Shown one piece after another: positions 1 through 64,000 of a stretch of 64,000 nt of DNA (position 1 is its first letter; each line of letters begins with the position of its first letter). The position numbers were made by a program, and so were the translations under genes. Origin of the DNA: Pyruvatibacter sp. HU-CL02332 (lineage in GTDB: Bacteria; Pseudomonadota; Alphaproteobacteria; CGMCC-115125); NCBI RefSeq assembly GCF_040362765.1, contig NZ_BAABWK010000001.1, positions 558,001 to 622,000 of the forward strand. The letters run 5' to 3'. The notes under the pieces were generated by a model that was not told the DNA's origin, did not search any database, and saw only the letters and a list, made by a program, of their open reading frames with translations.

Positions 1-2
1 GG

Positions 3-263
3 ATTGTCGAGCATGTAGGTGTGGATGCCACAGGCCTGTGCATTTCGCAGGCCTATGACCCTGCCGATGCTGCACGAAATGCCGGCGACTATCGCGATGT
101 CGCCATGAACGGCAACACACGCATCACCCGCGGCACGTTTCACGGGATTGATCGCGAATTCCTGGAAATGGAAATCGTTCATGTGCCTATGATTGGCTCA
201 GACGGCACAACGCCATGGGTCCTTGGCGGGCTTTTTGTCCAGCCGGCACCCTGCTCCATCTGA
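3..263 (+). CDS. C-terminal fragment of a PAS-like protein (5' end outside window)
   Basis: The frame is open from the left window edge to a TGA at 261-263, so only the last 86 or so residues are visible. The visible part has a run H-G-x-D-R-E-F-x-E-M-E, then a strand-like segment and an L-G-G-L close to the end. That pattern resembles the end of alphaproteobacterial PAS_5-type domain proteins, in which an acidic strand is followed by a 'dG..p.iLG' strand. A GTG at 21 is in frame but is probably internal. The next gene on the minus strand ends 6 bases downstream (convergent). The family assignment is an inference from a fragment; it could be another small sensory or hypothetical protein. Confidence 0.45.
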   Translation: MVEHVGVDATGLCISQAYDPADAARNAGDYRDVAMNGNTRITRGTFHGIDREFLEMEIVHVPMIGSDGTTPWVLGGLFVQPAPCSI

Positions 264-269
264 CGTGTC

Positions 270-644
270 CTACTTGGATTCTCCAAGTTCAGGAATGTCC
301 CCGAAAAACCCATCGACCCGAACAACTTTGCCGTTGTCGTCAACTTCCGTGACATCCATCCCCGGCATCAGCGGCGTGTCGCCTGACGAGACAAGCCAGT
401 TGTAGCGATACCGATTGTTGTGAACATTGAAGCCGCTTGTGCGCTCCGCCTTCGGGCTCTCAATATCCGCTCTGAATTTGTGCACCATCGCTTCAAACGC
501 ATCGATGCCGACCACGTAATTGTCCGGGTCCGCAAACACCACATCTGGAGATAGCGCGGCATCAAGGTGGCCTCGGATACGCGAAGGATCACTTTCATTC
601 CAGGCAGCCAGCATACTGTCGAGGCTGAGGGGCAATTTAGACAT
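270..644 (-). CDS. SnoaL-like / NTF2-fold protein
   Basis: This 124-residue protein has the size and layout of the SnoaL-like polyketide-cyclase/NTF2 superfamily. An N-terminal helix (L-x-x-M-L-A-A-W-N) is followed by 'h.dla.sPDVVFADPDN.v.G.dAfeamV..FRad' at about residues 30-60, and then alternating strands that end in V-D-G-F-F-G-D. The family forms an alpha+beta barrel with a hydrophobic pocket; members are cyclases, isomerases or simple binders, so the substrate cannot be named. It is divergently arranged with the TetR regulator at 744, with a palindrome in the 99-base gap, so it is a likely target of that regulator. No signal peptide is visible; it should be cytoplasmic. Confidence 0.7.
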   Translation of the reverse strand: MSKLPLSLDSMLAAWNESDPSRIRGHLDAALSPDVVFADPDNYVVGIDAFEAMVHKFRADIESPKAERTSGFNVHNNRYRYNWLVSSGDTPLMPGMDVTEVDDNGKVVRVDGFFGDIPELGESK

Positions 645-662
645 GACATTTCTCCATAAATA

Positions 663-679
663 AAACCGACCAGCGGTTT
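663..679. promoter_or_regulatory. Candidate TetR operator (AAACCG-N5-CGGTTT)
   Basis: A perfect 6-bp inverted repeat with a 5-bp centre lies in the divergent gap between the SnoaL-like gene and the TetR gene. A TTGACA -35-like hexamer (684-689) pointing at the TetR gene starts 5 bp after it, and a further CCGGTTTT half-site occurs at about 721. The position suits repression of both genes by the adjacent regulator. This is inferred from position and symmetry only. Confidence 0.45.
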
Positions 680-743
680 GTATTTGACAAATTGCTGCCT
701 GTAAAGACTTTTGATGACAGCCGGTTTTGCGTAAAAGACCTCC

Positions 744-1328
744 ATGGCCCTACAGACCGAACGCCGCGAAAAGACCCGCACCGCTTTGCTCAAGCACGCA
801 AAGCGCCTGATGCTGCGCCATGGCTATGAAGCCACCACGACGCAGATGATCCTCGAGGCAACTGGCCTCAGCAAAGGCGCCCTATATCACCACTTCACAA
901 GCAAGGCCGAGATCGCAGAAGCCATCTACGTCGAGACATCACGGCAGTCGATTGCTGCTGCGTCGCAAAGCGTCGGTGCCACCCGCTCGCATCTTGAAAC
1001 CCTGCGCAGAGCCTCCCTCGCCTGGCTCGATCAGATCAAGCAACCGGTCACAGCCCGCATTCTCTTTGAGCTTGGCCCCCAGGCCCTTGGCTGGCAGCAG
1101 GCGAAATCCATTGAGGAGGAATACAGCCTGGCTGCCATGATGATATCTCTTGAAGCTGCGCAAAAGACCGGGGAAATTGCCCTGAACAATCCATTGGTCA
1201 CCGCGCGCATGTTAAATGCTCTTATGGCGGAAGCTGCGTTCCTGCATCTTGAGTTTGGTGACAGCACCCGCAAGGAAGTAGAGCGCACACTCACTTCCTT
1301 CCTCGATGCATTGCCGCGCCCCAAATGA
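744..1328 (+). CDS. TetR/AcrR-family transcriptional regulator
   Basis: 194 residues, normal for the family. The N-terminal helix-turn-helix is clear: 'R..lL..A..L...hGYEATTTQMIL.ATGLSKGALYHHF.SKAEIAEAIY' at about residues 10-58, where G-x-L-Y-H-H-F is the TetR recognition-helix signature. The remaining two thirds is a helical ligand and dimer domain whose ligand cannot be read from sequence. The ATG at 744 is used; the stop overlaps the start of the downstream pseudouridine synthase by 4 bases (ATGA), so the two are probably co-translated. The divergent SnoaL-like gene and the palindrome at 663-679 suggest local autoregulation and control of that gene. Confidence 0.9.
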   Translation: MALQTERREKTRTALLKHAKRLMLRHGYEATTTQMILEATGLSKGALYHHFTSKAEIAEAIYVETSRQSIAAASQSVGATRSHLETLRRASLAWLDQIKQPVTARILFELGPQALGWQQAKSIEEEYSLAAMMISLEAAQKTGEIALNNPLVTARMLNALMAEAAFLHLEFGDSTRKEVERTLTSFLDALPRPK

Positions 1329-2014
1329 ACCCATCACGCATCGACTCCAAAGCGCCCCTCCGCCCCTTCGACTATGCGCCTCCCATGGAGCCCTATCTGG
1401 ATGTGCTGCATGTGGACGACGATCTCCTGATCCTCAACAAGCAGGCCGGTATTCTCAGCGTGGCCGGTAACCGGCCCGGCCTTGAGGATTGCCTCGTGGC
1501 CCGCGCGGAAGACCAATATCCCGGCATCAAGCTCATTCACAGGCTGGACAAAGATACGTCCGGCGTTTTCATTATGGGCCGCCACCACCGCGCCCAGCGC
1601 CATCTAAGCCGCCAGTTTGAAAGCCGTCGCACCACAAAACACTACGTCGCCCGCGTTGACGGATGCGTGGACGGCGACAGCGGCACGATAGATTTGCCGC
1701 TTGGCACCGACCCGGACCAGCGCCCCAAACAAAAGGTCGACCACAAAGAGGGCCGCCCCGCCATCACACACTGGCAGGTCATGGACCGCGAAGCAGATGT
1801 CACCCGCTTGCTGCTACGCCCCGAGACCGGGCGCTCACACCAGCTGCGTGTCCATATGTGCGAATTGGGGCATCCCATCCTGGGCGATAACTTCTATGCA
1901 GATGATCGCGTGCTGGCGAAAGCCGACCGCCTGCAGTTGCACGCCCTGGGTCTCACCTTCCGCCACCCGGACGGCGGCACCCCCATGACCTATTTCGCCC
2001 GCACGCCGTTCTAA
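1325..2014 (+). CDS. RluA-family RNA pseudouridine synthase
   Basis: 229 residues, close to E. coli RluA (219), and lacking an S4 domain. The catalytic signature H-R-L-D-K-D-T-S-G is at about residues 73-81, with the nucleophilic Asp in R-L-D. Downstream is the conserved 'L.PeTGRsHQLRVHm..lGhPIlGD.fY' block at about 160-195, which helps bind RNA. The enzyme isomerises specific uridines in rRNA or tRNA. RluA acts on 23S U746 and tRNA U32, but the exact site here is an inference. It overlaps the TetR gene by 4 bases and converges with the amidotransferase gene, also overlapping by 4 bases. A second RluA-family gene (RluD-like, with S4) begins at 63663. Confidence 0.88.
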   Translation: MNPSRIDSKAPLRPFDYAPPMEPYLDVLHVDDDLLILNKQAGILSVAGNRPGLEDCLVARAEDQYPGIKLIHRLDKDTSGVFIMGRHHRAQRHLSRQFESRRTTKHYVARVDGCVDGDSGTIDLPLGTDPDQRPKQKVDHKEGRPAITHWQVMDREADVTRLLLRPETGRSHQLRVHMCELGHPILGDNFYADDRVLAKADRLQLHALGLTFRHPDGGTPMTYFARTPF

Positions 2015-2718
2015 CGCGCGGCAAACAGGCCCGTCTTGAAGAACGCCGCCATGCGATCAGCCACGGTGTCATTGGAGAGCGGCAAAGTCAGTGACGCTTT
2101 AGCAGCCTCGACGGCCTCTTCGGGAAGACCATTACTGTAAGCATCAATCAGGTCGGCCTCATACCGCGCATCAAACTCTGGATGGGGCTGCAGGCTCATG
2201 GCCCACGGGCGGCCTTTGTCATCGTCATGGGCCAGACCGGCAATCCTGCAGAAGGAGCTGGACGCAATGACCCGCGCACCGTCTGGCACCGTCATCACCT
2301 GATCTCCGTGAAACGCCAGAAGCGTCAGCGTCTCACCGGTGTCCGGAAGGTCATACTCAACGGCCCCCATGGAGCGCCCGCCGGAAAATTTTTCAACCCG
2401 CGCGCCCATGGACTGGGCCAGCACCTGATGTCCAAAACAGATACCAATCGTCCGAACGCTCTGCGCCCGCGCGCCGCGAATGAAATCCTCCAGAGGCGGT
2501 ATCCACCCGTGATCTTCATACGCCCCGCACGCAGACCCGGTAATCAGCCATCCGTCAGCAGCCGTCACCGCGCCGGGAAACACGCCCTTCTCAACATCAT
2601 AGACGTCAAAGTCGAGCCCGCGGCCCGCAAGCAGGTCCATAAACATGACGTCATAATCGGGATGACGGTCAGCCAGCCTGCGAGGAATATGCCCTGTCTT
2701 GAGAATGCCGATTTTCAT
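2011..2718 (-). CDS. Class I glutamine amidotransferase-like protein
   Basis: 235 residues forming a stand-alone class I GATase domain. The nucleophile elbow G-I-C-F-G-H-Q places the catalytic Cys at 94, and the His-Glu pair sits in P-H-P-E-F at about 178-182. Such stand-alone domains resemble the glutaminase part of GMP synthase and hydrolyse glutamine, or gamma-glutamyl compounds such as gamma-glutamyl-putrescine. The amide acceptor is unknown because no synthetase partner lies next to it. The ATG at 2718 is used. It is followed upstream, on the same strand, by a sterol-desaturase-family gene after a 27-base gap, so the two may share a transcript. Confidence 0.85.
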   Translation of the reverse strand: MKIGILKTGHIPRRLADRHPDYDVMFMDLLAGRGLDFDVYDVEKGVFPGAVTAADGWLITGSACGAYEDHGWIPPLEDFIRGARAQSVRTIGICFGHQVLAQSMGARVEKFSGGRSMGAVEYDLPDTGETLTLLAFHGDQVMTVPDGARVIASSSFCRIAGLAHDDDKGRPWAMSLQPHPEFDARYEADLIDAYSNGLPEEAVEAAKASLTLPLSNDTVADRMAAFFKTGLFAAR

Positions 2719-2745
2719 GGCACCTCAATACCACGGACCACATTG

Positions 2746-3651
2746 TTAGATCAGCCCGTCCGCACGTGCTTTTGCCTGAACCGCCCGCGTGGTTTCCCCA
2801 TTTCCATCGGGAGACCAGCCAGGAGGCTGGAACAGATATCCAAAGGCCGCCCGAAGCGACGGTGCCGTGCGCATGTCGTTCCAGATCGCGACCCATTCAT
2901 GGAATGTCACTTTGATAGGGTTGCGGGTTTCAAGCTGGTGGCGAATGCCAAACACGCAAGGCTCGTCATCGCGTTCCGCTTCAAACGTACCGAACAGCCT
3001 GTCCCACACAATGAACGTGCCGGCATAGTTCTTGTCGCAGTAGCGAATGTTGGAGGCATGGTGCACCCGATGATGCGACGGCGTGTTCATGATCCACTCC
3101 ATCGGGCCCAGCTTTCCGATAATCCGCGTGTGCAGCCAGTATTGATAGAGATGGTTGAGCGAGATCAACGCCACGACCATGAGCGGGTCCATGCCCAGCA
3201 ACACGGCTGGGATGAGAAAAATCGGCTCGAACCACGCTTCCACAAAAGACGAGCGCAGCGCCGTGCCGGCATTCATGAACTGGCTTGAGTGGTGGTTCAC
3301 ATGCGCCGCCCAGCCAAGCCGCACTTCATGGATCGCCCGGTGGTACCAGTAGAATAGAAAGTCGACGATCACATAGGCGCCAAGGATCGCAACCACGCTG
3401 CCGGTCCAGTCAATGTCGGTGACCGCAAACTGATGGACCCAGTAATAGACCGCCAGCACGGTGCCCGCCGCCAGCGCAATGCTCAGCGCATAGGCAAGAC
3501 CCAAAGTGACGGAGCACAGCGTGTCCGTTGCCTCGTAGTACTTCTTGCGCAACAGCCAGACGAGGCCGATTTCAATGCCGATAAAGCCGATCAGCAGCCA
3601 GATCTGGTCCACATCGCGGATCGCCAGCAGCCCATTGAGAAAGTCCAGCAT
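2746..3651 (-). CDS. Sterol desaturase / fatty acid hydroxylase family membrane protein
   Basis: Integral membrane di-iron oxygenase. The eight-histidine set is present: H-R-A-I-H (104-108), H-V-N-H-H (117-121) and H-H-R-V-H-H (193-198), framed by hydrophobic segments at about 17-34, 50-72 and 85-103. Family members hydroxylate or desaturate sterols, fatty acids or carotenoids; the substrate here is unknown. I chose the ATG at 3651 (301 residues) rather than an upstream one at 3690 because a GGAGGG ribosome site sits six bases before it. The promoter region carries the palindrome at 3708-3729 plus a half-site at 3680, shared with the divergent TetR gene, so TetR control is likely. Confidence 0.87.
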   Translation of the reverse strand: MLDFLNGLLAIRDVDQIWLLIGFIGIEIGLVWLLRKKYYEATDTLCSVTLGLAYALSIALAAGTVLAVYYWVHQFAVTDIDWTGSVVAILGAYVIVDFLFYWYHRAIHEVRLGWAAHVNHHSSQFMNAGTALRSSFVEAWFEPIFLIPAVLLGMDPLMVVALISLNHLYQYWLHTRIIGKLGPMEWIMNTPSHHRVHHASNIRYCDKNYAGTFIVWDRLFGTFEAERDDEPCVFGIRHQLETRNPIKVTFHEWVAIWNDMRTAPSLRAAFGYLFQPPGWSPDGNGETTRAVQAKARADGLI

Positions 3652-3679
3652 GTCGCCCTCCTGATAGTCTTGCAGTCTT

Positions 3680-3729
3680 TTACAAAACATACGTTACGCA
3701 ATAATTATTACAAAACAAGTGTTTTGTAA
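3680..3729. promoter_or_regulatory. Candidate operator of the 3757 TetR regulator (TTACAAAAC palindrome plus half-site)
   Basis: A 22-bp palindrome TTACAAAAC-AAGT-GTTTTGTAA occupies 3708-3729, and a third copy of the half-site TTACAAAAC lies at 3680-3688, 29 bases upstream of the desaturase start. Arms of nine perfectly paired bases in an otherwise AT-rich divergent promoter are typical of TetR operators. The two copies could allow separate control of each direction. Inferred from sequence symmetry and position. Confidence 0.6.
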
Positions 3730-3756
3730 AGACCTGATGTGAGCTACACTCCCCCC

Positions 3757-4341
3757 ATGCCGAAAATCGTTGATCATGACACCCGACGCGCCGAACTGGT
3801 GGAAGCAAGCTGGCAGGTCATCGCCGCAGAAGGCCTGGAAGGTCTGACCATGCGCAAGGTGGCGGAGGCCGCCCACTGCACCACCGGCCGCATCACCCAT
3901 TACTTTGCGGATCGCGAGGCGCTCGTGCTCGCAGCCCTGCGCGCCGTCAACGGAGCCGCAGGCGACCGGACCGACGCCCTGCTCACCCGTGACCTTCCGG
4001 CACACGACAAACTCATCCTGTGTCTTGAGGAAGGACTGCCCCTCGACACAACCCGTCAGCTGGAATGGAAAGTGTGGATTGCCTTTTGGGCAGCCGCGGC
4101 ATCCAACCCGGTTCTGGCCAAGGAAAACGACGCCAGGCACACAGGCTGGATCAGGGCACTGGCCCCCCTCATCAAGGCTGTTGCCCCCAAAGCCGATGCC
4201 GAGCACGAAGCCCGCATTCTCATGGGCGTGCTGGATGGCTTGGGCCTCATCGCCGCCATCAACCCGACAGCCCGCAACAAGACCAACGCCAAGCAGGCCG
4301 TCCACACCCATGTGGCCAACCTCTTAAAGTCAAACAGCTAA
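3757..4341 (+). CDS. TetR-family regulator, BetI-like
   Basis: From the ATG at 3757 the protein is 194 residues. The N-terminus 'MPKIVDHDtRRAELVEASWQVIAAEGLEGLTMRKVAEAAHCTTGRITHYF.dREALVLAAL' follows the BetI subgroup closely, including the 'rr.eL..A....i...G.egltmr.vA..aG...G.i.hYF.dKe.ll' pattern. A GTG at 3739 would add six residues but has no ribosome site. The C-terminal ligand domain is diverged. It is not next to choline or betaine genes; instead it lies between two sterol-desaturase-family genes, so these are its probable targets, through the palindrome at 3708-3729. Confidence 0.88.
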   Translation: MPKIVDHDTRRAELVEASWQVIAAEGLEGLTMRKVAEAAHCTTGRITHYFADREALVLAALRAVNGAAGDRTDALLTRDLPAHDKLILCLEEGLPLDTTRQLEWKVWIAFWAAAASNPVLAKENDARHTGWIRALAPLIKAVAPKADAEHEARILMGVLDGLGLIAAINPTARNKTNAKQAVHTHVANLLKSNS

Positions 4342-4346
4342 GAGCG

Positions 4347-5318
4347 TTATTCGCCGGGAAGGACCGCAGCAGCACGCGCCTTGCGCATCGTGCGCAGCGT
4401 GCGGAACGGGTAGGCAAGCTGCGCGCCAAAACCCGCGGGCATCTCCTCGCGAATACCGATATCCGCAGGGGGCCGCCGGTTCGGCAACAACCATGTGCCA
4501 AAAAGCAGATCATAGGCCATCAGCACTTCGCCATAATTGGAGTTGCCCTCAGCCACCACTTTCGAGTGGTGCCAGCGATGCAGCTGCGGCGTATTGAAGA
4601 TGTAGTTCAGCCACCCGGTCTTGAGGTCCGCATTGGTATGGGTCAACAACCCGCTGAACGCGGTAATGCCGCCCACCCACATGAACACCTCAACCGGCGC
4701 GCCTGCGAGATAAAGCAGCGGCTGGCTGAGCGCCACACTCAACGCGGTATCCACAAAGTGGAACCGCCCGGTGTTGATGACCCATAGCCGTGTCACGGAA
4801 TGATGCACCGCATGGAACGGCCACAGCCACGACACTTCATGGCCCAGCCGGTGTGCCCAGTAAAAACCAAACTCCGCAATGAACAGCCCCAGAATGATCT
4901 GCGCCCACTGCGGCCATTCCGTCGGCCACAACATGCCCGGCTGCGGATCAACCGCTTCCACAACGACAATAAGCGTCGTCACGGCAGCCGCGGCCTGCAC
5001 CATGCCTTTGTTCAAAAGCGTGTGCGCGATATTGACGAAGGTCTGTCCATCGCTCGCCAGCCATGTGCGCTCATGGGTCATCCACCGTTCAAGCAAAAGC
5101 AGCGTGATGCCCAGCAGCACATAGGCACCATTGAACCCCAGAATGGGCTGGTCATAGGCCATGCCAAGCGCTGTCAGTGACACGCACGCAATCATCAGCC
5201 CCGGCCATGCGGTGTAGCTGACGAGCGCCTGCAGCCCCGCAAGAGGCGCAGCATCCGCAGTCGTCTGAGGCTGATCACTGGGTGTCATGGCTGGTTTGTC
5301 CCGGGCGGCTGCCGTCAT
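4347..5318 (-). CDS. Sterol desaturase / fatty acid hydroxylase family membrane protein (second)
   Basis: About 323 residues from the ATG at 5318; alternatives at 5333 and 5288 are in frame and none has a convincing ribosome site. Histidine clusters H-R-L-G-H, H-A-V-H-H and H-R-W-H-H mark the di-iron site, and there are at least four hydrophobic segments in the N-terminal half. It is only distantly similar to the 2746-3651 protein, so this is not a recent duplication. Its C-terminus converges on the TetR gene with a 5-base gap. The likely role is membrane-bound hydroxylation or desaturation of a lipid; the substrate is not identifiable. Confidence 0.85.
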   Translation of the reverse strand: MTAAARDKPAMTPSDQPQTTADAAPLAGLQALVSYTAWPGLMIACVSLTALGMAYDQPILGFNGAYVLLGITLLLLERWMTHERTWLASDGQTFVNIAHTLLNKGMVQAAAAVTTLIVVVEAVDPQPGMLWPTEWPQWAQIILGLFIAEFGFYWAHRLGHEVSWLWPFHAVHHSVTRLWVINTGRFHFVDTALSVALSQPLLYLAGAPVEVFMWVGGITAFSGLLTHTNADLKTGWLNYIFNTPQLHRWHHSKVVAEGNSNYGEVLMAYDLLFGTWLLPNRRPPADIGIREEMPAGFGAQLAYPFRTLRTMRKARAAAVLPGE

Positions 5319-5627
5319 GGCGCGCCAAATCACTTTGCGCAGACCTTATCACACACGAAGGCGTTCCCGGCCCGCAAGCAGGCACGAGGAAACTATGTCG
5401 CAACCGATGCAACAAGGCGACACTCGCCTCAATCACAGATGGACATGAGAGGGGCCTAGGGAGAGAAAAAGCCTGGAAACCAGCCGCATTTTGTCAGCTT
5501 CAGGCATTGGTCTTGTGGCAATAAGCAACCCAGACAGGTTAGCAACCACACCAGATGCCGGGTTACACTCCAAACAAAACGGGCACCTCACACAATGGTG
5601 CTGCCGCAATACGAAGGGGATAAACAC
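5319..5627. other. Intergenic region without a recognised gene
   Basis: About 310 bases between the divergent desaturase gene and the small leader cistron at 5628. It should hold both promoters, but I could not single out a convincing -35/-10 pair or palindrome. No terminator-like hairpin is evident. Confidence 0.5.
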
Positions 5628-5669
5628 ATGACATCACCCAGGCACATATCGGCAGATACAACCCAATGA
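5628..5669 (+). CDS. Possible 13-codon leader cistron upstream of the LOG-family gene
   Basis: ATG at 5628 is followed by 12 further sense codons and a TGA at 5667-5669 that overlaps the next gene's ATG (ATGA). A strong ribosome site (GAAGGGGA) lies seven bases before this ATG, whereas the LOG gene's own ATG has none. The arrangement suggests ribosomes load at the leader and re-initiate at the LOG start. The peptide (M-T-S-P-R-H-I-S-A-D-T-T-Q) has no run of a single amino acid, so classical attenuation is not indicated. Confidence 0.35.
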   Translation: MTSPRHISADTTQ

Positions 5670-6505
5670 CATCAAAACGGGACGACGAAACGGCTAGCAG
5701 CCCACACGACAGTGAAGCCTACCGGCTTGCCTCGCGCGATATTGATTTTCTGGCCACAGATGATTTGCGCCCGATACGCCTCCAGCTCGAACTTCTGAAG
5801 CCCGAGCTGTATCTGCGCCAGGAAGACATCCGCTCAACCATTCCCGTGTTCGGAAGTGCCCGCATCCTGCCCCCTGACGCGGCAGCCGCACACCTTGATG
5901 CTCTCGAGCACGGAACAGACAGCAGCACCGCCTCCCCGTCCAAACTCGCCCGTGCCCGCAAGCAGGTGGAATACGCGAAGTACTACGCTGAGGCCCAGGC
6001 CTTTTCCGGCCTCGTCTCCCAGCGCTTGCAGAACGGTGACGGCCAGAACTATGTCATCGTCACCGGTGGGGGGCCAGGCATCATGGAAGCCGCCAACCGC
6101 GGCGCCCACGAGGCGGGTAGCCGGTCAATCGGCCTCAACATTACCCTGCCGTCAGAACAAACCCCCAACCCCTACACAAGCCCCGAACTGTGTTTTCAGT
6201 TCCGCTACTTCGCCATCCGCAAAATGCACTTTTTGTTGCGCGCGAAGGCGCTGGTCGCCTTTCCCGGCGGATACGGCACAATGGATGAATTGTTTGAGGT
6301 CCTGACATTAATCCAGACACGGAAGATTTTGCAGATTCCGGTCGTCCTCATCGGCAAGGCCTTCTGGCAGCGCGCTATCGATTTCAGTTTTCTGGTTGAG
6401 GAAGGCATGCTGAACGCCGACCACATCACCCTGTTTGAGATAGTCGAAACCGCAAACGAGGCTGTGAACATTATCGACAGCTTCTATCAGGAGCAGTCTG
6501 CGTGA
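5666..6505 (+). CDS. TIGR00730/LOG-family Rossmann-fold protein
   Basis: 279 residues. It carries the two LOG-family signatures: G-G-G-P-G-I-M-E-A at about 134-142 (phosphate binding) and P-G-G-Y-G-T-M-D-E at about 200-208 (the PGGxGTxxE catalytic motif). Family members hydrolyse nucleoside 5'-monophosphates to ribose 5-phosphate and free base. Plant LOG enzymes activate cytokinins this way, and many bacterial ones act as AMP or nucleotide nucleosidases. The roughly 90-residue N-terminal extension ('d..piRlqlELlKPElyL....i.sTI.VFGSARi') is typical of the longer bacterial subgroup. It overlaps the downstream nuclease gene by 4 bases, and its start is coupled to a 13-codon leader. Confidence 0.85.
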   Translation: MTSKRDDETASSPHDSEAYRLASRDIDFLATDDLRPIRLQLELLKPELYLRQEDIRSTIPVFGSARILPPDAAAAHLDALEHGTDSSTASPSKLARARKQVEYAKYYAEAQAFSGLVSQRLQNGDGQNYVIVTGGGPGIMEAANRGAHEAGSRSIGLNITLPSEQTPNPYTSPELCFQFRYFAIRKMHFLLRAKALVAFPGGYGTMDELFEVLTLIQTRKILQIPVVLIGKAFWQRAIDFSFLVEEGMLNADHITLFEIVETANEAVNIIDSFYQEQSA

Positions 6506-7923
6506 AAGTGACATTCAACGGTGCCGCTCAGGAGGTGACCGGTTCGTGCACCCTGATTGAAACCGGCAGCGTCCGATTTCTGGTGGATTGCGGCATGTTT
6601 CAGGGTGGGCGCGATGCGGACAGCAAGAACCGCGCACCGTTTTCTTTTGATCCTGCCACGATTGATTTCGTTCTGCTGACCCATGCCCATATCGACCACA
6701 GCGGCCTCCTGCCGAAACTCAGCCGCCATGGCTTCACAGGACCGGTCTACACATCCCACGCCACCGCTGACCTGCTTGATATCATGCTGCGCGACAGCGC
6801 CCACATCCAGCAGTCAGAAGCCGAGCGGGCAAAACGCAAACGCCAGAACAAAAAGAAAAACAAAGAGAGCAGCAGCCAGCCACACCAGGCCGCCTATTCC
6901 ATTGAGGATGTGGAAACCGTCCTCGAACAGGTGCGCGGTCTCAACTACGACGAGCAGACATCCGCCCACGAAGCGGTGCGGTTTCAACTACGCGACGCCG
7001 GGCACATTCTTGGGTCGGCCATCATCGAGATCTGGGTGCGTGAGCCCGATGGTGAACGCAAACTGGTGTTCTCCGGTGATCTGGGCCAACCGGACAGGCC
7101 CATCCTGTGTGACCCGACCTTGATTGAAGACGCAGACATCCTCTTCATTGAATCAACCTATGGCGACCGGCAGCACAAGAACCTTGATGACACAATTGAA
7201 GAGTTCGTCTCCGTGGTCACCCATACGCTCGATGATCTGGGCGGCAACATTATCGTGCCTGCCTTTGCCGTCGGACGGACCCAGGAAATTATCTACTACG
7301 TCAATCACCTGACTCGCACAGGACGCCTTCACAACATCAACCTGTTCGTCGACTCGCCCATGGCCACGGCTGTCACCCGCCTGACCATGCAACATCTTGA
7401 ACTGTTTGATGCCCAATCCAGGAACCTCGCCGAATGGCAGGCAAATGGCCATGGCGTCCCCACCATCACCTTTACCGGCAGCGTTGATGAATCGCGTGCC
7501 CTCAATACCATTCAAGGCGGCGCCATCATTGTGTCCGCCAGCGGCATGTGCACCGCAGGGCGGATCAAACATCATTTGCGCCACGGCCTGCCGCACCCAC
7601 AAAACGCCGTGTTGATCACCGGCTTCCAGGCGGAAGGTACTTTGGGCCGGCGCCTCGTAGATGGCGCCCGCCATGTCCGGATCTTTGGCGACGATGTACC
7701 GGTACAGGCCAGTGTTCACACCCTGGGCGGGTTCTCAGCCCATGCGGATCAGTCCGCTTTGTTGAACTGGCTCAGCGCCTTCAAACAGCCTCCCAAACAG
7801 ACCTTTGTCATGCATGGCGAACCTGGATCATCCTCCGCACTGGCGGATGAAATCAGTACGCGCCTTGGGTGGCAGACCCAGTTGCCCCATCACGGTGAGA
7901 CCTTCGTTCTGTTGCCCGTTTAG
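6502..7923 (+). CDS. MBL-fold beta-CASP ribonuclease (CPSF/YSH1-like)
   Basis: 473 residues starting at GTG 6502, overlapping the LOG gene by 4 bases. The metallo-beta-lactamase zinc motif T-H-A-H-I-D-H-S-G is at 60-68. A second histidine lies in 'DAGHILGSA' (~160) and an Asp in 'FSGDLG'. The beta-CASP region follows, with 'ESTYGDR', 'PAFAVGRTQEIIYY' and 'SASGMCTAGRIKHHL'. The C-terminal RMMBL part contains 'GFQAEGTLGRRL' and 'GGFSAHADQS'. These features place it with the single-domain RNA endonuclease/exonuclease family seen in many bacteria and archaea. A lysine-rich insert at about 112-125 could contact RNA. It likely acts in RNA processing or turnover. Confidence 0.87.
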   Translation: MKVTFNGAAQEVTGSCTLIETGSVRFLVDCGMFQGGRDADSKNRAPFSFDPATIDFVLLTHAHIDHSGLLPKLSRHGFTGPVYTSHATADLLDIMLRDSAHIQQSEAERAKRKRQNKKKNKESSSQPHQAAYSIEDVETVLEQVRGLNYDEQTSAHEAVRFQLRDAGHILGSAIIEIWVREPDGERKLVFSGDLGQPDRPILCDPTLIEDADILFIESTYGDRQHKNLDDTIEEFVSVVTHTLDDLGGNIIVPAFAVGRTQEIIYYVNHLTRTGRLHNINLFVDSPMATAVTRLTMQHLELFDAQSRNLAEWQANGHGVPTITFTGSVDESRALNTIQGGAIIVSASGMCTAGRIKHHLRHGLPHPQNAVLITGFQAEGTLGRRLVDGARHVRIFGDDVPVQASVHTLGGFSAHADQSALLNWLSAFKQPPKQTFVMHGEPGSSSALADEISTRLGWQTQLPHHGETFVLLPV

Positions 7924-7933
7924 GTGCCCCGCC

Positions 7934-10135
7934 TTAGCGGACCGTATCAAAGCTCCAGAACGGATTGGCGATGGTCGGGAATCGCGCGGCAAACTGGAGT
8001 TCCATGCGGAAGACCCCGTCAAACCGAGCGGGAATGCCGAACCTCAGCACGCCACCGGCCTTCTTCCATTCCACAATCCGCCGAAATGCGCCATCTTGCA
8101 GATCAGTTTCCACCTGCGGCCCAAAATCACCGTCTTCGATAACCCGTTCAGGGGCGCCGTAGTGGCGAACAAGCTCGTCCAGCACGTCATTATAGGTCTG
8201 CTCGCGGGTGGTTCGCGCTCCGGTGGCAAAATCGATGATGAGCCCTGTGCGCTCGAGTGACTGAGACGGCGCCTCCAGCACCAGCCGCTGCCGCTGCTCA
8301 ATGCGCTCGAAGTAGCGGCCCAGATAAATCATCGCGCCCCCCAGCCGCACCGGGTTGCCAAGTCCCGACACCGCCAGGCGCTCTTCCGCCAGAACCACAT
8401 CTTTGCCAAGAGCCAGCGTGGTGATGTCCGGTACACCCGGCGCAATGGATGTCACACCGGATGGGGCTGCAATCCCCGCACCCGCCAGTCCCCGTTCCCG
8501 TCCAGACGTGCCCGCAGCCACCCGCGTGGCAAACTGAAACTGATAGCTCGCGGCCACCTGCCAGGCAGATCCAAACCGTCCCGGGTCCGGGTCGTTGGAG
8601 CGGAATTGACCCGTCAAAGCCACCGTGTGCGGACCATCAGTAAAGCTGTATCGCCCGCGCGCGGACACATCCCGCGTATCCGTCGCCCCGCGATGTCCTT
8701 CCTGAAACAGCACCGATGCGTCGCCCGTCAGGCTGTGGCCGCTATCGGTAAACAAAGACGCTGCAATGCGCGGGCCCGCTGCCATGATCCGCTGACCCCC
8801 CACACGCTCCCGCCGCAACACGATGCCCGGCGCAATGGTCCCCGACACATCCCCCCAAATAACGCGGCGCGACGCAGAAAAATCACCCAGCACGGTAGAG
8901 CGATCCACATCCGCTGCCGACTTGTCCTCGGTCTGCTGGACCTGCAGGCGCGCAATACCAGTCCAGTCCTCGGTCAGCGCCCAGTTGCTCACAACATCCA
9001 CAGACCAGGCTTCGTTGGTCGTGGTCCCATTGCTGCTTTGTGTCTCGCGCCAGAAAGCATCGAAGGTGCCGGCACCACCGGCGCGGTCAAACAGATCAAC
9101 CCAGCTGCCAGAAAACCCGATCGTGTCCGTGTCTATCTGGTTGGCGGTGCTGCGCGCATCGCGAAATCCCTGATATCTCAGCTCCGCATCGCCAATGCCG
9201 TCAAACACATGCCCAACCCGCGTTTCCCAGAACTGCCGGTCAGGCGTCACTGCAGCGCCAACAGGCCGATAGGTCTGCGAAAAATCTTCAAACCGCGCCC
9301 CGTAACGAAGGCCGGTCGCGTTTCGGCCGGAGATGGACGCAGATACCGCCGTGCCGCCCTTGTTGCGCTTGGCGGCCCTATCAAGGGTTTCACCCAGCAG
9401 CGCACCAATCTCTGCTTCAAGCTCCAGCGCATGGTCCGCAACGGAAAAATCCTGCGCCCCGGCCAGCGAGAACACACCACTGTGTAACGTCCCCTGTGCC
9501 GTGTCCTGACTGGCCGCATAACCCGTTGCCACAAGCGATGGCCCGCCAGGCAGTTCCACCAAATGTGACGCGCCGGCCACCAGCGTGTCGTCAAACTGCT
9601 CGCTCAGGGCATCATTGTAGCTGCGCGCTGTCGTCCCGCCGAAAACCTGCAGGGAGTGAAAAGCTGACGACGCATTTTTCTGAAGCTGTATCTCCGCGCG
9701 CGCACCCTTCAAGGGCAGCTGCAAGGTCCGCAGGGACGTAAACCCGAAATAGTCCCCGAGCTCCACGCGCCACGGAATGACCCCATCACCGCGCTCCCCC
9801 ACCAGCGAAAACCGCTCCGCAGACAGAAGGTCGGTGCGGCCACGAAACTCTGATGGGTCGATGGCACCAAAAAAGCTGCCGCGCCAATTTTCAAACCGGG
9901 ACACCTGACGGGAGAACCGAAGGTCCAGCTCACCAAAGGCATCCGCTTCGTTTTCGCCTAAGGCGCACGCCCCATCGTCCCCGGCACAATCGCGATACTC
10001 GACCTGTCCGAACACTGACCCGTTGATAAGCCAGTCGTCGTCCACACCCTGAGCACGGGCAGGCCCGCCAATTGTGGCCAGCGCAATCAAGGCGGCAAGT
10101 GCGAGACCCGCCACATACCCATGACGTCTCATCAT
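7934..10135 (-). CDS. Exported protein with beta-barrel-like region and globular C-terminal domain (cassette gene 4)
   Basis: 733 residues with a signal peptide (basic start, hydrophobic core, A-R-A-Q cleavage near residue 28). Residues ~35-560 are rich in alternating polar/hydrophobic strands with aromatic girdle residues ('LELEAEIGALLG', 'TRVGHVFDGIGDAELRYQGFRD', 'SASRRVIWGDVSGTIAPGIVLRRERVGG'), as in an outer-membrane barrel. From ~600 the sequence changes to a soluble alpha/beta domain ('YNDVLDELVRHYGAPERVI') and ends '...FWSFDTVR', without the usual terminal Phe. It overlaps the preceding gene (ATGA), behind a GAGG site. I do not recognise the family. In context it is the best candidate for the membrane-anchoring or export component of the cassette. 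Confidence 0.7.
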   Translation of the reverse strand: MMRRHGYVAGLALAALIALATIGGPARAQGVDDDWLINGSVFGQVEYRDCAGDDGACALGENEADAFGELDLRFSRQVSRFENWRGSFFGAIDPSEFRGRTDLLSAERFSLVGERGDGVIPWRVELGDYFGFTSLRTLQLPLKGARAEIQLQKNASSAFHSLQVFGGTTARSYNDALSEQFDDTLVAGASHLVELPGGPSLVATGYAASQDTAQGTLHSGVFSLAGAQDFSVADHALELEAEIGALLGETLDRAAKRNKGGTAVSASISGRNATGLRYGARFEDFSQTYRPVGAAVTPDRQFWETRVGHVFDGIGDAELRYQGFRDARSTANQIDTDTIGFSGSWVDLFDRAGGAGTFDAFWRETQSSNGTTTNEAWSVDVVSNWALTEDWTGIARLQVQQTEDKSAADVDRSTVLGDFSASRRVIWGDVSGTIAPGIVLRRERVGGQRIMAAGPRIAASLFTDSGHSLTGDASVLFQEGHRGATDTRDVSARGRYSFTDGPHTVALTGQFRSNDPDPGRFGSAWQVAASYQFQFATRVAAGTSGRERGLAGAGIAAPSGVTSIAPGVPDITTLALGKDVVLAEERLAVSGLGNPVRLGGAMIYLGRYFERIEQRQRLVLEAPSQSLERTGLIIDFATGARTTREQTYNDVLDELVRHYGAPERVIEDGDFGPQVETDLQDGAFRRIVEWKKAGGVLRFGIPARFDGVFRMELQFAARFPTIANPFWSFDTVR

Positions 10136-10692
10136 TGCGCCACCTCTTCAAACCGGTGACGCAGCAACAACACATAGTCATTGGTCCCACGCAGCAGACG
10201 GAAAGCGCCCGTCGTGCGGTCCACATACTCAACCTGCGTCTGTGCGGTCAGTGTGATGCGCGACACCAGAAGGTCGCCGTCATCCGGCCCTTCGTCCCGG
10301 CGCAACACCTGGTCCAGCGTGTCGATGTTGGAAATACCAAGCACCCGCACCTGCGCATCGCGCGGCACCAGCAGCGTGGCGGTGTCTGCCAGTCGATCGC
10401 CATCCACAAAGTCATCGCTCAGCGCCCGTCGGAACTGTGTGTCCCCCCAGTTAGCCAGCACCTGTTCCATCGCCTGCTCCACATGCAGGCGGGGAATGGG
10501 CACAGGACCCGACAGCGGTTCGCCAACAAGGTCTGACAGAGCGGCTGCATCCTCGCCAACAGCCAGCAACTCCGGCGTCATAATGCGGTCCGCAGACCTG
10601 AACCCACGCGCATCCGCACCGGGAGCCACAACGAGCGAGCCAGTCAACAATGCGGCAACGAGAATGCCACTCAGGCGACATGTCATACCCAT
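10132..10692 (-). CDS. Exported hypothetical protein (cassette gene 3)
   Basis: 186 residues from the ATG at 10692, which overlaps the upstream gene's stop (TGATG) and has a GGAG site nine bases before it. A signal peptide is plain ('LSGILVAALLTGSLVVAPGADARG', cleavage near residue 30). The mature part is mixed alpha/beta and ends with a charged strand pattern, 'TLTAQTQVEYVDRTTGAFRLLRGTNDYVLLLRHRF'. No enzymatic motif or cysteine is visible in the mature region. I do not recognise a family. Its fixed place between two other exported proteins, with coupled translation on both sides, suggests that it works in stoichiometric association with them in the periplasm or at the surface. Confidence 0.7.
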   Translation of the reverse strand: MGMTCRLSGILVAALLTGSLVVAPGADARGFRSADRIMTPELLAVGEDAAALSDLVGEPLSGPVPIPRLHVEQAMEQVLANWGDTQFRRALSDDFVDGDRLADTATLLVPRDAQVRVLGISNIDTLDQVLRRDEGPDDGDLLVSRITLTAQTQVEYVDRTTGAFRLLRGTNDYVLLLRHRFEEVAQ

Positions 10693-11525
10693 CACAGCCG
10701 CTCCACCTGAATGGTCGCCAGACCAAGAGTGACTGTCACAGTCACGCGGAACCGCTGTCCCCCCGGCGATCGAATGATGACCACTCGGGTCGAGTTGACA
10801 GGAATAGTGAGAGACAGACCGGGCGCAATTGCCGGGTTCTCAAAGACAAACCCGTTATTGGGAAAGATGAACGCGTCGGTCGCATTGTCCGTCCCTGCCT
10901 GCAGGCTTTCACCGCCCGCCGCTGGTAGAACCGTGATCGTGCCGTCATTGGCAATGGCGAAATAGGCCGTAGACGGTGGCGCACCCAGCGTGTCCTGCGC
11001 CGTCTGAACAACACCGCCGCCCGCACCCGCGCCTGCATTGTTGCCCGCATCATTGCCTGCGTTGTTTCCAGCATTGCCCGCATTGCCCCCGCCAAACTCG
11101 GTGACGATCAACCGCTCCGACAGCGGATCAAACCCGACCACATGAATGCTGCGGTCTGCCTCGACACCAAGCAACTCAAGCAGCGCTTTGCCGCCATCAG
11201 GCAGCTGCGTCACGATTCCATCGCCAAGCGGGCCTGGTCCCGGGCCGGGGCCCGGCGGTCCCGGCGGACCGGGCGGCGGCTTTGGTCCATCGCCGCCTTT
11301 CTTCTTGTCGTCATCATCCAGCGGCGGCCCCTCGCATTTGCCACCGAACACCGCAACGAAGCGATGCTGCAGCTCAAGCAGACCGACCGTGAACTCACTG
11401 CGGTTTGACTGAGCAAACCCCTGCGGCGATCCGAAGTCTTCAATGGACAACGCCTGCGCGGAAACGGTCAGGCCGCACCAGGCAGCCCCGGCAACAAGTG
11501 CCAGTTGGAAAACGGAGCGGGTCAT
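10692..11525 (-). CDS. Exported Gly/Pro-rich protein with collagen-like and Asn-Ala-Gly tracts (cassette gene 2)
   Basis: 277 residues from ATG 11525, two bases after the upstream stop and nine after a GGGGGA site; a TTG at 11531 is possible. A signal peptide ends at A-Q-A-L near residue 26. A short conserved-looking part has one cysteine ('VFGGKCEGPP'). Next come an acidic/lysine patch, a P-P-G/P-G-P tract at about 85-97 and, near residue 150-170, a G-N-A-G-N/N-A-G-N-D tract. The last ~100 residues look like a beta-domain ending '...RVVIIRSPGGQRFRVTVTVTLGLATIQVERL'. The collagen-like tract is short (about four triplets), so a triple helix is uncertain; it may be a flexible spacer. No family is recognised. 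Confidence 0.7.
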   Translation of the reverse strand: MTRSVFQLALVAGAAWCGLTVSAQALSIEDFGSPQGFAQSNRSEFTVGLLELQHRFVAVFGGKCEGPPLDDDDKKKGGDGPKPPPGPPGPPGPGPGPGPLGDGIVTQLPDGGKALLELLGVEADRSIHVVGFDPLSERLIVTEFGGGNAGNAGNNAGNDAGNNAGAGAGGGVVQTAQDTLGAPPSTAYFAIANDGTITVLPAAGGESLQAGTDNATDAFIFPNNGFVFENPAIAPGLSLTIPVNSTRVVIIRSPGGQRFRVTVTVTLGLATIQVERL

Positions 11526-11527
11526 GA

Positions 11528-14500
11528 TCAATTCCCCCCACCCGTATCAACAGCACCAAATCCTTGCGCACTCGCACCCTGCGCATTAAGCCCCGCTTCC
11601 ACCGACGCCAGATCGCGGGCAAGTGCATCCGCGTTTGTGCCCGGCGTGCTGTCCACAAGTTTGCGTGCCGCATCAAATGCGTCTGCCGTTTTCTGCGCGC
11701 GATCTGAGAAGTTGCGCCCGGCAGTCGTGACATCGTTCTGCAGCGCTGCAATCGCATCCGCGTCAGCGCCCGATGCCTTGGCGTCCTCCAGTCGTTTGGA
11801 CTTTGTCACCAGTTCAGCCAGCGCCTGATTTTGCTCAGTCTTGGCCCGCTTGAGAGCCTGCGACACTTGTTGGGCCTGCTGCGCCTGCGTATCGACGGGC
11901 TGATTGCCCACGGCTACACGTTCCGCGGCATCATCGGCAAGGTTGCGAAGCCGCTGCGCCTTAGCATCGAGTGCCGCCGCCTCATTGACCGCATTCACCG
12001 CGACACCACCCTGACTGCCTGACGCAACATTCGGTGCCCTGGCTTCGTCAAACTCTTTCAAAACCTGCTTGAACGCATCGGGGTCCGCAAAGGCTTCGCG
12101 CAGGTCTTTATCAATCAGGTCCTTGAGGCCACCGGCACCGCCCTGACCAAACTTGGTCGCCGTGCCGTCCTGAATGCTTTTGGCCAGACCTTCATCGCCC
12201 GCCGCCGTCGCCTTCCTGAAGCTGTTGAACTCGCTCGCGCCCACATTGGTGGAGCCGAACAGCCGTTCACCCAATACCGCCCGGGCGGACTCCGGTGACC
12301 CTGCTTCAATGACGCTGCCGGATTCCACAAAACCAGCGGACGCATTCGGCCCATCGCCCTTGACCAGAATATTGCCGGGGTTGGTATCAAACGGCACCAG
12401 CTTGGCATTCGCCGCCTTGTCGAACTCGCGCAGAATGGCGATCTGCTGTTCTCGGGTCAGTTTGACATTGCCCTCGCCCGCCACCTTCTCGATGTCCTCA
12501 AGAGTCTTGGCGCCATCGGGGAACCGCTCCTGCTTGAAGAACGGGACCTCTACTTCAACACCATCAATCACACGCTTGACCGTGCCCTGCCCCTTGATGT
12601 CCAGCGAGTTGACGCCCGCGTCTGCAAATTTCTCAGCGCCGCTGATCTGGTCATCGACAATCTCACGCGCCGCATCCGGATCAAACTTGGCACCCGCTCC
12701 GCCTTCACCTTTTGACACAACCTTGCCGGTACCATCCACACGGACGTTCTCAACCAGCTTGATAACGTCAGAGTTGGGATCACCGATCTTCTCAGCCACC
12801 ACGTTGGCCGTGCGGCCTTCGCCGACAGCCCCTGCCGGGTCGTCCAGCGCTGCAGCCCGATCCGCAGGCAGGTCAATCGCACCCTTGTCCACCTTGCCCG
12901 GCGTCAGCGGCGGCCCCTGATTGCCCGCAGCCGCCTGCTGCTTGAGCGCTTCCTGCCGAGCTTTCTCTTTCGCAGCTCTGGCCGCAGCCTCAGCTTCATC
13001 GGCTGCGTCATCAAGCGCGTCAGCAACCTTCTCTTCTGGCGTTCCAGGCTTCTTGTTCAGGTTCTCGAAAAAATCTGACACGTCATCCGGAGGGCCATCG
13101 CCTGGGTCTGCAATGTCGTCGGCAAAGTCGAACGCGCCGCCATCAGACGTCCCGTCGCCATCACCAAAAATGTCAGCAAGTTCATCCTCGACGCTGCGAC
13201 CGCCCCCTGAACCGTCGGTCGCGTCCCCCACCTCATCAAGAAAATTGCCATTGCCGGTGTCTGGCTCCGCATCCCCGAAGATATCTGCCAGATCATCCTC
13301 GACGGTTCTGCCGCTGCCGGTCCCGCCAGCAGGGACATCTTGGTCAGCCGCCTTGGCAAGATCATCGAGCACATTGGCGTTGTCGGCCTGCTCAGCCAGC
13401 GCATCCACCTGATCCTCGATACGCTTCAGCTCATTGGCCTCATCCACCGTGTCGGCAAATTTCTGCGTATCCCGAATGGCCTGCTCCGCCACATCGTCAA
13501 GCGGACCAAGACCCTTGGTGGCACGCAGATCATTTGCAGCCGCAATCGCTTCGTCGGTGGACGTAAAGACCTTGCCGCCCACCTTCAGCGATCTGGCACT
13601 GACAACAAGAGCTTCGCCGCCAAGCAGATCAAGCGCGAGAAACACGCCCGCAGATTGGCCCTTATTGATGGTTTGCTGTTCTTCGCTTTCCACGAGAAAA
13701 CGTGTGGCTTCCTCTGTCAGATCTGTGGGTTCATCTCGCACAGCCTGCGCAATGGCAATACCGATTGCTTCGCCAACAGCCTCCGCATCATTCACCGTCA
13801 GTTCCGCAATATTGCCGATGCCAAAGCCGCCAAGCTGGTTCAACACCACCGCCCCACTCAGCTTGTCTTCCTGGCGCACCCGCAGATCTTCATCAATGAA
13901 GGCAGCAATGTCCGTACCCACCACAATGTCAAAGCCGCGTGGCAGAGATTCTGTGAGGAATTTTTTGGCATCCCTGAGCTGCTGGTCATCGGAAAACGCT
14001 GCCCCCAACGTGATGCCGTTGAGAACTGCCTTGTTAGCGGTCTCAAAGATTGTCCGCAGCCCTACAAAGAAGTCTTCGATGGCAACCAGCCCGCCAAGGC
14101 TTTCAACCTCTTTGATCTGCTTCGTGATTTCGCGCTGCGCCGCCAGCGCCCTGTCGCCATCCATCTTGAAGCGCAGGGGGAAGAAATCCTCAAAGCCTTC
14201 AACAACCGTTTCCAACGGCGGCGGCAAAATCGCAGCCTTGCGAAATACTTCCGGCGATACATCACGGTCAGGATGCTCGGGAAACGTCGTGTTCATGCCC
14301 GGCAGACCGGTAACAAGCCCCTCGCCCTCAGTGCCCGCAAGCACAGATGTGCCCTCACCGGGAGGCGCGCCGAGACAATGTTCGAAAGTGCCCGCATTGA
14401 ACAGCGCTGCCAGACGCTGCTTCTTGCTCTGGTTGTCCGCACGCAACTGTGCCAACTGGTCTTTGCGCGCTTGAATTTTTTCCCGCGCTTCCTTCAGCTC

Positions 14501-16315
14501 CTTGGCAATGAAGGCGTCAACTTTTGTGCGCGTCTTGCTGCTTTCCGCGCTGGCTCGTGCGGAGATGTCCGCAAGTTCCTTTTTGAACTTCGCGACCTGT
14601 GCCAGCTGTCCAGCGCCGGACGTGAAGATGAAGGGAATGGCGGGTTCTGGAATGTCCGCCCCAAGCAACATGGGAATAAACAACGCATCGTCGCCCAACG
14701 CCGCACGTCGTTTGCGATCCCGCTCAAGCGCGGCGCGTTGTCCGGCTGCCAGGATGGTCTGTGCCTGCTTGCTTTGCAGCACGCCCGCCCGAGCCGCCCG
14801 CTCCACATAGTCGGCCATCAGGTCATTTTGATCCTGCAGCGGCGCCCGAAAGTCGCGCAACGGTGTCAGAATGTCATTGAGGAAGATCGCTTCAATGTCT
14901 TTTTGGCCCGCATCATGAAACAGGACGTCCAGCAGCAATGCTTCCATCAGATCCGTCACCGGTTCACAGGACTGCCTGAGAAGCTTTGTCCGCCGCGCGA
15001 TTTCGCGTTCGCAGTCACGGCAGGCCTTTTGATCCGCGGGCGGCACCTTCGGTGCAGACGCTTGCTTGAGGAAACGTTCAGGCTCAAGCTGGGTGCGGAC
15101 GACAATCCTGCCGTCCTCATCAAGCTCATGCAGGGGAATGGGCACCAGGTCACCGGGCTGCTGCGACCCGCTGACATTCTCAAACCCGCCCTCTGCCAGC
15201 TCGTCTTCAGGCAGTTCTACTTTCAGGCCACCTGCACCATCGGCAAGGTTTTGAGCGGCAGGCTTCGTGCCACCGCAATTGAGCACCTGGATGATGTGCC
15301 GCACCGGTGCCGGCCGAAAATTCTGCGGCCCGCCGCCAAGGTCTGCTTCGTCAATGGATGCAAACAGCTGGTAATTGCCGTCACCATATTTCCGGGCATC
15401 GAAAACGAAATTGCCCCGCGGCCCGATCTTCTCGAGCACTTCACCGTCCCGCCGCAATTCCCACGTCGCCCGGCTGTAGGGTTCCTCGCGGACATTTTTT
15501 GAGAACACCGCTGAATTGGTTTCACTAGTGATGTCCGCCACCCGCACCGTCGAGGTGAAGGTATAGGTCTTGCAGTGATTGCGATTGTCCGGGTCCCGCG
15601 GATCACGCTTGGACCCGATGACAAACGCCGTTCCCACAACCTTCGAGCCCTTGGGATTATCAATCCGGATCTGCGTAATGCCGCGCGTCCGGTTCTGGCC
15701 GGCAGAGACAACCGTCACCGTCTGCGACACGGCCCCGATCCGGAACGGTGACAACCGCCCCTTGGCCCGCACGGTCAGCCGGTAGACACCCGGCCGGGGC
15801 AGCTTGGCTAGGCCCTGGGCAAACTCGCCAAGTTTTTCAAAGGGCGCATCCGCATTGTCAGCGCGTTCAACAATCAGATCATATTGCTCCACCACCGGCT
15901 GGCGTTTGCCTGCATCGCGTGAGAACGCCTGCGTGACATGGCAATCCGTGGAGAAGCCCAGAATCTTTTCAATAATGACGTAGTCACCAACCGGACGGAT
16001 GGCGGGCTGGTTGGCAAAGTCGATGACCGTCGGCAGTTTGAAGTAAAGCTGCTTGAGCACACGCTGCCCGACGCCTGCCTGCGTAAAGCCGTCCTTGCTC
16101 AGTTCGCGCGCAAGCCCCGCCTGCGCCTGCGCTGCCTCCTGCGACGACAGCACACCAATCTGGTCCGGAAACCCGCACACAGCCCCCTGCGCATGGGCCG
16201 GAGCCACCTGCAGCGCCAGCAAAGCCGCTACCGCCAGAGCACCAATGGCACTCAGCAGTCCCGTTCGGTGGATCGAAAGACGACAAACTGACGAAAAGAC
16301 GCTGGAACGCAGCAC
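11528..16315 (-). CDS. Giant exported protein with coiled coils, acidic repeats and a kinase-like domain (cassette gene 1)
   Basis: 1595 residues from GTG 16315, which has a GGGGGA site ten bases upstream. A signal peptide ends at A-P-A-H-A (~42). Residues ~45-400 look beta-rich; a C-R-D-C pair lies near 430, and a long coiled coil spans ~570-640. Two copies of an acidic motif G-R-(T/S)-V-E-D-(D/E)-L-A-D-I-F-G-D occur at about 1000-1017 and 1039-1056. Residues ~1160-1420 resemble a protein kinase: G-loop V-G-E-G-R-T-A-N-V-V (from 1164), V-I-K with K1186, a hinge-like F-K-Q-E-R-F-P-D-G, catalytic loop D1310-T-N-P-G-N1315, and E1331-S-G where DFG is expected. A helical, Gln/Ala-rich C-terminus follows. 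Activity and partners are unknown; the fold assignment is by motif order. Confidence 0.8.
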   Translation of the reverse strand: MLRSSVFSSVCRLSIHRTGLLSAIGALAVAALLALQVAPAHAQGAVCGFPDQIGVLSSQEAAQAQAGLARELSKDGFTQAGVGQRVLKQLYFKLPTVIDFANQPAIRPVGDYVIIEKILGFSTDCHVTQAFSRDAGKRQPVVEQYDLIVERADNADAPFEKLGEFAQGLAKLPRPGVYRLTVRAKGRLSPFRIGAVSQTVTVVSAGQNRTRGITQIRIDNPKGSKVVGTAFVIGSKRDPRDPDNRNHCKTYTFTSTVRVADITSETNSAVFSKNVREEPYSRATWELRRDGEVLEKIGPRGNFVFDARKYGDGNYQLFASIDEADLGGGPQNFRPAPVRHIIQVLNCGGTKPAAQNLADGAGGLKVELPEDELAEGGFENVSGSQQPGDLVPIPLHELDEDGRIVVRTQLEPERFLKQASAPKVPPADQKACRDCEREIARRTKLLRQSCEPVTDLMEALLLDVLFHDAGQKDIEAIFLNDILTPLRDFRAPLQDQNDLMADYVERAARAGVLQSKQAQTILAAGQRAALERDRKRRAALGDDALFIPMLLGADIPEPAIPFIFTSGAGQLAQVAKFKKELADISARASAESSKTRTKVDAFIAKELKEAREKIQARKDQLAQLRADNQSKKQRLAALFNAGTFEHCLGAPPGEGTSVLAGTEGEGLVTGLPGMNTTFPEHPDRDVSPEVFRKAAILPPPLETVVEGFEDFFPLRFKMDGDRALAAQREITKQIKEVESLGGLVAIEDFFVGLRTIFETANKAVLNGITLGAAFSDDQQLRDAKKFLTESLPRGFDIVVGTDIAAFIDEDLRVRQEDKLSGAVVLNQLGGFGIGNIAELTVNDAEAVGEAIGIAIAQAVRDEPTDLTEEATRFLVESEEQQTINKGQSAGVFLALDLLGGEALVVSARSLKVGGKVFTSTDEAIAAANDLRATKGLGPLDDVAEQAIRDTQKFADTVDEANELKRIEDQVDALAEQADNANVLDDLAKAADQDVPAGGTGSGRTVEDDLADIFGDAEPDTGNGNFLDEVGDATDGSGGGRSVEDELADIFGDGDGTSDGGAFDFADDIADPGDGPPDDVSDFFENLNKKPGTPEEKVADALDDAADEAEAAARAAKEKARQEALKQQAAAGNQGPPLTPGKVDKGAIDLPADRAAALDDPAGAVGEGRTANVVAEKIGDPNSDVIKLVENVRVDGTGKVVSKGEGGAGAKFDPDAAREIVDDQISGAEKFADAGVNSLDIKGQGTVKRVIDGVEVEVPFFKQERFPDGAKTLEDIEKVAGEGNVKLTREQQIAILREFDKAANAKLVPFDTNPGNILVKGDGPNASAGFVESGSVIEAGSPESARAVLGERLFGSTNVGASEFNSFRKATAAGDEGLAKSIQDGTATKFGQGGAGGLKDLIDKDLREAFADPDAFKQVLKEFDEARAPNVASGSQGGVAVNAVNEAAALDAKAQRLRNLADDAAERVAVGNQPVDTQAQQAQQVSQALKRAKTEQNQALAELVTKSKRLEDAKASGADADAIAALQNDVTTAGRNFSDRAQKTADAFDAARKLVDSTPGTNADALARDLASVEAGLNAQGASAQGFGAVDTGGGN

Positions 16316-16396
16316 GTTTGGATATTCCCCCTAGCCAGCCGTGCACCTGACCTGCGCACGGGGGAGAAATATCTATGGGCATTCGCACGCGCAGGC

Positions 16397-16416
16397 ACCT
16401 GTCCAATAGGACAGGA
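16397..16416 (-). promoter_or_regulatory. Lux-box-like operator before the exported-protein cassette
   Basis: The 20-bp element ACCTGT-N8-ACAGGA contains a perfect inverted repeat CCTGTCC-AATA-GGACAGG (16398-16415). Its half-sites and spacing match the Vibrio lux box (ACCTGT-N8-ACAGGT) and the CT-N12-AG rule for LuxR-type sites. It is centred about 91 bases upstream of the GTG of the giant gene. A weak -10-like GATATT on the minus strand (16373-16368) lies about 36 bases from the centre, fitting activation from a -42-type position. The adjacent upstream gene encodes a LuxR protein. Confidence 0.72.
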
Positions 16417-16467
16417 AACGACATCTCCGGACGAAAAATGCCCGCAAAACTGGGAAAAAGAAGTGGG

Positions 16468-17328
16468 CTAGTTGCTCAAAAGATTACTGCGCGCCGCAAT
16501 GGCCACCACCTCAACCCGTGAGGACGCTCCCAGCTTCTTCATCAGATTGTTCACATGGAACTTGATGGTCCGCTCACTGATGTTCAGGGCTTTGGCCATC
16601 TCCGGATTCGAGTCGCCACGTCCAAGCAGAGACAGGCACTCCAGTTCGCGTACGGACAATTGCACGTTGGGTACGTTTTCAAGGTCAAACCCGATAAAGT
16701 CATGCACCGCCACCGCAAAGACACGCGCCAGATCAATCAGCTCCTGACGTTGCGCTGAAATGCGCGCTTCATCAGCTTCGCTTTCACCAAGCACAAAGAA
16801 GTAGACCACCTGAATGCGCCCCGGCGTGTGCACCGGAACGAACAGGTCATAACTGAGGTGATAGTGGCTGGTCAGATCCACCAGCTCCTTTTGGTCCCGC
16901 GTGACATTCTCAGGCGTATAGACATCCGCCGTCGTAAACGGCTCCGTCGCCTTGGCGATGGCCGCCACCGCAAGATCAGTGTCGCGATACCCCTTCCACA
17001 GATACAGGGCCTCATAGGGCTTCATGTGGCGTGGCCCGCGGGTGGTAATCAGAAAGTCGCTCGACTGCGGCGACGCCCATGCGTCGCGGCGGCAGGAGAA
17101 ATACAGGAGACCATCAACAGCCATCGACTGGAGAATGGCCTCAAGCACATTCACCGCCTGATTGTAATTCGACAGCGAGCCTACCTGCGCCAGAAATCGC
17201 GCCGCCGGCGGAAGCATGTCACCGGGCACCGCTCCATTGGTTCTGGCAGCAGCTTTGGCCCCTGTCCGTCCTGCGGTCTTTCCGGCTTTTTTAGTTGATG
17301 ACCCGGCCACCTTTTGCCCAGACGCCAT
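16468..17328 (-). CDS. LuxR-family regulator with autoinducer-binding-type domain
   Basis: 286 residues from the ATG at 17328; a TTG at 17334 is less likely. The C-terminal GerE/LuxR helix-turn-helix is typical: 'LSVRELECLSLLGRGDSNPEMAKALNISERTIKFHVNNLMKKLGASSRVEVVA' at about 225-278. The middle matches the autoinducer-binding fold ('WKGYRDTDLAVAAIAKATEPF', 'SYDLFVPVHTPG'), but the usual D-P is D-L and the Trp after 'PF' is Thr, so the pocket is altered. Residues 1-33 form a Lys/Ala/Arg-rich tail not usual in the family. No luxI-type synthase is in the window, so it may be a solo regulator. A lux box lies just downstream, before the giant gene. Confidence 0.88.
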   Translation of the reverse strand: MASGQKVAGSSTKKAGKTAGRTGAKAAARTNGAVPGDMLPPAARFLAQVGSLSNYNQAVNVLEAILQSMAVDGLLYFSCRRDAWASPQSSDFLITTRGPRHMKPYEALYLWKGYRDTDLAVAAIAKATEPFTTADVYTPENVTRDQKELVDLTSHYHLSYDLFVPVHTPGRIQVVYFFVLGESEADEARISAQRQELIDLARVFAVAVHDFIGFDLENVPNVQLSVRELECLSLLGRGDSNPEMAKALNISERTIKFHVNNLMKKLGASSRVEVVAIAARSNLLSN

Positions 17329-17641
17329 GTGCAACGCGTTCCCCTAGCCCAAACACCTGCAAAAGGGCAGAAAACCGCACTCCTCGCAGGGGAAGGACAT
17401 TAGCATTCTCCCCCGCCGACGGCACCTTGAGATTTTGACCATGGGCGCGGCCAATCAATCGAACACAAAACCAGACACCACCGGTATCCAGGAAATCCCA
17501 CCGGATAAAACCGAGTGACCTATCTCAATGAAGACGATCAGTTTTAGGCGCAGCATGCAGGTAAGCGTGGCCTTGGAACGTGTAGTGCGTCCATCGCAGG
17601 CATCAGTACGGCACTCTCAACCCAAACCGGAGGACTGCCCT
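17329..17641. other. Divergent promoter region between luxR-type gene and DUF2267 gene
   Basis: About 310 bases with no credible gene. A partial dyad CTGC-N6-GCAG sits at 17357-17370, 29 bases from the regulator start. Its spacing is two bases short of the lux box at 16397, so it is only a weak autoregulation candidate. A GGAGGA ribosome site at about 17630 belongs to the DUF2267 gene. Confidence 0.5.
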
Positions 17642-18085
17642 ATGACAACCGCAGGATTGAAGGTCTTTGACGAAACGGTTCACCTCACCAACACGTGGTT
17701 GAATGAACTGCAGCGGGATTTGGACCTCGAGAGCAAGCAGCAGGCCTATCACATTCTCCGGGTGGTTTTGCACCACCTGCGCGACATGCTGCCGGTCAAC
17801 AACGCCATTCACCTGTCGGCACAATTGCCCATGCTTGTGCGCGGATTCTATCTGGAGAACTGGCGGCCAGGTGCCAAGACACCCCATCCAAAAACCCGCG
17901 AGGCGTTTTTGGACGCTGTCTCAGAAGACTTCATGCCGGGCCCTGACATCTCCGCCGCCAGTGCGGTCAATGCTGTGTTCTTCCTGCTCTCGCAGCATGT
18001 CACCGAGGGCGAGATCAGGCAGGTCATCGATTGCCTTCCAAAGCCGGTCCAGACGCTCTGGGATTCGGCCCGCCCGGCAGGCTAA
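17642..18085 (+). CDS. DUF2267 family protein
   Basis: 147 residues from the ATG at 17642, preceded by CGGAGGAC; the frame stays open further upstream but without a ribosome site. The pattern 'FdetvhlTn.WLnEl...l...skqqAYhiLRvVLHhLRDmLpvnnAiHLsAQLPmLvRGfYlenWrP' is characteristic of DUF2267, a small all-helical repeat domain often encoded next to stress or membrane-protease genes. The function is unknown. It ends 41 bases before the site-2 protease gene, so the two probably form an operon. The protein should be cytoplasmic. Confidence 0.85.
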   Translation: MTTAGLKVFDETVHLTNTWLNELQRDLDLESKQQAYHILRVVLHHLRDMLPVNNAIHLSAQLPMLVRGFYLENWRPGAKTPHPKTREAFLDAVSEDFMPGPDISAASAVNAVFFLLSQHVTEGEIRQVIDCLPKPVQTLWDSARPAG

Positions 18086-18126
18086 CCGCGCCTGCGCGCA
18101 ACAAACCGCTTGATGGAGGCACGCAC

Positions 18127-19257
18127 ATGCTCGGTGGAAACCTGAAACTCACGACTGTCTTTGGCATCGAGATCAAAGTGAATGTGAGCTGGGTATTCAT
18201 TGCAGCGCTGCTCTCGTGGGCCTTGGCAAAGGGTTACTTTCCCGTTCTCCACGAGGGGCTGCAGCAGATCGACTACTGGTCAATGAGCATCATTGCCGTG
18301 CTTGGACTGTTTGCCTCCATCCTTCTTCATGAACTTGCACATTCCATCGTTGCCCGCGCGTTCGGCCTGGAAATCAAAAGCATTACCCTCTGGCTCCTCG
18401 GCGGCATGGCAGAGATGCGCGATGAGCCGCCCACCCCCAAGGCTGAATTTCTGATGGCGATCGCCGGCCCCGCCGCAAGCATCTCGCTCGCGGGCCTGTT
18501 TTATCTCACTGGGGTAGCACTGGGATCTGGCGGTTCGGCAGCCTTGATCGGCCTCGTCGCCAGTTATCTGGCAAAGCTCAATCTTGTCCTGGCGATCTTC
18601 AATCTCGCCCCCGCTTTCCCGCTCGATGGCGGCAGGGTGGCCCGGGCCGCCATATGGTCGGCAACCGGCAACTATCAGCGCGCAACAGATATCGCATCGA
18701 TTATGGGATCGATCTTTGGACTGGGCCTCATTGCATTGGGCCTGATTTCCCTACTCACCGGCATGGGGTTGAGCAGCCTTTGGCTGGTCATTCTCGGCCT
18801 CTTCATCCGCTTTGCCGCAGATGCGTCCCGCGCGCAGGCTCAGGCAAAACACACACTCGCCGGCGAACGGGTCTCCGACATCATGACGGCCAACCCCATT
18901 TGCGTGTCACCGGACATACCCGTGGCTCATCTAATTGAGCACTACATGTACAAATATCCCTTCGAGTTCTTTCCGGTGGTCGATAACGGCCAGCTTGTTG
19001 GAAGCGTGAGCCTGCATGAGGTCAAGCGTGTTCCACCTGGGGAGCGCGGCGCCATCCCTGTCCATCAGATCACTCGCCCACTCACCGACGACCACACAAT
19101 CGGCATCGACGCGAGTGCTGCACAAGCGCTCGCCCAGATGCAGGCGACCGGGCAGAGCCTGCTCATGGTCACCCGCGGCCAAGCAATTGTCGGCGTCATC
19201 GCCATGCGCGACATCCTGAGACTGGTGACCCTCAAGACCACGCTCGCCAATAGCTGA
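18127..19257 (+). CDS. Site-2 protease family (M50) metalloprotease with CBS domains
   Basis: 376 residues from the ATG at 18127, eight bases after GGAGG. Transmembrane segments flank the zinc motif H-E-L-A-H (68-72) and a second metal-ligand motif 'NLAPAFPLDGGRV' at about 165-180, which together define the S2P active site inside the membrane. The C-terminal part (~245-376) contains a pair of CBS-type modules ('VSDIMTANPICVSPDIPVAHLIEHYM', 'FFPVVDNGQLVGSVSLHEV', 'LLMVTRGQAIVGVIAMRDILRLV'), which usually bind adenine nucleotides. This SpoIVFB-like class cleaves membrane-bound substrates; the substrate is unknown. It likely forms an operon with the DUF2267 gene. Confidence 0.88.
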   Translation: MLGGNLKLTTVFGIEIKVNVSWVFIAALLSWALAKGYFPVLHEGLQQIDYWSMSIIAVLGLFASILLHELAHSIVARAFGLEIKSITLWLLGGMAEMRDEPPTPKAEFLMAIAGPAASISLAGLFYLTGVALGSGGSAALIGLVASYLAKLNLVLAIFNLAPAFPLDGGRVARAAIWSATGNYQRATDIASIMGSIFGLGLIALGLISLLTGMGLSSLWLVILGLFIRFAADASRAQAQAKHTLAGERVSDIMTANPICVSPDIPVAHLIEHYMYKYPFEFFPVVDNGQLVGSVSLHEVKRVPPGERGAIPVHQITRPLTDDHTIGIDASAAQALAQMQATGQSLLMVTRGQAIVGVIAMRDILRLVTLKTTLANS

Positions 19258-19459
19258 TCCCGCCATCTGGCCCGGTTTTGGGCGCAAAAGTTAAGAAGTG
19301 CACCGCCCCCGCAGCGGCGGGCTTTTCACAACACCATCGCGTAGAAATCTCACTCTCCATCGCAAGCCAGCATGTCGGTACGGAAATTCCTCGACACGAC
19401 GCAATGCCATGTTAGCGTCCGCCCAACTTTGCAATTCAATCAACCTAATGAGGTCCATC

Positions 19460-20599
19460 ATGTCTTTGCCCGAAACCTACCTTCAGATGCTGTCCACCCT
19501 CACCGAGGATGGCGAACTCCGCATGGAACTGGTCGAGCAGAAAATGCCGACGCCAAAACCCGGTCAGGTCATCATCAAGGTGGAAGCCACCCCGGTGAAC
19601 CCGTCTGACCTTGGTGTCATGTTCGGCATGGCGGACGCAGCCGCATCCACAACATCCGGCTCCGGTGCCACAACCAAACTGTCAGCCCCTGTCTCGTCCC
19701 AGGGCATGCGCGTCATGAAGGCCCGCATCGGCCAGCCGCTCCCCGTCGGCAATGAAGGCGCCGGCACGGTTGTGGCTGCAGGCGACGACAAGGAAGCACA
19801 GGCTTTGATGGGCAAGACCGTGGCAGCCATGGGCGGCGGCATGTACGGCCAGTACCGCTGCGTTGATGCCATCATGTGCATGCCGCTTCTGGATGGCGAC
19901 ACGGCCAAGGATGGTGCGTCCAGCTTCGTGAACCCGCTCACCGCTCTTTGCATGGTTGAGAACATGCGCATGGACGGCCACACGGCCCTGGTCCACACAG
20001 CAGCCGCGTCAAACCTCGGCCAGATGCTCAACCGCATCTGTCAGGCAGATGGTGTTGAACTTGTGAACATCGTCCGCAAGAAAGAACAGGCCGACATTCT
20101 CAAGGCCATGGGTGCGAAATACATCGTCGACAGCAGCAGCGACAATTTCCTCGCTGAGCTGACGGACGCCGTTCACGCAACCGGCGCAACGCTTGCCTTT
20201 GACGCAACAGGCGGCGGCACCCTCGCCTCCACCATTCTCAGCGCCATGGAAGGGGCAGCCGCCCGCACACCAGGTGCCTACAGCATCTATGGCTCGGTCG
20301 CCCACAAGCAGGTCTTCCTCTATGGCGGCCTCGACACGTCCCCCACCACCCTGACACGCGGCTACGGCATGGCCTGGGGCGTGGGTGGCTGGCTGCTGCC
20401 AAACTTCCTTGCCAAGGCAGGTCTTGAAGTTGCGGGCCGCCTGCGCACGCGCGTTGCCAACGAACTCAAGACAACCTTCGCCAGCAACTACACCGACGAA
20501 ATTTCTCTGGCTGAAGCCCTGCAGGCAGATGTCGTCGGCCGCTATCAGGCAAAGACAACAGGTGAGAAGTTCCTCATCTGCCCCCAGAAAGACATCTAG
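19460..20599 (+). CDS. Zinc-binding-dehydrogenase/quinone-oxidoreductase-like (MDR) protein
   Basis: 379 residues from the ATG at 19460 (GAGG eight bases upstream). The MDR GroES-like N-terminal domain is visible in 'MPTPKPGQVIIKVEATPVNPSDLGVMFG', with a later 'PLPVGNEGAGTVVAAGD'. The Rossmann part has 'HTAAASNLGQMLNRICQADGVELVNIVRKKEQADILKAMGAKYIVDS' and 'LAFDATGGG'. The catalytic-zinc cysteine of alcohol dehydrogenases is not evident, so this is closer to zinc-independent quinone or enoyl reductases. NAD(P)H is the expected cofactor. It stands alone: a 200-base gap lies upstream and a strong terminator downstream. Confidence 0.8.
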   Translation: MSLPETYLQMLSTLTEDGELRMELVEQKMPTPKPGQVIIKVEATPVNPSDLGVMFGMADAAASTTSGSGATTKLSAPVSSQGMRVMKARIGQPLPVGNEGAGTVVAAGDDKEAQALMGKTVAAMGGGMYGQYRCVDAIMCMPLLDGDTAKDGASSFVNPLTALCMVENMRMDGHTALVHTAAASNLGQMLNRICQADGVELVNIVRKKEQADILKAMGAKYIVDSSSDNFLAELTDAVHATGATLAFDATGGGTLASTILSAMEGAAARTPGAYSIYGSVAHKQVFLYGGLDTSPTTLTRGYGMAWGVGGWLLPNFLAKAGLEVAGRLRTRVANELKTTFASNYTDEISLAEALQADVVGRYQAKTTGEKFLICPQKDI

Positions 20600-20627
20600 G
20601 AAGCAAAGCTTCCTCGACACAAAAGAA

Positions 20628-20659
20628 GGCCCGCACCGACATACGGTGCGGGCCTTTTT
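20628..20659 (+). terminator. Rho-independent terminator after the MDR oxidoreductase gene
   Basis: A perfect 11-bp stem GGCCCGCACCG / CGGTGCGGGCC with the loop ACATA is followed directly by TTTTT. It lies 28 bases after the stop codon. Confidence 0.92.
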
Positions 20660-20863
20660 CTTTGGACGCCAACACTTGGCAAAGGTCTGGAATGACCCGC
20701 GCCGCAATGTGCGCCATCTCACCCGTGTGTCACCGCGACATGCAACGGAAGCATGCCGCTACGGAAAATCTGCCGCCGCCATATCCACTGGCATAGGCAC
20801 ACGCCCCGACCTATATTTTTGGACAGTTCAGTATCCAAAACGCCAGGGCGGACCAGACACATC

Positions 20864-22231
20864 ATGCGACTTGTCAGCGACGACATCCTCACCGACAGCA
20901 ACCGGCAACGCCCTACTTTTGATGCGGTCTATCCAGAGCTCAAGGAATTTGAGCTGTGGAACCCCGCGTCCTGGACCCAGGGCCACCCCCACGACTTCTA
21001 CAGGAACATGCGTGAGAGCGCGCCGGTCATGTGGTCCGAGCTGCGCAAGGGCGGTGACGGGTTCTGGTCTGTCAGCCGCTACGACGATCTCAAGGCCGTT
21101 GAGCTGGCCCCCACGGTGTTTTCCTCAGAGCGCGGCAGCATCAATCTCGGCGTTGCGCCCAAGGACAAATGGAAACCTGAAAAGCTCGTCTCCGCTGCCT
21201 TGAACGCGCTCATCAACCTTGATGCGCCCCGGCACATGGAAATGCGCATCCAGCAGATGGATTTTTTCGCGCCAGCCTATGTGGCGACCCTGCGCGACAA
21301 AGTCTCTGCAAAGGTCGACGCGCTGCTCGACGACATGGAAAGCAAGGGCCCTGTCGTCGATATGGTGCCGGTGTTCTCTCAGGAACTGCCGCTCTTCACC
21401 CTGTGTGAAATGCTCGGCGTCGACGAAGAAGACCGTCCCAAGATCGCCCACTGGATGCACTATCTGGAACTCGCCAGCCAGTACCTCACCAATCCGTGGC
21501 AGGTCATCATCAAGGAACCGCTGTTCCCGTTCCGCTTCTTCAAGGCCGTGGAAGACATGTTCGCCTATGGGGAAGCCATCATGGCGGACCGCCGCGCCAA
21601 CCCGCGCGAAGATCTGCTGACAGCCATTGCCAAGACCAAACTGTCTGACGAAGAACTGCCGCAGGAATTCCTCGACGGGTCCTGGCTCCTCATCATCTTT
21701 GCCGGCAACGACACCAGCCGCAATTCGCTGTCAGGCACCATTCGCCTGATGACGGAATTCCCCGACCAGCGCCAGATGGTGCTCGATGACACATCGCTCA
21801 TCCCGCGCATGTCACAGGAAGCCCTGCGCATGATTTCGCCCGTGCGCCACATGCGCCGCACAGCCGTTGAAGACACGGAAATCAACGGCCAGCGCATCGG
21901 CAAGGATGAAAAGGTTGTGTTGTGGTACGGCGCCGCCAACCGTGACCCCAGCATGTTCCCGGATCCGGACCGCTTCGACATGATGCGGGACAATGTGGAC
22001 AAGCACCTGGCCTTTGGCCACGGCGTCCACAAATGCCTCGGCAGCCGCATCGCCCAGATGCAGCTGCGCCTGTCCTATGAGCGCATCTTTGACCGGTTCC
22101 CCAACATCACATGGACCGGCCATCAGAAAGTGGCCCCCAACGCGCTGGTGCACGCCATCTCAAGCCTGAAGGTCAATCTGTACGGCCCCGACGGCAAGCG
22201 CCCGACACAGGTGCAGGTGCGCGCGGCCTAG
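20864..22231 (+). CDS. Cytochrome P450
   Basis: 455 residues from the ATG at 20864; the frame extends further upstream without support. The I-helix oxygen-activating motif A-G-N-D-T is at 280-284, E-A-L-R (ExxR) at 319-322, and the haem loop F-G-H-G-V-H-K-C-L-G at 384-393 with Cys391 as haem ligand. There is no membrane anchor, so it is a soluble bacterial-type P450 that needs separate ferredoxin and reductase partners; neither is adjacent. The sequence resembles the class that includes alkane, terpene and steroid side-chain hydroxylases, but the substrate cannot be deduced. Its end overlaps the convergent 22228 gene by 4 bases. Confidence 0.93.
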   Translation: MRLVSDDILTDSNRQRPTFDAVYPELKEFELWNPASWTQGHPHDFYRNMRESAPVMWSELRKGGDGFWSVSRYDDLKAVELAPTVFSSERGSINLGVAPKDKWKPEKLVSAALNALINLDAPRHMEMRIQQMDFFAPAYVATLRDKVSAKVDALLDDMESKGPVVDMVPVFSQELPLFTLCEMLGVDEEDRPKIAHWMHYLELASQYLTNPWQVIIKEPLFPFRFFKAVEDMFAYGEAIMADRRANPREDLLTAIAKTKLSDEELPQEFLDGSWLLIIFAGNDTSRNSLSGTIRLMTEFPDQRQMVLDDTSLIPRMSQEALRMISPVRHMRRTAVEDTEINGQRIGKDEKVVLWYGAANRDPSMFPDPDRFDMMRDNVDKHLAFGHGVHKCLGSRIAQMQLRLSYERIFDRFPNITWTGHQKVAPNALVHAISSLKVNLYGPDGKRPTQVQVRAA

Positions 22232-22815
22232 GCCCGCCCGCCCTCAAGAGCGAACAGCGCTGTCATGTGACCATCGTCCAGCGTCCTGTTGCAGGTGATG
22301 GTGACGTCCGGCTTCGCCATGGCGAGATCATACTCGCCAAATGTCTCGGCAATCCGCTCGACCACATCACACACATGGTCCCTGGGCCGCTGCCCCAACA
22401 ACCATGTGGCGTGGTTGTCCCGTTCGTCATCAGCCCCTTGCTGTGCTGCCGCCAACATGGCTGCCATCGATAACTCATCCGCTGTCATGCGTCCGCATCC
22501 CGGCAAGGCGATGCTGATTGTCCGCCGCCCTTCAAAGCCAAAAATGCGGGCAAGCTGCAAAACATCTGCAAGCGCCTCAGGTCCCCTGTCACCGAAGACC
22601 CGGTCGAACCCCTTGCTGACCGGAGGGCACTGACTATGGCCCGAGGCGCAGGCACGAAACCCCCAGATGGCGATGCCGGTTCCAAGTCCAAGGTCCGGCA
22701 GGAACACGCCCTCGACAAAAGACGTAGAGGCCTCAGAAGCACCCGGACACATCGACAGCGCCTTTCGTATGGGGTTCAGAAATGGGCCCGGAGGAGATAC
22801 GGCGCGGCCAGACAT
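22228..22815 (-). CDS. Conserved hypothetical protein with several cysteines
   Basis: 195 residues from ATG 22815; an internal ATG after residue 21 is possible. The core 'GFRACASGHSQCPPVSKGFDRVFGDRGPEALADVLQ' and 'GRRTISIALPGCGRMTADELSMAAMLAAAQQG' looks like a folded alpha/beta protein. Cysteines near 56, 63, 106, 149 and 175 could bind a metal. I do not recognise the family with confidence. It converges on the P450 gene, overlapping by 4 bases. A Fur-like palindrome (22954-22966) lies about 140 bases before its start, which raises an iron link, but this is inference. Confidence 0.6.
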   Translation of the reverse strand: MSGRAVSPPGPFLNPIRKALSMCPGASEASTSFVEGVFLPDLGLGTGIAIWGFRACASGHSQCPPVSKGFDRVFGDRGPEALADVLQLARIFGFEGRRTISIALPGCGRMTADELSMAAMLAAAQQGADDERDNHATWLLGQRPRDHVCDVVERIAETFGEYDLAMAKPDVTITCNRTLDDGHMTALFALEGGRA

Positions 22816-22953
22816 GCGTTGCGACGCGCTGATATGCCCGGCAGATCGACGGGATCCAAACCATCCGATCTTCGCAGGCCCGTAGGCCCGTTAGCCGCGC
22901 CGCACCTCCCCCGAGGAACGATGCAAAAGCATCTCCTCGCTTATAATGTTATC

Positions 22954-22966
22954 GATAATCATTATC
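22954..22966. promoter_or_regulatory. Fur-box-like palindrome GATAAT-C-ATTATC
   Basis: A perfect 6-1-6 inverted repeat GATAAT-C-ATTATC, in an AT-rich stretch with further ATC/GAT hexamers on both sides, matches the classical 6-1-6 core of Fur sites. It is the only element of note in the 324-base gap (22816-23139) upstream of the unknown gene at 22228-22815. A GTGAGG-ATTC-CCTCAC dyad (23005-23020) in the same gap may be the end of the acyl-CoA dehydrogenase transcript, but it has no T-tract. Confidence 0.45.
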
Positions 22967-23139
22967 AATATCATTCTTAAGATGCGTACACATTGTTTGT
23001 CTCCGTGAGGATTCCCTCACAGACCGTCATCGAACATTGTCGAAATCAGGCCCGCAGACCTTTGTGAGGCAGTGGCCAAATGCAGCGGTCTCCGCATCGC
23101 TTGGACGCGAAGACCTGTCGCAAACAGATAGAGAAATGC

Positions 23140-24360
23140 TCAGCTACCGAAGCGTTCAATCACCATCTTGCCCAGGGTCATCAGATGCACCTGGTCGGGC
23201 CCGTCCGCCTGGCGGCACCAGCGGGCATAATTGTAGTGCTCGGCCATGGGGTAATCTTCCGTCAGGCCGCCCGCCCCGTGCATCTGCATGCAGCGGTCAA
23301 TCACCGTCTGCATCATGATCGGCACCTGGGTCTTGGTGGCGGCAATCAGGTCACGGCTTTCCTGAGCGCCCTTCTCATCCATGGACTGCGCAGTGCGATG
23401 CACCAGCAGCCGCGCCATCTCGATCTCTGAAAATGACTTGGCAATCTCTTCGCGCACGGACTGATGCTTGGCCAGCGGACGCCCGAAGGTCTCACGGTTG
23501 AGAACGCGGTGGCAGGCCAGCTCCAGCGACCGCTGCCCGGCGCCGATCAGCCGCATGCAGTGATGCATCCGTCCCGGCCCAAGGCGACCCTGAGCAATCT
23601 CAAAGCCGCGCCCTTCGCCCAGCAGCACATTGTCCGCAGGCACCCGCACATTCTCGAATACGATTTCAGCGTGCCCTATGGGCGCGTCGTCATACCCAAG
23701 CGTGGACAGCGGGCGCACAAGCGTGATGCCCGGCGTGTCCTTGGGCACCAGCACCTGCGTCTGCTGCTTGTGACGGTTTTCATTGTCCGGATCAGACTTG
23801 CCCATGACGATGAATATCTGCGTGCGCTCATACATGGCATTGGTGATGAACCACTTGCGCCCGTTGAGCAGCCACTCGTCGCCCTCGCGGATGATCGAGA
23901 ACTGGATGTTGGTCGCATCACTCGACGCCACATCCGGTTCCGTCATCGCATAGGACGACCGGATCTCACCGGCGAGCAGCGGCTTCAGCCACTGCTCCTG
24001 CTGCGCCGGCGTCGCATATTTCATGAAGACTTCCATGTTGCCGGTGTCAGGCGCGTTGCAGTTGAACACTTCAGGGGCCCAGATGACCCGCCCCATGATT
24101 TCGGCCAGCGGCGCATACTCGAAATTGCTGATGCCCCCATGCTCCGAATACTGAGAAAATTCAGGCGGCACGAACAGGTTCCACAGCCCTTCCGCCCGCG
24201 CCTTGGCCTTCAACTCATCCATCAGCGGCAAGGCTGCAAACCGGTTGGGCGCTGCCGCCAGCGCCTCCGCATAGGCTTTTTCATTGGGATAGATATGCGC
24301 GTCCATAAACGCGCGCAGCTTGTCCTGAAGAACAAGAGAGGTGTCGCTGTAAGTGTACAT
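23140..24360 (-). CDS. Acyl-CoA dehydrogenase (ACAD10/11-like)
   Basis: 406 residues from ATG 24360; the frame extends to 24447 without support. FAD/substrate signatures are present: 'YAMTEPDVASSDATNI' at about 140-155, 'NGRKWFITNA', and 'GRLGPGRMHHCMRLIGAGQRSLELACHRVLNRETFGRPLAKHQSVREEIAKS'. Near the C-terminus is 'IDRCMQMHGAGGLTEDYPMAEHYNYAR'. The G-R-M-H-H-C-M-R pattern is typical of the ACAD10/11-like bacterial subgroup, which oxidises long or branched acyl-CoAs. The enzyme should be a soluble FAD homotetramer passing electrons to ETF. It is transcribed away from the tRNA gene on the same strand. Confidence 0.92.
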   Translation of the reverse strand: MYTYSDTSLVLQDKLRAFMDAHIYPNEKAYAEALAAAPNRFAALPLMDELKAKARAEGLWNLFVPPEFSQYSEHGGISNFEYAPLAEIMGRVIWAPEVFNCNAPDTGNMEVFMKYATPAQQEQWLKPLLAGEIRSSYAMTEPDVASSDATNIQFSIIREGDEWLLNGRKWFITNAMYERTQIFIVMGKSDPDNENRHKQQTQVLVPKDTPGITLVRPLSTLGYDDAPIGHAEIVFENVRVPADNVLLGEGRGFEIAQGRLGPGRMHHCMRLIGAGQRSLELACHRVLNRETFGRPLAKHQSVREEIAKSFSEIEMARLLVHRTAQSMDEKGAQESRDLIAATKTQVPIMMQTVIDRCMQMHGAGGLTEDYPMAEHYNYARWCRQADGPDQVHLMTLGKMVIERFGS

Positions 24361-24490
24361 AAGGCCTCGGGGGTCATGCTGAATTGCGGATGCCCGCATT
24401 TGCCCTGACCCACGCGAGCCAGTCAATGAGCACACCCACAGGCACATGGCCCCTACTGGAGCCTTGATGGATTATTCGAAGAAGGAGATT

Positions 24491-24567
24491 TGGTAGCGGG
24501 AGAGGGACTTGAACCCCCGACACGCGGATTATGATTCCGCTGCTCTAACCAGCTGAGCTACCCCGCC
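24491..24567 (-). tRNA. tRNA-Met (CAT), elongator type
   Basis: The minus strand folds into a complete cloverleaf of 77 nt including an encoded CCA (24491-24493). Acceptor GGCGGGG pairs with TCCCGCT, the D arm is GCTC/GAGC, and the anticodon stem GCGGA/TCCGC has the loop ATCATAA (anticodon CAT). A T arm with TTCAAGT follows. The acceptor begins with a paired G1, unlike initiator tRNA, and the body matches alphaproteobacterial elongator tRNA-Met. A tRNA-Ile2 (modified CAT) is the less likely alternative. Confidence 0.95.
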
Positions 24568-24915
24568 ACACATTTCTCGCGGGCACCTGTCAAAAACTGC
24601 CGGAAAACCGGTAATTTCAATGGCACAAAGCGCGGGAAAGACGGGCATATAGACGCCGCATCTTCCCGGTGTCAAGCGCCCAGCTGCCAGGCGGCATTTT
24701 AAGGCCATATCCCCAGTGGAATTGCGGATTGAGGCCTCCGGGACACATGCCATGCCCCAAAATTAGGCATATGCAACCGAATATGTGGAAATAATAACCT
24801 TTGGTCGTGTACAAAGTGTGCAGGGTGACGGTTTCATGACCGAATCACTAAGAGGGGACGGCCCATCCACTGAGGCCGAGATAACCAAAACAAACGACTT
24901 GAGGGGACGAAGCAA
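24568..24915. other. Intergenic region between tRNA-Met and the outer-membrane protein gene
   Basis: About 350 bases. It must carry the tRNA promoter (leftward) and the promoter of the barrel gene (rightward). The part before 24916 is AT-rich (24760-24810) and contains a GANTC site (GAATC, about 24841-24845). A GAGGGGAC ribosome site is at 24900-24907. I see no further gene. Confidence 0.5.
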
Positions 24916-25515
24916 ATGACAAAAACACTCCTTGCAGGCGCTGCCTTTGCAGCCGCTGCTCTTCTGGGCACAACAGCAGCCCAGGCAGACGATGCCGGCT
25001 GGTACGCAAGCCTTGGTGGCGGCGTGAACTGGGTGGATGAAGTCTCAGGCAACGGCGTGTCTATGGATTTCGAAGCCGGCTACAGCATCGTTGGCGCGGT
25101 GGGCTATGCCTACGCAGACGGCGAAATGGGCCGCTTCCGCGCTGAAGGTGAAATCAGCTGGACATCAAACGAGCTCGACAGCGCATCTGCCCTTGGCACG
25201 ACCGTCAGCCTTGGTGGTGAGCTGGATCAGTTCGGCTTCATGGTTCAGGGTCTGTATGACTTCCTCCCGGATAGCGGCATCCGCCCCTATCTTGGTGTTG
25301 GTGTCGGCGTCGTTGACGGTGAAGTCACTGCAACGGTAGCAGGCGTGACGCTCAAGTCCGACGGCACCAACTTTGCCTATCGCGGCCTTGCCGGCGTTGG
25401 CGTCGCACTGGGCGACAATGCAACGCTTGATGTTGGGTACCGCTTCACAGGCGTGACCTCTGATGAAAACATCAACAACAATGCAGCCATCGCTCAGGTG
25501 CGCTTCAACTTCTAG
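24916..25515 (+). CDS. Small outer-membrane beta-barrel protein (Omp25/OmpX-like)
   Basis: 199 residues with a signal peptide cleaved at A-Q-A-D (~24). The mature part is a run of amphipathic strands: 'WYASLGGGVNWV', 'FEAGYSIVGAVGYAYADGEMGRFRAEGEISW', 'FGFMVQGLYDFLPDSGIRPYLGVGVGVV', 'TNFAYRGLAGVGVALGDNATLDVGYRFTGV'. It ends in '...AAIAQVRFNF', the classical terminal Phe for Bam-dependent insertion. This is the eight-stranded barrel pattern of alphaproteobacterial Omp25/Omp31-type surface proteins. A good ribosome site precedes the ATG and a terminator follows at 25541, so it is a stand-alone gene and probably abundant. Confidence 0.88.
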   Translation: MTKTLLAGAAFAAAALLGTTAAQADDAGWYASLGGGVNWVDEVSGNGVSMDFEAGYSIVGAVGYAYADGEMGRFRAEGEISWTSNELDSASALGTTVSLGGELDQFGFMVQGLYDFLPDSGIRPYLGVGVGVVDGEVTATVAGVTLKSDGTNFAYRGLAGVGVALGDNATLDVGYRFTGVTSDENINNNAAIAQVRFNF

Positions 25516-25540
25516 ATCTTCTTCACTGAAGCTTCTTCGA

Positions 25541-25570
25541 AAAGGGCGTCCCTGAGGGGCGCCCTTTTTT
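25541..25570 (+). terminator. Terminator after the outer-membrane barrel gene
   Basis: Stem AAAGGGCG / CGCCCTTT around an 11-base loop, followed by a T-run ending at 25570. The symmetrical A/T flanks let it serve the convergent methyltransferase gene too. Confidence 0.85.
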
Positions 25571-25575
25571 GTTGT

Positions 25576-26271
25576 TTAGGTGCTGCTGTCTGTCCGGCGT
25601 CGGAAGCGCATCAACGTGAAGATGCGCAAAAGCCCAAGTGGCTTTTCCATCACCAGTTCCAGATCAGGATGATTGAGCACCCGCTCGCGACCAAACGCCG
25701 GGTGCCAGCCGATAAGGGCGGCCACGCGCTCAAGCTTGCGCTCAAACCACAGCACCCACCCGTCCGCCTTGGCAAAGTGATTGACGATCACGACTTCGCC
25801 GCCCGGCTTGGTGATACGCGCCAGTTCGTCCAGCACCGCTTCCGGGTTGGGCGCGACCGACATCACATACATGGCGACCGCACAGTCAAAGCGGCCTGTC
25901 TCATAGGTCAGTGCGCCTGCGTCCATTTCCTCCAGCGCAGCCACATGCCCCAAAGCCCGCTCGCTGACCCGGCGTCGGGCCAGCTCAAGCATGTCCGTTG
26001 AAAGATCAATGCCGGTGATCCGCGTGGTGCGCGCATAGCCGGGAAGCGAAAGCCCTGACCCCACACCGACTTCCAGCACGCTCATTGGCTCGTCGCTTGC
26101 GTGCGCGTTGGCATGCTTGCGAGCCAGCGCATTGACCGCCGCCACCGCCGCAGCACGGCCCACATCCGTAACGGGACCAACAACAGCATCATAAAACCGG
26201 GCCCAGCGCGCATAAGCACGCCGAACCGCATTCTCATCCAGAGCTTGGGAGTTTCCTGTCATCCCATTCAC
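25576..26271 (-). CDS. pmtA: Class I SAM methyltransferase, PmtA-like phospholipid N-methyltransferase
   Basis: 231 residues (GTG 26271; an ATG at 26262 is equally possible). The SAM motif 'VLEVGVGSGLSLPGY' is at about 66-80. It is followed by 'GIDLSTDMLELARRRV', 'FDCAVAMYVMSVAPNPEAVLDELARITKPGGEVVIVNHF' and 'ALIGWHPAF'. The V-G-V-G-x-G-L-S-L-P motif together with A-M-Y-V-M-S-V-x-P and V-N-H-F is characteristic of Rhodobacter-type PmtA, which converts phosphatidylethanolamine to phosphatidylcholine at the inner membrane. The alternative is the related UbiE/COQ5-like family. It ends against the barrel gene's terminator; mnmA lies upstream on the same strand. Confidence 0.78.
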   Translation of the reverse strand: MNGMTGNSQALDENAVRRAYARWARFYDAVVGPVTDVGRAAAVAAVNALARKHANAHASDEPMSVLEVGVGSGLSLPGYARTTRITGIDLSTDMLELARRRVSERALGHVAALEEMDAGALTYETGRFDCAVAMYVMSVAPNPEAVLDELARITKPGGEVVIVNHFAKADGWVLWFERKLERVAALIGWHPAFGRERVLNHPDLELVMEKPLGLLRIFTLMRFRRRTDSST

Positions 26272-26348
26272 GTAACCGCAGAGAATGACGATTTAAAGGG
26301 GAAGATCGACGAATTGCGTTAGGTCAAAACGGCAGCAGAAGCACGCAG

Positions 26349-27554
26349 CTAGAGCGTACGCCGTATCCAGCCACCGCCCAGCACCCGGCTGCCATCAGCG
26401 GGATCATAAAAGACGCAGGCCTGACCCGGCGACACCCCTTCTTCCGGAGATGACAACGTCACCAGCGCCCCGTCTTGTGTCGCCACAATGCGCGCGGCAA
26501 GCAGACGACCGGTGGACCGCACTTTGACGTTCACATCCACCGGGGTGTCGCTCAACGGCTGGTCACCAATCCAGTTGACGTCCGTAAGGGTGATGTCGCT
26601 CACACCCAGTGCTGACCGTGGCCCGACAATCACCTGCCGCTGTTCCGGATTGAGTCGCACCACAAACAATGGCTCTGCATTCTCGCCACCCATTTCGGTG
26701 TCGCTGATCCCAAGACCGCGACGCTGCCCGATCGTGTAGCGGATGATGCCGTCATGTGTGCCAAGCACCCGACCATCCATATGCACAATGTCACCGGGTT
26801 CAGCTGCTTCCGGGCGCAGCCGTTCAACCACCTGCGCATATTTGCCGTCCGGCACAAAGCAGATGTCCTGGCTGTCCGGCTTGGCCGCCACCTCAAGGCC
26901 CAGCTTCTGGGCAAGGGCACGCGTTTCATCCTTCGGCAACCCGCCAAGCGGGAACCGTAGAAACGCCAGCTGCTCGGGCTTGGTCGTAAACATGAAGTAG
27001 CTCTGGTCGCGACTGTCATCGACCGCGCGATGCAGCTGCGGTCCGGCATCACCGTCAAACCGCTGCACATAGTGACCTGTCGCAAGCGCATCTGCGCCAA
27101 GATCGCGGGCCGTTTCCATCAGGTCTCGAAATTTCACACGTTCATTGCAGCGCACGCAGGGAATAGGGGTTTCGCCGCGCGCATAGGCATCGGCAAAATC
27201 CGTCATCACGGAATCCTTGAAACGGCTTTCATAGTCCAGAACGTAGTGCGGGATATCCAGACGCTCCGCCACCCGGCGCGCATCATGAATGTCCTGCCCG
27301 GCGCAGCATGCGCCCTTCTTCTGAACCGCAGCTCCATGGTCGTAAAGCTGCAGCGTGATGCCCACAACGTCGTAGCCGGCCTGCGCGTAAAGGGCAGCCG
27401 CAACGGAGCTGTCCACGCCGCCGGACATGGCAACCACCACCCGCGTGTCCGCAGGGGCCTTGCCGGCAATCACCGGTGGCAGGTCGACGAACGGCGTCTC
27501 CACTCGCGCGGCGGCCTTATCCTCAGGCGTAGTATGGGCATCAATATGTGTCAT
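26349..27554 (-). CDS. mnmA: tRNA-uridine 2-sulfurtransferase MnmA
   Basis: 401 residues. The PP-loop S-G-G-V-D-S-S (44-50) adenylates U34. The catalytic cysteines are C133 in P-I-P-C-V-R-C-N and C232 in [10 protein letters not shown], corresponding to C102 and C199 of E. coli MnmA. Other family blocks include '[27 protein letters not shown]', 'ATGHYV' and 'DQSYFMF'. The enzyme makes 2-thiouridine at the wobble position of tRNA-Lys, -Glu and -Gln. The roughly 30-residue N-terminal extension is common in alphaproteobacteria. It is divergent from the flagellar fliK gene. Confidence 0.95.
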
Positions 27555-27744
27555 GGCGCGGGACTATAGCGCCCGCCTCCCCCGCAGCAAGCCTCATGGG
27601 TCCCCAACCCAGCAAGCGGGACCCGGCAAGTCAGTCCCCCGCCCGGCAGGAATTGCCGGTCTTAGCCCGACTTCTGCCGGGCAAATCTCAGACGCACTTA
27701 GCGCAAAATCCCGAAATTCTGCCGTTTTTCGCTCAAGGCCCGGT

Positions 27745-27759
27745 TGGCCCCGCCCTTGC
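27745..27759 (+). promoter_or_regulatory. Sigma-54 promoter candidate for fliK
   Basis: TGGC-N7-TTGC with the exact 15-bp -24/-12 geometry. It lies 90 bases upstream of the fliK ATG and predicts a start site near 27771. The window also encodes FlbD, the sigma-54 activator of late flagellar genes, which supports the assignment. Confidence 0.65.
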
Positions 27760-27848
27760 TCATACCTGTCTGAGAAATTGCGTCCATGCCGGCCACCCGG
27801 CCTTCCGCATGGGCATCGGGGCACGACAAGAGACACGGGATAAACCGG

Positions 27849-29456
27849 ATGACATCGACTGAGACATTTAACGCAGGCCAGGTCCGCAAGGCAGAGGCAG
27901 CAGCACAGGTGAAAAACGCCGAGCCGCGCCGCGCCGAAGACGACAGCCGCTTCACAGAAGAACTGCGTGCCAGCCGGGCAGAAGAGAAGCGTCAGGCGGA
28001 AGAGCGCGTCCGCGAACGCAAGTCGGACGAAGCCCGTCTGGAAGAAACCCGCAAGGCTGACGCCCGCGAAGCAGCCGCACGCTCTGAAGAAGCCCGCGCT
28101 GAAGACGCAAGAGATGAAAAGGCGCAGGAAGAAAAAACCCGCGAGGAACGCGCCTCTGATCAGTCTGACGAAAACGACACAGCGGCTGCGGAAGACGAAG
28201 CCACAGCGGACAACGTTGAAGCAACCAAACAGCAGACTGCGGCGGTCGAGACCGTCATCGGCGCTGAAGCAAGTGACGCACAACCTGTCGCTGACGCAAC
28301 AGACACCACCCAGGCCGATGATGATGTGGTGACCGCATCTGTTAAAGACATCACCACAGCAGAGAAAGCCGCAGCCACACAGCAGGCAGCAGCGGCAAGC
28401 GCAGCAGCAAACAAAGCTGAGGCGACAACGGCTGGTGACAAGCAGAATGCACCCACCGCCGTCTCCGCTGCATCCAAGAACGCCGACAGCAAGACCAACC
28501 AGCCAACACCTGACCAGCAAAATGCATCAACCGCTGCCAAACCGGCTGCGGCTGGCAACAGTGCTGCGGCTCCAACCGCTGACAGCGCAGCTGGCAAGGC
28601 ACAGGCCACAATTCGTGATGCCGCCGCCGCACCTGTGGAAACGGAAGTAACCGTCGCAAGCACATCCGCGCAGGCGGCCGGCAAACGCGGTCTTGGCCAC
28701 GCCACAGCTGAAAGCATGCAGGACGCAAAAGCTGAGGCAAAGCCAACAGCCAAAACCACGTCAGCGACACAGGCACCGGAAACCGCAGCATCGACTGACA
28801 AGCCCACAACCATGGCCCAGGCAGCCCAGCGCACATCCGCGTCCGAGATTGCGCTTCAGGCGATTCTGGCCAAACCAGCCGGCACCCCTCAGGACATTCG
28901 TGTTGCGGGGCTTGACGGCGCTGCCAGCACGCCTCTTCAGGCCACCGACAGTGCAGCCCCTGCACCCAGCGTAACCGTGCGTGCCATCGTGGCAGCTTCC
29001 GCGCAGCCTGGCACACCGGTTCAGCCACAGACACCGGCCCGCGAGATCGCCATCAACATGGCGAAGAATCTGGGCAACGGCACAAACCGCTTTGAAATCC
29101 GTCTCGACCCTGCCGAGCTTGGCCGCATTGATGTGCGGATGGAACTTGGTACGGATGGACGCGTTCAGGCGCATCTGACCGTCGACAAGCCCGAAACGCT
29201 GGACATGCTCCAGCGCGACGCCCGCTCATTGGAAAAAGCCTTGAGCGATGCCGGTCTCGATATGGAAAACGGCACCCTCAGCTATTCCATGCGTGACGAC
29301 GGCGACGGCTCAGGTTTTGCCGACAACCGCGACACTGCTGAAGGCACCTCAGACAAAACACCGACCGAAGACGAACTGGCAGCAGATCTTGCCGCCGTCC
29401 AGCACATCTATGCGCTTAAAGCCGGGTCCGGCTCTGGCGTAGACATCCGCATCTAG
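27849..29456 (+). CDS. fliK: Flagellar hook-length control protein FliK
   Basis: 535 residues from the ATG at 27849; the frame extends to 27786 without support. Residues ~15-125 are extremely charged (Arg/Glu/Ala-rich, predicted long helix), and ~125-400 are an Ala/Thr/Gln-rich low-complexity ruler region. The C-terminal Flg_hook domain is conserved at ~410-500 ('NRFEIRLDPAELGRIDVRMELGTDGRVQAHLTVDKPETLDMLQRDARSLEKALSDAGLD'). FliK is secreted, measures the hook and switches FlhB specificity. It is followed nine bases later by flgD, and a sigma-54 promoter candidate precedes it. Such proteins vary greatly in length. Confidence 0.9.
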   Translation: MTSTETFNAGQVRKAEAAAQVKNAEPRRAEDDSRFTEELRASRAEEKRQAEERVRERKSDEARLEETRKADAREAAARSEEARAEDARDEKAQEEKTREERASDQSDENDTAAAEDEATADNVEATKQQTAAVETVIGAEASDAQPVADATDTTQADDDVVTASVKDITTAEKAAATQQAAAASAAANKAEATTAGDKQNAPTAVSAASKNADSKTNQPTPDQQNASTAAKPAAAGNSAAAPTADSAAGKAQATIRDAAAAPVETEVTVASTSAQAAGKRGLGHATAESMQDAKAEAKPTAKTTSATQAPETAASTDKPTTMAQAAQRTSASEIALQAILAKPAGTPQDIRVAGLDGAASTPLQATDSAAPAPSVTVRAIVAASAQPGTPVQPQTPAREIAINMAKNLGNGTNRFEIRLDPAELGRIDVRMELGTDGRVQAHLTVDKPETLDMLQRDARSLEKALSDAGLDMENGTLSYSMRDDGDGSGFADNRDTAEGTSDKTPTEDELAADLAAVQHIYALKAGSGSGVDIRI

Positions 29457-29465
29457 GGACAGACC

Positions 29466-30137
29466 ATGTCAATTGAAGCAATTGCAGCCGCACAGTCCGC
29501 TCAAAGCGCCGCCTCCACAGCCGGTTCAAAGCTCAATACGGACTTTGATACGTTTCTGACGCTGCTCACCACGCAGTTGAAGAACCAGGACCCTCTGGAG
29601 CCGCTGGACAGCAGCGAGTTCACCAACCAGCTGGTCCAGTTCTCAAGCGTTGAGCAGAACATCGCCACCAACCAGAACCTTGAGCAGCTGCTGAACCTCA
29701 CCTTCGCCAACTTTGCAACGGACGCTGTGGGGTACATCGGCAAGGAAGTCGTGGCTGAAAGCCCGACCGCCATCCTCACAGATGGGTCGGCCAACTGGGG
29801 CTACGAGCTGGATGCCCCGGCTGAAAAAGTACAGCTGTTTGTCACGGATGCTGCAGGCCGACTGGTGCACACCTCAGACCTGCAAAACCTCTCTGGTAAC
29901 CAGACCTTTAACTGGAATGGCAAGGATTCAAATGGCCGGCAGCTGTCAGACGGTGCCTACACCCTGCGTGTGATTGCCCAGGATGCCGCTGAAAACGAAA
30001 TCAAAGTCACCATGAAGCAGGCCGGTGTCGTCTCGGCTGTTGAGTTCGACAACAACACGCCGGTTCTTACCGTCAATGGCTCCGGTATCCAGTTGTCAGA
30101 TGTCATCACAGTTCGTGATGTCGCGACCGGGTCGTAA
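29466..30137 (+). CDS. flgD: Flagellar hook-capping protein FlgD
   Basis: 223 residues. The N-terminal FlgD signature 'LNTDFDTFLTLLTTQLKNQDPLEPLDSSEFTNQLVQFSSVEQNIATNQNLE' is at ~23-73. It is followed by the FlgD tudor/Ig-like region ('VAESPTAIL', 'AGRLVHTSDLQNLSGNQTFNWNGKDSNGRQLSDGAYTLRVIAQD'). The protein caps the growing hook and guides FlgE subunits into place. It follows fliK by nine bases with a GGGAC site, so the two genes are cotranscribed; the pairing fliK-flgD is common because both act in hook assembly. Confidence 0.95.
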   Translation: MSIEAIAAAQSAQSAASTAGSKLNTDFDTFLTLLTTQLKNQDPLEPLDSSEFTNQLVQFSSVEQNIATNQNLEQLLNLTFANFATDAVGYIGKEVVAESPTAILTDGSANWGYELDAPAEKVQLFVTDAAGRLVHTSDLQNLSGNQTFNWNGKDSNGRQLSDGAYTLRVIAQDAAENEIKVTMKQAGVVSAVEFDNNTPVLTVNGSGIQLSDVITVRDVATGS

Positions 30138-30184
30138 CCCAATGACCCTTTTGACCCATTGCGACACACCCCAAGGCACCAAAG

Positions 30185-30223
30185 TTAATTGGCTATTCAC
30201 CATGGCATTTAGCCCTTCCTTAA
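30185..30223 (+). promoter_or_regulatory. CtrA-like sites upstream of sciP
   Basis: Two near matches to the CtrA motif TTAA-N7-TTAA: TTAA-N7-TTCA (30185-30199) and TTAG-N7-TTAA (30209-30223), 70-110 bases before the sciP ATG. Each has one mismatch. Placement before sciP agrees with its known activation by CtrA in Caulobacter. Computational or binding support is absent. Confidence 0.4.
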
Positions 30224-30293
30224 ATGCCCACGACGTACTCTTCAGCTCACACACACAGAACGTGTGACGGTTTGAAGTCAGGATCTGCTTGAA

Positions 30294-30572
30294 ATGAGCA
30301 TGCAATATCAATCGCGAGTGAGCTATGTGATCGGGCCGGATGGTAGCCCCCTCACTATTGCTGACCTGCCGCCGCCGGAAACGAAGCGCTGGGTCATCCG
30401 CCGCAAGGCTGAAGTCGTGGCCGCTGTGCGCGGGGGTCTTCTATCATTGGAAGAAGCCTGCCAGCGCTACACGCTGACTGTCGAAGAGTTTTTGAGCTGG
30501 CAGCGGTCCATTGAGCGTCACGGCCTGCCAGGCCTGCGCGCCACCCGCGTGCAGCAATACCGCGAGCACTAG
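30294..30572 (+). CDS. sciP: SciP, CtrA-inhibitory protein (DUF1153)
   Basis: 92 residues, nearly the same core as Caulobacter SciP. 'YVIGPDGSPLTIADLPPPETKRWVIRRKAEVVAAVRGGLLSLEEACQRYTLTVEEFLSWQ' at ~11-70 contains the helix-turn-helix, and the end is 'GLPGLRATRVQQYREH'. In Caulobacter, SciP accumulates in G1, binds CtrA on DNA and blocks its transcription activation. Finding it between flagellar genes and in the same window as ctrA and chpT is informative: flagellar class II promoters are CtrA targets. It has its own upstream region with two CtrA-like sites. Confidence 0.93.
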   Translation: MSMQYQSRVSYVIGPDGSPLTIADLPPPETKRWVIRRKAEVVAAVRGGLLSLEEACQRYTLTVEEFLSWQRSIERHGLPGLRATRVQQYREH

Positions 30573-30578
30573 AACAAG

Positions 30579-30621
30579 CGTTTTCAGAAAAAGTGGTTTC
30601 CGGTTTTTCGGTTCGAAAACG
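30579..30621 (+). repeat. Imperfect intergenic hairpin of the rhizobial dispersed type
   Basis: Nested arms CGTTTTC (30579-30585) / GAAAACG (30615-30621) and GAAAAA (30587-30592) / TTTTTC (30604-30609), with GTGG-TTTCCGG between them. It begins 7 bases after the sciP stop. The layout and words (AAAAGTGG..CCGGTTTT) resemble a palindromic intergenic element I remember as frequent in Rhizobiales genomes. Only one copy is seen here, so the repeat status is an inference. Confidence 0.4.
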
Positions 30622-30733
30622 CGAAAAACCAAGACGAGGCATGATGCACCATCATGCCGGACACAACATACGGGTCCTTATTGAGTATCGGCCCCCAAGA
30701 TAGCCGCAAGGCTTGCGTACTTGTGCGTCGTAG

Positions 30734-30771
30734 CGCCGGAGAGTGGAAACACTCCCCGGCGTTTTCTTTTT
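30734..30771 (+). terminator. Strong terminator in the sciP-fliF gap
   Basis: Stem CGCCGG-AGAGTG / CACTCC-CCGGCG with a GAAA tetraloop and one mismatch, followed by TTTTCTTTTT. It lies 160 bases after sciP and 240 before fliF, so it ends either a long sciP 3' region or an unannotated small RNA. Nothing else coding is visible in 30573-31012. Confidence 0.85.
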
Positions 30772-30829
30772 GTTAAGCCTTCAAATTGTTTCGACCAATC
30801 GGCAAATTTTGCCGAGTTATCTGCCGACG

Positions 30830-30844
30830 TTAAGACGTTGTTTA
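30830..30844 (+). promoter_or_regulatory. CtrA-like site upstream of fliF
   Basis: TTAA-GACGTTG-TTTA differs from TTAA-N7-TTAA at one base. It lies about 170 bases before the fliF GTG and after the terminator at 30734. In Caulobacter, fliF and other class II flagellar operons are activated by CtrA, which fits this location. Confidence 0.45.
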
Positions 30845-31012
30845 GTGGTGCCGGGTAAATCTTGCCTAGCTGGATTACACCGGACACGGACAAAACCACC
30901 AAGGACATAGGTGGGCGATCGTGGACCGGCCCTTTTATCCGGCGCGATGATCCACTAGGCCCAGGATGAGCCGGAGTATCGCGCAATCCCGACCACACTC
31001 CGGGGGTGCGCC

Positions 31013-32752
31013 GTGAACGGCACATTTGACTTCCTAAAGGGGCTTGGCCCCTCTCGGCTTATCGCACTGGGCGCTGTCACCATCGCCCTCGTTGCCTTTT
31101 TTGCCGTCATCATGATGCGTGTGTCGCAACCCACCATGGCGCTGCTCTATAGCGGCCTGCCGGTGAGCGACAGTGCTGAAATCGTTGCCAAGCTCGAGGC
31201 CATGAGCGTGCCGTACGAGCTTAAGGGCGACGGCACCACCATTATGGTTCCCAAGACAGAAGCCCTGCGCCTGCGCATGAGCATGGCCGAAGCGGGCCTG
31301 CCGTCCGGCGGTTCTGTTGGCTACGAAATCTTTGACGACACATCTGCGCTGGGCACCACCAGCTTCGTGCAGAACATGAACCATCTGCGCGCTCTGGAAG
31401 GCGAACTCGCCCGCACCGTGCGCGCCCTCGACACTGTTCAGGCTGCCCGCGTGCATCTCGTCATGCCCGAACGCGAACTCTTCAGCCGCGAACGTCAGGA
31501 ACCAACCGCCTCCATCGTCATCAAGGCCCGTGGCGGCCTTGGTCGCAGTCAGGCCAAGGGCATTCAGTTCCTTGTGGCCTCTGCAGTTGAAGGCCTCAAT
31601 GCCGCCAACGTCTCCATCATTGATGAAACCGGCAACATGATCGCCGGCGGGGCCGACGGCACGTCGCTGGGGTCTTCCTCCATGGACGAACGCCAGCGCG
31701 AATATGAAACACGCCTGCGCCGTCAGGTCGCTGACATTGTCACCAGCGTCGTCGGCACCAACCGCGCACGCATTCAGGTCGCAGCCGAGCTGGACTTCAA
31801 CCGCATCACCCGCAACTCAGAGACATTTGACCCAGAAGGTCAGGTTGTCCGGTCAACCCAGACGGTCGAAGAATCTTCTTCTGCAACAGAACGCGACGGC
31901 CAGGCTGGCGTGACAGTGGGCAATGACCTGCCGGACGCTATCGGCCAGGGCGGCGGTGCTGACGACGCAACGTCGAATGAAAGCAACGCCCGCGTTGAAG
32001 AAACGGTCAACTACGAAATCTCTCGCACCACCACGACGGAAGTGATCGAGGCTGGCAGCGTCAAGCGCCTGTCCGTTGCCGTGCTCGTGGATGGCGCATA
32101 TGAGGCAGCCGAAGACGGCACGCAGACATACACCGCCCGCTCACCTGAAGAGCTGGAAATGATTGGGCGTCTTGTGCGCTCTTCCATCGGCTTTGATGCC
32201 GCTCGCGGCGACAGTGTCGAAGTGGTCAATCTGCCGATCAACGACACCGCTACAGAACTTCTTGCAGACGACGCTGCTGAACTTGGCTTCATGGACAGCA
32301 TCATGAGCAGCCTCGACGTCATGCGTCTTGCTGAACTTGGTGCTCTTGTGGTCGTCACGCTACTTGGCGTCTTCCTGGTGGCTCGTCCGCTCATCAACAA
32401 GCTGACCACACCTGGCGTCCAGCAAGGTGGCCAGGCTGCAATCACCGGCGGTGCCCCAAGCAACGCGCCGCAGCTTCCCAGCCCCGACATGCAGCAGATA
32501 CTGGCACAGGCCCAGGCAGACGGTCAGGAAGTCATCACCGCCCCCGACGGCACACCCATTGCGCTTGCTGCCCCCACGCCGGAGCAGCAGGCCGCAATGA
32601 TGCTGGAAGACAACACAGGTTCGATGATCGACATCGCCCAGATTGAAGGACAGGTGCGCGAAAGCTCCGTCCGCAAGGTTGGCGAGATCGTTCAAAACCA
32701 TCCCGAAGAGTCGCTGACAATCCTGCGCGGCTGGCTCCACGAAACCGCATAG
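31013..32752 (+). CDS. fliF: Flagellar MS-ring protein FliF
   Basis: 579 residues from GTG 31013 (GGGGG upstream). An N-terminal transmembrane segment is at ~15-40. The YscJ/FliF domain follows ('MALLYSGLPVSDSAEIVAKLEAMSVPYELKGDGTTIMVP', 'LPSGGSVGYEIFDD', 'NHLRALEGELARTV', 'ARVHLVMPERELFSRERQEPTASIVIK'), then the FliF C-terminal domain, a second transmembrane segment near 440-460 and a C-terminal tail that binds FliG ('VGEIVQNHPEESLTILRGWLHE'). It forms the MS ring in the inner membrane, the first step of basal-body assembly. It starts the fliF-fliG-fliH-fliN-motA-flbD run; a CtrA-like site lies upstream. Confidence 0.96.
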   Translation: MNGTFDFLKGLGPSRLIALGAVTIALVAFFAVIMMRVSQPTMALLYSGLPVSDSAEIVAKLEAMSVPYELKGDGTTIMVPKTEALRLRMSMAEAGLPSGGSVGYEIFDDTSALGTTSFVQNMNHLRALEGELARTVRALDTVQAARVHLVMPERELFSRERQEPTASIVIKARGGLGRSQAKGIQFLVASAVEGLNAANVSIIDETGNMIAGGADGTSLGSSSMDERQREYETRLRRQVADIVTSVVGTNRARIQVAAELDFNRITRNSETFDPEGQVVRSTQTVEESSSATERDGQAGVTVGNDLPDAIGQGGGADDATSNESNARVEETVNYEISRTTTTEVIEAGSVKRLSVAVLVDGAYEAAEDGTQTYTARSPEELEMIGRLVRSSIGFDAARGDSVEVVNLPINDTATELLADDAAELGFMDSIMSSLDVMRLAELGALVVVTLLGVFLVARPLINKLTTPGVQQGGQAAITGGAPSNAPQLPSPDMQQILAQAQADGQEVITAPDGTPIALAAPTPEQQAAMMLEDNTGSMIDIAQIEGQVRESSVRKVGEIVQNHPEESLTILRGWLHETA

Positions 32753-32785
32753 TTCACGCGCCAACAAGGTCTGAAAGTCGACATC

Positions 32786-33814
32786 ATGGTCGCTCAAGCA
32801 AAACCAAAGATGGACATCAACAAGCTGACCGGTGGCGAGAAAGCCGCCATCATGCTGCTCGCCCTGGGCGAAGAGCATGGCGCGCAGCTCTGGGAAATGT
32901 TCGACGACGATGAAATCCGCGAACTCTCCATGGCCATGTCCAATCTGGGCACGGTTGATGCGGAACTCGTTGAAAAGCTGTTGCTCGAATTCGTTTCCGG
33001 CATGTCATCTACCGGCGCCCTGGTTGGTACCTTTGATTCAACAGAGCGCCTGCTCTCACGTTTCCTGCCTGACGAACGCGTCAGCCTTGTCATGGACGAG
33101 ATCCGTGGTCCTGCCGGTCGCACCATGTGGGACAAGCTGGGCAATGTGAACGAAGTCGTTCTGGCCAATTACCTCAAGAACGAATACCCGCAGACAGTTG
33201 CCGTCGTGCTCTCGAAAATTCGCGCTGACCATGCCGCCAACGTGCTGGGTGCCCTGCCCGAGGACTTCTCCATGGAAGTCGTCAACCGCATGCTGCGTAT
33301 GGAAAGCGTACAGAAGGACATTCTGGACAAGGTCGAACAGACCCTGCGTCAGGAATTCATGTCCAACCTTGCCCGCACCAACCGGCGCGACAGCCACGAG
33401 ACCATGGCGGAGATCTTCAACAACTTCGATCGCCAGACCGAAAACCGCTTCATGACGTCCCTTGAAGAGCGCAACCGCGACGCGGCGGAACGCATCAAGG
33501 CCCTCATGTTCACATTCGAAGATCTGGCCAAGCTCGACCCGGGTTCCGTGCAAACACTTCTGCGCGCTGTCGAAAAAGACAAGCTGGCTCTGGGTCTCAA
33601 GGGCTCTTCCGATACCCTGCGCGATCTCTTCCTCTCCAACATGACCGAACGCGCCGCCAAGATGCTGCGCGAAGACATGGACATGATGGGCCCTGTCCGC
33701 CTCAAGGACGTGGACGAAGCGCAGATGATGATGGTCAACATCGCCAAGGACCTCGCCAACAAGGGCGAGATCATGATGGCGGACGGCAATTCGGAGGACG
33801 AGCTCATCTATTAG
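32786..33814 (+). CDS. fliG: Flagellar motor switch protein FliG
   Basis: 342 residues, standard length. The N-terminal FliF-binding domain ('[42 protein letters not shown]'), the middle EHPQ-like segment ('[43 protein letters not shown]') and the C-terminal torque domain ('[33 protein letters not shown]', '[29 protein letters not shown]') are all present. It couples stator movement to rotor rotation and takes CheY-P-dependent switching with FliM/FliN. It lies 33 bases after fliF. FliM is not encoded in the window. Confidence 0.97.
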
Positions 33815-33850
33815 TCCGGCTTCGAACGGACATAGAGAGCACCAGACCTC

Positions 33851-34546
33851 ATGAGCAACCCAGCCATCATCACCCTGCAGGAAACGTCCCGGTTCGAGTT
33901 CGATCGCGAACTGTCCAAGGGCGCCGTCGTGCAGCCACGCGCAGAACGCAAGAAGACCAAGTGGTCCGAAGAAGAAGTCAACGCCATTCGGGCAGAGGCC
34001 TTTGCCGCCGGTGAGGATGCTGCGCGCGCCAGTGAAGAAGCGAACATCTCCCGCCAGATAGCGGCCGGCTCCCAGCAGGTTGCTGAACGCCTTGGCGTCC
34101 TGCTTGAAAATCTGCACACAGAGCGCGGAAGCCTGCGCGAAGAAGCAGCTGAAATCGCTCTCACCATTGCCCGCAAGCTGATGCCGGCCCTGATGGAAAG
34201 CGCACCCACCGCTGAGATTGAAGCTGTTATCGAGAACTCCTTTGCCCTGCTGCGCAACGAAGCCCGCGTCGTCATCTATGTGGCTGACGGCGAAGAGGAA
34301 CTTCTCGGACCACGCATCAGCGAAATGACAACTGAACACGGCTTTGACGGCCAGCTTGTCGTGCGCACAAACGAAGATATTGCCCCCGGCGACGTTCGCA
34401 TTGAATGGGCCAGTGGCGCGATCACCCGCGACACACCAGCCCTTGACGCAAACATTGAACAGATTGTCCGCACCTACCTGTCAGCACCCGGTGCCGACCA
34501 GTCCGGACAGACAGACTTTTTCGCCCTTCTGGGCAAGCAGCAATAA
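33851..34546 (+). CDS. fliH: FliH-type flagellar export regulator
   Basis: 231 residues in the position of Caulobacter flbE/fliH, between fliG and fliN. The sequence is a helical, Glu/Ala-rich stalk ('WSEEEVNAIRAEAFAAGEDAARASEEANISRQIAAGSQQVAERLGVLLENLH') followed by a FliH-like C-terminal fold ('AEIALTIARKLMPALMESAPTAEIEAVIENSFALLRNEARVVIYVA', 'DVRIEWASGAITRD'). FliH binds the FliI ATPase and links it to FliN and the export gate. FliI and FliJ are encoded in the same window at 42.0-43.8 kb. The assignment rests on gene order plus the fold-like pattern because the family diverges rapidly. Confidence 0.85.
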   Translation: MSNPAIITLQETSRFEFDRELSKGAVVQPRAERKKTKWSEEEVNAIRAEAFAAGEDAARASEEANISRQIAAGSQQVAERLGVLLENLHTERGSLREEAAEIALTIARKLMPALMESAPTAEIEAVIENSFALLRNEARVVIYVADGEEELLGPRISEMTTEHGFDGQLVVRTNEDIAPGDVRIEWASGAITRDTPALDANIEQIVRTYLSAPGADQSGQTDFFALLGKQQ

Positions 34547-34603
34547 CCCCTGCTCCGCGCGGGCATTGGAAAGCCCAAAGCGGACAGAGTTGAGGAGAAG
34601 ACC

Positions 34604-35017
34604 ATGAGTGACGAAACCGAAATGCCGCTCGATGATTTGTCAAATGCAGGCGCGGACGCAGGTCCAAACGCTGGGTTTGCAAACCCGGACGCAGAACTTC
34701 CCGTTCCGGCTGAAGGCGCCGAAGGTACAGACGAAACCGCACAGCCTGGCGACGGCGAAGAACGCTTTGCCGCTGACCTTGAAGCTGTGTTCGACGTGCC
34801 CGTGCATGTCTCTGCCGTGCTGGGCAAGACCCACATGGAAGTCAGCCAGCTTCTCAAGCTCGGCCGCGGCGCGGTCGTGGAACTGGACCGCAAGGTCGGT
34901 GAGGCCATCGATATCTACGTCAACAACCGTCTCGTCGCCCGTGGCGAAGTCGTGGTCGTGGACGAGCGTCTCGGCGTCACCATGACGGAAATCATCAAGG
35001 GCGGAAACGCTGCGTAA
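34604..35017 (+). CDS. fliN: Flagellar motor switch protein FliN
   Basis: 137 residues. An acidic, Pro/Ala-rich N-terminal 55 residues precedes the SpoA/FliN domain: 'VFDVPVHVSAVLGKTHMEVSQLLKLGRGAVVELDRKVGEAIDIYVNNRLVARGEVVVVDERLGVTMTEII'. FliN tetramers form the bottom of the C-ring and dock FliH for export. The ATG at 34604 follows a strong GAGGAGA site. It lies between fliH and the motA-like gene. The acidic N-terminal extension is longer than in E. coli but of a kind common in alphaproteobacteria. Confidence 0.95.
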   Translation: MSDETEMPLDDLSNAGADAGPNAGFANPDAELPVPAEGAEGTDETAQPGDGEERFAADLEAVFDVPVHVSAVLGKTHMEVSQLLKLGRGAVVELDRKVGEAIDIYVNNRLVARGEVVVVDERLGVTMTEIIKGGNAA

Positions 35018-35045
35018 GGCGACGCAGCAACGGAAAAACACCATC

Positions 35046-35819
35046 ATGCGCTCATCACTCACAGCCATCATCGCCCTGATCGCAAGCTTTGCCTTGCTGG
35101 CGGCTGCCCTGACCCTTGAAGGCAACGGGTCAGCGTTCCTTGATGTGCGTGCGGCTCTCATCGTCTTTGGCGGCACTCTGGCCGTCACCATGATCTCGTT
35201 CTCTCCTCTCGAGGTCATCATGGCGATCCGCGAGACCTGGTCTGCCATCGCCACCCCGCGGTTCAACCGCAAGGGCGCAGCTGACCGGATGCTGAAGATT
35301 GCCGAGCGTACCCGCAAGGACGGCCTCCTGGGCGTTGAGCGCCTGCTCCCCAAGCTTCGTAACGATCCTTTCCTGTCACGCGCCCTTGCCATGCTGGTTG
35401 ACGGCATTGAAGTCGCCGACGTCGAGCGCATGCTTGAAGACGAACGTCTTGCAACAGCACAGCGCCGTACCGAAAGCGCCGAAGTCCTGCGCCGTGCCGC
35501 AGACATTGCACCCGCCATGGGCCTCATCGGCACATTGGTTGGCCTTGTTCAGATGCTCGGCCAGCTGAACGACCCCGCAGCCATCGGCCCCGCCATGGCC
35601 GTGGCCCTGCTCACCACATTCTACGGCGCGGTCCTGGGCACCATGGTGCTCTCCCCGCTTGCCGCCAAACTTGATCGCATCTCAGGCGATGAACGCGACA
35701 TGCTCGCGATCTACGCCGCCGGTGCAGCCGCCATCGGCCGCAAGGACCATCCTCGCCAGGTCGAACACACACTCAACGCCCTGCTTCCCGAAGCAGACCG
35801 CGTCCAGTATTCGCGTTAA
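35046..35819 (+). CDS. MotA/PomA-like stator subunit without an adjacent MotB
   Basis: 257 residues with four hydrophobic segments (about 4-24, 32-52, 155-178, 186-206), as in MotA/PomA. The cytoplasmic part has 'RMLKIAERTRKDGLLGVERLLPKLRNDPFLSRALAMLVDGIE', and the conserved pore region is 'APAMGLIGTLVGLVQMLGQLNDPAAIGPAMAVALLTTFYGAVLGTMVLSPLAAKL'. These favour a MotA-type stator protein over TolQ/ExbB. No motB-like gene lies next to it, so its partner must be elsewhere. It sits between fliN and flbD in the fliF run. A ribosome site is weak; flbD follows after 12 bases with AAGGAG. Confidence 0.85.
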   Translation: MRSSLTAIIALIASFALLAAALTLEGNGSAFLDVRAALIVFGGTLAVTMISFSPLEVIMAIRETWSAIATPRFNRKGAADRMLKIAERTRKDGLLGVERLLPKLRNDPFLSRALAMLVDGIEVADVERMLEDERLATAQRRTESAEVLRRAADIAPAMGLIGTLVGLVQMLGQLNDPAAIGPAMAVALLTTFYGAVLGTMVLSPLAAKLDRISGDERDMLAIYAAGAAAIGRKDHPRQVEHTLNALLPEADRVQYSR

Positions 35820-35831
35820 GGAGCCAACCCC

Positions 35832-37205
35832 ATGCGTTTGCTTATTGTAGGTAGCCTCAACGGCCAGCTCACCACCGCCACAAAGATGGCGATGGAGACA
35901 GGTGCCAAAGTTGCCCAGGTCGACAACGGCGAACTCGCCATGGACGCCCTGCGTGCCGGTCAGGGTGCTGACCTGTTGATGGTGGAAGTCTCCAACGACA
36001 TTGGCTGGCTGGCAGCACAGTTGCAGGCAGAGCGCATCGCCCTGCCGATCGTGGCCTGCGGCCTGGGCTCAGACGCCCGCGCCGCCGTCAACGCCATCCG
36101 CGCCGGTGCCAAGGAATATGTGCCCCTGCCGCCGGACGCCAAGCTCATTGCCGCGGTGCTGGAAGCTGTCGCCGACGACACACACGCCCTGATCTACAAG
36201 GACGACATCATGGCGGATGTCATCCGCCTTGCGGACCAGATCGCCCCGTCTGATGCCTCAGTCCTCATCACCGGTGAAAGCGGTGTGGGTAAGGAAATCA
36301 TGGCGCGCTATGTCCACCGCCACTCGGCACGCAAGGACAAACCATTCATCTCCGTCAACTGTGCGGCCATTCCTGAGAACCTGCTCGAGTCAGAACTCTT
36401 CGGCCATGAGAAAGGTGCCTTCACCGGCGCCGTCTCCCGCCGCATCGGCAAGTTCGAAGAAGCTGAAGGCGGTACTTTGCTGCTCGACGAGATCTCCGAA
36501 ATGGATGTGCGCCTGCAGGCCAAGCTTCTGCGTGCCATTCAGGAACGCGAGATCGACCGTGTCGGCGGCAACAAGCCCGTCAAGGTCAACATCCGCATCC
36601 TCGCCACATCCAACCGAGACCTTGCAACAGAAGTCCGCAACGGCACTTTCCGCGAAGACCTTCTCTACCGCCTCAACGTGGTGACCCTGTTGATCCCCGC
36701 TCTGCGCGAACGCCCTGCAGACATCATGGAACTGTCAGAGCACTTCGTGAAGCGCTACGCAGACGCCAATGGCGTGCCTGCACGCCCGCTGTCAGACAGT
36801 GCCAAATCGCACCTGGTTCGCCAGCACTGGGCCGGCAACGTTCGTGAGCTGGAAAACACGCTCCACCGCGCCGTGCTTCTGGCCAATGGCGATGAGATTG
36901 ACGTGGACGCCATCCGCCTGCCGGACGGTTCCCGCATTGATCAGACGGTCGCCGTTTCGTCCAGCGATCCCGCATCACGCGCTGCTCAAGTGGCCGAGAC
37001 TGTCAGCCGCAACCTTGTGGGCATGACTGTTGCCGACATGGAACGCGACCTGATTCTCAACACGCTGGATCATTGTCTGGGCAACCGGACGCACGCCGCC
37101 AACATTCTGGGCATCTCCATTCGCACCCTGCGCAACAAGCTCAACCTCTACACCCAGCAGGGTGTATCGGTCGCAGCCCCGGGCGAAGCCCGGATCGCCG
37201 GTTAG
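35832..37205 (+). CDS. flbD: Sigma-54-dependent flagellar regulator FlbD
   Basis: 457 residues. The N-terminal ~115 residues are a receiver-like fold lacking the phospho-acceptor Asp (the position reads L-M-V-E-V), as in FlbD. The AAA+ domain has Walker A G-E-S-G-V-G-K-E, the sigma-54 loop G-A-F-T-G-A, and 'GGTLLLDEISEMD' (Walker B). The C-terminal Fis-type helix-turn-helix is 'NTLDHCLGNRTHAANILGISIRTLRNKLNLY'. In Caulobacter FlbD, with its trans-acting factor FliX, activates class III/IV flagellar genes and represses fliF. Two exact-spacing sigma-54 promoter candidates in this window (before fliK and fliI) are plausible targets. Confidence 0.93.
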   Translation: MRLLIVGSLNGQLTTATKMAMETGAKVAQVDNGELAMDALRAGQGADLLMVEVSNDIGWLAAQLQAERIALPIVACGLGSDARAAVNAIRAGAKEYVPLPPDAKLIAAVLEAVADDTHALIYKDDIMADVIRLADQIAPSDASVLITGESGVGKEIMARYVHRHSARKDKPFISVNCAAIPENLLESELFGHEKGAFTGAVSRRIGKFEEAEGGTLLLDEISEMDVRLQAKLLRAIQEREIDRVGGNKPVKVNIRILATSNRDLATEVRNGTFREDLLYRLNVVTLLIPALRERPADIMELSEHFVKRYADANGVPARPLSDSAKSHLVRQHWAGNVRELENTLHRAVLLANGDEIDVDAIRLPDGSRIDQTVAVSSSDPASRAAQVAETVSRNLVGMTVADMERDLILNTLDHCLGNRTHAANILGISIRTLRNKLNLYTQQGVSVAAPGEARIAG

Positions 37206-37248
37206 TCCTTTCAAGTAACGCCTAAAGTATCCGGAACGCATACGCGCA

Positions 37249-39384
37249 ATGTCAGACGCAGCACCAACAACACCACCGGCAGGCGGAGGCCTCTTTGGAG
37301 GCCTGACCCTGGGCGGCATTGGCAATGCCATTGGCGCGCGCTCCGAGCTGGCACTTGCTGCCGGCGTGTTGACCATCATTGTGGTCCTCATCCTGCCGAT
37401 GCCCAGCTGGATGCTGGACTTTGCCCTCGCCATCTCCATCACCTTCTCGGTGCTGGTCATGATGACGGCCCTCTTCATCAAGAAGCCGCTTGAATTTTCG
37501 TCCTTCCCGACCGTGCTTCTGATAGCCACCATGCTGCGCCTTGCGCTCAATCTGGCATCCACAAGGCTGATCCTCTCTCAGGGCCATGAAGGCACCCACG
37601 CTGCCGGTGCTGTGATCGAGGCTTTCGGCAACTTCGTGATGCAGGGCAACTTCGTCATCGGCATCATCGTTTTCGCCATCCTGGTCATCGTGAACTTCGT
37701 GGTGATCACCAAAGGCTCCGGCCGTATCGCTGAAGTCGCTGCCCGTTTCTCCTTGGACGCCATGCCCGGCAAGCAGATGGCCATCGACGCTGATCTGTCC
37801 GCCGGCATGATCGACGAAGACACAGCTCGCCGCCGCCGCTCGGAGCTTGAGTCCGAAAGCGCGTTTTACGGCTCCATGGACGGTGCCTCCAAATTTGTGC
37901 GTGGCGACGCCATCGCCGGTCTGCTGATCACCTTCATCAACGTTATTGCCGGTGTCATCGTCGGTGTCGCCCAGATGGACATGTCATTTGCGGACGCCTC
38001 CGCCACCTATACGCTTCTGACAGTAGGCGATGGTCTGGTCAGCCAGATCCCCGCCCTCATCGTATCCATGGCTGCCGGTCTTCTGGTGTCCAAGGCCGGG
38101 GTGGACGGTGCTGCAGACGAAGCGCTTTTTGGCCAGCTTTCCGGCTATCCCCAGGCGCTGGGCATGTCATCCGGCGTCATGGTCGTCATGTCTCTTCTGC
38201 CTGGCATCCCCATGGTGCCGTTCCTGCTGCTGGCGGGGATAAGTGGCGCCGCCGCCTGGTTCCTCACCAAGGGGGCTGAAAAGAAAATCGCCGACGAGGA
38301 AGCAGCCGTCGCCGAAGCCGCCGCACAGGAACAGGCCGCGCCTGTTGAAGAGCCGATCTCCACAGCACTCGCAATGGATGAGCTTCGCCTTGAGCTTGGT
38401 TTTGGTCTGCTGCCCATGCTGGAAGGCGATGGCGAAGGCCATTCCCTGACCGAACAGGTCAAAGCCCTGCGCCGTCAGGTGGCTCAGGATATGGGCTTCG
38501 TCATGCCGTCCCTGCGCATCCTCGACAACATGCAGCTGGATTCAACGTCCTACGTCATGCGCGTCAAGGAAGTGGAAGCCGGTGCTGGCATTCTCTATCC
38601 CGATCGTCTCATGGTTATGGACCCCCAGGGTGGCCCCGTGGACCTGCCCGGCGAGCACACAACCGAGCCGACCTTCGGCCTGCCCGCCACTTGGATCGAT
38701 CATACCCAGCGCGAAGAAGCATCCTTCCGCGGTCTCACTGTCGTGGACCCGGCAACCGTGCTCACCACGCACATCACCGAAATCATCAAGGCCAACATGG
38801 CCGAGCTTCTGTCCTACGGCGAAGTACAAAAGCTGCTGGACGACATCGGCGGCGACAATCAGAAACTGGTGGAAGACCTTGTGCCGGATCGCGTTTCCGT
38901 CACCACCATCCAGCGCGTCCTGCAGCAGCTGTTGACCGAGCGTGTTTCCATCCGCGATCTGCCGACCATTCTGGAATCCATTGGCGAGGCTTCAAGCCAT
39001 ACCCAGAGCGTGACCCAGATCGTCGAGCATGTGCGCACCCGCCTTGCGCGTCAGATCTGCCACACCAATCAAAGCTATGCCGGCTACCTGCCGCTGATCG
39101 CCCTGTCACCGGAATGGGAAGACGCGTTTGCAAATTCTCTTATCGGCAATGGCGAAGACAAGCAGCTGGCCATGCCGCCGAGCGATCTTCAGAACTTCAT
39201 CCAGTCCCTGCGCATGGCCTTCGATCAGGCCGCTGCATCCGGCGATGTTCCCGTGCTTCTCGTCAGCCCCGGCAACCGCCCCTATGTGCGGTCCGTTGTC
39301 GAACGTGTAAGGCCACAGACTGTCGTCATGAGTCAGGCAGAAGTTCATCCCCAGGCGCGTCTCAAGACGCTGGCCCAGATTTAA
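37249..39384 (+). CDS. flhA: Flagellar export gate protein FlhA
   Basis: 711 residues, usual length. Eight hydrophobic segments lie in the first ~330 residues, with the FHIPEP-family block 'FPTVLLIATMLRLALNLASTRLILSQGHEG' and 'VVITKGSGRIAEVAARFSLDAMPGKQMAIDADLSAGMIDEDTARRRR' (the FHIPEP loop). The large cytoplasmic domain from ~350 includes 'LELGFGLLPMLEGDGEGHSLTEQVKALRRQVAQDMGFVMPSLRI'. It forms the nonameric export gate that receives substrates and chaperones. It starts 43 bases after flbD and is followed by flhF after 17 bases. Confidence 0.97.
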   Translation: MSDAAPTTPPAGGGLFGGLTLGGIGNAIGARSELALAAGVLTIIVVLILPMPSWMLDFALAISITFSVLVMMTALFIKKPLEFSSFPTVLLIATMLRLALNLASTRLILSQGHEGTHAAGAVIEAFGNFVMQGNFVIGIIVFAILVIVNFVVITKGSGRIAEVAARFSLDAMPGKQMAIDADLSAGMIDEDTARRRRSELESESAFYGSMDGASKFVRGDAIAGLLITFINVIAGVIVGVAQMDMSFADASATYTLLTVGDGLVSQIPALIVSMAAGLLVSKAGVDGAADEALFGQLSGYPQALGMSSGVMVVMSLLPGIPMVPFLLLAGISGAAAWFLTKGAEKKIADEEAAVAEAAAQEQAAPVEEPISTALAMDELRLELGFGLLPMLEGDGEGHSLTEQVKALRRQVAQDMGFVMPSLRILDNMQLDSTSYVMRVKEVEAGAGILYPDRLMVMDPQGGPVDLPGEHTTEPTFGLPATWIDHTQREEASFRGLTVVDPATVLTTHITEIIKANMAELLSYGEVQKLLDDIGGDNQKLVEDLVPDRVSVTTIQRVLQQLLTERVSIRDLPTILESIGEASSHTQSVTQIVEHVRTRLARQICHTNQSYAGYLPLIALSPEWEDAFANSLIGNGEDKQLAMPPSDLQNFIQSLRMAFDQAAASGDVPVLLVSPGNRPYVRSVVERVRPQTVVMSQAEVHPQARLKTLAQI

Positions 39385-39401
39385 GGCGGGCCTGGTAGAG
39401 T

Positions 39402-40568
39402 ATGCGTCTTCGTCGATTTAAAGCCCCCAGCATGCGCGAGGCCATGGCCCGCGTCCGTGACGAGCTGGGCGAAACCGCCATCATCGTCTCCAGCGAAGAA
39501 CTGGAAACTGGCGGCGTGGAAGTCACAGCCGTCAATGAACGGCGCGGTGATACCCGCGACACCGAACCTGAAACCGTCAGCCCCGTGCGCAATCAGCTTG
39601 AAATGCGTCTCAAGGCCCGCCTGCGCGGTGAAGCAAAAGCATCACAAGCGGCAGCCCTGAACACAGATACCACTGCGACTCTGGGTCTGACGTCCACTGA
39701 CCTCTCAACCGTTCTGAATGACCATCGCGTGCCAGAAGCTCTGGCGGACCGCCTGCTTCAGGCTGCTTCAGCGCACGAAAATGACGATGCCCAGGCCGCT
39801 CTTGCCCACAGCTTTGGTATCGCGCTTGATTTCCAGCCCATCGGCGAACAGCTGCCCGGCTCCATCATGCTTATCGGTGCGCCGGGTGCTGGCAAAACCG
39901 TAACAGCCGCCAAGCTGGCAGCCCGCGCGGTCCTTGCCGGTCAGCAGGTGGACATCATTACGGCGGACGCCGTGCGCTCAGGTGCCCTTGCCCAGTCAAA
40001 AGCCTATGCCGACGTGCTCAATCAGGACGTTGCCGAAGTACGCGGAGCGGATGAACTTGCCTTGATGCTCGACACCCGCGCTGAACTCGGTCGCAACCGC
40101 CCCTGCATCATCGACACGCCTGCCACCAATCTGCATGACCGTGCAGAGCTGGATCACACAGCCCGCCTCGTTCAGGCCTGCCGCGGCACTGATGCAAACA
40201 GCACGGTGGAACCCATCGGCGTCATTGCCGCCGGCGGCGACATCGAAGACATGGCGGAAGCAGCACAGTTCTTTGCGCAGCTCGGCTGCCGCCGCGTCAT
40301 CATCAGCCGCACGGATGCCACCAAGCGACTTGGCGGCGTGATGGCCGCCCTTGCGACTGCCCGCCTCGCCGTCGCGGAATTTGGCATCAAGCCCTATCTG
40401 GCTGGTGGCCTTGTGGCAGCAACGCCTTCACGCCTCGCTCACATGACCCTCACAAAATCCACCACCAGCGCGCCGCAGCCGGCAGTGCTGCCGCGCCGCG
40501 CCTCCGCTTCAGTCACCCCCCTCGCCGGTGTATCTCCCACCGGCAGCACGGAGCCCACATCCGCATGA
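39402..40568 (+). CDS. flhF: FlhF-like SRP-type GTPase, divergent
   Basis: 388 residues. The start 'MRLRRFKAPSMREAMARVRDELGETAIIVSSEE' is the FlhF N-terminus, and the P-loop is G-A-P-G-A-G-K-T at about 160-167. Later elements are degenerate compared with FlhF/Ffh: D-T-P-A-T-N replaces DTAG, and S-R-T-D-A-T-K-R-L-G-G replaces TKxD...G. The ending 'FGIKPYLAGGLVAATPSRLAHMTL' is of the family ('g.kPY...G..v...p..'). FlhF normally sets flagellar position and number with FlhG. The changes may lower GTPase activity. It overlaps flhG by 4 bases (ATGA). Confidence 0.85.
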   Translation: MRLRRFKAPSMREAMARVRDELGETAIIVSSEELETGGVEVTAVNERRGDTRDTEPETVSPVRNQLEMRLKARLRGEAKASQAAALNTDTTATLGLTSTDLSTVLNDHRVPEALADRLLQAASAHENDDAQAALAHSFGIALDFQPIGEQLPGSIMLIGAPGAGKTVTAAKLAARAVLAGQQVDIITADAVRSGALAQSKAYADVLNQDVAEVRGADELALMLDTRAELGRNRPCIIDTPATNLHDRAELDHTARLVQACRGTDANSTVEPIGVIAAGGDIEDMAEAAQFFAQLGCRRVIISRTDATKRLGGVMAALATARLAVAEFGIKPYLAGGLVAATPSRLAHMTLTKSTTSAPQPAVLPRRASASVTPLAGVSPTGSTEPTSA

Positions 40569-41395
40569 GTACGCAACCCTCCACCACAGCGGCACCTGAA
40601 AAAGCCCGCCGTAGTCAGACCATCATCACCGTCGCGTCCGGCAAGGGCGGCGTCGGCAAGACCATGGTCTCCACCACACTGGCGCACAGCCTTGCCTTTG
40701 CCGGTGAGCGCACTTTGCTTGTGGACTGCGACCTGGGCCTCGCCAATGTGGACGTGCAGCTGGGCATTATGCCCGAACACGACCTTGCAAGCGTCGTCGC
40801 CGGCACAACCGCATTTGAAGACGCCACCATTCGTGTCAGCAGCGACGACAGCGCGTCGGCGCGTGGCGCCTTTGATGTCATCGCGGGTAGTTCTGGATCC
40901 GGCAATCTGGGTGCACTGGCCCGCACCGAGCTTGCCCGCCTGCGTCAGGGTCTGACATTGATTGCCGCTCACTATGATCGTGTGATTGTTGATCTGGCCG
41001 CGGGCGTTGATCCCGCCGTCACCATGTTTGCATCCATCGAAGGACCAACCCTTGTGGTGGTTACCGATGAGCCGACCTCAATCACAGACGCCTATGCCTT
41101 CATCAAGGTCGCCTCAATGACACCGCGCGACGACGGCACTGCCGCCGACATTCGGATTGTCGTCAACATGGCGGAGACAATTGAAGCCGGCCGCAAAACC
41201 TATGAAGCCCTGTCACGGGCCTGTGGAAACTTCCTCGGGATCACGCCGCCCCTGGCGGGAATCGTACCGCGCGATACAGCCGTCCGCGATGCAGTTCGAC
41301 ATCAAACGCCCCTGCTGACACGTAGCCCGAATGCCAAAGCCGGTGCAGCAATCGCCAAGATGGCTGACGGCATCCGCGCAGGCTCAGCCAAATAG
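40565..41395 (+). CDS. flhG: MinD-like ATPase FlhG/FleN
   Basis: 276 residues. It has the deviant Walker A 'SGKGGVGKTMVSTTLAHSLA' at about 26-45, 'LLVDCDLGLANVDVQLGI' (switch) and 'YDRVIVDLAAGVDP' (Walker B). The later MinD-type 'VVVTDEPTSITDAYAFIKV' block is also present. FlhG (FleN/YlxH) counterbalances FlhF to limit flagellar number and interacts with C-ring parts. It overlaps flhF by 4 bases. The amphipathic C-terminal membrane-binding helix of MinD is not obvious. It ends the rightward flagellar run. Confidence 0.93.
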   Translation: MSTQPSTTAAPEKARRSQTIITVASGKGGVGKTMVSTTLAHSLAFAGERTLLVDCDLGLANVDVQLGIMPEHDLASVVAGTTAFEDATIRVSSDDSASARGAFDVIAGSSGSGNLGALARTELARLRQGLTLIAAHYDRVIVDLAAGVDPAVTMFASIEGPTLVVVTDEPTSITDAYAFIKVASMTPRDDGTAADIRIVVNMAETIEAGRKTYEALSRACGNFLGITPPLAGIVPRDTAVRDAVRHQTPLLTRSPNAKAGAAIAKMADGIRAGSAK

Positions 41396-41597
41396 CGCCC
41401 GCACAAACGCCTGTTTTCTGTCGGTTTTCGTCCGCGGTAACTGCTTTTGTGGCACACCGGCCACACCGTCTGTGCAAACCCTCTCGATACGCGTAGTCTT
41501 TCGACATCATTCGTGAGCCCGGTCACACGCTTGATAAAGAACCGGGCCATGGTGATGGGAACGTCGGAGGACATGAACCTAAAGGGGGGGTTCTTTA

Positions 41598-41924
41598 ATG
41601 GAAGACGCTTTGCAGTTGGTCCAGCCCGTGCTGGACTTCTTTGCCGCTGGCTTCAATCAGGTAAATGCGATTCAGGGGATTATCATCGGTGTGCTCGCAG
41701 CATTCGTGCTGCGCCAGTACTCTCGCATTCTGGTTATCAGCTTTGTAGCTACACTTGTTCATCTTGTTGTTGATACCGCTCTGCCGGTCATTCGGGGAGC
41801 GGAACTTAAACTGCCGCCTCTCGCAGATCTGGAATGGTGGAAGTATGTGCTGCTGCTCTATGTCGGTTACCTGGTCGTCATCACGGTGATCTACATACTC
41901 AAGAAGATCCTGATCCGCGGATAG
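41598..41924 (+). CDS. Small hypothetical membrane protein at the end of the flagellar run
   Basis: 108 residues from ATG 41598 with a strong AAAGGGGGG site. Hydrophobic stretches at about 27-38, 44-62 and 84-103 suggest two or three transmembrane segments; the end is basic (K-K-I-L-I-R-G). I do not recognise a family. It is 200 bases downstream of flhG, so it probably has its own promoter, and is closed by a bidirectional terminator shared with fliJ. Its location hints at, but does not prove, a motility role. Confidence 0.75.
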   Translation: MEDALQLVQPVLDFFAAGFNQVNAIQGIIIGVLAAFVLRQYSRILVISFVATLVHLVVDTALPVIRGAELKLPPLADLEWWKYVLLLYVGYLVVITVIYILKKILIRG

Positions 41925-41944
41925 GATCAGCACCTAGAACAAAC

Positions 41945-41978
41945 AAAAAGGCCGCTGCACTGACGCAGCGGCCTTTTT
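41945..41978. terminator. Bidirectional terminator between convergent genes
   Basis: A perfect nine-base stem GGCCGCTGC / GCAGCGGCC with a six-base loop, flanked by AAAAA on the left and TTTTT on the right. It separates the small membrane-protein gene (+) from fliJ (-). Confidence 0.92.
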
Positions 41979-42000
41979 CATTTGTAAGACGCTTTGAGCG

Positions 42001-42426
42001 CTAGCCGATTTCAGCAGCACCACGCCCATGCATGTTGATGGCTATCTCGTCGAGGTCAGCCTGCTCCCGGCGGCGGGTTTCAGCCTTGGCCCGGCTACGC
42101 GCACTCTCATCCACAAGCTCAACCTTCTTGAGGTCTTCAAACGCTTCCGTCAGCTTTTCGCGTTCCGCATCCACCTGGCGCGACAGCTCACTGATGGACT
42201 GCGCCAGATTATCCCGGCGCATGGACGCGTATTTGGCGTAAGTCGGATAGGCATAATGCGCCTCGTCCGAAATACCGGCCTTCTTCTGCTCGTAGCGCAC
42301 ACGCTTTTCGAGTTCTTCCTCCTCACGGCGGAAGTCATCAAGCATCTGCTCCAGATCGGCCACGCGCCGCTGGATTTCCTCTACCTGAAACCGCTGCACG
42401 CGGATCAATGATGTACGGGACTTCAT
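42001..42426 (-). CDS. fliJ: Flagellar export chaperone FliJ
   Basis: 141 residues, almost entirely a charged antiparallel coiled coil ('VQRFQVEEIQRRVADLEQMLDDFRREEEELEKRVRYEQ', 'ISELSRQVDAEREKLTEAFEDLKKVELVDESARSRAKAETRRREQADLDEIA'). Length and pattern match FliJ, the stalk that penetrates the FliI hexamer and activates FlhA for proton-driven export. The gene lies 18 bases after fliI on the same strand, the usual pairing. It is closed by the terminator at 41945. Confidence 0.9.
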   Translation of the reverse strand: MKSRTSLIRVQRFQVEEIQRRVADLEQMLDDFRREEEELEKRVRYEQKKAGISDEAHYAYPTYAKYASMRRDNLAQSISELSRQVDAEREKLTEAFEDLKKVELVDESARSRAKAETRRREQADLDEIAINMHGRGAAEIG

Positions 42427-42444
42427 GTCACTTCCCCCAAGTGC

Positions 42445-43812
42445 TTACTGCCCTGCATGACCGTCTTCCATCTCAACGTCAGCTACCTCTGGCGGCTGAG
42501 CGGTGTTCAAAATTCCATCGAGCATCCCAAAGCCATCCGCCAGCGGCGTGGCTTCGCCCTTGCGCTGAGACAGGAACGCGTCAAAGTCCGGCATCAACCG
42601 AATGGCCTCGTCCACCAGCGGGTCAGCCCCACGGCGATAAGCACCGATGCGAATGAGCTCTTCCATGTCCGTATGCGCAGACATCAGCTCCCGCGCACGG
42701 CGCACAAGCGCAAATTCTTCTTCAGACTGGCAATGCGGCATGGTCCGCGACACCGACTTGAGAACATTGATCGCCGGGTAGCGCCCCCGCTCGGCAATGG
42801 CGCGCTCCATGACGATATGACCATCCAGAATGGACCGCACGGCATCCGCCACCGGCTCATTGTGGTCATCGCCTTCAACCAGCACCGTAAAGAGCCCGGT
42901 AATGGACCCTGAGCCAACACGGCCAGGACCTGCGCGTTCAAGCAGGCGCGGCAGTTCTGAGAACACGGTTGGTGTATAACCCCGCGTCGTGGGTGGCTCT
43001 CCACCAGACAGACCAATCTCACGTTGCGCTGTGGCAAACCGCGTCAGGCTGTCCATCAGGCACAGGGCATCAAGCCCGTGATCCCGGAAATATTCTGAAA
43101 GCGTCATGGTGAGGTAGGCTGCCTGACGGCGCATCAAGGCGCTTTCATCTGACGTTGCAACCACAACAACGCTGCGGGCGAGACCTTCCTCACCCAGATC
43201 ATCTTCAATGAATTCCTGAACTTCGCGGCCACGTTCCCCGATAAGCCCAATCACGGACACATCAGCAGACGAATAGCGCGCCAGCATCGACAGCAGCACG
43301 GACTTACCAACGCCGGAGCCCGCAAAAATGCCCATGCGCTGGCCACGGCATGTGGTTGCAAAGGCGTTGAGGGCGCGTACACCCAGATCAATCCGCTCAC
43401 CCACCCGTGCACGATCATGTGCCGGCAGCGGCGTTCCCTTGAGCGCGTAGGGCACACCGCCCTGCGCAATAGGGCCTTTGCCATCAATTGGCTCGCCCAT
43501 GGCATTCACCACACGACCAAGCCAGGCCGGTGATGGGTGCATAATCGGTTCAGCTGATTCAAACTTTGCAGGCGCGCCCATCCGCAGGCCTTCAATGGCG
43601 GCAAACGGCATCGCCAGAGCACGATTTTCGCGGAAACCCACAACCTCGCAGGGCACGGCCACATCACGGGCGCCAGGCACAACCACACGGCTGCCAAGGC
43701 TGAGCGATGTCAGCGGGCCTTCAAGCTCCACCATCAACCCACGCACAGCGGCCACAGTGCCATACTGTTCAACAGGCGACAGACGCTCGATTTCAGCAAG
43801 AAGCGGCTTCAT
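42445..43812 (-). CDS. fliI: Flagellum-specific export ATPase FliI
   Basis: 455 residues, standard. Walker A is A-G-S-G-V-G-K-S at ~164-171 and Walker B '[48 protein letters not shown]', the F1-beta-like signature of type III ATPases; '[23 protein letters not shown]' is also present. The enzyme forms a hexamer under FlhA and, with FliH and FliJ, promotes substrate entry. It is transcribed leftward with fliJ and divergently from ctrA. A site with exact sigma-54 spacing lies 60-74 bases upstream of the ATG. Confidence 0.97.
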
Positions 43813-43871
43813 AGGGTCTCACAAACTCTTTGACCGGTGCCTTCCAAGAGGAAAAAGCAAACCGGTGATGA

Positions 43872-43886
43872 GCAAGTGTGCCGCCA
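43872..43886 (-). promoter_or_regulatory. Sigma-54 promoter candidate for fliI-fliJ
   Basis: On the minus strand TGGC-GGCACAC-TTGC has the exact -24/-12 spacing. The predicted start is about 48 bases before the fliI ATG. A second flagellar sigma-54 site of the same quality lies before fliK, strengthening both. Confidence 0.65.
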
Positions 43887-44055
43887 AGCCGATTAAGGGC
43901 TGGTAAACCCTATCAACCAGTTACGTAAAATTTCCAAATTCGCTGTTCAAATGGCCCGATAAGAAAAAGTGTTGCGCCAAGATGACCCAAAACACACGGA
44001 ATTCCGGGCATCACTGAAAGGCTTTGGCAATGGGCATTAAAAAAAGCTGACGCCG

Positions 44056-44119
44056 TTAAGCTTTGTTAACCATTTGATCTTAACGTCCATACAGGGATTA
44101 ACTGGGGTATCGGCGAATC
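44056..44119 (+). promoter_or_regulatory. ctrA upstream region with CtrA half-sites and a GANTC site
   Basis: The 384-base divergent gap 43813-44196 contains TTAA (44056-44059), TTAACCAT (44066-44073) and TTAACG (44080-44085), followed by GAATC (44115-44119). TTAACCAT is a known CtrA half-site, and GANTC is the CcrM methylation and GcrA target. In Caulobacter the ctrA promoters are controlled by GcrA/methylation and by CtrA itself, so the same wiring is plausible here. Confidence 0.5.
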
Positions 44120-44196
44120 ACCTGATTTTCCGATCCGATATGGCACAGCAGGCCCAACGTCATAGGGCCGACGCCGCTTGAAGGGGGAGCAAGGAC

Positions 44197-44904
44197 ATGC
44201 GGGTTCTTCTCATCGAAGACGACAGCGCAACGGCCCAGAGCATCGAACTGATGCTCAAGTCGGAAGGCTTTAACATCTACACCACAGATCTGGGCGAAGA
44301 GGGCATCGACCTCGGCAAGCTCTATGATTACGACATCATTCTGCTGGACCTGAACCTGCCGGACATGTCGGGCTATGAAGTGTTGAAGACGCTTCGCCTT
44401 GGCAAGATCGGCACACCGATCCTCATTCTCTCCGGCATGGCCGGCATCGAGAACAAGGTTCGCGGCCTGGGCTTCGGCGCCGACGACTACATGACCAAGC
44501 CGTTCCACAAGGACGAGCTGGTTGCCCGCATCCACGCTGTGGTGCGTCGCTCCAAGGGTCACAGCCAGTCCGTCATTCGTACGGGTCGCCTGACCGTCAA
44601 CCTCGACACCAAGACCGTTGAAGTTGAAAACCAGCGCGTTCACCTGACCGGCAAGGAATACCAGATGCTGGAGCTGCTCTCGCTCCGCAAGGGGACGACC
44701 CTGACCAAGGAAATGTTCCTCAACCACCTTTATGGCGGAATGGACGAGCCGGAACTCAAGATCATCGACGTGTTCATCTGCAAGCTGCGCAAGAAACTCG
44801 CAGCCGCAACGGGTGGCGAGCACTACATCGAAACAGTCTGGGGCCGTGGCTACGTTCTGCGCGATCCAGTCGAGGAAGAAGTCGCGGAAGCCGCAACCGC
44901 CTAA
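44197..44904 (+). CDS. ctrA: Cell-cycle response regulator CtrA
   Basis: 235 residues, close in length and sequence to Caulobacter CtrA. The receiver has the acidic pocket D8/D9, phospho-acceptor D51 in '[21 protein letters not shown]', and '[38 protein letters not shown]'. The OmpR-type DNA-binding domain has '[52 protein letters not shown]' and ends with the winged 'GRGYVLRDP'. A GAAGGGGGAG ribosome site precedes the ATG. The C-terminal A-A-type residues that direct ClpXP proteolysis in Caulobacter appear here as '...EAATA'. It controls flagellar class II genes and division; SciP and ChpT are also in the window. Confidence 0.97.
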
Positions 44905-44928
44905 CACCTCCTCACTTCGGGACACACC

Positions 44929-44962
44929 AAAAGGGCGCCTGCTTCAAGCAGGCGCCCTTTTT
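44929..44962 (+). terminator. Terminator after ctrA
   Basis: Long perfect stem AAAGGGCGCCTGC / GCAGGCGCCCTTT around a five-base loop, followed by further T residues. It starts 25 bases after the ctrA stop. Confidence 0.92.
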
Positions 44963-44972
44963 CTTTGCTGAT

Positions 44973-45416
44973 ATGTCCCCTAGCCTGCCTTTCATGGCCG
45001 AGCTGAAAACCAAGCCCACCAAGCAAAGCGTCACGGCGTTCATAAAGACCGTGGAGTCAGAGCGACGGCGTACCGAAGCGAAAGTGCTGATGCAGATCAT
45101 GCGCCGCGTGACCGGCAAGCGCCCGGTCATGTGGGGCCCCTCCATCATCGGCTATGGCAAATACCACTATGTCTATGAGTCAGGACGCGAAGGCGATTGG
45201 ATGGTGACGGGCTTCAGCCCCCGCAAAAGCGCGATGACGGTCTATCTGATGGCCGGATTTTCCGACAAGCAGAAGCTACTCGCCAAGCTCGGCAAGCACC
45301 GCACATCCGTAAGCTGTCTATACATCAACAAGCTTGACGACATTGATCTGGATGTCCTGGAAGAAATGATCACCCAGGACGTCGCTCTCATGCGCACAAA
45401 GTACAAGACCGCTTAA
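44973..45416 (+). CDS. DUF1801 (YdhG-like) protein
   Basis: 147 residues from ATG 44973; an ATG at 44994 (140 residues) is equally plausible because neither has a ribosome site. 'SVTAFIKTVESERRRTEAKVLMQIMRRVTGKRPVMWGPSIIGYGKYHYVYESGREGDWMVTGFSPRKSAMTVYLMAGF' is the DUF1801 fold. The function is unknown; members are small, soluble and related to the YdhG/YjhX-like fold. It starts just after the ctrA terminator and its end overlaps the convergent cheR stop by 4 bases. Confidence 0.85.
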   Translation: MSPSLPFMAELKTKPTKQSVTAFIKTVESERRRTEAKVLMQIMRRVTGKRPVMWGPSIIGYGKYHYVYESGREGDWMVTGFSPRKSAMTVYLMAGFSDKQKLLAKLGKHRTSVSCLYINKLDDIDLDVLEEMITQDVALMRTKYKTA

Positions 45417-46309
45417 GCGGTTTTGCTTAGCCCTGCAGAAAGCGGCTGACGAGCAGGTGCAGCAGGAGTTGCGGCAGGTGACCCAGCTTTGGCCGTGTAC
45501 ACCTCAGGATTGCGAGCGTAGAGCCCGCGAGATCCCGGCACCGGCTTGAAAGCATCAGTGATACCAACAACAGTTTCGGCAGCACCAAGCAGGACACACC
45601 CGTCTTCCGGCAGCATGTCAGCCATCCGTTCCAGCACCATTTTCTTGGTGGGCTGATCGAAGTAGATCAGCACATTGCGACAGAAAATGATGTCAAACTT
45701 GCCAAGCGCTGTCAGCGGCTCCAGCAGGTTGTTTTCCTTGAAAGTCGCCATGCTGCGGATCTTTGTATCGATCTGCCAGCTTTCACCAATCTGCTTGAAA
45801 TATTTCATCAACAATTGGATCGGCAGACCGCGCTGAACTTCAAACTGCGTGTACATGCCCTCACGTGCGCGTTCCAGAACTTCGCGTGACAAATCCGTGC
45901 CAAGAAGTTCGAAGTTCCAGCCCCTTGCAGCCGCGCAATCATTGATCAGCATGGCAAGCGAATAGATCTCCTGCCCTGTCGAGGCAGCAGCACTCCAGAT
46001 ACGGACCTTGCGCTGCGGCCGGTTAGCCAGCATGTGCGGCAGAACCGTATTGGTGAAGAGATCAAACGGCGTTTTGTCGCGAAAGAAGAATGACTCATTC
46101 GTCGTCATCGCTTCAGTTACGTCAGCCGCGAGGCTTCCATTGGCATCCGCGCGCAGTGCCTTGACCAGTTCCGGGATTCCCCCCAGTTCAGCCTTGCGGG
46201 CAATCGGAGTCAGGCGGCTTTCAAGCAGATAGGTCTTGTCGCTGGACAGAACCAGACCGGACCGCTTACGCACCAGATCAGATAGAAACTCGAATTCTTC
46301 GGGTGTCAT
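45413..46309 (-). CDS. cheR: Chemotaxis methyltransferase CheR
   Basis: 298 residues. The N-terminal helical domain ('LSDLVRKRSGLVLSSDKTYLLESRLTPIARKAELGGI') precedes the SAM domain: 'VRIWSAAASTGQEIYSLAML', 'LLGTDLSREVLERAREGMYTQFEVQRGLPIQLLMKYF' and 'FDIIFCRNVLIYFDQPTKKMVLERMADMLPEDGCVLLGAAET'. It methylates glutamates of chemoreceptors, opposing CheB. An Ala/Pro-rich tail of about 30 residues follows. Its ATG overlaps the cheB stop by one base (TAATG), so it is co-translated as the last gene of the che operon. No receptor gene is in the window. Confidence 0.96.
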   Translation of the reverse strand: MTPEEFEFLSDLVRKRSGLVLSSDKTYLLESRLTPIARKAELGGIPELVKALRADANGSLAADVTEAMTTNESFFFRDKTPFDLFTNTVLPHMLANRPQRKVRIWSAAASTGQEIYSLAMLINDCAAARGWNFELLGTDLSREVLERAREGMYTQFEVQRGLPIQLLMKYFKQIGESWQIDTKIRSMATFKENNLLEPLTALGKFDIIFCRNVLIYFDQPTKKMVLERMADMLPEDGCVLLGAAETVVGITDAFKPVPGSRGLYARNPEVYTAKAGSPAATPAAPARQPLSAGLSKTA

Positions 46310-47520
46310 TATCGCCTCCCGGCAAACTGGCGAGAGATCGCCGAACTAATCTGGTCCAAAGGATAAACAGCAGCGCAGATACCCGCTGCTGCGCAGGCTC
46401 CCGGCATGCCCCAGACAACACTTGTTGCTTCATCTTGTGCGTAGATCGTGCCGCCAGCGTCCGCAATGATGCGGCCTCCGTCACGGCCGTCATGGCCCAT
46501 ACCCGTCAGCACCACACCCAGGGTGGCGGGGCCAAACAGCTTGGACACACTTTCAAACATCGGGTCCACAGCGGGCCGACAGAAATGTACAGGTGGTTCC
46601 TGATCAAGCTTGATCGCCACACCGGGCCCGTCCTTGCACAACCGCATGTGATAGTCGCCAGGGGCCACATAGATGTGGCCTGCCTGCAAGCGCTCTCCAT
46701 CTTCGCCTTCCTTAGCCGGAAGACCCGAAAGCCTCCCCAGCTTCTCAGCAAGGATTTTGGTGAAAGATGGCGGCATATGCTGCGTAATGACAACAGGTAC
46801 AGAGCTGATCGCCGGACCGATTTTCTCAAACACATCAAACAGCGCCTGAGGGCCACCCGTTGATGAGCCGATAGCAAGAATGCGGGGCGGCACACTGGAC
46901 GCCTTGCGCACTTCAATCTTGTCTGGTGTAGGTCCCAACAAAGCAGCCGAACGCGTTGCAGTCGGTGTTGCTGTCTTGGCAGAGCTGCCAGCACCGGCAC
47001 CCGGCCCCATCATCCGCTGCGCCGTCCTACCAAGAGCTTTTGCCTTGGTCAGCAGTTCACGGCGAAACTCTTCAGACCCGGCAATGCCACGAGCGCTATC
47101 AGGCTTGGGAACATAATCCGTTGCCCCCAAAGACAGCGCCTTGACCGAAATATCTGCATTCCGAAGCGTCAGTGTCGACGCCATGATCACCTTGGTACCT
47201 GGTGACCCCGCAAGAATGCCGGGCAGAGCCTCAAGCCCATCCATTTCCGGCATCTCGATATCGAGGACCACAACATGCGGCTTTACCTTGCCGACCTGGT
47301 CCACGGCCTGCTTGCCATTGGAACACGATCCGGCCACTTCAAGACCGTCCGTTTCTTCAATCCAGCGCTTCACAAGCCCACGAATGACGGCACTGTCATC
47401 AACAACCATGACCCGAACAGCATTTTCTGCGGAGCCAGATGTGACTGCCCCCGTGCCTGTGCTTGTCCTGGCCGCAGAAGCGGTAGACGGATTGCGAGAT
47501 ATGGTTGTCGACTGATCCAT
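46309..47520 (-). CDS. cheB: Chemotaxis methylesterase/deamidase CheB
   Basis: 403 residues from ATG 47520, four bases after the cheY stop; the frame extends to a TTG at 47547 inside cheY. Receiver at ~35-155 with D87 in 'VVVLDIEMPEMDGLEALPGI'. The catalytic domain (~205-400) has the active-site Ser in 'AIGSSTGGPQAL', His in 'VVITQHMPPSFT', and Asp in 'TGMGHDGRDGGRII'. It removes receptor methyl groups and deamidates Gln; phosphorylation by CheA activates it. A Ser/Thr/Ala-rich N-terminal extension of about 30 residues precedes the receiver. Confidence 0.96.
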   Translation of the reverse strand: MDQSTTISRNPSTASAARTSTGTGAVTSGSAENAVRVMVVDDSAVIRGLVKRWIEETDGLEVAGSCSNGKQAVDQVGKVKPHVVVLDIEMPEMDGLEALPGILAGSPGTKVIMASTLTLRNADISVKALSLGATDYVPKPDSARGIAGSEEFRRELLTKAKALGRTAQRMMGPGAGAGSSAKTATPTATRSAALLGPTPDKIEVRKASSVPPRILAIGSSTGGPQALFDVFEKIGPAISSVPVVITQHMPPSFTKILAEKLGRLSGLPAKEGEDGERLQAGHIYVAPGDYHMRLCKDGPGVAIKLDQEPPVHFCRPAVDPMFESVSKLFGPATLGVVLTGMGHDGRDGGRIIADAGGTIYAQDEATSVVWGMPGACAAAGICAAVYPLDQISSAISRQFAGRR

Positions 47521-47524
47521 GAAG

Positions 47525-47890
47525 CTAGACCAGACCTGCTTCAGCAAACTTCGCCTGTACGATATCGCGATCGAACGGCTTCATGATGTACTCATTGGCA
47601 CCCGCGTTGATCGCTTCACTGATGTGCTGCATGTCATTTTCCGTCGAGCAGAAAACAACAACAGGTGCATCACCGCCATCGCGCTTGCGAAGAGCGAGCA
47701 GAAAATCCAAACCGTTCATGACCGGCATGTTCCAGTCCAGAAGGATGGCATCCGGCATCTTGGTATCGCACGCATCAAGCGCAGCAGACCCATCAGCGGC
47801 TTCTTCAATGTTGAAGTTCATTTCTTCAAGAATACGGCGCGCGACTTTTCGGATCACACGGCTATCGTCCACAACGAGACACGTCTTCAT
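47525..47890 (-). CDS. cheY: Single-domain response regulator CheY
   Basis: 121 residues, one receiver domain. The acidic pocket D8/D9, phospho-acceptor D52 in 'AILLDWNMPVMNGLDFL', Ser/Thr-type residue in 'VFCSTEND' and Lys in 'EYIMKPFDRD' are all present. It carries the CheA signal to the motor switch FliG/FliM/FliN. The gene lies 80 bases after cheW and directly before cheB. Confidence 0.95.
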   Translation of the reverse strand: MKTCLVVDDSRVIRKVARRILEEMNFNIEEAADGSAALDACDTKMPDAILLDWNMPVMNGLDFLLALRKRDGGDAPVVVFCSTENDMQHISEAINAGANEYIMKPFDRDIVQAKFAEAGLV

Positions 47891-47970
47891 GGAGTTTCAG
47901 GCCTTCTGCTTGATCACCACAGCAATGCAGCTGCGGATGAATAATGAGATTCGTTAGCTCCGCCGGGCCC

Positions 47971-48474
47971 TTAGGCCGCGACAGATGCGCTTTGCAGTTC
48001 CAGAGCCTTCGACACGTCCAGCACCACCATCAGATCGTTTTCCAGGCGGTGAACACCGCTGGAAACCTGCTGCCAGCGAGGGTCAAGATTTGCCGGGCTG
48101 CGTTCTACATCCTGTGCCTGAAGGCTTAATACTTCGCCTACGCTATCGACCATAAGTCCGAAGGCTTCTCCGCCTTCTTCAATGCCGACAGCCATCCGGG
48201 ACGCGCCTTCCTCATTGGTCGGCAGACCAAGCCGGATGCGCATATCAATCGCCGTGACGATACGACCACGCAGATTGAGGACGCCACGGACTTCCGGCAC
48301 GGACAAAGGCACGCGTGTCAGAGACTGCACTTCAAATACGTCCTGCACCACTGTCACGGGAATACCGAAGAGCTGCTCACCGACAAACACGGTGATGTAC
48401 TCCACAAGATTTCCATCAAGATGGATAAGGCTGTCGGCGCGATCGATCAGACCGTTGTTATCTTCCGCACTCAT
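47971..48474 (-). CDS. cheW: Chemotaxis coupling protein CheW
   Basis: 167 residues with the CheW SH3-like fold: 'YITVFVGEQLFGIPVTVVQDVFEVQSLTRVPLSVPEVRGVLNLRGRIVTAIDMRIRLGLP', 'FGLMVDSVGEVLSL' and 'LDPRWQQVSSGVHRLENDLMVVLDVSKAL'. It joins chemoreceptors to CheA. The ATG overlaps the cheA stop by 4 bases, so translation is coupled, which keeps the array partners stoichiometric. Confidence 0.95.
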   Translation of the reverse strand: MSAEDNNGLIDRADSLIHLDGNLVEYITVFVGEQLFGIPVTVVQDVFEVQSLTRVPLSVPEVRGVLNLRGRIVTAIDMRIRLGLPTNEEGASRMAVGIEEGGEAFGLMVDSVGEVLSLQAQDVERSPANLDPRWQQVSSGVHRLENDLMVVLDVSKALELQSASVAA

Positions 48475-51236
48475 GCCACTGCTCCTTCGTTCTGAAGTGT
48501 TTCACGCAGGACATCAATGAGCCCATCGCGATCTGTCTTCGCCACATAGTCCGAGAACCCGACATCGTGTCCGCGCTGAATATCTTCACGCGAGGTACGC
48601 GACGACATGGCAACAATTGGTGTGGTGCCCCACGCAGCATCGTTCTTCACGGCTTCAGCGAAGTCGAAGCCATCCATGCCAGGCATCTCAATGTCGCTGA
48701 CAATGATATCGAAGCGAGCACCTGCATCACGCAGCTGGAAAGCATCATGGGGGTCAGCAGCTGTTGTGACCCGATACCCGGCAGCATTCAGCAATGGTGC
48801 CAGCATGTTGCGGAAGAACGGGCTGTCATCCACGAGCAGCACCCGCTTGGACGTTGGCTCATCTGAACGATCACCGTCAGCGCGCGCAAACCAGTCCTCG
48901 AATGCCAGTGTCAGGAAGTGGCCGACATCAATAATCTCGGTCGCCTTGTCACGCACAATCGCGCTGCCGAGCATGCCCGGCGTTTCGGACGTAATGTCCA
49001 TATCGAGCGGCGCTTCGATAACGTCAACGATTTCGTCAACCACAAGGCCCATCGAGCGGCCGTCATCGGTGAACACCAGGATCGGCTGACGACCCTCTGT
49101 CACCATTTCCTGATCCGATGACACTTTCTGCAGCGGCATCAGTTTGCCGCGATACTGAACCACCGGTTTGTGGTCAGACATCTCAATCTCGTCAACGACG
49201 ACTTCCTCGAGGCGCGTCACAAGAGACAGCGGCACTGCCTTGGGCTCGCCACCACCTGCACGGAAGATGAGAAGTGAGGTATTTTCGTTATCCAACAGAT
49301 GACCATCCAGTTCCGGACCATCTTCCAGCTGAGCAGCCACCTCTCGGCTGACGCACTGCGCGATGCCGTTTGGATCGATGATCATGATGACACTGCCGTC
49401 ACCCAGGATAGTGTTGCCGGAGAACATGTTGATGTCCCGCAGCATGGAAGCTGACGGCTTCACAACAATTTCCTCGGTGTCGAAGACCGTATCCACAACA
49501 ATACCGAACTGTGCCGGGCCGACCTGGGCCACAATCACGAAGCTTTCGCTACGCTCTGCTGTTGGCAGCGGTACATTGCCGTCTTCGTCCGGCTTGCGGT
49601 TCTTGTTGAGCAGCAACAGTTCATCAAGATAGACCAGCGGCAGCAAATTACTGCGCAAACGCAGAACAGGCGTGTCGTTGATCTTCTCAATCCGCGCCTC
49701 GGAGTCAGCCTTGGCACGCACAAGCTCGACAACGGCAAGCTGCGGAATGGCAAAGCGCTGTGCGCCTGATTCAACAATCAGGGACGACACAATTGCCAGT
49801 GTCAGTGGGATCTTGATTGTGAATGTCGTGCCCTTGCCAGACACCGATACCAGATCAACATTACCGCCGATCAGCTCAATGTTGGTGCGCACCACATCCA
49901 TGCCCACGCCACGGCCGGATACGTTCGTCACAGCGGCAGCTGTAGAGAACCCGGCTGCAAAGATGTATTTGTGGATCTGCGCTTCGGTCTTCTCTTCAAG
50001 CTCGGCTGCCGTGGCAATGCCGTTCTCAATGACCTTCTCGCGAATACGATCCGTATTGAGGCCATGCCCATCATCTTCAATCTGAATAATGATGTGTCCG
50101 CCTTCATGATAGGCGCGCAGGGTGACCTTGCCGGTTTCCGACTTGCCAGCCGCAAGACGGGCATCCGGCATTTCCAGTCCGTGGTCAGCAGAGTTGCGGA
50201 CCATATGCGTCAGCGGATCCTTGATCAGGTCAAGAACCTGACGGTCCAGTTCCGTGTCCGCACCTTCCATGTTGAGCTCGATCTTCTTCCCAAGCTCGTT
50301 GGACAGATCGCGAATGATACGCGGCAGCTTCTGCCAGGCATTGCCGATCGGCTGCATCCGCGTTTTCATCACGGCTTCCTGCAGCTCGGCTGTCACATTG
50401 GACAGACGCTGCAGAGGTACCTTGAATTCTGAATCATCAAGACGGCGAACCATCTCAAGAAGCTGGTTCCGAGACAGCACAAGCTCAGACACCATGGTCA
50501 TGAGGTTTTCCAGCGTGTCCACATTCACGCGGATGGACTGGTTGGCAACGGAAGACTCCCGTGCTGTTGCCTCTTCAGCCTTTGGTGCCGCCTTGGCAGC
50601 AACGGGCTTGGCAGCTGCCGGTTTCGCCGGAGCTGCTGCAGCAGGTTTCGCGTCTTCGACCGGTGCTTCCACAGCCGCGTCTTCAGCTTCAGCCTCAGGA
50701 GCAGCAGCTGCTGCATCTTCTGGACCTTCCGCTTCCTGGAAAGCGCGCTCAAGTTCATCAAGAGACACTTCGCCGGGCTTCAGTTCGCGCTCAAGTTCCT
50801 TGACCTCAATAGGGGCTTCTTCTTCAGCGGCAGCTTCTGCAGCAGGCTCACCACCGGCTTCAGCTGCAATCGAGAAGGCTTCAAGCTGCGAGATCAGGTC
50901 TGAGTCATCACCAGCCGGTTCAGTCTCATTGGCTTCGAGTTCGCCGAGGATCTCTTTAATCCGGTCAAGCGTATGAAGAATGATGGTCACGCCGTCGCCG
51001 GTTACTTCAGCGCCGTCACGATATTTGCCCATCAGTGTTTCAGCAGCGTGTGCCAGTGCTTCCAGGCGCGGCAGTCCCAGAAATCCGCAAGTGCCCTTGA
51101 TCGTGTGCACCAAGCGGAAGATGTTCGACAGAATGGCCTCGTTATTGGGATCCTGTTCGAACTTCACAAGTTCGACGTCCACAACATCAAGGCTCTCAAA
51201 AGTTTCTGTCAGAAACTCGCGTAGAAGGTCGTCCAT
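48471..51236 (-). CDS. cheA: Chemotaxis histidine kinase CheA with two CheW-like domains and a C-terminal receiver
   Basis: 921 residues. HPt with H44 in R-L-V-H-T-I-K-G-T; an acidic Ala/Pro-rich linker (~130-240); dimerisation helices; then HATPase ('LTHMVRNSADHGLE', 'DDGHGLNTDRIREK', 'VTNVSGRGVGMDVV', 'GKGTTFTIKIPLTLAI'). Next come one CheW-like domain (~480-640), a second from ~650 ('VQYRGKLMPLQ', 'GRSMGLVVDEIVDVIEAPLDM'), and a C-terminal receiver with D848 in 'DIIVSDIEMPGMDGFDF'. Classical CheA lacks the second CheW domain and the receiver; the receiver may act as a phosphate sink. It heads the che operon and lies downstream of chpT. Confidence 0.95.
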   Translation of the reverse strand: MDDLLREFLTETFESLDVVDVELVKFEQDPNNEAILSNIFRLVHTIKGTCGFLGLPRLEALAHAAETLMGKYRDGAEVTGDGVTIILHTLDRIKEILGELEANETEPAGDDSDLISQLEAFSIAAEAGGEPAAEAAAEEEAPIEVKELERELKPGEVSLDELERAFQEAEGPEDAAAAAPEAEAEDAAVEAPVEDAKPAAAAPAKPAAAKPVAAKAAPKAEEATARESSVANQSIRVNVDTLENLMTMVSELVLSRNQLLEMVRRLDDSEFKVPLQRLSNVTAELQEAVMKTRMQPIGNAWQKLPRIIRDLSNELGKKIELNMEGADTELDRQVLDLIKDPLTHMVRNSADHGLEMPDARLAAGKSETGKVTLRAYHEGGHIIIQIEDDGHGLNTDRIREKVIENGIATAAELEEKTEAQIHKYIFAAGFSTAAAVTNVSGRGVGMDVVRTNIELIGGNVDLVSVSGKGTTFTIKIPLTLAIVSSLIVESGAQRFAIPQLAVVELVRAKADSEARIEKINDTPVLRLRSNLLPLVYLDELLLLNKNRKPDEDGNVPLPTAERSESFVIVAQVGPAQFGIVVDTVFDTEEIVVKPSASMLRDINMFSGNTILGDGSVIMIIDPNGIAQCVSREVAAQLEDGPELDGHLLDNENTSLLIFRAGGGEPKAVPLSLVTRLEEVVVDEIEMSDHKPVVQYRGKLMPLQKVSSDQEMVTEGRQPILVFTDDGRSMGLVVDEIVDVIEAPLDMDITSETPGMLGSAIVRDKATEIIDVGHFLTLAFEDWFARADGDRSDEPTSKRVLLVDDSPFFRNMLAPLLNAAGYRVTTAADPHDAFQLRDAGARFDIIVSDIEMPGMDGFDFAEAVKNDAAWGTTPIVAMSSRTSREDIQRGHDVGFSDYVAKTDRDGLIDVLRETLQNEGAVA

Positions 51237-51373
51237 GGTTCCCCACCCCGGAAAAACTGGGCGCGTCCCCTAAACGGGATAGCGCCTGATAGTTTCGGAG
51301 TGTTAGCGGGAAACATTAAAAACAGGTGAAATAGCGTGCGATGTCGGTAACCACACAACCCATAGGTGTGTAA

Positions 51374-52117
51374 TTACCCAATCATGCCATCGTCCACGGT
51401 GGCATTCGGGCCATAGCTGATGGCGAAGGTAACTGGCCCTTCCTCCATGGCCTGCTCGACTTTCAGGGACGCATCCAACTGTTTTCCAAGCAAGCCAATC
51501 AAATAAGGCTGGATGGCCCGGCTGTCAGGCAATCCGTCAAACTTGTCGCCCTCAGCCAGATTTGAGTGTTCAGGAATACGCGCCCGCGGCCCCGTGGCAA
51601 CGATCACCATGCCCTCATTACCATTTTCAACAATGATATTGAGTTCGCCGCCACGCGGAACCGCGCCGGTCGCGAACTGAAGCAAATTCATTAACAGTTT
51701 CAGCCGCGTCTTGTGCAGGGCTGCTGGTTTGGTGTCCCACGCCAGCGTAATCCGTCCGCCTTCCATCAGGCCTTCAGCCGCCCGGCGGGCATCAGCGATT
51801 TCGATATGGGCGCCGGCTGAACCGGAAGCCCCGAAAGCAAGCCGCGCAAACTGGAGTTTTGCAGACGCCTGCAGCGCACTTTTGGCAATCAGGATCAGGG
51901 CGTGTTCACGCATTTCCTGATCTTCTTCTTCCTCAAGCACTTCAAGACCATTGACGATGGCCCCAACGGGGCTGATTACGTCATGGCAAACGCGTGAACA
52001 AAGAAGAGCTGCAAATTCCAGCTGATCCGGGCCATCAGTTTCGCCTGCTCCGGGTCCTGAGCCAGATCCTGAGCCAGCACCAGCAGTATTGTCGTTCGTT
52101 GCAAATTCGCCCGTCAT
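51374..52117 (-). CDS. chpT: Histidine phosphotransferase ChpT
   Basis: 247 residues from the ATG at 52117 (GGAG 11 bases upstream); the frame opens at 52147. A Gly/Ser-rich start precedes 'LEFAALLCSRVCHDVISPVGAIVNGLEVLEEE', where H45 is the phospho-acceptor of the ChpT DHp-like helix. The C-terminal part is a degenerate HATPase-like fold ('LLMNLLQFATGAVPRGGELNIIVENG'). In Caulobacter ChpT dimers pass phosphate from CckA to CtrA and CpdR. Its separation from cckA and position before cheA is notable. A 137-base gap precedes cheA. Confidence 0.92.
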   Translation of the reverse strand: MTGEFATNDNTAGAGSGSGSGPGAGETDGPDQLEFAALLCSRVCHDVISPVGAIVNGLEVLEEEEDQEMREHALILIAKSALQASAKLQFARLAFGASGSAGAHIEIADARRAAEGLMEGGRITLAWDTKPAALHKTRLKLLMNLLQFATGAVPRGGELNIIVENGNEGMVIVATGPRARIPEHSNLAEGDKFDGLPDSRAIQPYLIGLLGKQLDASLKVEQAMEEGPVTFAISYGPNATVDDGMIG

Positions 52118-52296
52118 TACGCTGTTTCTCCTGCACCGTTCCGGCATTGGAACCGAATCACCATGTCCAATTTTTGATACACTTCGCAGACCGATCGTGC
52201 AAAGAAGAGTGCCCTTCCCAACCGTGTTCTACGTCGTGCACGGCGGAACTATCCCGCCCCTTCAACGTGCGAATTCCAGACAGATCGAGCCCGCCT

Positions 52297-53094
52297 GTGC
52301 CTGACACTTCATTGCTGACCGAACTCACAGATATCTCCATCGACGCCGGCGCGCGCATCATGACCCTGTATGAGCGCCCCATCAAAGTGACCGAAAAAGA
52401 CGATAAATCCCCGGTTACGGAAGCGGACCAGGCCGCCGAGGACATCATCCTCGCCCGGCTCGCCAAAGCATTTCCCGATATTCCTGTCGTGTCTGAAGAA
52501 GCAGCCGCTGCCGGCCATGTGCCCGATTTCGGCGACCGGTTCTTTCTGGTGGACCCCTTGGACGGGACCCGCGAATACATCAAGCGCAACGGTGAGTTCA
52601 CCGTGAACATCGCCCTGGTGGAAAAAGGCGTGGCAACAGCAGGCGTTGTCTACGCGCCGGCCAAGTCACTTCTCTATGCCGGAGCCAACGATCTGGGTGC
52701 GCACGAAATCAAGGTCGATGCGCACAAGCCAGCCGACGCTGATGCGCCGCGCACCATCACAACCCGGACAATGCCTGCTGATGGACTGGTGGCAATCGCC
52801 AGCCGCAGCCATCGCGATCAAAAGACGGAAGAATTTCTCAACCACTACAACGTGCGTGACATTGTGACGGCAGGGTCTTCGCTGAAGTTCTGTGTGGTGG
52901 CGCGTGGTGATGCGGACATCTATCCCCGCCATGGTCGCACCATGGAATGGGATACAGCAGCAGGCCATGCCGTGCTCACCGCAGCAGGCGGTACGATCAC
53001 CCGGCTGGATGGAACCCCGTTTCTATATGGAAAAAGTGCGGACGGGCTCGCAAACCCGTTCTTCATCGCCAAAGGCGACCCATCAGCGTACTAG
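52297..53094 (+). CDS. cysQ: 3'(2'),5'-bisphosphate nucleotidase CysQ
   Basis: 265 residues from GTG 52297, which matches the family's N-terminus; the open frame extends to 51994 through the chpT start and is not coding there. Metal and phosphate sites of the inositol-monophosphatase superfamily are present: 'KSPVTEADQAAEDII' (~41-55), 'VVSEEAA', 'FFLVDPLDGTREYIKRNGEFTVNIALVE' (~86-113) and C-terminal 'TMEWDTAAGHAVLTAAGG'. CysQ recycles PAP, the by-product of sulfate assimilation, to AMP. It converges with the fnr gene. No sulfur genes are adjacent. Confidence 0.93.
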   Translation: MPDTSLLTELTDISIDAGARIMTLYERPIKVTEKDDKSPVTEADQAAEDIILARLAKAFPDIPVVSEEAAAAGHVPDFGDRFFLVDPLDGTREYIKRNGEFTVNIALVEKGVATAGVVYAPAKSLLYAGANDLGAHEIKVDAHKPADADAPRTITTRTMPADGLVAIASRSHRDQKTEEFLNHYNVRDIVTAGSSLKFCVVARGDADIYPRHGRTMEWDTAAGHAVLTAAGGTITRLDGTPFLYGKSADGLANPFFIAKGDPSAY

Positions 53095-53106
53095 CAGGCA
53101 GTCCCG

Positions 53107-53880
53107 CTAGGCTCCATCACCGGCGGCAATGGCTTCCATCATATCAAGGTCACTGATTTCGACCCGGTTGCCCTCTTTGAGGGTGATGACACCACTGGTC
53201 TTCAGCTTGGTGATCGACCGGCTCACAGTTTCAACTGTCAGACCCAGATAGTCCCCCATGTCACTTCGACTCATGGGGACGCGCACCGGATTGGCTTCTT
53301 CACCGCGATCATCGGACCTGCGGGACAACCAAAGCAGAAAAGACGCGATGCGTTCCTGGGCCGTCTTGCGGCCCAACAGCAGCATCTGCTCCTGCGCGAC
53401 GGCCAACTCCATGGACGCCAGGTTCAACAGCCGGTTGGAAAGCTTGGGGTAGGTATCAATCAGCTCCTGCATCTTTTCAGACGGCAGCGAACATGCCCGG
53501 ACCGGTTCAAGCACCTCTGCCGTATAGCCATACTCAGCAGCTGGGTTCATGCCCAGAAAGTCACCCTTGAAAAGAAACCCGGTAATTTGCCGACGTCCGT
53601 CTGGCAGCAGCTTGTAGAGCTTCAAAGCCCCCGCCTGCACGATGAAACAGGCCCCCACGGAATCGCCTTCGAAAAACAGCGTTTCACCAGCCTCATACGT
53701 ATTGGTCTGCGTGAGTTTCGCCAGACCACCAAGCTCATCATCAGTCAAAACCGCGCACACAGCCTGGGTGCGTACGTCGCAGCTCACACAGGGGCTGGAC
53801 GCATCTCGCGGCAGCGCAGGTGAATATCCTGCGGTTTCTGCAACTTCACTTAGCCCGGCATCGCCTGAAAAATCCGGCAT
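53107..53880 (-). CDS. fnrL: FNR-type oxygen-responsive Crp/Fnr regulator
   Basis: 257 residues from ATG 53880; two GTG codons extend to 53892. An N-terminal cluster C31-x2-C34-x7-C42 plus C130 in 'EPVRACSLPS' corresponds to C20, C23, C29 and C122 of E. coli FNR, so a 4Fe-4S oxygen sensor is expected. A cNMP-type beta-roll ('YEAGETLFFEGDSVGACFIVQAGALKLYKLLPDGRRQITGFLFKGDFLG') and the HTH 'DMGDYLGLTVETVSRSITKLKTSGVI' follow; E..SR in the recognition helix is the FNR-box reader. It probably switches genes for low-oxygen respiration. A near-consensus FNR site lies upstream. Confidence 0.88.
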   Translation of the reverse strand: MPDFSGDAGLSEVAETAGYSPALPRDASSPCVSCDVRTQAVCAVLTDDELGGLAKLTQTNTYEAGETLFFEGDSVGACFIVQAGALKLYKLLPDGRRQITGFLFKGDFLGMNPAAEYGYTAEVLEPVRACSLPSEKMQELIDTYPKLSNRLLNLASMELAVAQEQMLLLGRKTAQERIASFLLWLSRRSDDRGEEANPVRVPMSRSDMGDYLGLTVETVSRSITKLKTSGVITLKEGNRVEISDLDMMEAIAAGDGA

Positions 53881-53912
53881 TAGGCACACCACGAATATAG
53901 GGTTTTGTACAA

Positions 53913-53926
53913 ATGATCTAAGTCAA
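53913..53926 (-). promoter_or_regulatory. FNR-box-like site upstream of fnrL
   Basis: On the minus strand TTGAC-TTAG-ATCAT matches TTGAT-N4-ATCAA at eight of ten positions. It is 33-46 bases upstream of the ATG at 53880, close enough for autorepression. Support is by motif only. Confidence 0.45.
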
Positions 53927-54440
53927 ACCTACCGTGGTCACTGCCTTGTGGGCAAGCAACGCCAATTGCCACACGTGGCAGCACGGCTCTGGCATCTTGG
54001 TAGGACTGAACATTTTGAAAAGTGGCCGGCGGCGGCCTCCCAAATAGCCCCCCGACAGTTTGGGGGCCGCGCCGGCCTGACCGCCTCACATGGCCCGCAA
54101 AAGCAGGCCCGCGAGGGGACAGAACTGCATTTTCGGGCTACATCCAGGCTGCCAGAGGAGCAGTAAGAAGCAGAAAACCCGATATGCGTGCTGCGCGCTC
54201 CATGTGTCCCGAAACGCCAGCACCCACATAGCTGCAACGCCCATGCCGATTGCCCAAAGCCTCACCTGCAGCCCGGCAAGGCGCAGCAAACAAGGCAAAT
54301 ACCGGGTCTGTGGAGAAATTTATGTGTGTGTTGTCCAGCCAGTCAGCTGGACGTCTGCCAAGATGAGGCACCCGGACCGTCCCAATTTGGGACGGTCGTC
54401 ATTGGCCACCGCCCGGTTTTATCCGGGCCCGGGGCAAACG
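53927..54440. other. Intergenic region with two tandem hairpins but no convincing gene
   Basis: About 510 bases. Short open frames here overlap each other on both strands and none has a ribosome site or domain. Near the right end are two perfect dyads: GACCGTCCCA-ATT-TGGGACGGTC (54375-54397) and GCCCGG-TTTTAT-CCGGGC (54411-54428). Both lie downstream of ydbL on its strand and could end that transcript, although neither has a T-tract. Confidence 0.5.
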
Positions 54441-54845
54441 CTATTTGCGCCGCCAGCCCGAACCATCATTCACATACTGCCCGGCAGGCGCCTGCCCAAC
54501 CAGCTTGCTTCCCGCCAGCTGCTCAACAACAGAAAGAGACGTACCCTGCGAGGCTGCGATCTGACCGTACTGGGCCTTGCGGCCAAGGTTGACCCCGTCA
54601 CCCAGCTGCTTGACGGCAGCCGATGGCGCTGAGGGATACCCGACATAACCGGTCGACATTTCACCGACCACGCCTTGTGCCTTGGCCTCATCGAGCGTCA
54701 GAGCATAGGCAGGAGAAAACGCTGAAAATGCAAGCGCAAGCAGGACAACAAGGCCGGAAAGCAGGGCAAAGCGGTGAAGCTGTGATGCCGACTGACTGCG
54801 CGAACGGGCTATGGAAAGTGCGGTCATGTTTTTCATCTCTCGCAT
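54441..54845 (-). CDS. ydbL: YdbL family (DUF1318) exported protein
   Basis: 134 residues from ATG 54845 (AGGAG five bases upstream). The N-terminus is long and Ser/Arg-rich with a signal segment 'LLSGLVVLLALAFSAFSPAYAL' (~28-49). The mature part is the DUF1318/YdbL domain: 'LTLDEAKAQGVVGEMSTGYVGY', 'NLGRKAQYGQIAASQGTSLSVVEQLAGSKLVGQAPAGQYVNDGSGWRRK'. YdbL is a periplasmic partner of the AsmA-like YdbH and lipoprotein YnbE in E. coli, where the three support phospholipid transfer between membranes. The gene order ydbH-ynbE-ydbL is conserved here. Confidence 0.9.
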   Translation of the reverse strand: MREMKNMTALSIARSRSQSASQLHRFALLSGLVVLLALAFSAFSPAYALTLDEAKAQGVVGEMSTGYVGYPSAPSAAVKQLGDGVNLGRKAQYGQIAASQGTSLSVVEQLAGSKLVGQAPAGQYVNDGSGWRRK

Positions 54846-54853
54846 AACGGCTC

Positions 54854-55090
54854 CTAGAATAGGTCCGGATTGTTGGCAAACAGATCATCAAGTTCACGGT
54901 CAACCTTGATGCGGATTTCCTGCTCAATTTTTACATTGAGATTGATCTCAATAGGCTTGTCGGGCGCCTGCACCTGAATGGTGGGCGTGCAAGCCGCAAC
55001 CCCAAGCGCCAGCAAGCCAGCAATCACTGGCAGCCGTCGACCGGCACTCTGGCGGAAAAACACGTCTGCATTGCTCTGCGCATTGCTCAT
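54854..55090 (-). CDS. ynbE: YnbE family lipoprotein
   Basis: 78 residues from ATG 55090 (GGTTGG upstream; the frame opens at 55174). A lipobox L-G-V-A-A-C follows a short hydrophobic segment. The mature part 'CTPTIQVQAPDKPIEINLNVKIEQEIRIKVDRELDDLFANNPDLF' is the YnbE signature. In E. coli YnbE is an outer-membrane lipoprotein that pairs edge-on with the C-terminal beta-strands of YdbH to complete a lipid bridge. It sits eight bases before ydbL and about 100 bases after ydbH. Confidence 0.9.
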   Translation of the reverse strand: MSNAQSNADVFFRQSAGRRLPVIAGLLALGVAACTPTIQVQAPDKPIEINLNVKIEQEIRIKVDRELDDLFANNPDLF

Positions 55091-55186
55091 TGAACCAACC
55101 TGCATTCTGTCATGTGTGTCATTTAAGGTCCGCGTCGCTGAACCCTGTATGAACGGCCTACCCGGTGTAGGCAACTTTCCATGAGC

Positions 55187-57637
55187 TTACGGCTCCGGCC
55201 CCACACGCTCAACACTAAGCCCGTCCAGGTTTTCCTTGCCGGTCACCACGTCAAGCGCCCTGAAGCCAACGGTACCGCGCCTCAGAAGGTCCAAAAAGGC
55301 CCCCTGGGTGCTGATGTTGAGATGCACCGGATAGCCCTCAAGCAAATCCGGGTTCGCACCCTGAAGCGTGATTTTAAGCGTCAGTTCACCATCAACAGGC
55401 CCATCAATCTCGAGGCTCAAGACCTGAAAATGAAAGTTCTCCAGCGCCTGAAACGCGATATTCGCGCCTTCAGCGGTTTGACCCGCCGCATCGGTGCTCG
55501 CATTTTGATACCGGACAACGCCTCCTGGTTCAGCTGCAAGTTTCGCCTGCGTGACATAGACCGACCCGTCGCGAATTTCGATTGGGACCGCGCCGCCCAA
55601 AACGCCTTCGCCCGAAAGCCCCTCCATCTCCACCAGATTGAGAAGCTCCGTCAGATTGACACTCAAGGCGGCAAGTTCAGCCCGTTGAACATCCGCACGC
55701 GTATTGAGCGCACCCGAAGTAAGCACGAGTTGGCCGCCAGCAAACGGCCATTGCGCATTCTCGATGATGACATCGCCGCCCCCTTCAACCCGCACCAGCG
55801 CAATGCCGCCTGCAAGGGGAAGTCCGGCATCCAGAACGCCAATCGAGACCGCTTGCGTGCCGCGTGTGCGAACCGGAACAAGACTGGAAAACTCTATGTC
55901 ACCGGAGACCTGTGCAAATCGTGCCGCCGAGGCCTGAAGCCCGACATTTACAAGCTCTGTTCGCGCCGACGACCGCCGCACACCGGTATTGTCCCACGCA
56001 ATAGTACCACTGGCTGAAACCTCTCCGGATACGGCAGCCACAACCCCCAACAGCACCGGCGCAAGCTCCTGTGGCTGCAGTCCATCCTCTGCAAACGCCA
56101 AAGGCCCGGCCTTGAAATCAAGCTGCCCCTCACCGGAGGCAAGGCCATGACTGAGAGTGGCACTTGTCAGAACAACGCCGGCCGGCGTCTTGATGGTGAC
56201 AGGGCCCTTAAGGCGGCTGGCCAGCAATCCATCTTCGCCAAGACCATCAAGCGACAGGGAAGCTGTTGCCTCGATAGCGGCAAACCGCTTGGCAGCCTGT
56301 GTATCGGTCACCCGCACACGATCGATATCCAGACGTCCAAGCTGTCCAGAACCGCCCGGCGCCACGGTAACGTCGGCAGATATGTTTTCCAGACGCAGGG
56401 CCTGTTGCGGCAACGCAAGATTGCCACCCTTTACCGCCATCGACGCAACAACCTGACCATCTGTACCCTGACGAATTGTAGTATCCATCTGCGGCAACAC
56501 ACCGTTGAGCGTGTCAGCGAGTTCAATACGGGCGGGCATCAGACTGAAATCTGACCGCAGCAACGTCGAAGCAACATCAATACTGAGCACAGGGTGTGCC
56601 GCTGCGGGGCAGAGCTGCAAGTCTTCCAGTTTCCAGACAGCATCTGCCGCCGCCTTCAAGGCAATCGGCATGCACTGGCGCAGGGAGAAGGAACCCGAAC
56701 CCTCTTCAAGATCAAAACGCGCAGTCAGATCAACCGGCGCAGAAGCATATGTGACAGGCAGCGGCTGACCTGAATGCTCTACAAATGTCAGGTCGCCTGC
56801 GATGGTTGCGTCTACACTCCCCGCCTCACCCAGGCGCATCGCGGCATTGACATCCGACAGCGAGATCTTCCCGGGAAGTCGGTCATGGTCGCTTTCAAGA
56901 GTGAAAGACGTAAGGCGCAGCGCCTGACCGTCCACATCACTCGTGGCATCTATCCGCCCACCGCCGCTTGCAAGATCACCACTCAGGCGAAGATCAAAAC
57001 CGGAAACCAGAGCTGATGTGTCTGCGGCAACATCAAGAAAACCATCAAGGCCGACCTCAACGTCTCCGTCAGGCGTCGCCAGAAAGAGCGTTCCGTTACT
57101 TAGATCCACCCGATCCAACGGCACCGCTGTCTGTTCCGTCGCCGTCGATGGGTCGCCAGGTGTCGTCAGTCGATCAATGAGTGGATTGAGAGCACCAAAG
57201 TCCGGGGCGCCATCAACCAGCCGTCCGCGGAGAACCAGATCGCGCAAAGACACGGTGCCGATGCGCCCTGCCCACAGGTCCACGGGTGTGTAGGTGAGGT
57301 CAATCCGGCCAACAGACAGCGTGTCATCTGCCTCACCACCACGACCCACGGTCACATTTGAAAGCGTCGCCTTGCGCCAGTTGATCTCGTCAAACTGCAG
57401 ATCAAGGCCCACAAGCCCCAAGTCTGCAGCCGCTGACAGCACAATAGGACGCGCCAGCGACGGCAGATAATGAACAACGCCCGCAATCCCAAGCGCCAGG
57501 ACTAGGAAAAGCCCCAGCACCCACCAGCGAATGCGCCTCAGGACGCTATGACGCGGCTGTTTGGCTTCTTTTGCGGGGCCTTTGTCCTCCGCAGAAGAAT
57601 GGCCGCTGGAAGTAATCTGGTCGTCTTCCGAGGTCAT
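55187..57637 (-). CDS. ydbH: YdbH family AsmA-like intermembrane lipid-transport protein
   Basis: About 816 residues from ATG 57637; a GTG at 57652 with AAGG upstream is possible. One N-terminal transmembrane segment ('WWVLGLFLVLALGIAGVVHYL' region, ~25-47) is followed by a long beta-rich periplasmic part with TAM/AsmA-like motifs. Family-typical words near the end are 'ALSVNLTELLNLVEMEGLSGEGVLGGAVPIEIRDGSVYVTQAKLAAEPGGVVRY' and 'LKITLQGANPDLLEGYPVHLNISTQGAFLDLLRRG', which are the YdbH/DUF signature. It likely forms a groove between the membranes for phospholipids, with YnbE and YdbL encoded downstream. Confidence 0.9.
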   Translation of the reverse strand: MTSEDDQITSSGHSSAEDKGPAKEAKQPRHSVLRRIRWWVLGLFLVLALGIAGVVHYLPSLARPIVLSAAADLGLVGLDLQFDEINWRKATLSNVTVGRGGEADDTLSVGRIDLTYTPVDLWAGRIGTVSLRDLVLRGRLVDGAPDFGALNPLIDRLTTPGDPSTATEQTAVPLDRVDLSNGTLFLATPDGDVEVGLDGFLDVAADTSALVSGFDLRLSGDLASGGGRIDATSDVDGQALRLTSFTLESDHDRLPGKISLSDVNAAMRLGEAGSVDATIAGDLTFVEHSGQPLPVTYASAPVDLTARFDLEEGSGSFSLRQCMPIALKAAADAVWKLEDLQLCPAAAHPVLSIDVASTLLRSDFSLMPARIELADTLNGVLPQMDTTIRQGTDGQVVASMAVKGGNLALPQQALRLENISADVTVAPGGSGQLGRLDIDRVRVTDTQAAKRFAAIEATASLSLDGLGEDGLLASRLKGPVTIKTPAGVVLTSATLSHGLASGEGQLDFKAGPLAFAEDGLQPQELAPVLLGVVAAVSGEVSASGTIAWDNTGVRRSSARTELVNVGLQASAARFAQVSGDIEFSSLVPVRTRGTQAVSIGVLDAGLPLAGGIALVRVEGGGDVIIENAQWPFAGGQLVLTSGALNTRADVQRAELAALSVNLTELLNLVEMEGLSGEGVLGGAVPIEIRDGSVYVTQAKLAAEPGGVVRYQNASTDAAGQTAEGANIAFQALENFHFQVLSLEIDGPVDGELTLKITLQGANPDLLEGYPVHLNISTQGAFLDLLRRGTVGFRALDVVTGKENLDGLSVERVGPEP

Positions 57638-57852
57638 AGCCGAATTAACCACTTGCCTTATTGATGCCAGAGACAGCCATTAGTCACTGAACATCACATT
57701 TACCTCATGCACAAATACGGCATGTACAAGAAGCTGCCCGCACGATATCGAGAACACAGAAGAAAAGTCGCCCTTATACAAGGTGGCATTCCGCAGCAGC
57801 ACAACGAGAACCAACTGACCGCCTGCGGCCAGATCTGAGGAAACCAACGACC

Positions 57853-58386
57853 ATGAAGATTTTGTCTCTCCTGCGCTCATCAGCCAGCGCCGCATCTGCT
57901 CCAAAGACATCAGGTGCCCTGACATGCGCAGTGGCTGCCGCCGTAACGGCATTTTTCCTCATGCCGCAGCCAGCAAATGCGCAATGGGTTTCCACAAAGG
58001 AGCTGGTGGACAACTTCTGCGAAAACGAAGCCGCGGAAGAATCAGCATTCTGTGCCGGGTATGTGGCAGGCGCGCTGCACGTGCTTATGGCCCCCCCGGA
58101 GCTTATGCCGACCGGTCAGTTCTGTATCGAAGTCGACAAACAGCCAAAGCTGAGCGCCATTGCGGATCGCCTCACGACCCTGCGCAAGGAACAGCCTGAA
58201 CTTGAAGGCACACCAGCGTTCACCGTGATTGCCGCCATCATTGAACGCGGTTTCCCCTGCCCTGAGGATCTGTTGGACCCCAATGCGCCCTCTGTTCAGC
58301 AGCCCGCTGCACAGGCACCAGCACCTGCAACCCCTCAGGAACCAGGCACGCCATCTGATCTCTTTGGACTGCCATCATCTGAGTAA
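57853..58386 (+). CDS. Exported Rap1a/Tai-domain protein
   Basis: 177 residues with a GAGGAAA ribosome site. A long signal region ends at P-A-N-A-Q (~44). The mature N-terminal domain 'LVDNFCENEAAEESAFCAGYVAGALHVLM' with later 'GQFCIE' and 'GFPCPEDLL' has four cysteines, likely two disulfides, as in the Rap1a/Tai family. Rap1a proteins were described as immunity proteins for type VI amidase effectors. However, this family is also common as lone periplasmic proteins, and no effector gene lies adjacent. The tail is Pro/Ala/Gln-rich. eipA follows 58 bases downstream. Confidence 0.75.
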   Translation: MKILSLLRSSASAASAPKTSGALTCAVAAAVTAFFLMPQPANAQWVSTKELVDNFCENEAAEESAFCAGYVAGALHVLMAPPELMPTGQFCIEVDKQPKLSAIADRLTTLRKEQPELEGTPAFTVIAAIIERGFPCPEDLLDPNAPSVQQPAAQAPAPATPQEPGTPSDLFGLPSSE

Positions 58387-58444
58387 GCGATCCGTAAAAC
58401 AGGCCAGCGCTTACCTGCTTGCTGGCAACATGGAGGACACGGCT

Positions 58445-59017
58445 ATGGACTTCCTGAAGACTGCAATAGCAATGCCCGCAATGGTTTTGGCGTCGTTCCT
58501 GTTTCTCACAGCACCCGCTGCCGCTGAGACCAATGGCACTTACTCTGAAGATGAAATCGTCCAGGCGGTACGTGGCTTCTTCGGCGACGTATCGGAAGAC
58601 ATGGCCAAGGCTGTCAGCAAGGTCTTCGCGGATCAGGGCCGCCCCAACGCCTACATCGTCGGCGAAGAAGGCTCAGGCGCCATAGGTGTTGGCCTGCGTT
58701 ATGGCAGTGGCAGCATCCACATGAAACCGGGCCGGGTTCAAAAGGTCTACTGGCAGGGTCCGTCCATTGGCTGGGACCTTGGCGGCAACGCCTCAAAAGT
58801 GTTCACCCTCGTCTACAACCTGCCGAACATTGACGGCATCTATCGCCGCTTCCCCGGTGTTGAAGGGTCGCTCTACGTGATCGGCGGTGTAGGTGTGAAC
58901 TATCAGCAGGCGGGTGACGTAATCCTTGCACCCATGCGCGCTGGCGCTGGCCTGCGCGCGGGTGCCAATGTCGGGTATCTCAGCTACACACGCGAACGGC
59001 GCATCCTGCCCTTCTAG
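58445..59017 (+). CDS. eipA: EipA (DUF1134) periplasmic envelope-integrity protein
   Basis: 190 residues from ATG 58445 (GGAGG eight bases upstream; the frame is open further up). A signal peptide ends at A-A-A-E (~29). The mature part is DUF1134: 'YSEDEIVQAVRGFFGDVSEDMAKAVSKVFADQGRPNAYIVGEEGSGAIGVGLRYGSGSIHMK', 'VYWQGPSIGWDLGGNASKVFTLVYNLP', 'GVEGSLYVIGGVGVNYQQAGDVILAPMRAGAGLRAGANVGYLSYTRERRILPF'. In Brucella and Caulobacter EipA is a periplasmic beta-barrel-like protein needed for envelope integrity and linked genetically to cell division. It lies downstream of the Rap1a-like gene. Confidence 0.92.
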   Translation: MDFLKTAIAMPAMVLASFLFLTAPAAAETNGTYSEDEIVQAVRGFFGDVSEDMAKAVSKVFADQGRPNAYIVGEEGSGAIGVGLRYGSGSIHMKPGRVQKVYWQGPSIGWDLGGNASKVFTLVYNLPNIDGIYRRFPGVEGSLYVIGGVGVNYQQAGDVILAPMRAGAGLRAGANVGYLSYTRERRILPF

Positions 59018-59040
59018 GCTTGAGTCCCTATTCAAACTGA

Positions 59041-59077
59041 AAACGCCGGCCTCTCAAAAAAGAGCGTCGGCGTTTTT
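59041..59077. terminator. Bidirectional terminator between eipA and the acidic-protein gene
   Basis: Stem AAACGCCGGCCTCT / AGAGCGTCGGCGTTT with one mismatch and a short A-rich loop, followed by TTTTT to the right and preceded by A residues to the left. It can serve both convergent transcripts. Confidence 0.85.
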
Positions 59078-59104
59078 CATGTCTGCTGACATATCCCAGT
59101 CCGC

Positions 59105-59362
59105 TTACTCGTCTTCGTAGTCCTGCTCGTCAGGCGCATAAGCCTCGTCGTCTTCCTCGATGGTCTCGTCAAAGGTTTCCACGACGATGCCGGAATCAAA
59201 CGCCCCTTCAATCATCACGTCTTCTTCGATGAACATATCATTGGTGAAAAAGCTGCCGTCCTGCGCCAGGGCTGAACCGCCCACGGCCACCGCAGCGACG
59301 ACGCCAAAAATCAGCCCACAGAGTTTTGGCGAAGTCTGCCCAACGCCCAACACTCGCTTCAT
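59105..59362 (-). CDS. Small exported acidic protein
   Basis: 85 residues from ATG 59362; the larger frame to 59794 runs through the neighbouring gene and is not coding there. A signal peptide ('LIFGVVAAVAVGGSALAQDG', cleavage near 34) precedes an acidic mature part of about 50 residues with 'FIEEDVMIEGAFDS', 'VVETFDETIEEDDEAYAPDEQDYEDE'. Over half of the last 30 residues are Glu/Asp, with Tyr/Phe interspersed. There are no cysteines in the mature part. I recognise no family. It resembles the next gene in layout (signal plus short acidic/aromatic chain), so the two may be divergent duplicates. Confidence 0.65.
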   Translation of the reverse strand: MKRVLGVGQTSPKLCGLIFGVVAAVAVGGSALAQDGSFFTNDMFIEEDVMIEGAFDSGIVVETFDETIEEDDEAYAPDEQDYEDE

Positions 59363-59429
59363 ACCGGGTTCCGCCCAAATCCATTTAGACCCAATTTCAC
59401 ACGCCCGATTGTGCGCCAAAACGTATGAA

Positions 59430-59466
59430 CAAAAAAAGGGCGCTGATGCAATGCCCTCAGCGCCCT
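59430..59466 (-). terminator. Terminator after the Glu/Tyr-repeat gene
   Basis: On the minus strand a perfect ten-base stem (AGGGCGCTGA / TCAGCGCCCT) with a ten-base loop is followed by a run of seven T. It separates the two small acidic-protein genes, so they have independent transcripts. Confidence 0.88.
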
Positions 59467-59510
59467 CTTCAAAATCAGCATTGATCCTGATGCTGCGACC
59501 AGAAAACAGC

Positions 59511-59756
59511 CTACTCTTCGTAGTATTCTTCGATGATTTCTTCTTCGTAGGTTTCCTCGATGATCTCTTCTTCGTAGGTTTCCTCGATGATTTCTTCCTC
59601 ATAAGTCTCCTCGATGACCTCCTCGTAGGTCTCCTCGATGATGACTTCTTCTTCGTAATACTCTTCTGCCTGTGCCGGGCTACCCAGCGAAACAGTCCCG
59701 AAAGCCAGGCCAACGGCAGCAGCCGCGGCAATGCCAAATGATGGTTTGAATGACAT
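59511..59756 (-). CDS. Small exported Glu/Tyr/Ile repeat protein
   Basis: 81 residues from ATG 59756, eight bases after AGGGGA; the larger frame to 60146 is not supported. Residues 1-30 are a clear signal peptide ending S-P-A-Q-A. The mature 51 residues contain only five amino acids: Glu, Tyr, Ile, Val and Thr. The core is a nine-residue repeat I-I-E-E-T-Y-E-E-E (about 3.5 copies), with E-E-Y-Y-E-E at both ends. The underlying DNA shows 27-bp tandem repeats. The chain is highly acidic and may bind cations or the cell wall, or associate with other surface polymers. No family is recognised; a closed terminator unit and own ribosome site argue that it is a real gene. Confidence 0.7.
   Translation of the reverse strand: MSFKPSFGIAAAAAVGLAFGTVSLGSPAQAEEYYEEEVIIEETYEEVIEETYEEEIIEETYEEEIIEETYEEEIIEEYYEE
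59531..59640 (-). repeat. 27-bp tandem repeats inside the Glu/Tyr protein gene
   Basis: Consecutive units start at 59531, 59558 and 59585 (27 bp each), 59612 (24 bp) and 59636 (partial), all beginning CGATGA on the plus strand. The first two differ at one base; later units diverge by synonymous and small changes. The fourth is shorter by exactly one codon. The reading frame is kept throughout, so the number can change by recombination without a frameshift. Confidence 0.85.
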
Positions 59757-59874
59757 GCAATATTCCCCTGTGTCACAAATTGTTTGCAAAACAAGTTGAC
59801 CCCATGTTTTCGCCCAGCACAACAAATCCCTCAGCCTGCGGAGAGAGTTTTTTTGCACGCCATTCATACTGCAT

Positions 59875-60210
59875 TCAGGCTGGGTTGGTACGCCGTTTGA
59901 GTTCTGCCAAGACCACAGCAACGCCACGAACCGCAAAATACCCCACCGCACCGGCCACCAGAGCCACAAATGGCCAATCTGCAAAATACCCTGTGACCTG
60001 CATGGTTGCGTAACTGAGCACAGCCACGCCAGCCCAGGCCCCCAGTGCCGTTTTACGACCGCCGTCCTCATACCATTCCACGTCGCCAGCGCCCGAATGG
60101 TCAAACTCACCATCAATCGGCTCGACATCAGCCAATGGTGCTTCAACGGCAGCCATCATATCTGGTGCCGGTGCTACAACGTCGCTGGTCTGGTCACGGG
60201 TGTCGTTCAT
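59875..60210 (-). CDS. Hypothetical protein with C-terminal membrane segments
   Basis: 111 residues. The first ~50 are acidic and Pro/Ala-rich ('DVVAPAPDMMAAVEAPLADVEPIDGEFDHSGAGDVEWYEDGG'). Two hydrophobic segments follow ('LGAWAGVAVLSYATMQVTGYF', 'FVALVAGAVGYFAVRGVAVVLAEL'), and the end is basic (K-R-R-T). The acidic arm should face the cytoplasm, by the positive-inside rule at the ends. No family is recognised. It is divergent from the coiled-coil membrane protein at 60375. Confidence 0.65.
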   Translation of the reverse strand: MNDTRDQTSDVVAPAPDMMAAVEAPLADVEPIDGEFDHSGAGDVEWYEDGGRKTALGAWAGVAVLSYATMQVTGYFADWPFVALVAGAVGYFAVRGVAVVLAELKRRTNPA

Positions 60211-60374
60211 GGGGTCAGTTTAACGGTGTTTTGCCAACAAGGTGGCAACTTTCCTGCGTTTTTGGCAATCTGCGCAGATGGGATGCGCTTGGGGAAGCCA
60301 TCATCCCTAATTTGGGGCGTAGAGCACCGGCTGCAACGTATTTCTGCCGGTGCCGAGTTGGGGTTGAGTACACC

Positions 60375-61217
60375 ATGGCCGAAGCACTGATGCTTGTCCT
60401 TCTGGGCGTGTTGATAATGGCACTTGCTGCCTTGGCCCTTGCACCACTGCTGTGGGCGCGGGCTGCCAAAGTTACAACGGAACGCGTCCGACAGGATGTC
60501 CACTCCGCAGCCTTTAACGAGGCAAGCGATCATGTTTCCAAAAAATACGAAGGCAAGATTGCAGCCCGTGAGGGCAGCTTGCTCACTGAAATCCAGCAGC
60601 TTGAGGCATCGCGCGACAAGATTTCCTCTGAGGCCTCAAGCCGCGTAAGCGCGCTGGAAGAAACCCGCGTGACCCTCGAACAGGAAATCGCCAATCGCGA
60701 TGCCTTGCTCGCGGAAAGCGAGAGCCAGATGCAGGCTCTTGCCGACAACGTCCGCAATCTCGGTGCCCGGGCAGATTCACTGGGCCGTGAGGCAGCCGAC
60801 CTTGGCAGCCGTGCAGAAGCCCTGAGTTCAGAAATCGCCGGCCTGGGTGAATCCCATCACGAGATTGCCCAGTCCCTTCACCCGGAAGCAGCCCCGGCTT
60901 CACCTTCTGTTGCTGCCCCTGTCGCCTATGACGAGACAGTCGCGACCGAAGCACCTGCAGACGCAGCTGCGCCCACACCTGAGGTTGCAGCGCACGATCC
61001 GGCCCAGCAATTCGTCAGTGATGACGCCGCATACGATCAAGGTTCAGACCAGAACGCAGAGCAGGCCGAGCCTGACCAGCAGCCAGACCAGCAAGCTGAA
61101 CCGGAACCCGATCAGCAGCCAGAGCAGCCAGAACAGCAGGTCGCAGCAGCAGCGGCGCCCAAGGAACCCACCCTGTCAGACCGCATCCGTGCCCTGCGTG
61201 ATGGCGTATCCGCCTAA
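60375..61217 (+). CDS. Membrane-anchored coiled-coil protein
   Basis: 280 residues from ATG 60375; the frame is open back to 60045 through the divergent gene and is not coding there. An N-terminal transmembrane segment (~4-28) is followed by a long coiled coil (~35-160, with heptad-like L/A spacing and 'REGSLLTEIQQLEASRDKISSEASSRVSALEETRVTLEQEIANRDALL'). Then come a Pro/Ala spacer and a Gln/Glu/Asp/Pro repeat ('EQAEPDQQPDQQAEPEPDQQPEQPEQQ', ~225-255). The C-terminus is a short conserved-looking helix, 'LSDRIRALRDGVSA'. The layout suggests an envelope or division scaffold but no family is assigned. Confidence 0.75.
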   Translation: MAEALMLVLLGVLIMALAALALAPLLWARAAKVTTERVRQDVHSAAFNEASDHVSKKYEGKIAAREGSLLTEIQQLEASRDKISSEASSRVSALEETRVTLEQEIANRDALLAESESQMQALADNVRNLGARADSLGREAADLGSRAEALSSEIAGLGESHHEIAQSLHPEAAPASPSVAAPVAYDETVATEAPADAAAPTPEVAAHDPAQQFVSDDAAYDQGSDQNAEQAEPDQQPDQQAEPEPDQQPEQPEQQVAAAAAPKEPTLSDRIRALRDGVSA

Positions 61218-61344
61218 GCGGCCAGCCCTCCCTCGTGTAGGCGTCACCACATTTGATTTTCACTGGTCAATCGAACAGTAATTGCTGCGGCTGGCCGTGG
61301 AGCCTGATATGGTCCGTCCCAAATCTGTCGACAGGGGACGAAGC

Positions 61345-63240
61345 ATGCACGTTCGATCAACAAGAAAAACACTGGTTTCACTTGCCGCACTAACGCTCGC
61401 TGCGGGCCTGTCGCTGACATCTGCAAGGGCACAACCAGTCGAGTCGCCCGAAGCCGTCGAGGCGGCCCAACCGGCCCAGACGCCCCAACGGATCGAGAAG
61501 CCCAATTTTCTGGTCGTCATGGTCGATGACATGGGCTGGTCGGACCCCGGTTTCCTTGGCAGCAAGATCCGCACGCCACACATTGACGCCCTGGCAGAAC
61601 GCGGCACCTTCATGTCCAACTTCTACGTTGCGCCAACCTGCTCTCCCACCCGCTCCATGCTGATGACCGGCGTGAGCAATCACGCCGCCGGCGTTGGCAC
61701 CATGCACACCCTGCAGGCACCCAACCAACTTGGCCGGATAGAGTACGGCGCCCAGCTGCATGACGGCGTGGTCACCGTCGCAGAAATGCTGAAGGCAAAT
61801 GGGTACGCCACGATGATGAGCGGCAAATGGCATCTGGCGATCGATGAGGACCAGCGGCCACACAATCGTGGCTTTGATCGTGCCTTTGGCCTGCTGGAAG
61901 GCGCATCCAGCCACTTCGCGGATCAACGCCAAATTGGTGTTCTTGAAACTGTCACCTACCTGGAAGACGGCAAGCCGACCGAACTGCCGGACGATTTCTA
62001 CTCCAGCATCGGCTACACCGACAAAATCATCGAATACATGGATGGCGCCTCCGACACACCGTTCTTTGCCTATCTCGCCTACACGGCACCTCATGACCCG
62101 CTTCAGGTTCCTGACAACTGGCTTGATCGCTACAAGGGTGTCTTTGATGACGGCCCGGCTGCTGAAAAAGAGCAACGGCGGCAGCGTCTGGTGGAACTGG
62201 GCCTAATCAGTCCGGACAGCCAACTGGATGCCCCGCTAAATTTCCCAAGCTGGCTGCCATCCTACAAAGCGCCATGGGCTGAACGATCACCAGAAGAACG
62301 CGCCACCGACATCCGGCGGATGGAAATCTACGCCGCCATGGTCGAACTGCTGGATCAACAGTTGGGCAGAGTGGTTGCACGACTGGAAGAGACCGGTCGC
62401 CTCGACAACACCTACATTGTTTTCCTGTCTGACAATGGTGCATCGGTCACCACGCCGATTGTTTATCGGGGAAACACCCGCGAGTGGTTGCACGACAATT
62501 ACGATCAAAGCCCGGAGCGCATGGGACAGGCGGGCTCCTTCACAACCATGGGCCGCGACTGGGCCAACAGCAGCAACACGCCCTTCCGGCTGTTCAAGGC
62601 CACCGTGGCTGAAGGCGGCGTCAGATCGCCGATGATCATTTCCGGCCCGGGCCTTGAGCGCGGAGTAATCCGCAACAGCACGGGCCATGTGACGGACCTG
62701 GCACCAACGCTCTACGAGCTGGCGGGCATCACATCCCAAAACCACCCGGTCTATGAGGGAAAACTCCAGCCACGTGGCCGGTCGATCCTGCCCATTCTGG
62801 CAAGTGACGAAGGCGACGACACCCGGCCAATCGTCACCGAACTGTTCGGCAACCGCATGGTGAGGAAGGGCAATATGAAAGCCGTCTTCCTCGGTCCACC
62901 TGTCGGCAACAGCGAATGGGAACTATTCGACATTGCAGCTGATCCCAGCGCGACCGCCAACCTGGCAGACCAGTTTCCCGAGAAGCTGGCAGAGATGGTG
63001 CAAGCCTATGAGGATTTTGCCGCTACCAATAATGTGGTCACGCCTGAGCCCCCGCTGGCCCTGCGCCCAGAGGTTTTCTTTGAAGGTGAGTGCAACTGGT
63101 GGTGCGAGGCAAGGTTCTCGGCCGCGGAAACCCTGGTCAATCCGTCAAGCCGCAACACGCTGTTCGCCGTGATCGGGGCTGCGCTTTTGCTTGGTGGATT
63201 TATGCTTGTCCGCAGCAGACGCAGGAAGCGTGCAGCGTGA
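61345..63240 (+). CDS. Arylsulfatase-type sulfatase with C-terminal membrane anchor
   Basis: 631 residues from ATG 61345 (GGGGACGA upstream). A signal peptide ends at A-R-A-Q (~30). Metal-binding 'VVMVDDMGWSDPGF' (D61/D62) and the type I sulfatase signature C99-S-P-T-R103 are present; Cys99 must become formylglycine, which requires a formylglycine-generating enzyme not seen here. 'MMSGKWHLAIDEDQRPHNRGFDRAFG' and 'VFLSDNGASV' complete the alkaline-phosphatase-like fold. A C-terminal 'FAVIGAALLLGGFMLV' followed by R-S-R-R-R-K-R anchors it in the inner membrane. The likely role is periplasmic release of sulfate from aryl or polysaccharide sulfates. Confidence 0.92.
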   Translation: MHVRSTRKTLVSLAALTLAAGLSLTSARAQPVESPEAVEAAQPAQTPQRIEKPNFLVVMVDDMGWSDPGFLGSKIRTPHIDALAERGTFMSNFYVAPTCSPTRSMLMTGVSNHAAGVGTMHTLQAPNQLGRIEYGAQLHDGVVTVAEMLKANGYATMMSGKWHLAIDEDQRPHNRGFDRAFGLLEGASSHFADQRQIGVLETVTYLEDGKPTELPDDFYSSIGYTDKIIEYMDGASDTPFFAYLAYTAPHDPLQVPDNWLDRYKGVFDDGPAAEKEQRRQRLVELGLISPDSQLDAPLNFPSWLPSYKAPWAERSPEERATDIRRMEIYAAMVELLDQQLGRVVARLEETGRLDNTYIVFLSDNGASVTTPIVYRGNTREWLHDNYDQSPERMGQAGSFTTMGRDWANSSNTPFRLFKATVAEGGVRSPMIISGPGLERGVIRNSTGHVTDLAPTLYELAGITSQNHPVYEGKLQPRGRSILPILASDEGDDTRPIVTELFGNRMVRKGNMKAVFLGPPVGNSEWELFDIAADPSATANLADQFPEKLAEMVQAYEDFAATNNVVTPEPPLALRPEVFFEGECNWWCEARFSAAETLVNPSSRNTLFAVIGAALLLGGFMLVRSRRRKRAA

Positions 63241-63265
63241 GGTCAGCCGATAAGGCAGAAAAGTC

Positions 63266-63664
63266 CTAAGGAACCGCAGGCGTCAGCACCAAAGAGCGGA
63301 CCACCTGGCCTGAGCGCGTATTGACCACCATGATCCGCTCGGGCTGACCCTCGCTGACCAGATGAATGACCAGCCGCCGCTCATCACCGGTGACCGCATG
63401 GACCTGATATCCGGCAGGAACAGGCACTTCAAAGTCTCCCGCCTGAGTGACCGCAATCACAGGCTCAGGCGCGACCTCGGCCTCGTCGCCAGAAGATGAT
63501 ATGCGTGAGGCTATGGTTGCCACCACAATGGCAAAGCCGATAATCAGCAGGATACCCAGCACAATGACGGTGATAAGCAACACTCGCTGCGTCCGCGCAG
63601 TTGCTTCGTCTATTTCTTCAATCTCGCCCGCATCGCCTGCGGGTTTGCTATCCTGAGCGGCCAT
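63266..63664 (-). CDS. Small membrane-anchored protein (DUF6476-like)
   Basis: 132 residues. An acidic cytoplasmic start ('GDAGEIEEIDEATARTQR') leads into one transmembrane segment ('VLLITVIVLGILLIIGFAIVVATIA', ~27-51). A periplasmic domain of about 75 residues follows with the pattern 'GDFEVPVPAGYQVHAVTGDERRLVIHLVSEGQPERIMVVNTRSGQVVRSLVLTP'. This pattern is typical of the small alphaproteobacterial DUF6476 family. Its ATG overlaps the divergent pseudouridine synthase ATG (shared CATG). Function unknown; the family gene commonly neighbours rluD. Confidence 0.75.
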   Translation of the reverse strand: MAAQDSKPAGDAGEIEEIDEATARTQRVLLITVIVLGILLIIGFAIVVATIASRISSSGDEAEVAPEPVIAVTQAGDFEVPVPAGYQVHAVTGDERRLVIHLVSEGQPERIMVVNTRSGQVVRSLVLTPAVP

Positions 63665-64000
63665 GACCGATCCTGTTGCCTCACATAAAACTGCCGATAC
63701 GCCGGCACACGAAGACGGCTCCCCGCCCTATCGCGTGGAAGTCCTCGACGCTGGCGATATGCATGCCAGTGAGTTGCCCTTGGGCGCAAGCCTTATCCGC
63801 GTTCTGGTGGGCGAAGACGCAGGCGGCCTGCGCACCGACAAATTGCTGGCAGACGCCCTGCCCGACCTTTCCCGCGCCCGCGTTCAGGCCCTCATCGCAG
63901 AAGGACAGGTAGAAGCCCGTGAGGCTCCGTGTACGGAAGAAGGCGTCCAGGTCGTTGACGAAACAAAGACTAAGCTGATCACAAACGCCTCCTCAAAAGC
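63663..64000 (+). CDS. RluD-like pseudouridine synthase, N-terminal part (cut by window end)
   Basis: The frame runs from ATG 63663 to the window end without a stop (112 residues visible). The S4 RNA-binding motif 'GLRTDKLLADALPDLSRARVQALIAEGQVEA' at ~58-88 is that of RluC/RluD N-termini, which precedes the catalytic RluA domain. RluD-type enzymes modify helix 69 of 23S rRNA. The catalytic H-R-L-D motif is beyond the window. The first ~45 residues before the S4 domain are longer than usual, so translation could begin further in (e.g. ATG at about 63759), which would also relieve the overlap with the divergent gene. Confidence 0.85.
   Translation, partial: MTDPVASHKTADTPAHEDGSPPYRVEVLDAGDMHASELPLGASLIRVLVGEDAGGLRTDKLLADALPDLSRARVQALIAEGQVEAREAPCTEEGVQVVDETKTKLITNASSK

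Follow-up and report, generated by a model that had tools for sequence, protein, structure and literature searches.

Closest described systems

ATP is scarce outside the cytoplasm, which makes an exported domain of the kinase kind unusual. To our knowledge, bacterial protein phosphorylation outside the cytoplasm is little documented, and how it would be supplied with ATP is debatable. The 64-kb stretch of alphaproteobacterial DNA analyzed here (the window) encodes a 1595-amino-acid protein that is most likely exported through Sec to the envelope or surface and carries a kinase-like domain near its C-terminus. Like bacterial Hanks-type Ser/Thr kinases (PF00069), this domain has a glycine-rich loop, a VIK lysine, and a D-x4-N loop, and it shows significant profile-profile similarity to them. 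However, it lies below Pfam detection, it is exported rather than cytosolic, and the HRDxK lysine and DFG aspartate are both replaced in its branch of the family. No PF00069 kinase was found in the window's genome at an E value of 1e-10.

Other systems invite comparison with the locus. CotH and Fam20 have kinase-like folds that are likewise divergent, and they work on surface structures or outside the cytosol, as the window's domain would if it acts. Neither the 1595-residue protein nor the homologous domains have a Pfam match to CotH (PF08757) or Fam20 (PF06702), and we do not claim membership in either family. CotH phosphorylates spore-coat proteins that are encoded beside it (PMC7821199) and is present in cellulosomes, where its role is unclear (PMC12484212). 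The lantibiotic-synthetase-type kinases of polymorphic-toxin-related systems likewise place a kinase domain in a large secreted protein, but they have a motif of their own, DxHxEN, and another secretion context (PMC3482391), and no immunity gene was recognized here. In the minimal effector kinases represented by HopBF1, the N-lobe aligns weakly with that of distant members of our family (E = 0.06, not significant), while delivery and architecture differ from those of the window protein. With LuxR/AHL promoters, the locus shares a lux-box-like sequence, CCTGT-N8-ACAGG, adjoining a gene for a protein with an autoinducer-binding domain. We know of no described quorum-sensing target in which an exported kinase-like protein and a barrel-like protein form an operon. 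Our analysis points to a new, sequence-divergent family of exported kinase-like proteins, encoded in a conserved envelope operon that is probably under LuxR control.

A large exported protein with a kinase-like domain

The gene and the parts of its product are as follows.
11528..16315, minus strand: gene for the protein with the kinase-like domain (open reading frame, 1595 aa, GTG start; orthologs in G003 and G083)
16187..16315, minus strand: Sec signal peptide, residues 1-43 (hydrophobic core and A-x-A-like motif)
14375..14968, minus strand: region flanked by Cys450 and Cys647, residues 450-647, probably helical (shared cysteines, blastp)
13154..13315, minus strand: acidic linker in which (T/S)VED(D/E)LADIFGD occurs twice (from the sequence)
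12041..12838, minus strand: kinase-like domain, residues ~1160-1425 (alignments, PDB profile searches, hhalign with shuffled controls)
12797..12826, minus strand: glycine-rich loop VGEGRTANVV, residues 1164-1173 (sequence, alignments)
12758..12760, minus strand: K1186, the beta3 VIK lysine (alignments)
12371..12388, minus strand: catalytic loop D1310-T-N-P-G-N1315 (all seven homologs keep D, P, and N)
12323..12325, minus strand: E1331 at the position of the DFG aspartate (ESG; alignment)

From the N-terminus, the protein consists of the signal peptide, an N-terminal region, the cysteine-flanked helical region, the acidic linker, the kinase-like domain, and a helical, low-complexity tail. The signal peptide has its hydrophobic core at about residues 24-35 and an A-H-A/Q cleavage motif near residue 43; it evolves fast (dN/dS of 0.33 against an 89%-identical ortholog). 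Signal peptides are present in all seven full-length proteins examined, that is, the window protein and six homologs, and these seven have no other clear transmembrane segment, the exception being a single weak stretch in the G083 protein. The export signal noted in a preliminary description of this DNA is therefore shared by the six homologs, and the protein is almost certainly exported from the cytoplasm. We found no export route that would carry it through the outer membrane. C450 and C647 are the sole cysteines common to the seven full-length homologs and may form a disulfide; the region that they enclose gives a blastp match across families. The G083 homolog has its own doubled motif, LRD(L/I)FGD, similar to the repeats of the window's acidic linker, and the doubled motif is possibly a docking peptide.

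The preliminary description had offered a secreted effector as one explanation. In the form considered here, the protein or its C-terminal part would be delivered into another cell that has ATP and would modify targets there. Some translocated effectors, and a few systems related to polymorphic toxins, do carry kinase domains (PMC9950578, PMC3482391), and the weak PDB profile matches include HopBF1. However, the signal peptide is of the Sec type and not a type III or IV signal, the domain lies within a conserved rather than polymorphic architecture, and no immunity gene, variable C-terminus, or delivery module was recognized. None of our findings supports delivery into other cells, which we consider improbable. 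A polymorphic toxin was also rejected, as the same C-terminal domain occurs in all kinase-bearing operons and the genes that follow encode exported proteins with signal peptides.

The kinase motifs that the preliminary description had read from this domain each lie at the residue and within the stretch of the window given there. VIKL begins at residue 1184, and the hinge-like stretch, FKQERFPDGAKTL, at residue 1260. The glycine-rich loop VGEGRTANVV and K1186 are conserved in G003 and G083, and K1186, D1310, N1315, and E1331 are invariant in the three proteins of the window, G003, and G083, down to 43% identity. Loss of K1186, D1310, and N1315 from homologs had been named beforehand as grounds to abandon a kinase reading; the 43%-identical homolog retains all three. 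Seven homologs from three families of the class, down to 23% identity, all keep D1310, P1313, and N1315, and D1310 and N1315 were also seen in an eighth homolog. Given this invariance at 43% and 23% identity, the motifs are not a product of chance. An acidic residue (D1214 or E) aligns at the position of the alphaC glutamate in all seven, with the register of the helix uncertain. Compared with the 89%-identical ortholog, dN/dS is 0.07 for the kinase-like domain and 0.03 for residues 1290-1345. The domain is under purifying selection.

Homologs and distribution

Among the four genomes of the genus, one besides the window's encodes the 1595-residue protein (G003, ortholog 88-89% identical). The complete genome G001, of the same genus, lacks both this protein and its barrel-like partner, so the kinase operon is accessory. 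Two scans of genome contigs were made for homologs; the first gave no match and the second gave only one record, CALAHN010000064.1, from a metagenome-assembled alphaproteobacterium (G083), which is 43% identical in the kinase-like domain. No homolog of the domain was found in the phages, plasmids, and viral contigs searched.

The more distant members were reached through the last gene of the operon, which encodes a 733-residue protein with relatives in four more genomes from two families. Upstream of these relatives are genes for large exported proteins, and the large proteins (G291, G085, G199, and G197) have a glycine loop, a beta3 K or R, D-F-K-P-x-N, and D-x-D. A further genome, G758, contributes an eighth kinase-like domain. 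In these five further operons, from two other families of the class, the domain is 23-26% identical and occupies the same position in the protein. By blastp, three of the four large proteins match the window protein within residues ~438-830, and it follows that the order of domains is shared as well as the operon. The G197 domain is near canonical, with VIK, RDFKPDN, and TDVD.

Weak matches in G025, G038, and G153 were examined and not accepted as family members. Two further open reading frames, of 4040 and 2258 amino acids, contain other kinase-like domains (L064, G170:C1:499355-499930; L067, G004:C53:16838-17089) of the pattern GxGATSxVY ... LD(N/A)K(P/H)DN ... D(P/A)GG, with two in tandem in G004. 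They match the family profile weakly (E = 1.4e-4 and 7.2e-4).

Similarity to protein kinases

Single-sequence searches give no sign of the fold. The kinase-like domain has no family match in Pfam, NCBIfam, PHROG, or PADLOC, and such searches, including PDB phmmer, returned chance matches only. PF00069 gave no match with the 1595-residue protein at E values up to 1, nor with five homologous domains at values up to 5. A match of residues 1267-1294 to DNA-polymerase-lambda fingers (E = 0.022) was below the cut-off and was set aside as chance.

Family profiles give another picture, and support the kinase-like domain proposed in the preliminary description by matching almost only kinases in the PDB. 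With a profile of seven homologs, 59 of the 60 best PDB matches were protein kinases (best E = 0.015), in register, with G-loop on G-loop and catalytic loop on catalytic loop. With a profile of the window's branch alone, all 24 matches were kinases (best E = 0.56). No individual match is significant by itself at these E values; the joint pattern is the convincing part of the case for kinship. In hhalign, the family scored 44.0 against 16 bacterial Ser/Thr kinases (P = 1.2e-5), whereas none of 100 column-shuffled controls exceeded 22.6 and the reversed alignment reached 10.4. The score was 39.4 when the canonical-looking G197 was left out (shuffled maximum, 23.9) and 29.6 for the window's branch alone (maximum of 26.9 in 60 shuffles). 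The family thus has significant profile similarity to protein kinases over the catalytic core, which is the basis on which we would place it in the protein-kinase-like superfamily. The window's branch gave no significant hhalign score with G197 alone; what connects the two is the f83 branch, along with the architecture and operon that they share. Kinship with APH (PF01636) was rejected, with hhalign scores of 16.1, inside the shuffled range, and 14.7, a value reached in 15 of 60 shuffles.

Structure prediction was of limited help. AlphaFold2 with two sequences, from the window and the G083 record, gave poor models (pLDDT 47.4 and 39.4), and the fold therefore rests on sequence. In the weak model, secondary structure elements appear in kinase order and the C-lobe aligns to kinases with Z of ~4; Foldseek and VIA-align ranked kinases at the top without significance (Foldseek best E = 0.89). 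The poor models and the lack of a curated family match count in favor of coincidental motifs and another fold. However, separate branches each pick out kinases in register and score above all shuffled controls, and D-x-x-P-x-N is invariant, which makes a chance resemblance very improbable. We conclude that residues ~1160-1425 very probably adopt a kinase-like fold.

A conserved envelope operon

The kinase gene is followed by three genes for exported proteins.
10692..11531, minus strand: gene 2, 279-aa exported protein, proline/glycine-rich (shares a few bases with the end of the kinase gene)
10132..10695, minus strand: gene 3, 187-aa exported protein (homologs in operon loci)
7934..10135, minus strand: gene 4, 733-aa beta-barrel-like outer-membrane protein with a C-terminal globular domain (homologs)

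The four genes of the window operon overlap or abut by a few bases. Homologs of the 279-residue protein adjoin the kinase genes in G003 and G083, those of the 187-residue protein occur in nine other operon loci (L033, L034, and L049-L055), and those of the 733-residue protein occur in six other genomes, with 30-36% identity outside the genus. The signal peptide and sequence of the 733-residue protein suggest a barrel; among its relatives there was one sub-threshold match to OMP_b-brl_3. A stand-alone, apparently lipoprotein-type copy of its C-terminal globular domain is encoded in G197 (L056:2896-3483; 41% identity).

Three paralogous operons (L049, L050, and L051) encode their own versions of the barrel-like and small exported proteins behind a first gene without the kinase-like domain. 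The product of this first gene is ~1100 amino acids long, with Ig-like stretches recognized by eye, and the lux-box-like site is missing.

A lux-box-like site and a LuxR-type regulator

Two features lie upstream of the kinase gene.
16398..16415, unstranded: lux-box-like palindrome, CCTGTCCTATTGGACAGG (lies between the genes for the LuxR-type regulator and the kinase-like protein)
16468..17334, minus strand: LuxR-type regulator with autoinducer-binding domain (Pfam GerE, Autoind_bind)

The regulator matches GerE (2.3e-18) and Autoind_bind (5.7e-7), both above the cut-off, and its gene has the same position in G003. The pattern CCTGT-N8-ACAGG, which we take to resemble a lux box, occurs once in the 64 kb, against 0.04 expected. 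Its longer form, CCTGTCC-N4-GGACAGG, heads six of the eight kinase operons, and among 109 fetched loci CCTGT-N8-ACAGG was present only in kinase-operon loci (window, G003, G291, G085, G199, and G758). On the plus strand of the locus, the four f83 genomes have it as ACCTGTCCGATCGGACAGGT or ACCTGTCCGACTGGACAGGT, and it lies ahead of a gene for a ~200-residue exported protein, which is first in the operon there. G197 has no exact match to the palindrome, and G083 has too little upstream sequence to judge.

The window operon has both marks of a LuxR-regulated operon, a lux-box-like palindrome at its head and a LuxR-type gene nearby, and control of the kinase operon through this site is likely. The site suggests a condition for expression and would tie the kinase operon to cell density. 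The window's genome has two luxI genes (G000:C1:2176169-2176657 and G000:C1:1728836-1729291), and the operon palindrome is absent from both of their 3.5-kb loci. No luxR-type gene was seen beside the f83 operons. In the f83 genomes with the palindrome, luxI was not found at the threshold used, so a solo receptor would be needed there.

Catalytic state of the domain

How might such a protein work? In the explanation that we slightly favor, it forms an atypical kinase-like module that is exported, subject to quorum regulation, and encoded in a conserved envelope operon. The protein would be made at high cell density via the adjacent LuxR-type regulator, fold in the oxidizing periplasm or beyond, and be assembled at the outer membrane together with its operon partners. 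The G-loop and K1186 would bind nucleotide, D1310 would act as base, and N1315 and E1331 would hold metal. The domain would in this way modify a partner in the envelope or at the surface, working as an atypical, probably slow phosphotransferase.

In the window's branch, N1312 replaces the HRDxK lysine, where relatives read D-F-K-P-x-N. The preliminary description had not noted this second substitution, nor the conserved operon with its barrel-like protein, nor the lux-box-like site and the luxR-type gene beside it. The change from D to E at the DFG position, already pointed out there, is borne out by alignment: E1331 is E in the window, G003, and G083, and in four other homologs the aligned residue is the D that begins D-x-D. 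Other branches keep both the HRDxK lysine and the DFG aspartate. At beta3, K1186 is kept in G003, G083, and G197, while the f83 family has K or R.

As the preliminary description suggested, the domain may instead be a pseudokinase or may use another nucleotide or target. A pseudokinase would have a kinase fold and perhaps nucleotide binding but no chemistry, and would act within an outer-membrane complex as a module for binding or assembly. Two catalytic positions are altered in the window's branch (N1312 and E1331), R stands in place of the beta3 lysine in two f83 members, the protein is exported to where ATP is scarce, and the paralogous operons L049-L051 manage without a kinase domain. However, even homologs at 23% identity retain the catalytic Asp and Asn without exception, and a pure scaffold would have no need of them. 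E1331 is also still acidic. CASK is active without the DFG aspartate, and a review reports that the pseudokinase Fam20A became active again once Glu was put at its single non-canonical critical position (PMC4718504). We regard a pseudokinase as a plausible minority reading. As for the atypical phosphotransferase, we hold catalytic activity of the window's own branch to be a tentative proposition, somewhat less likely than not. The broader idea, that these are quorum-regulated, Sec-exported kinases that phosphorylate envelope or surface proteins beyond the cytoplasm of Gram-negative bacteria, with one branch having changed DFG D to E and the catalytic-loop K to N, seems rather unlikely in its full form.

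The natural variants of the family, namely the near-canonical G197, the window's branch with its changed DFG and lysine positions, and the f83 members with K or R at beta3, offer a route to testing function, nucleotide, and target. The f83 kinase domains (L052, L053, and L054) also share a conserved pair of cysteines in the C-lobe, DGV(L/D)PCCP, which is absent from the window's branch.
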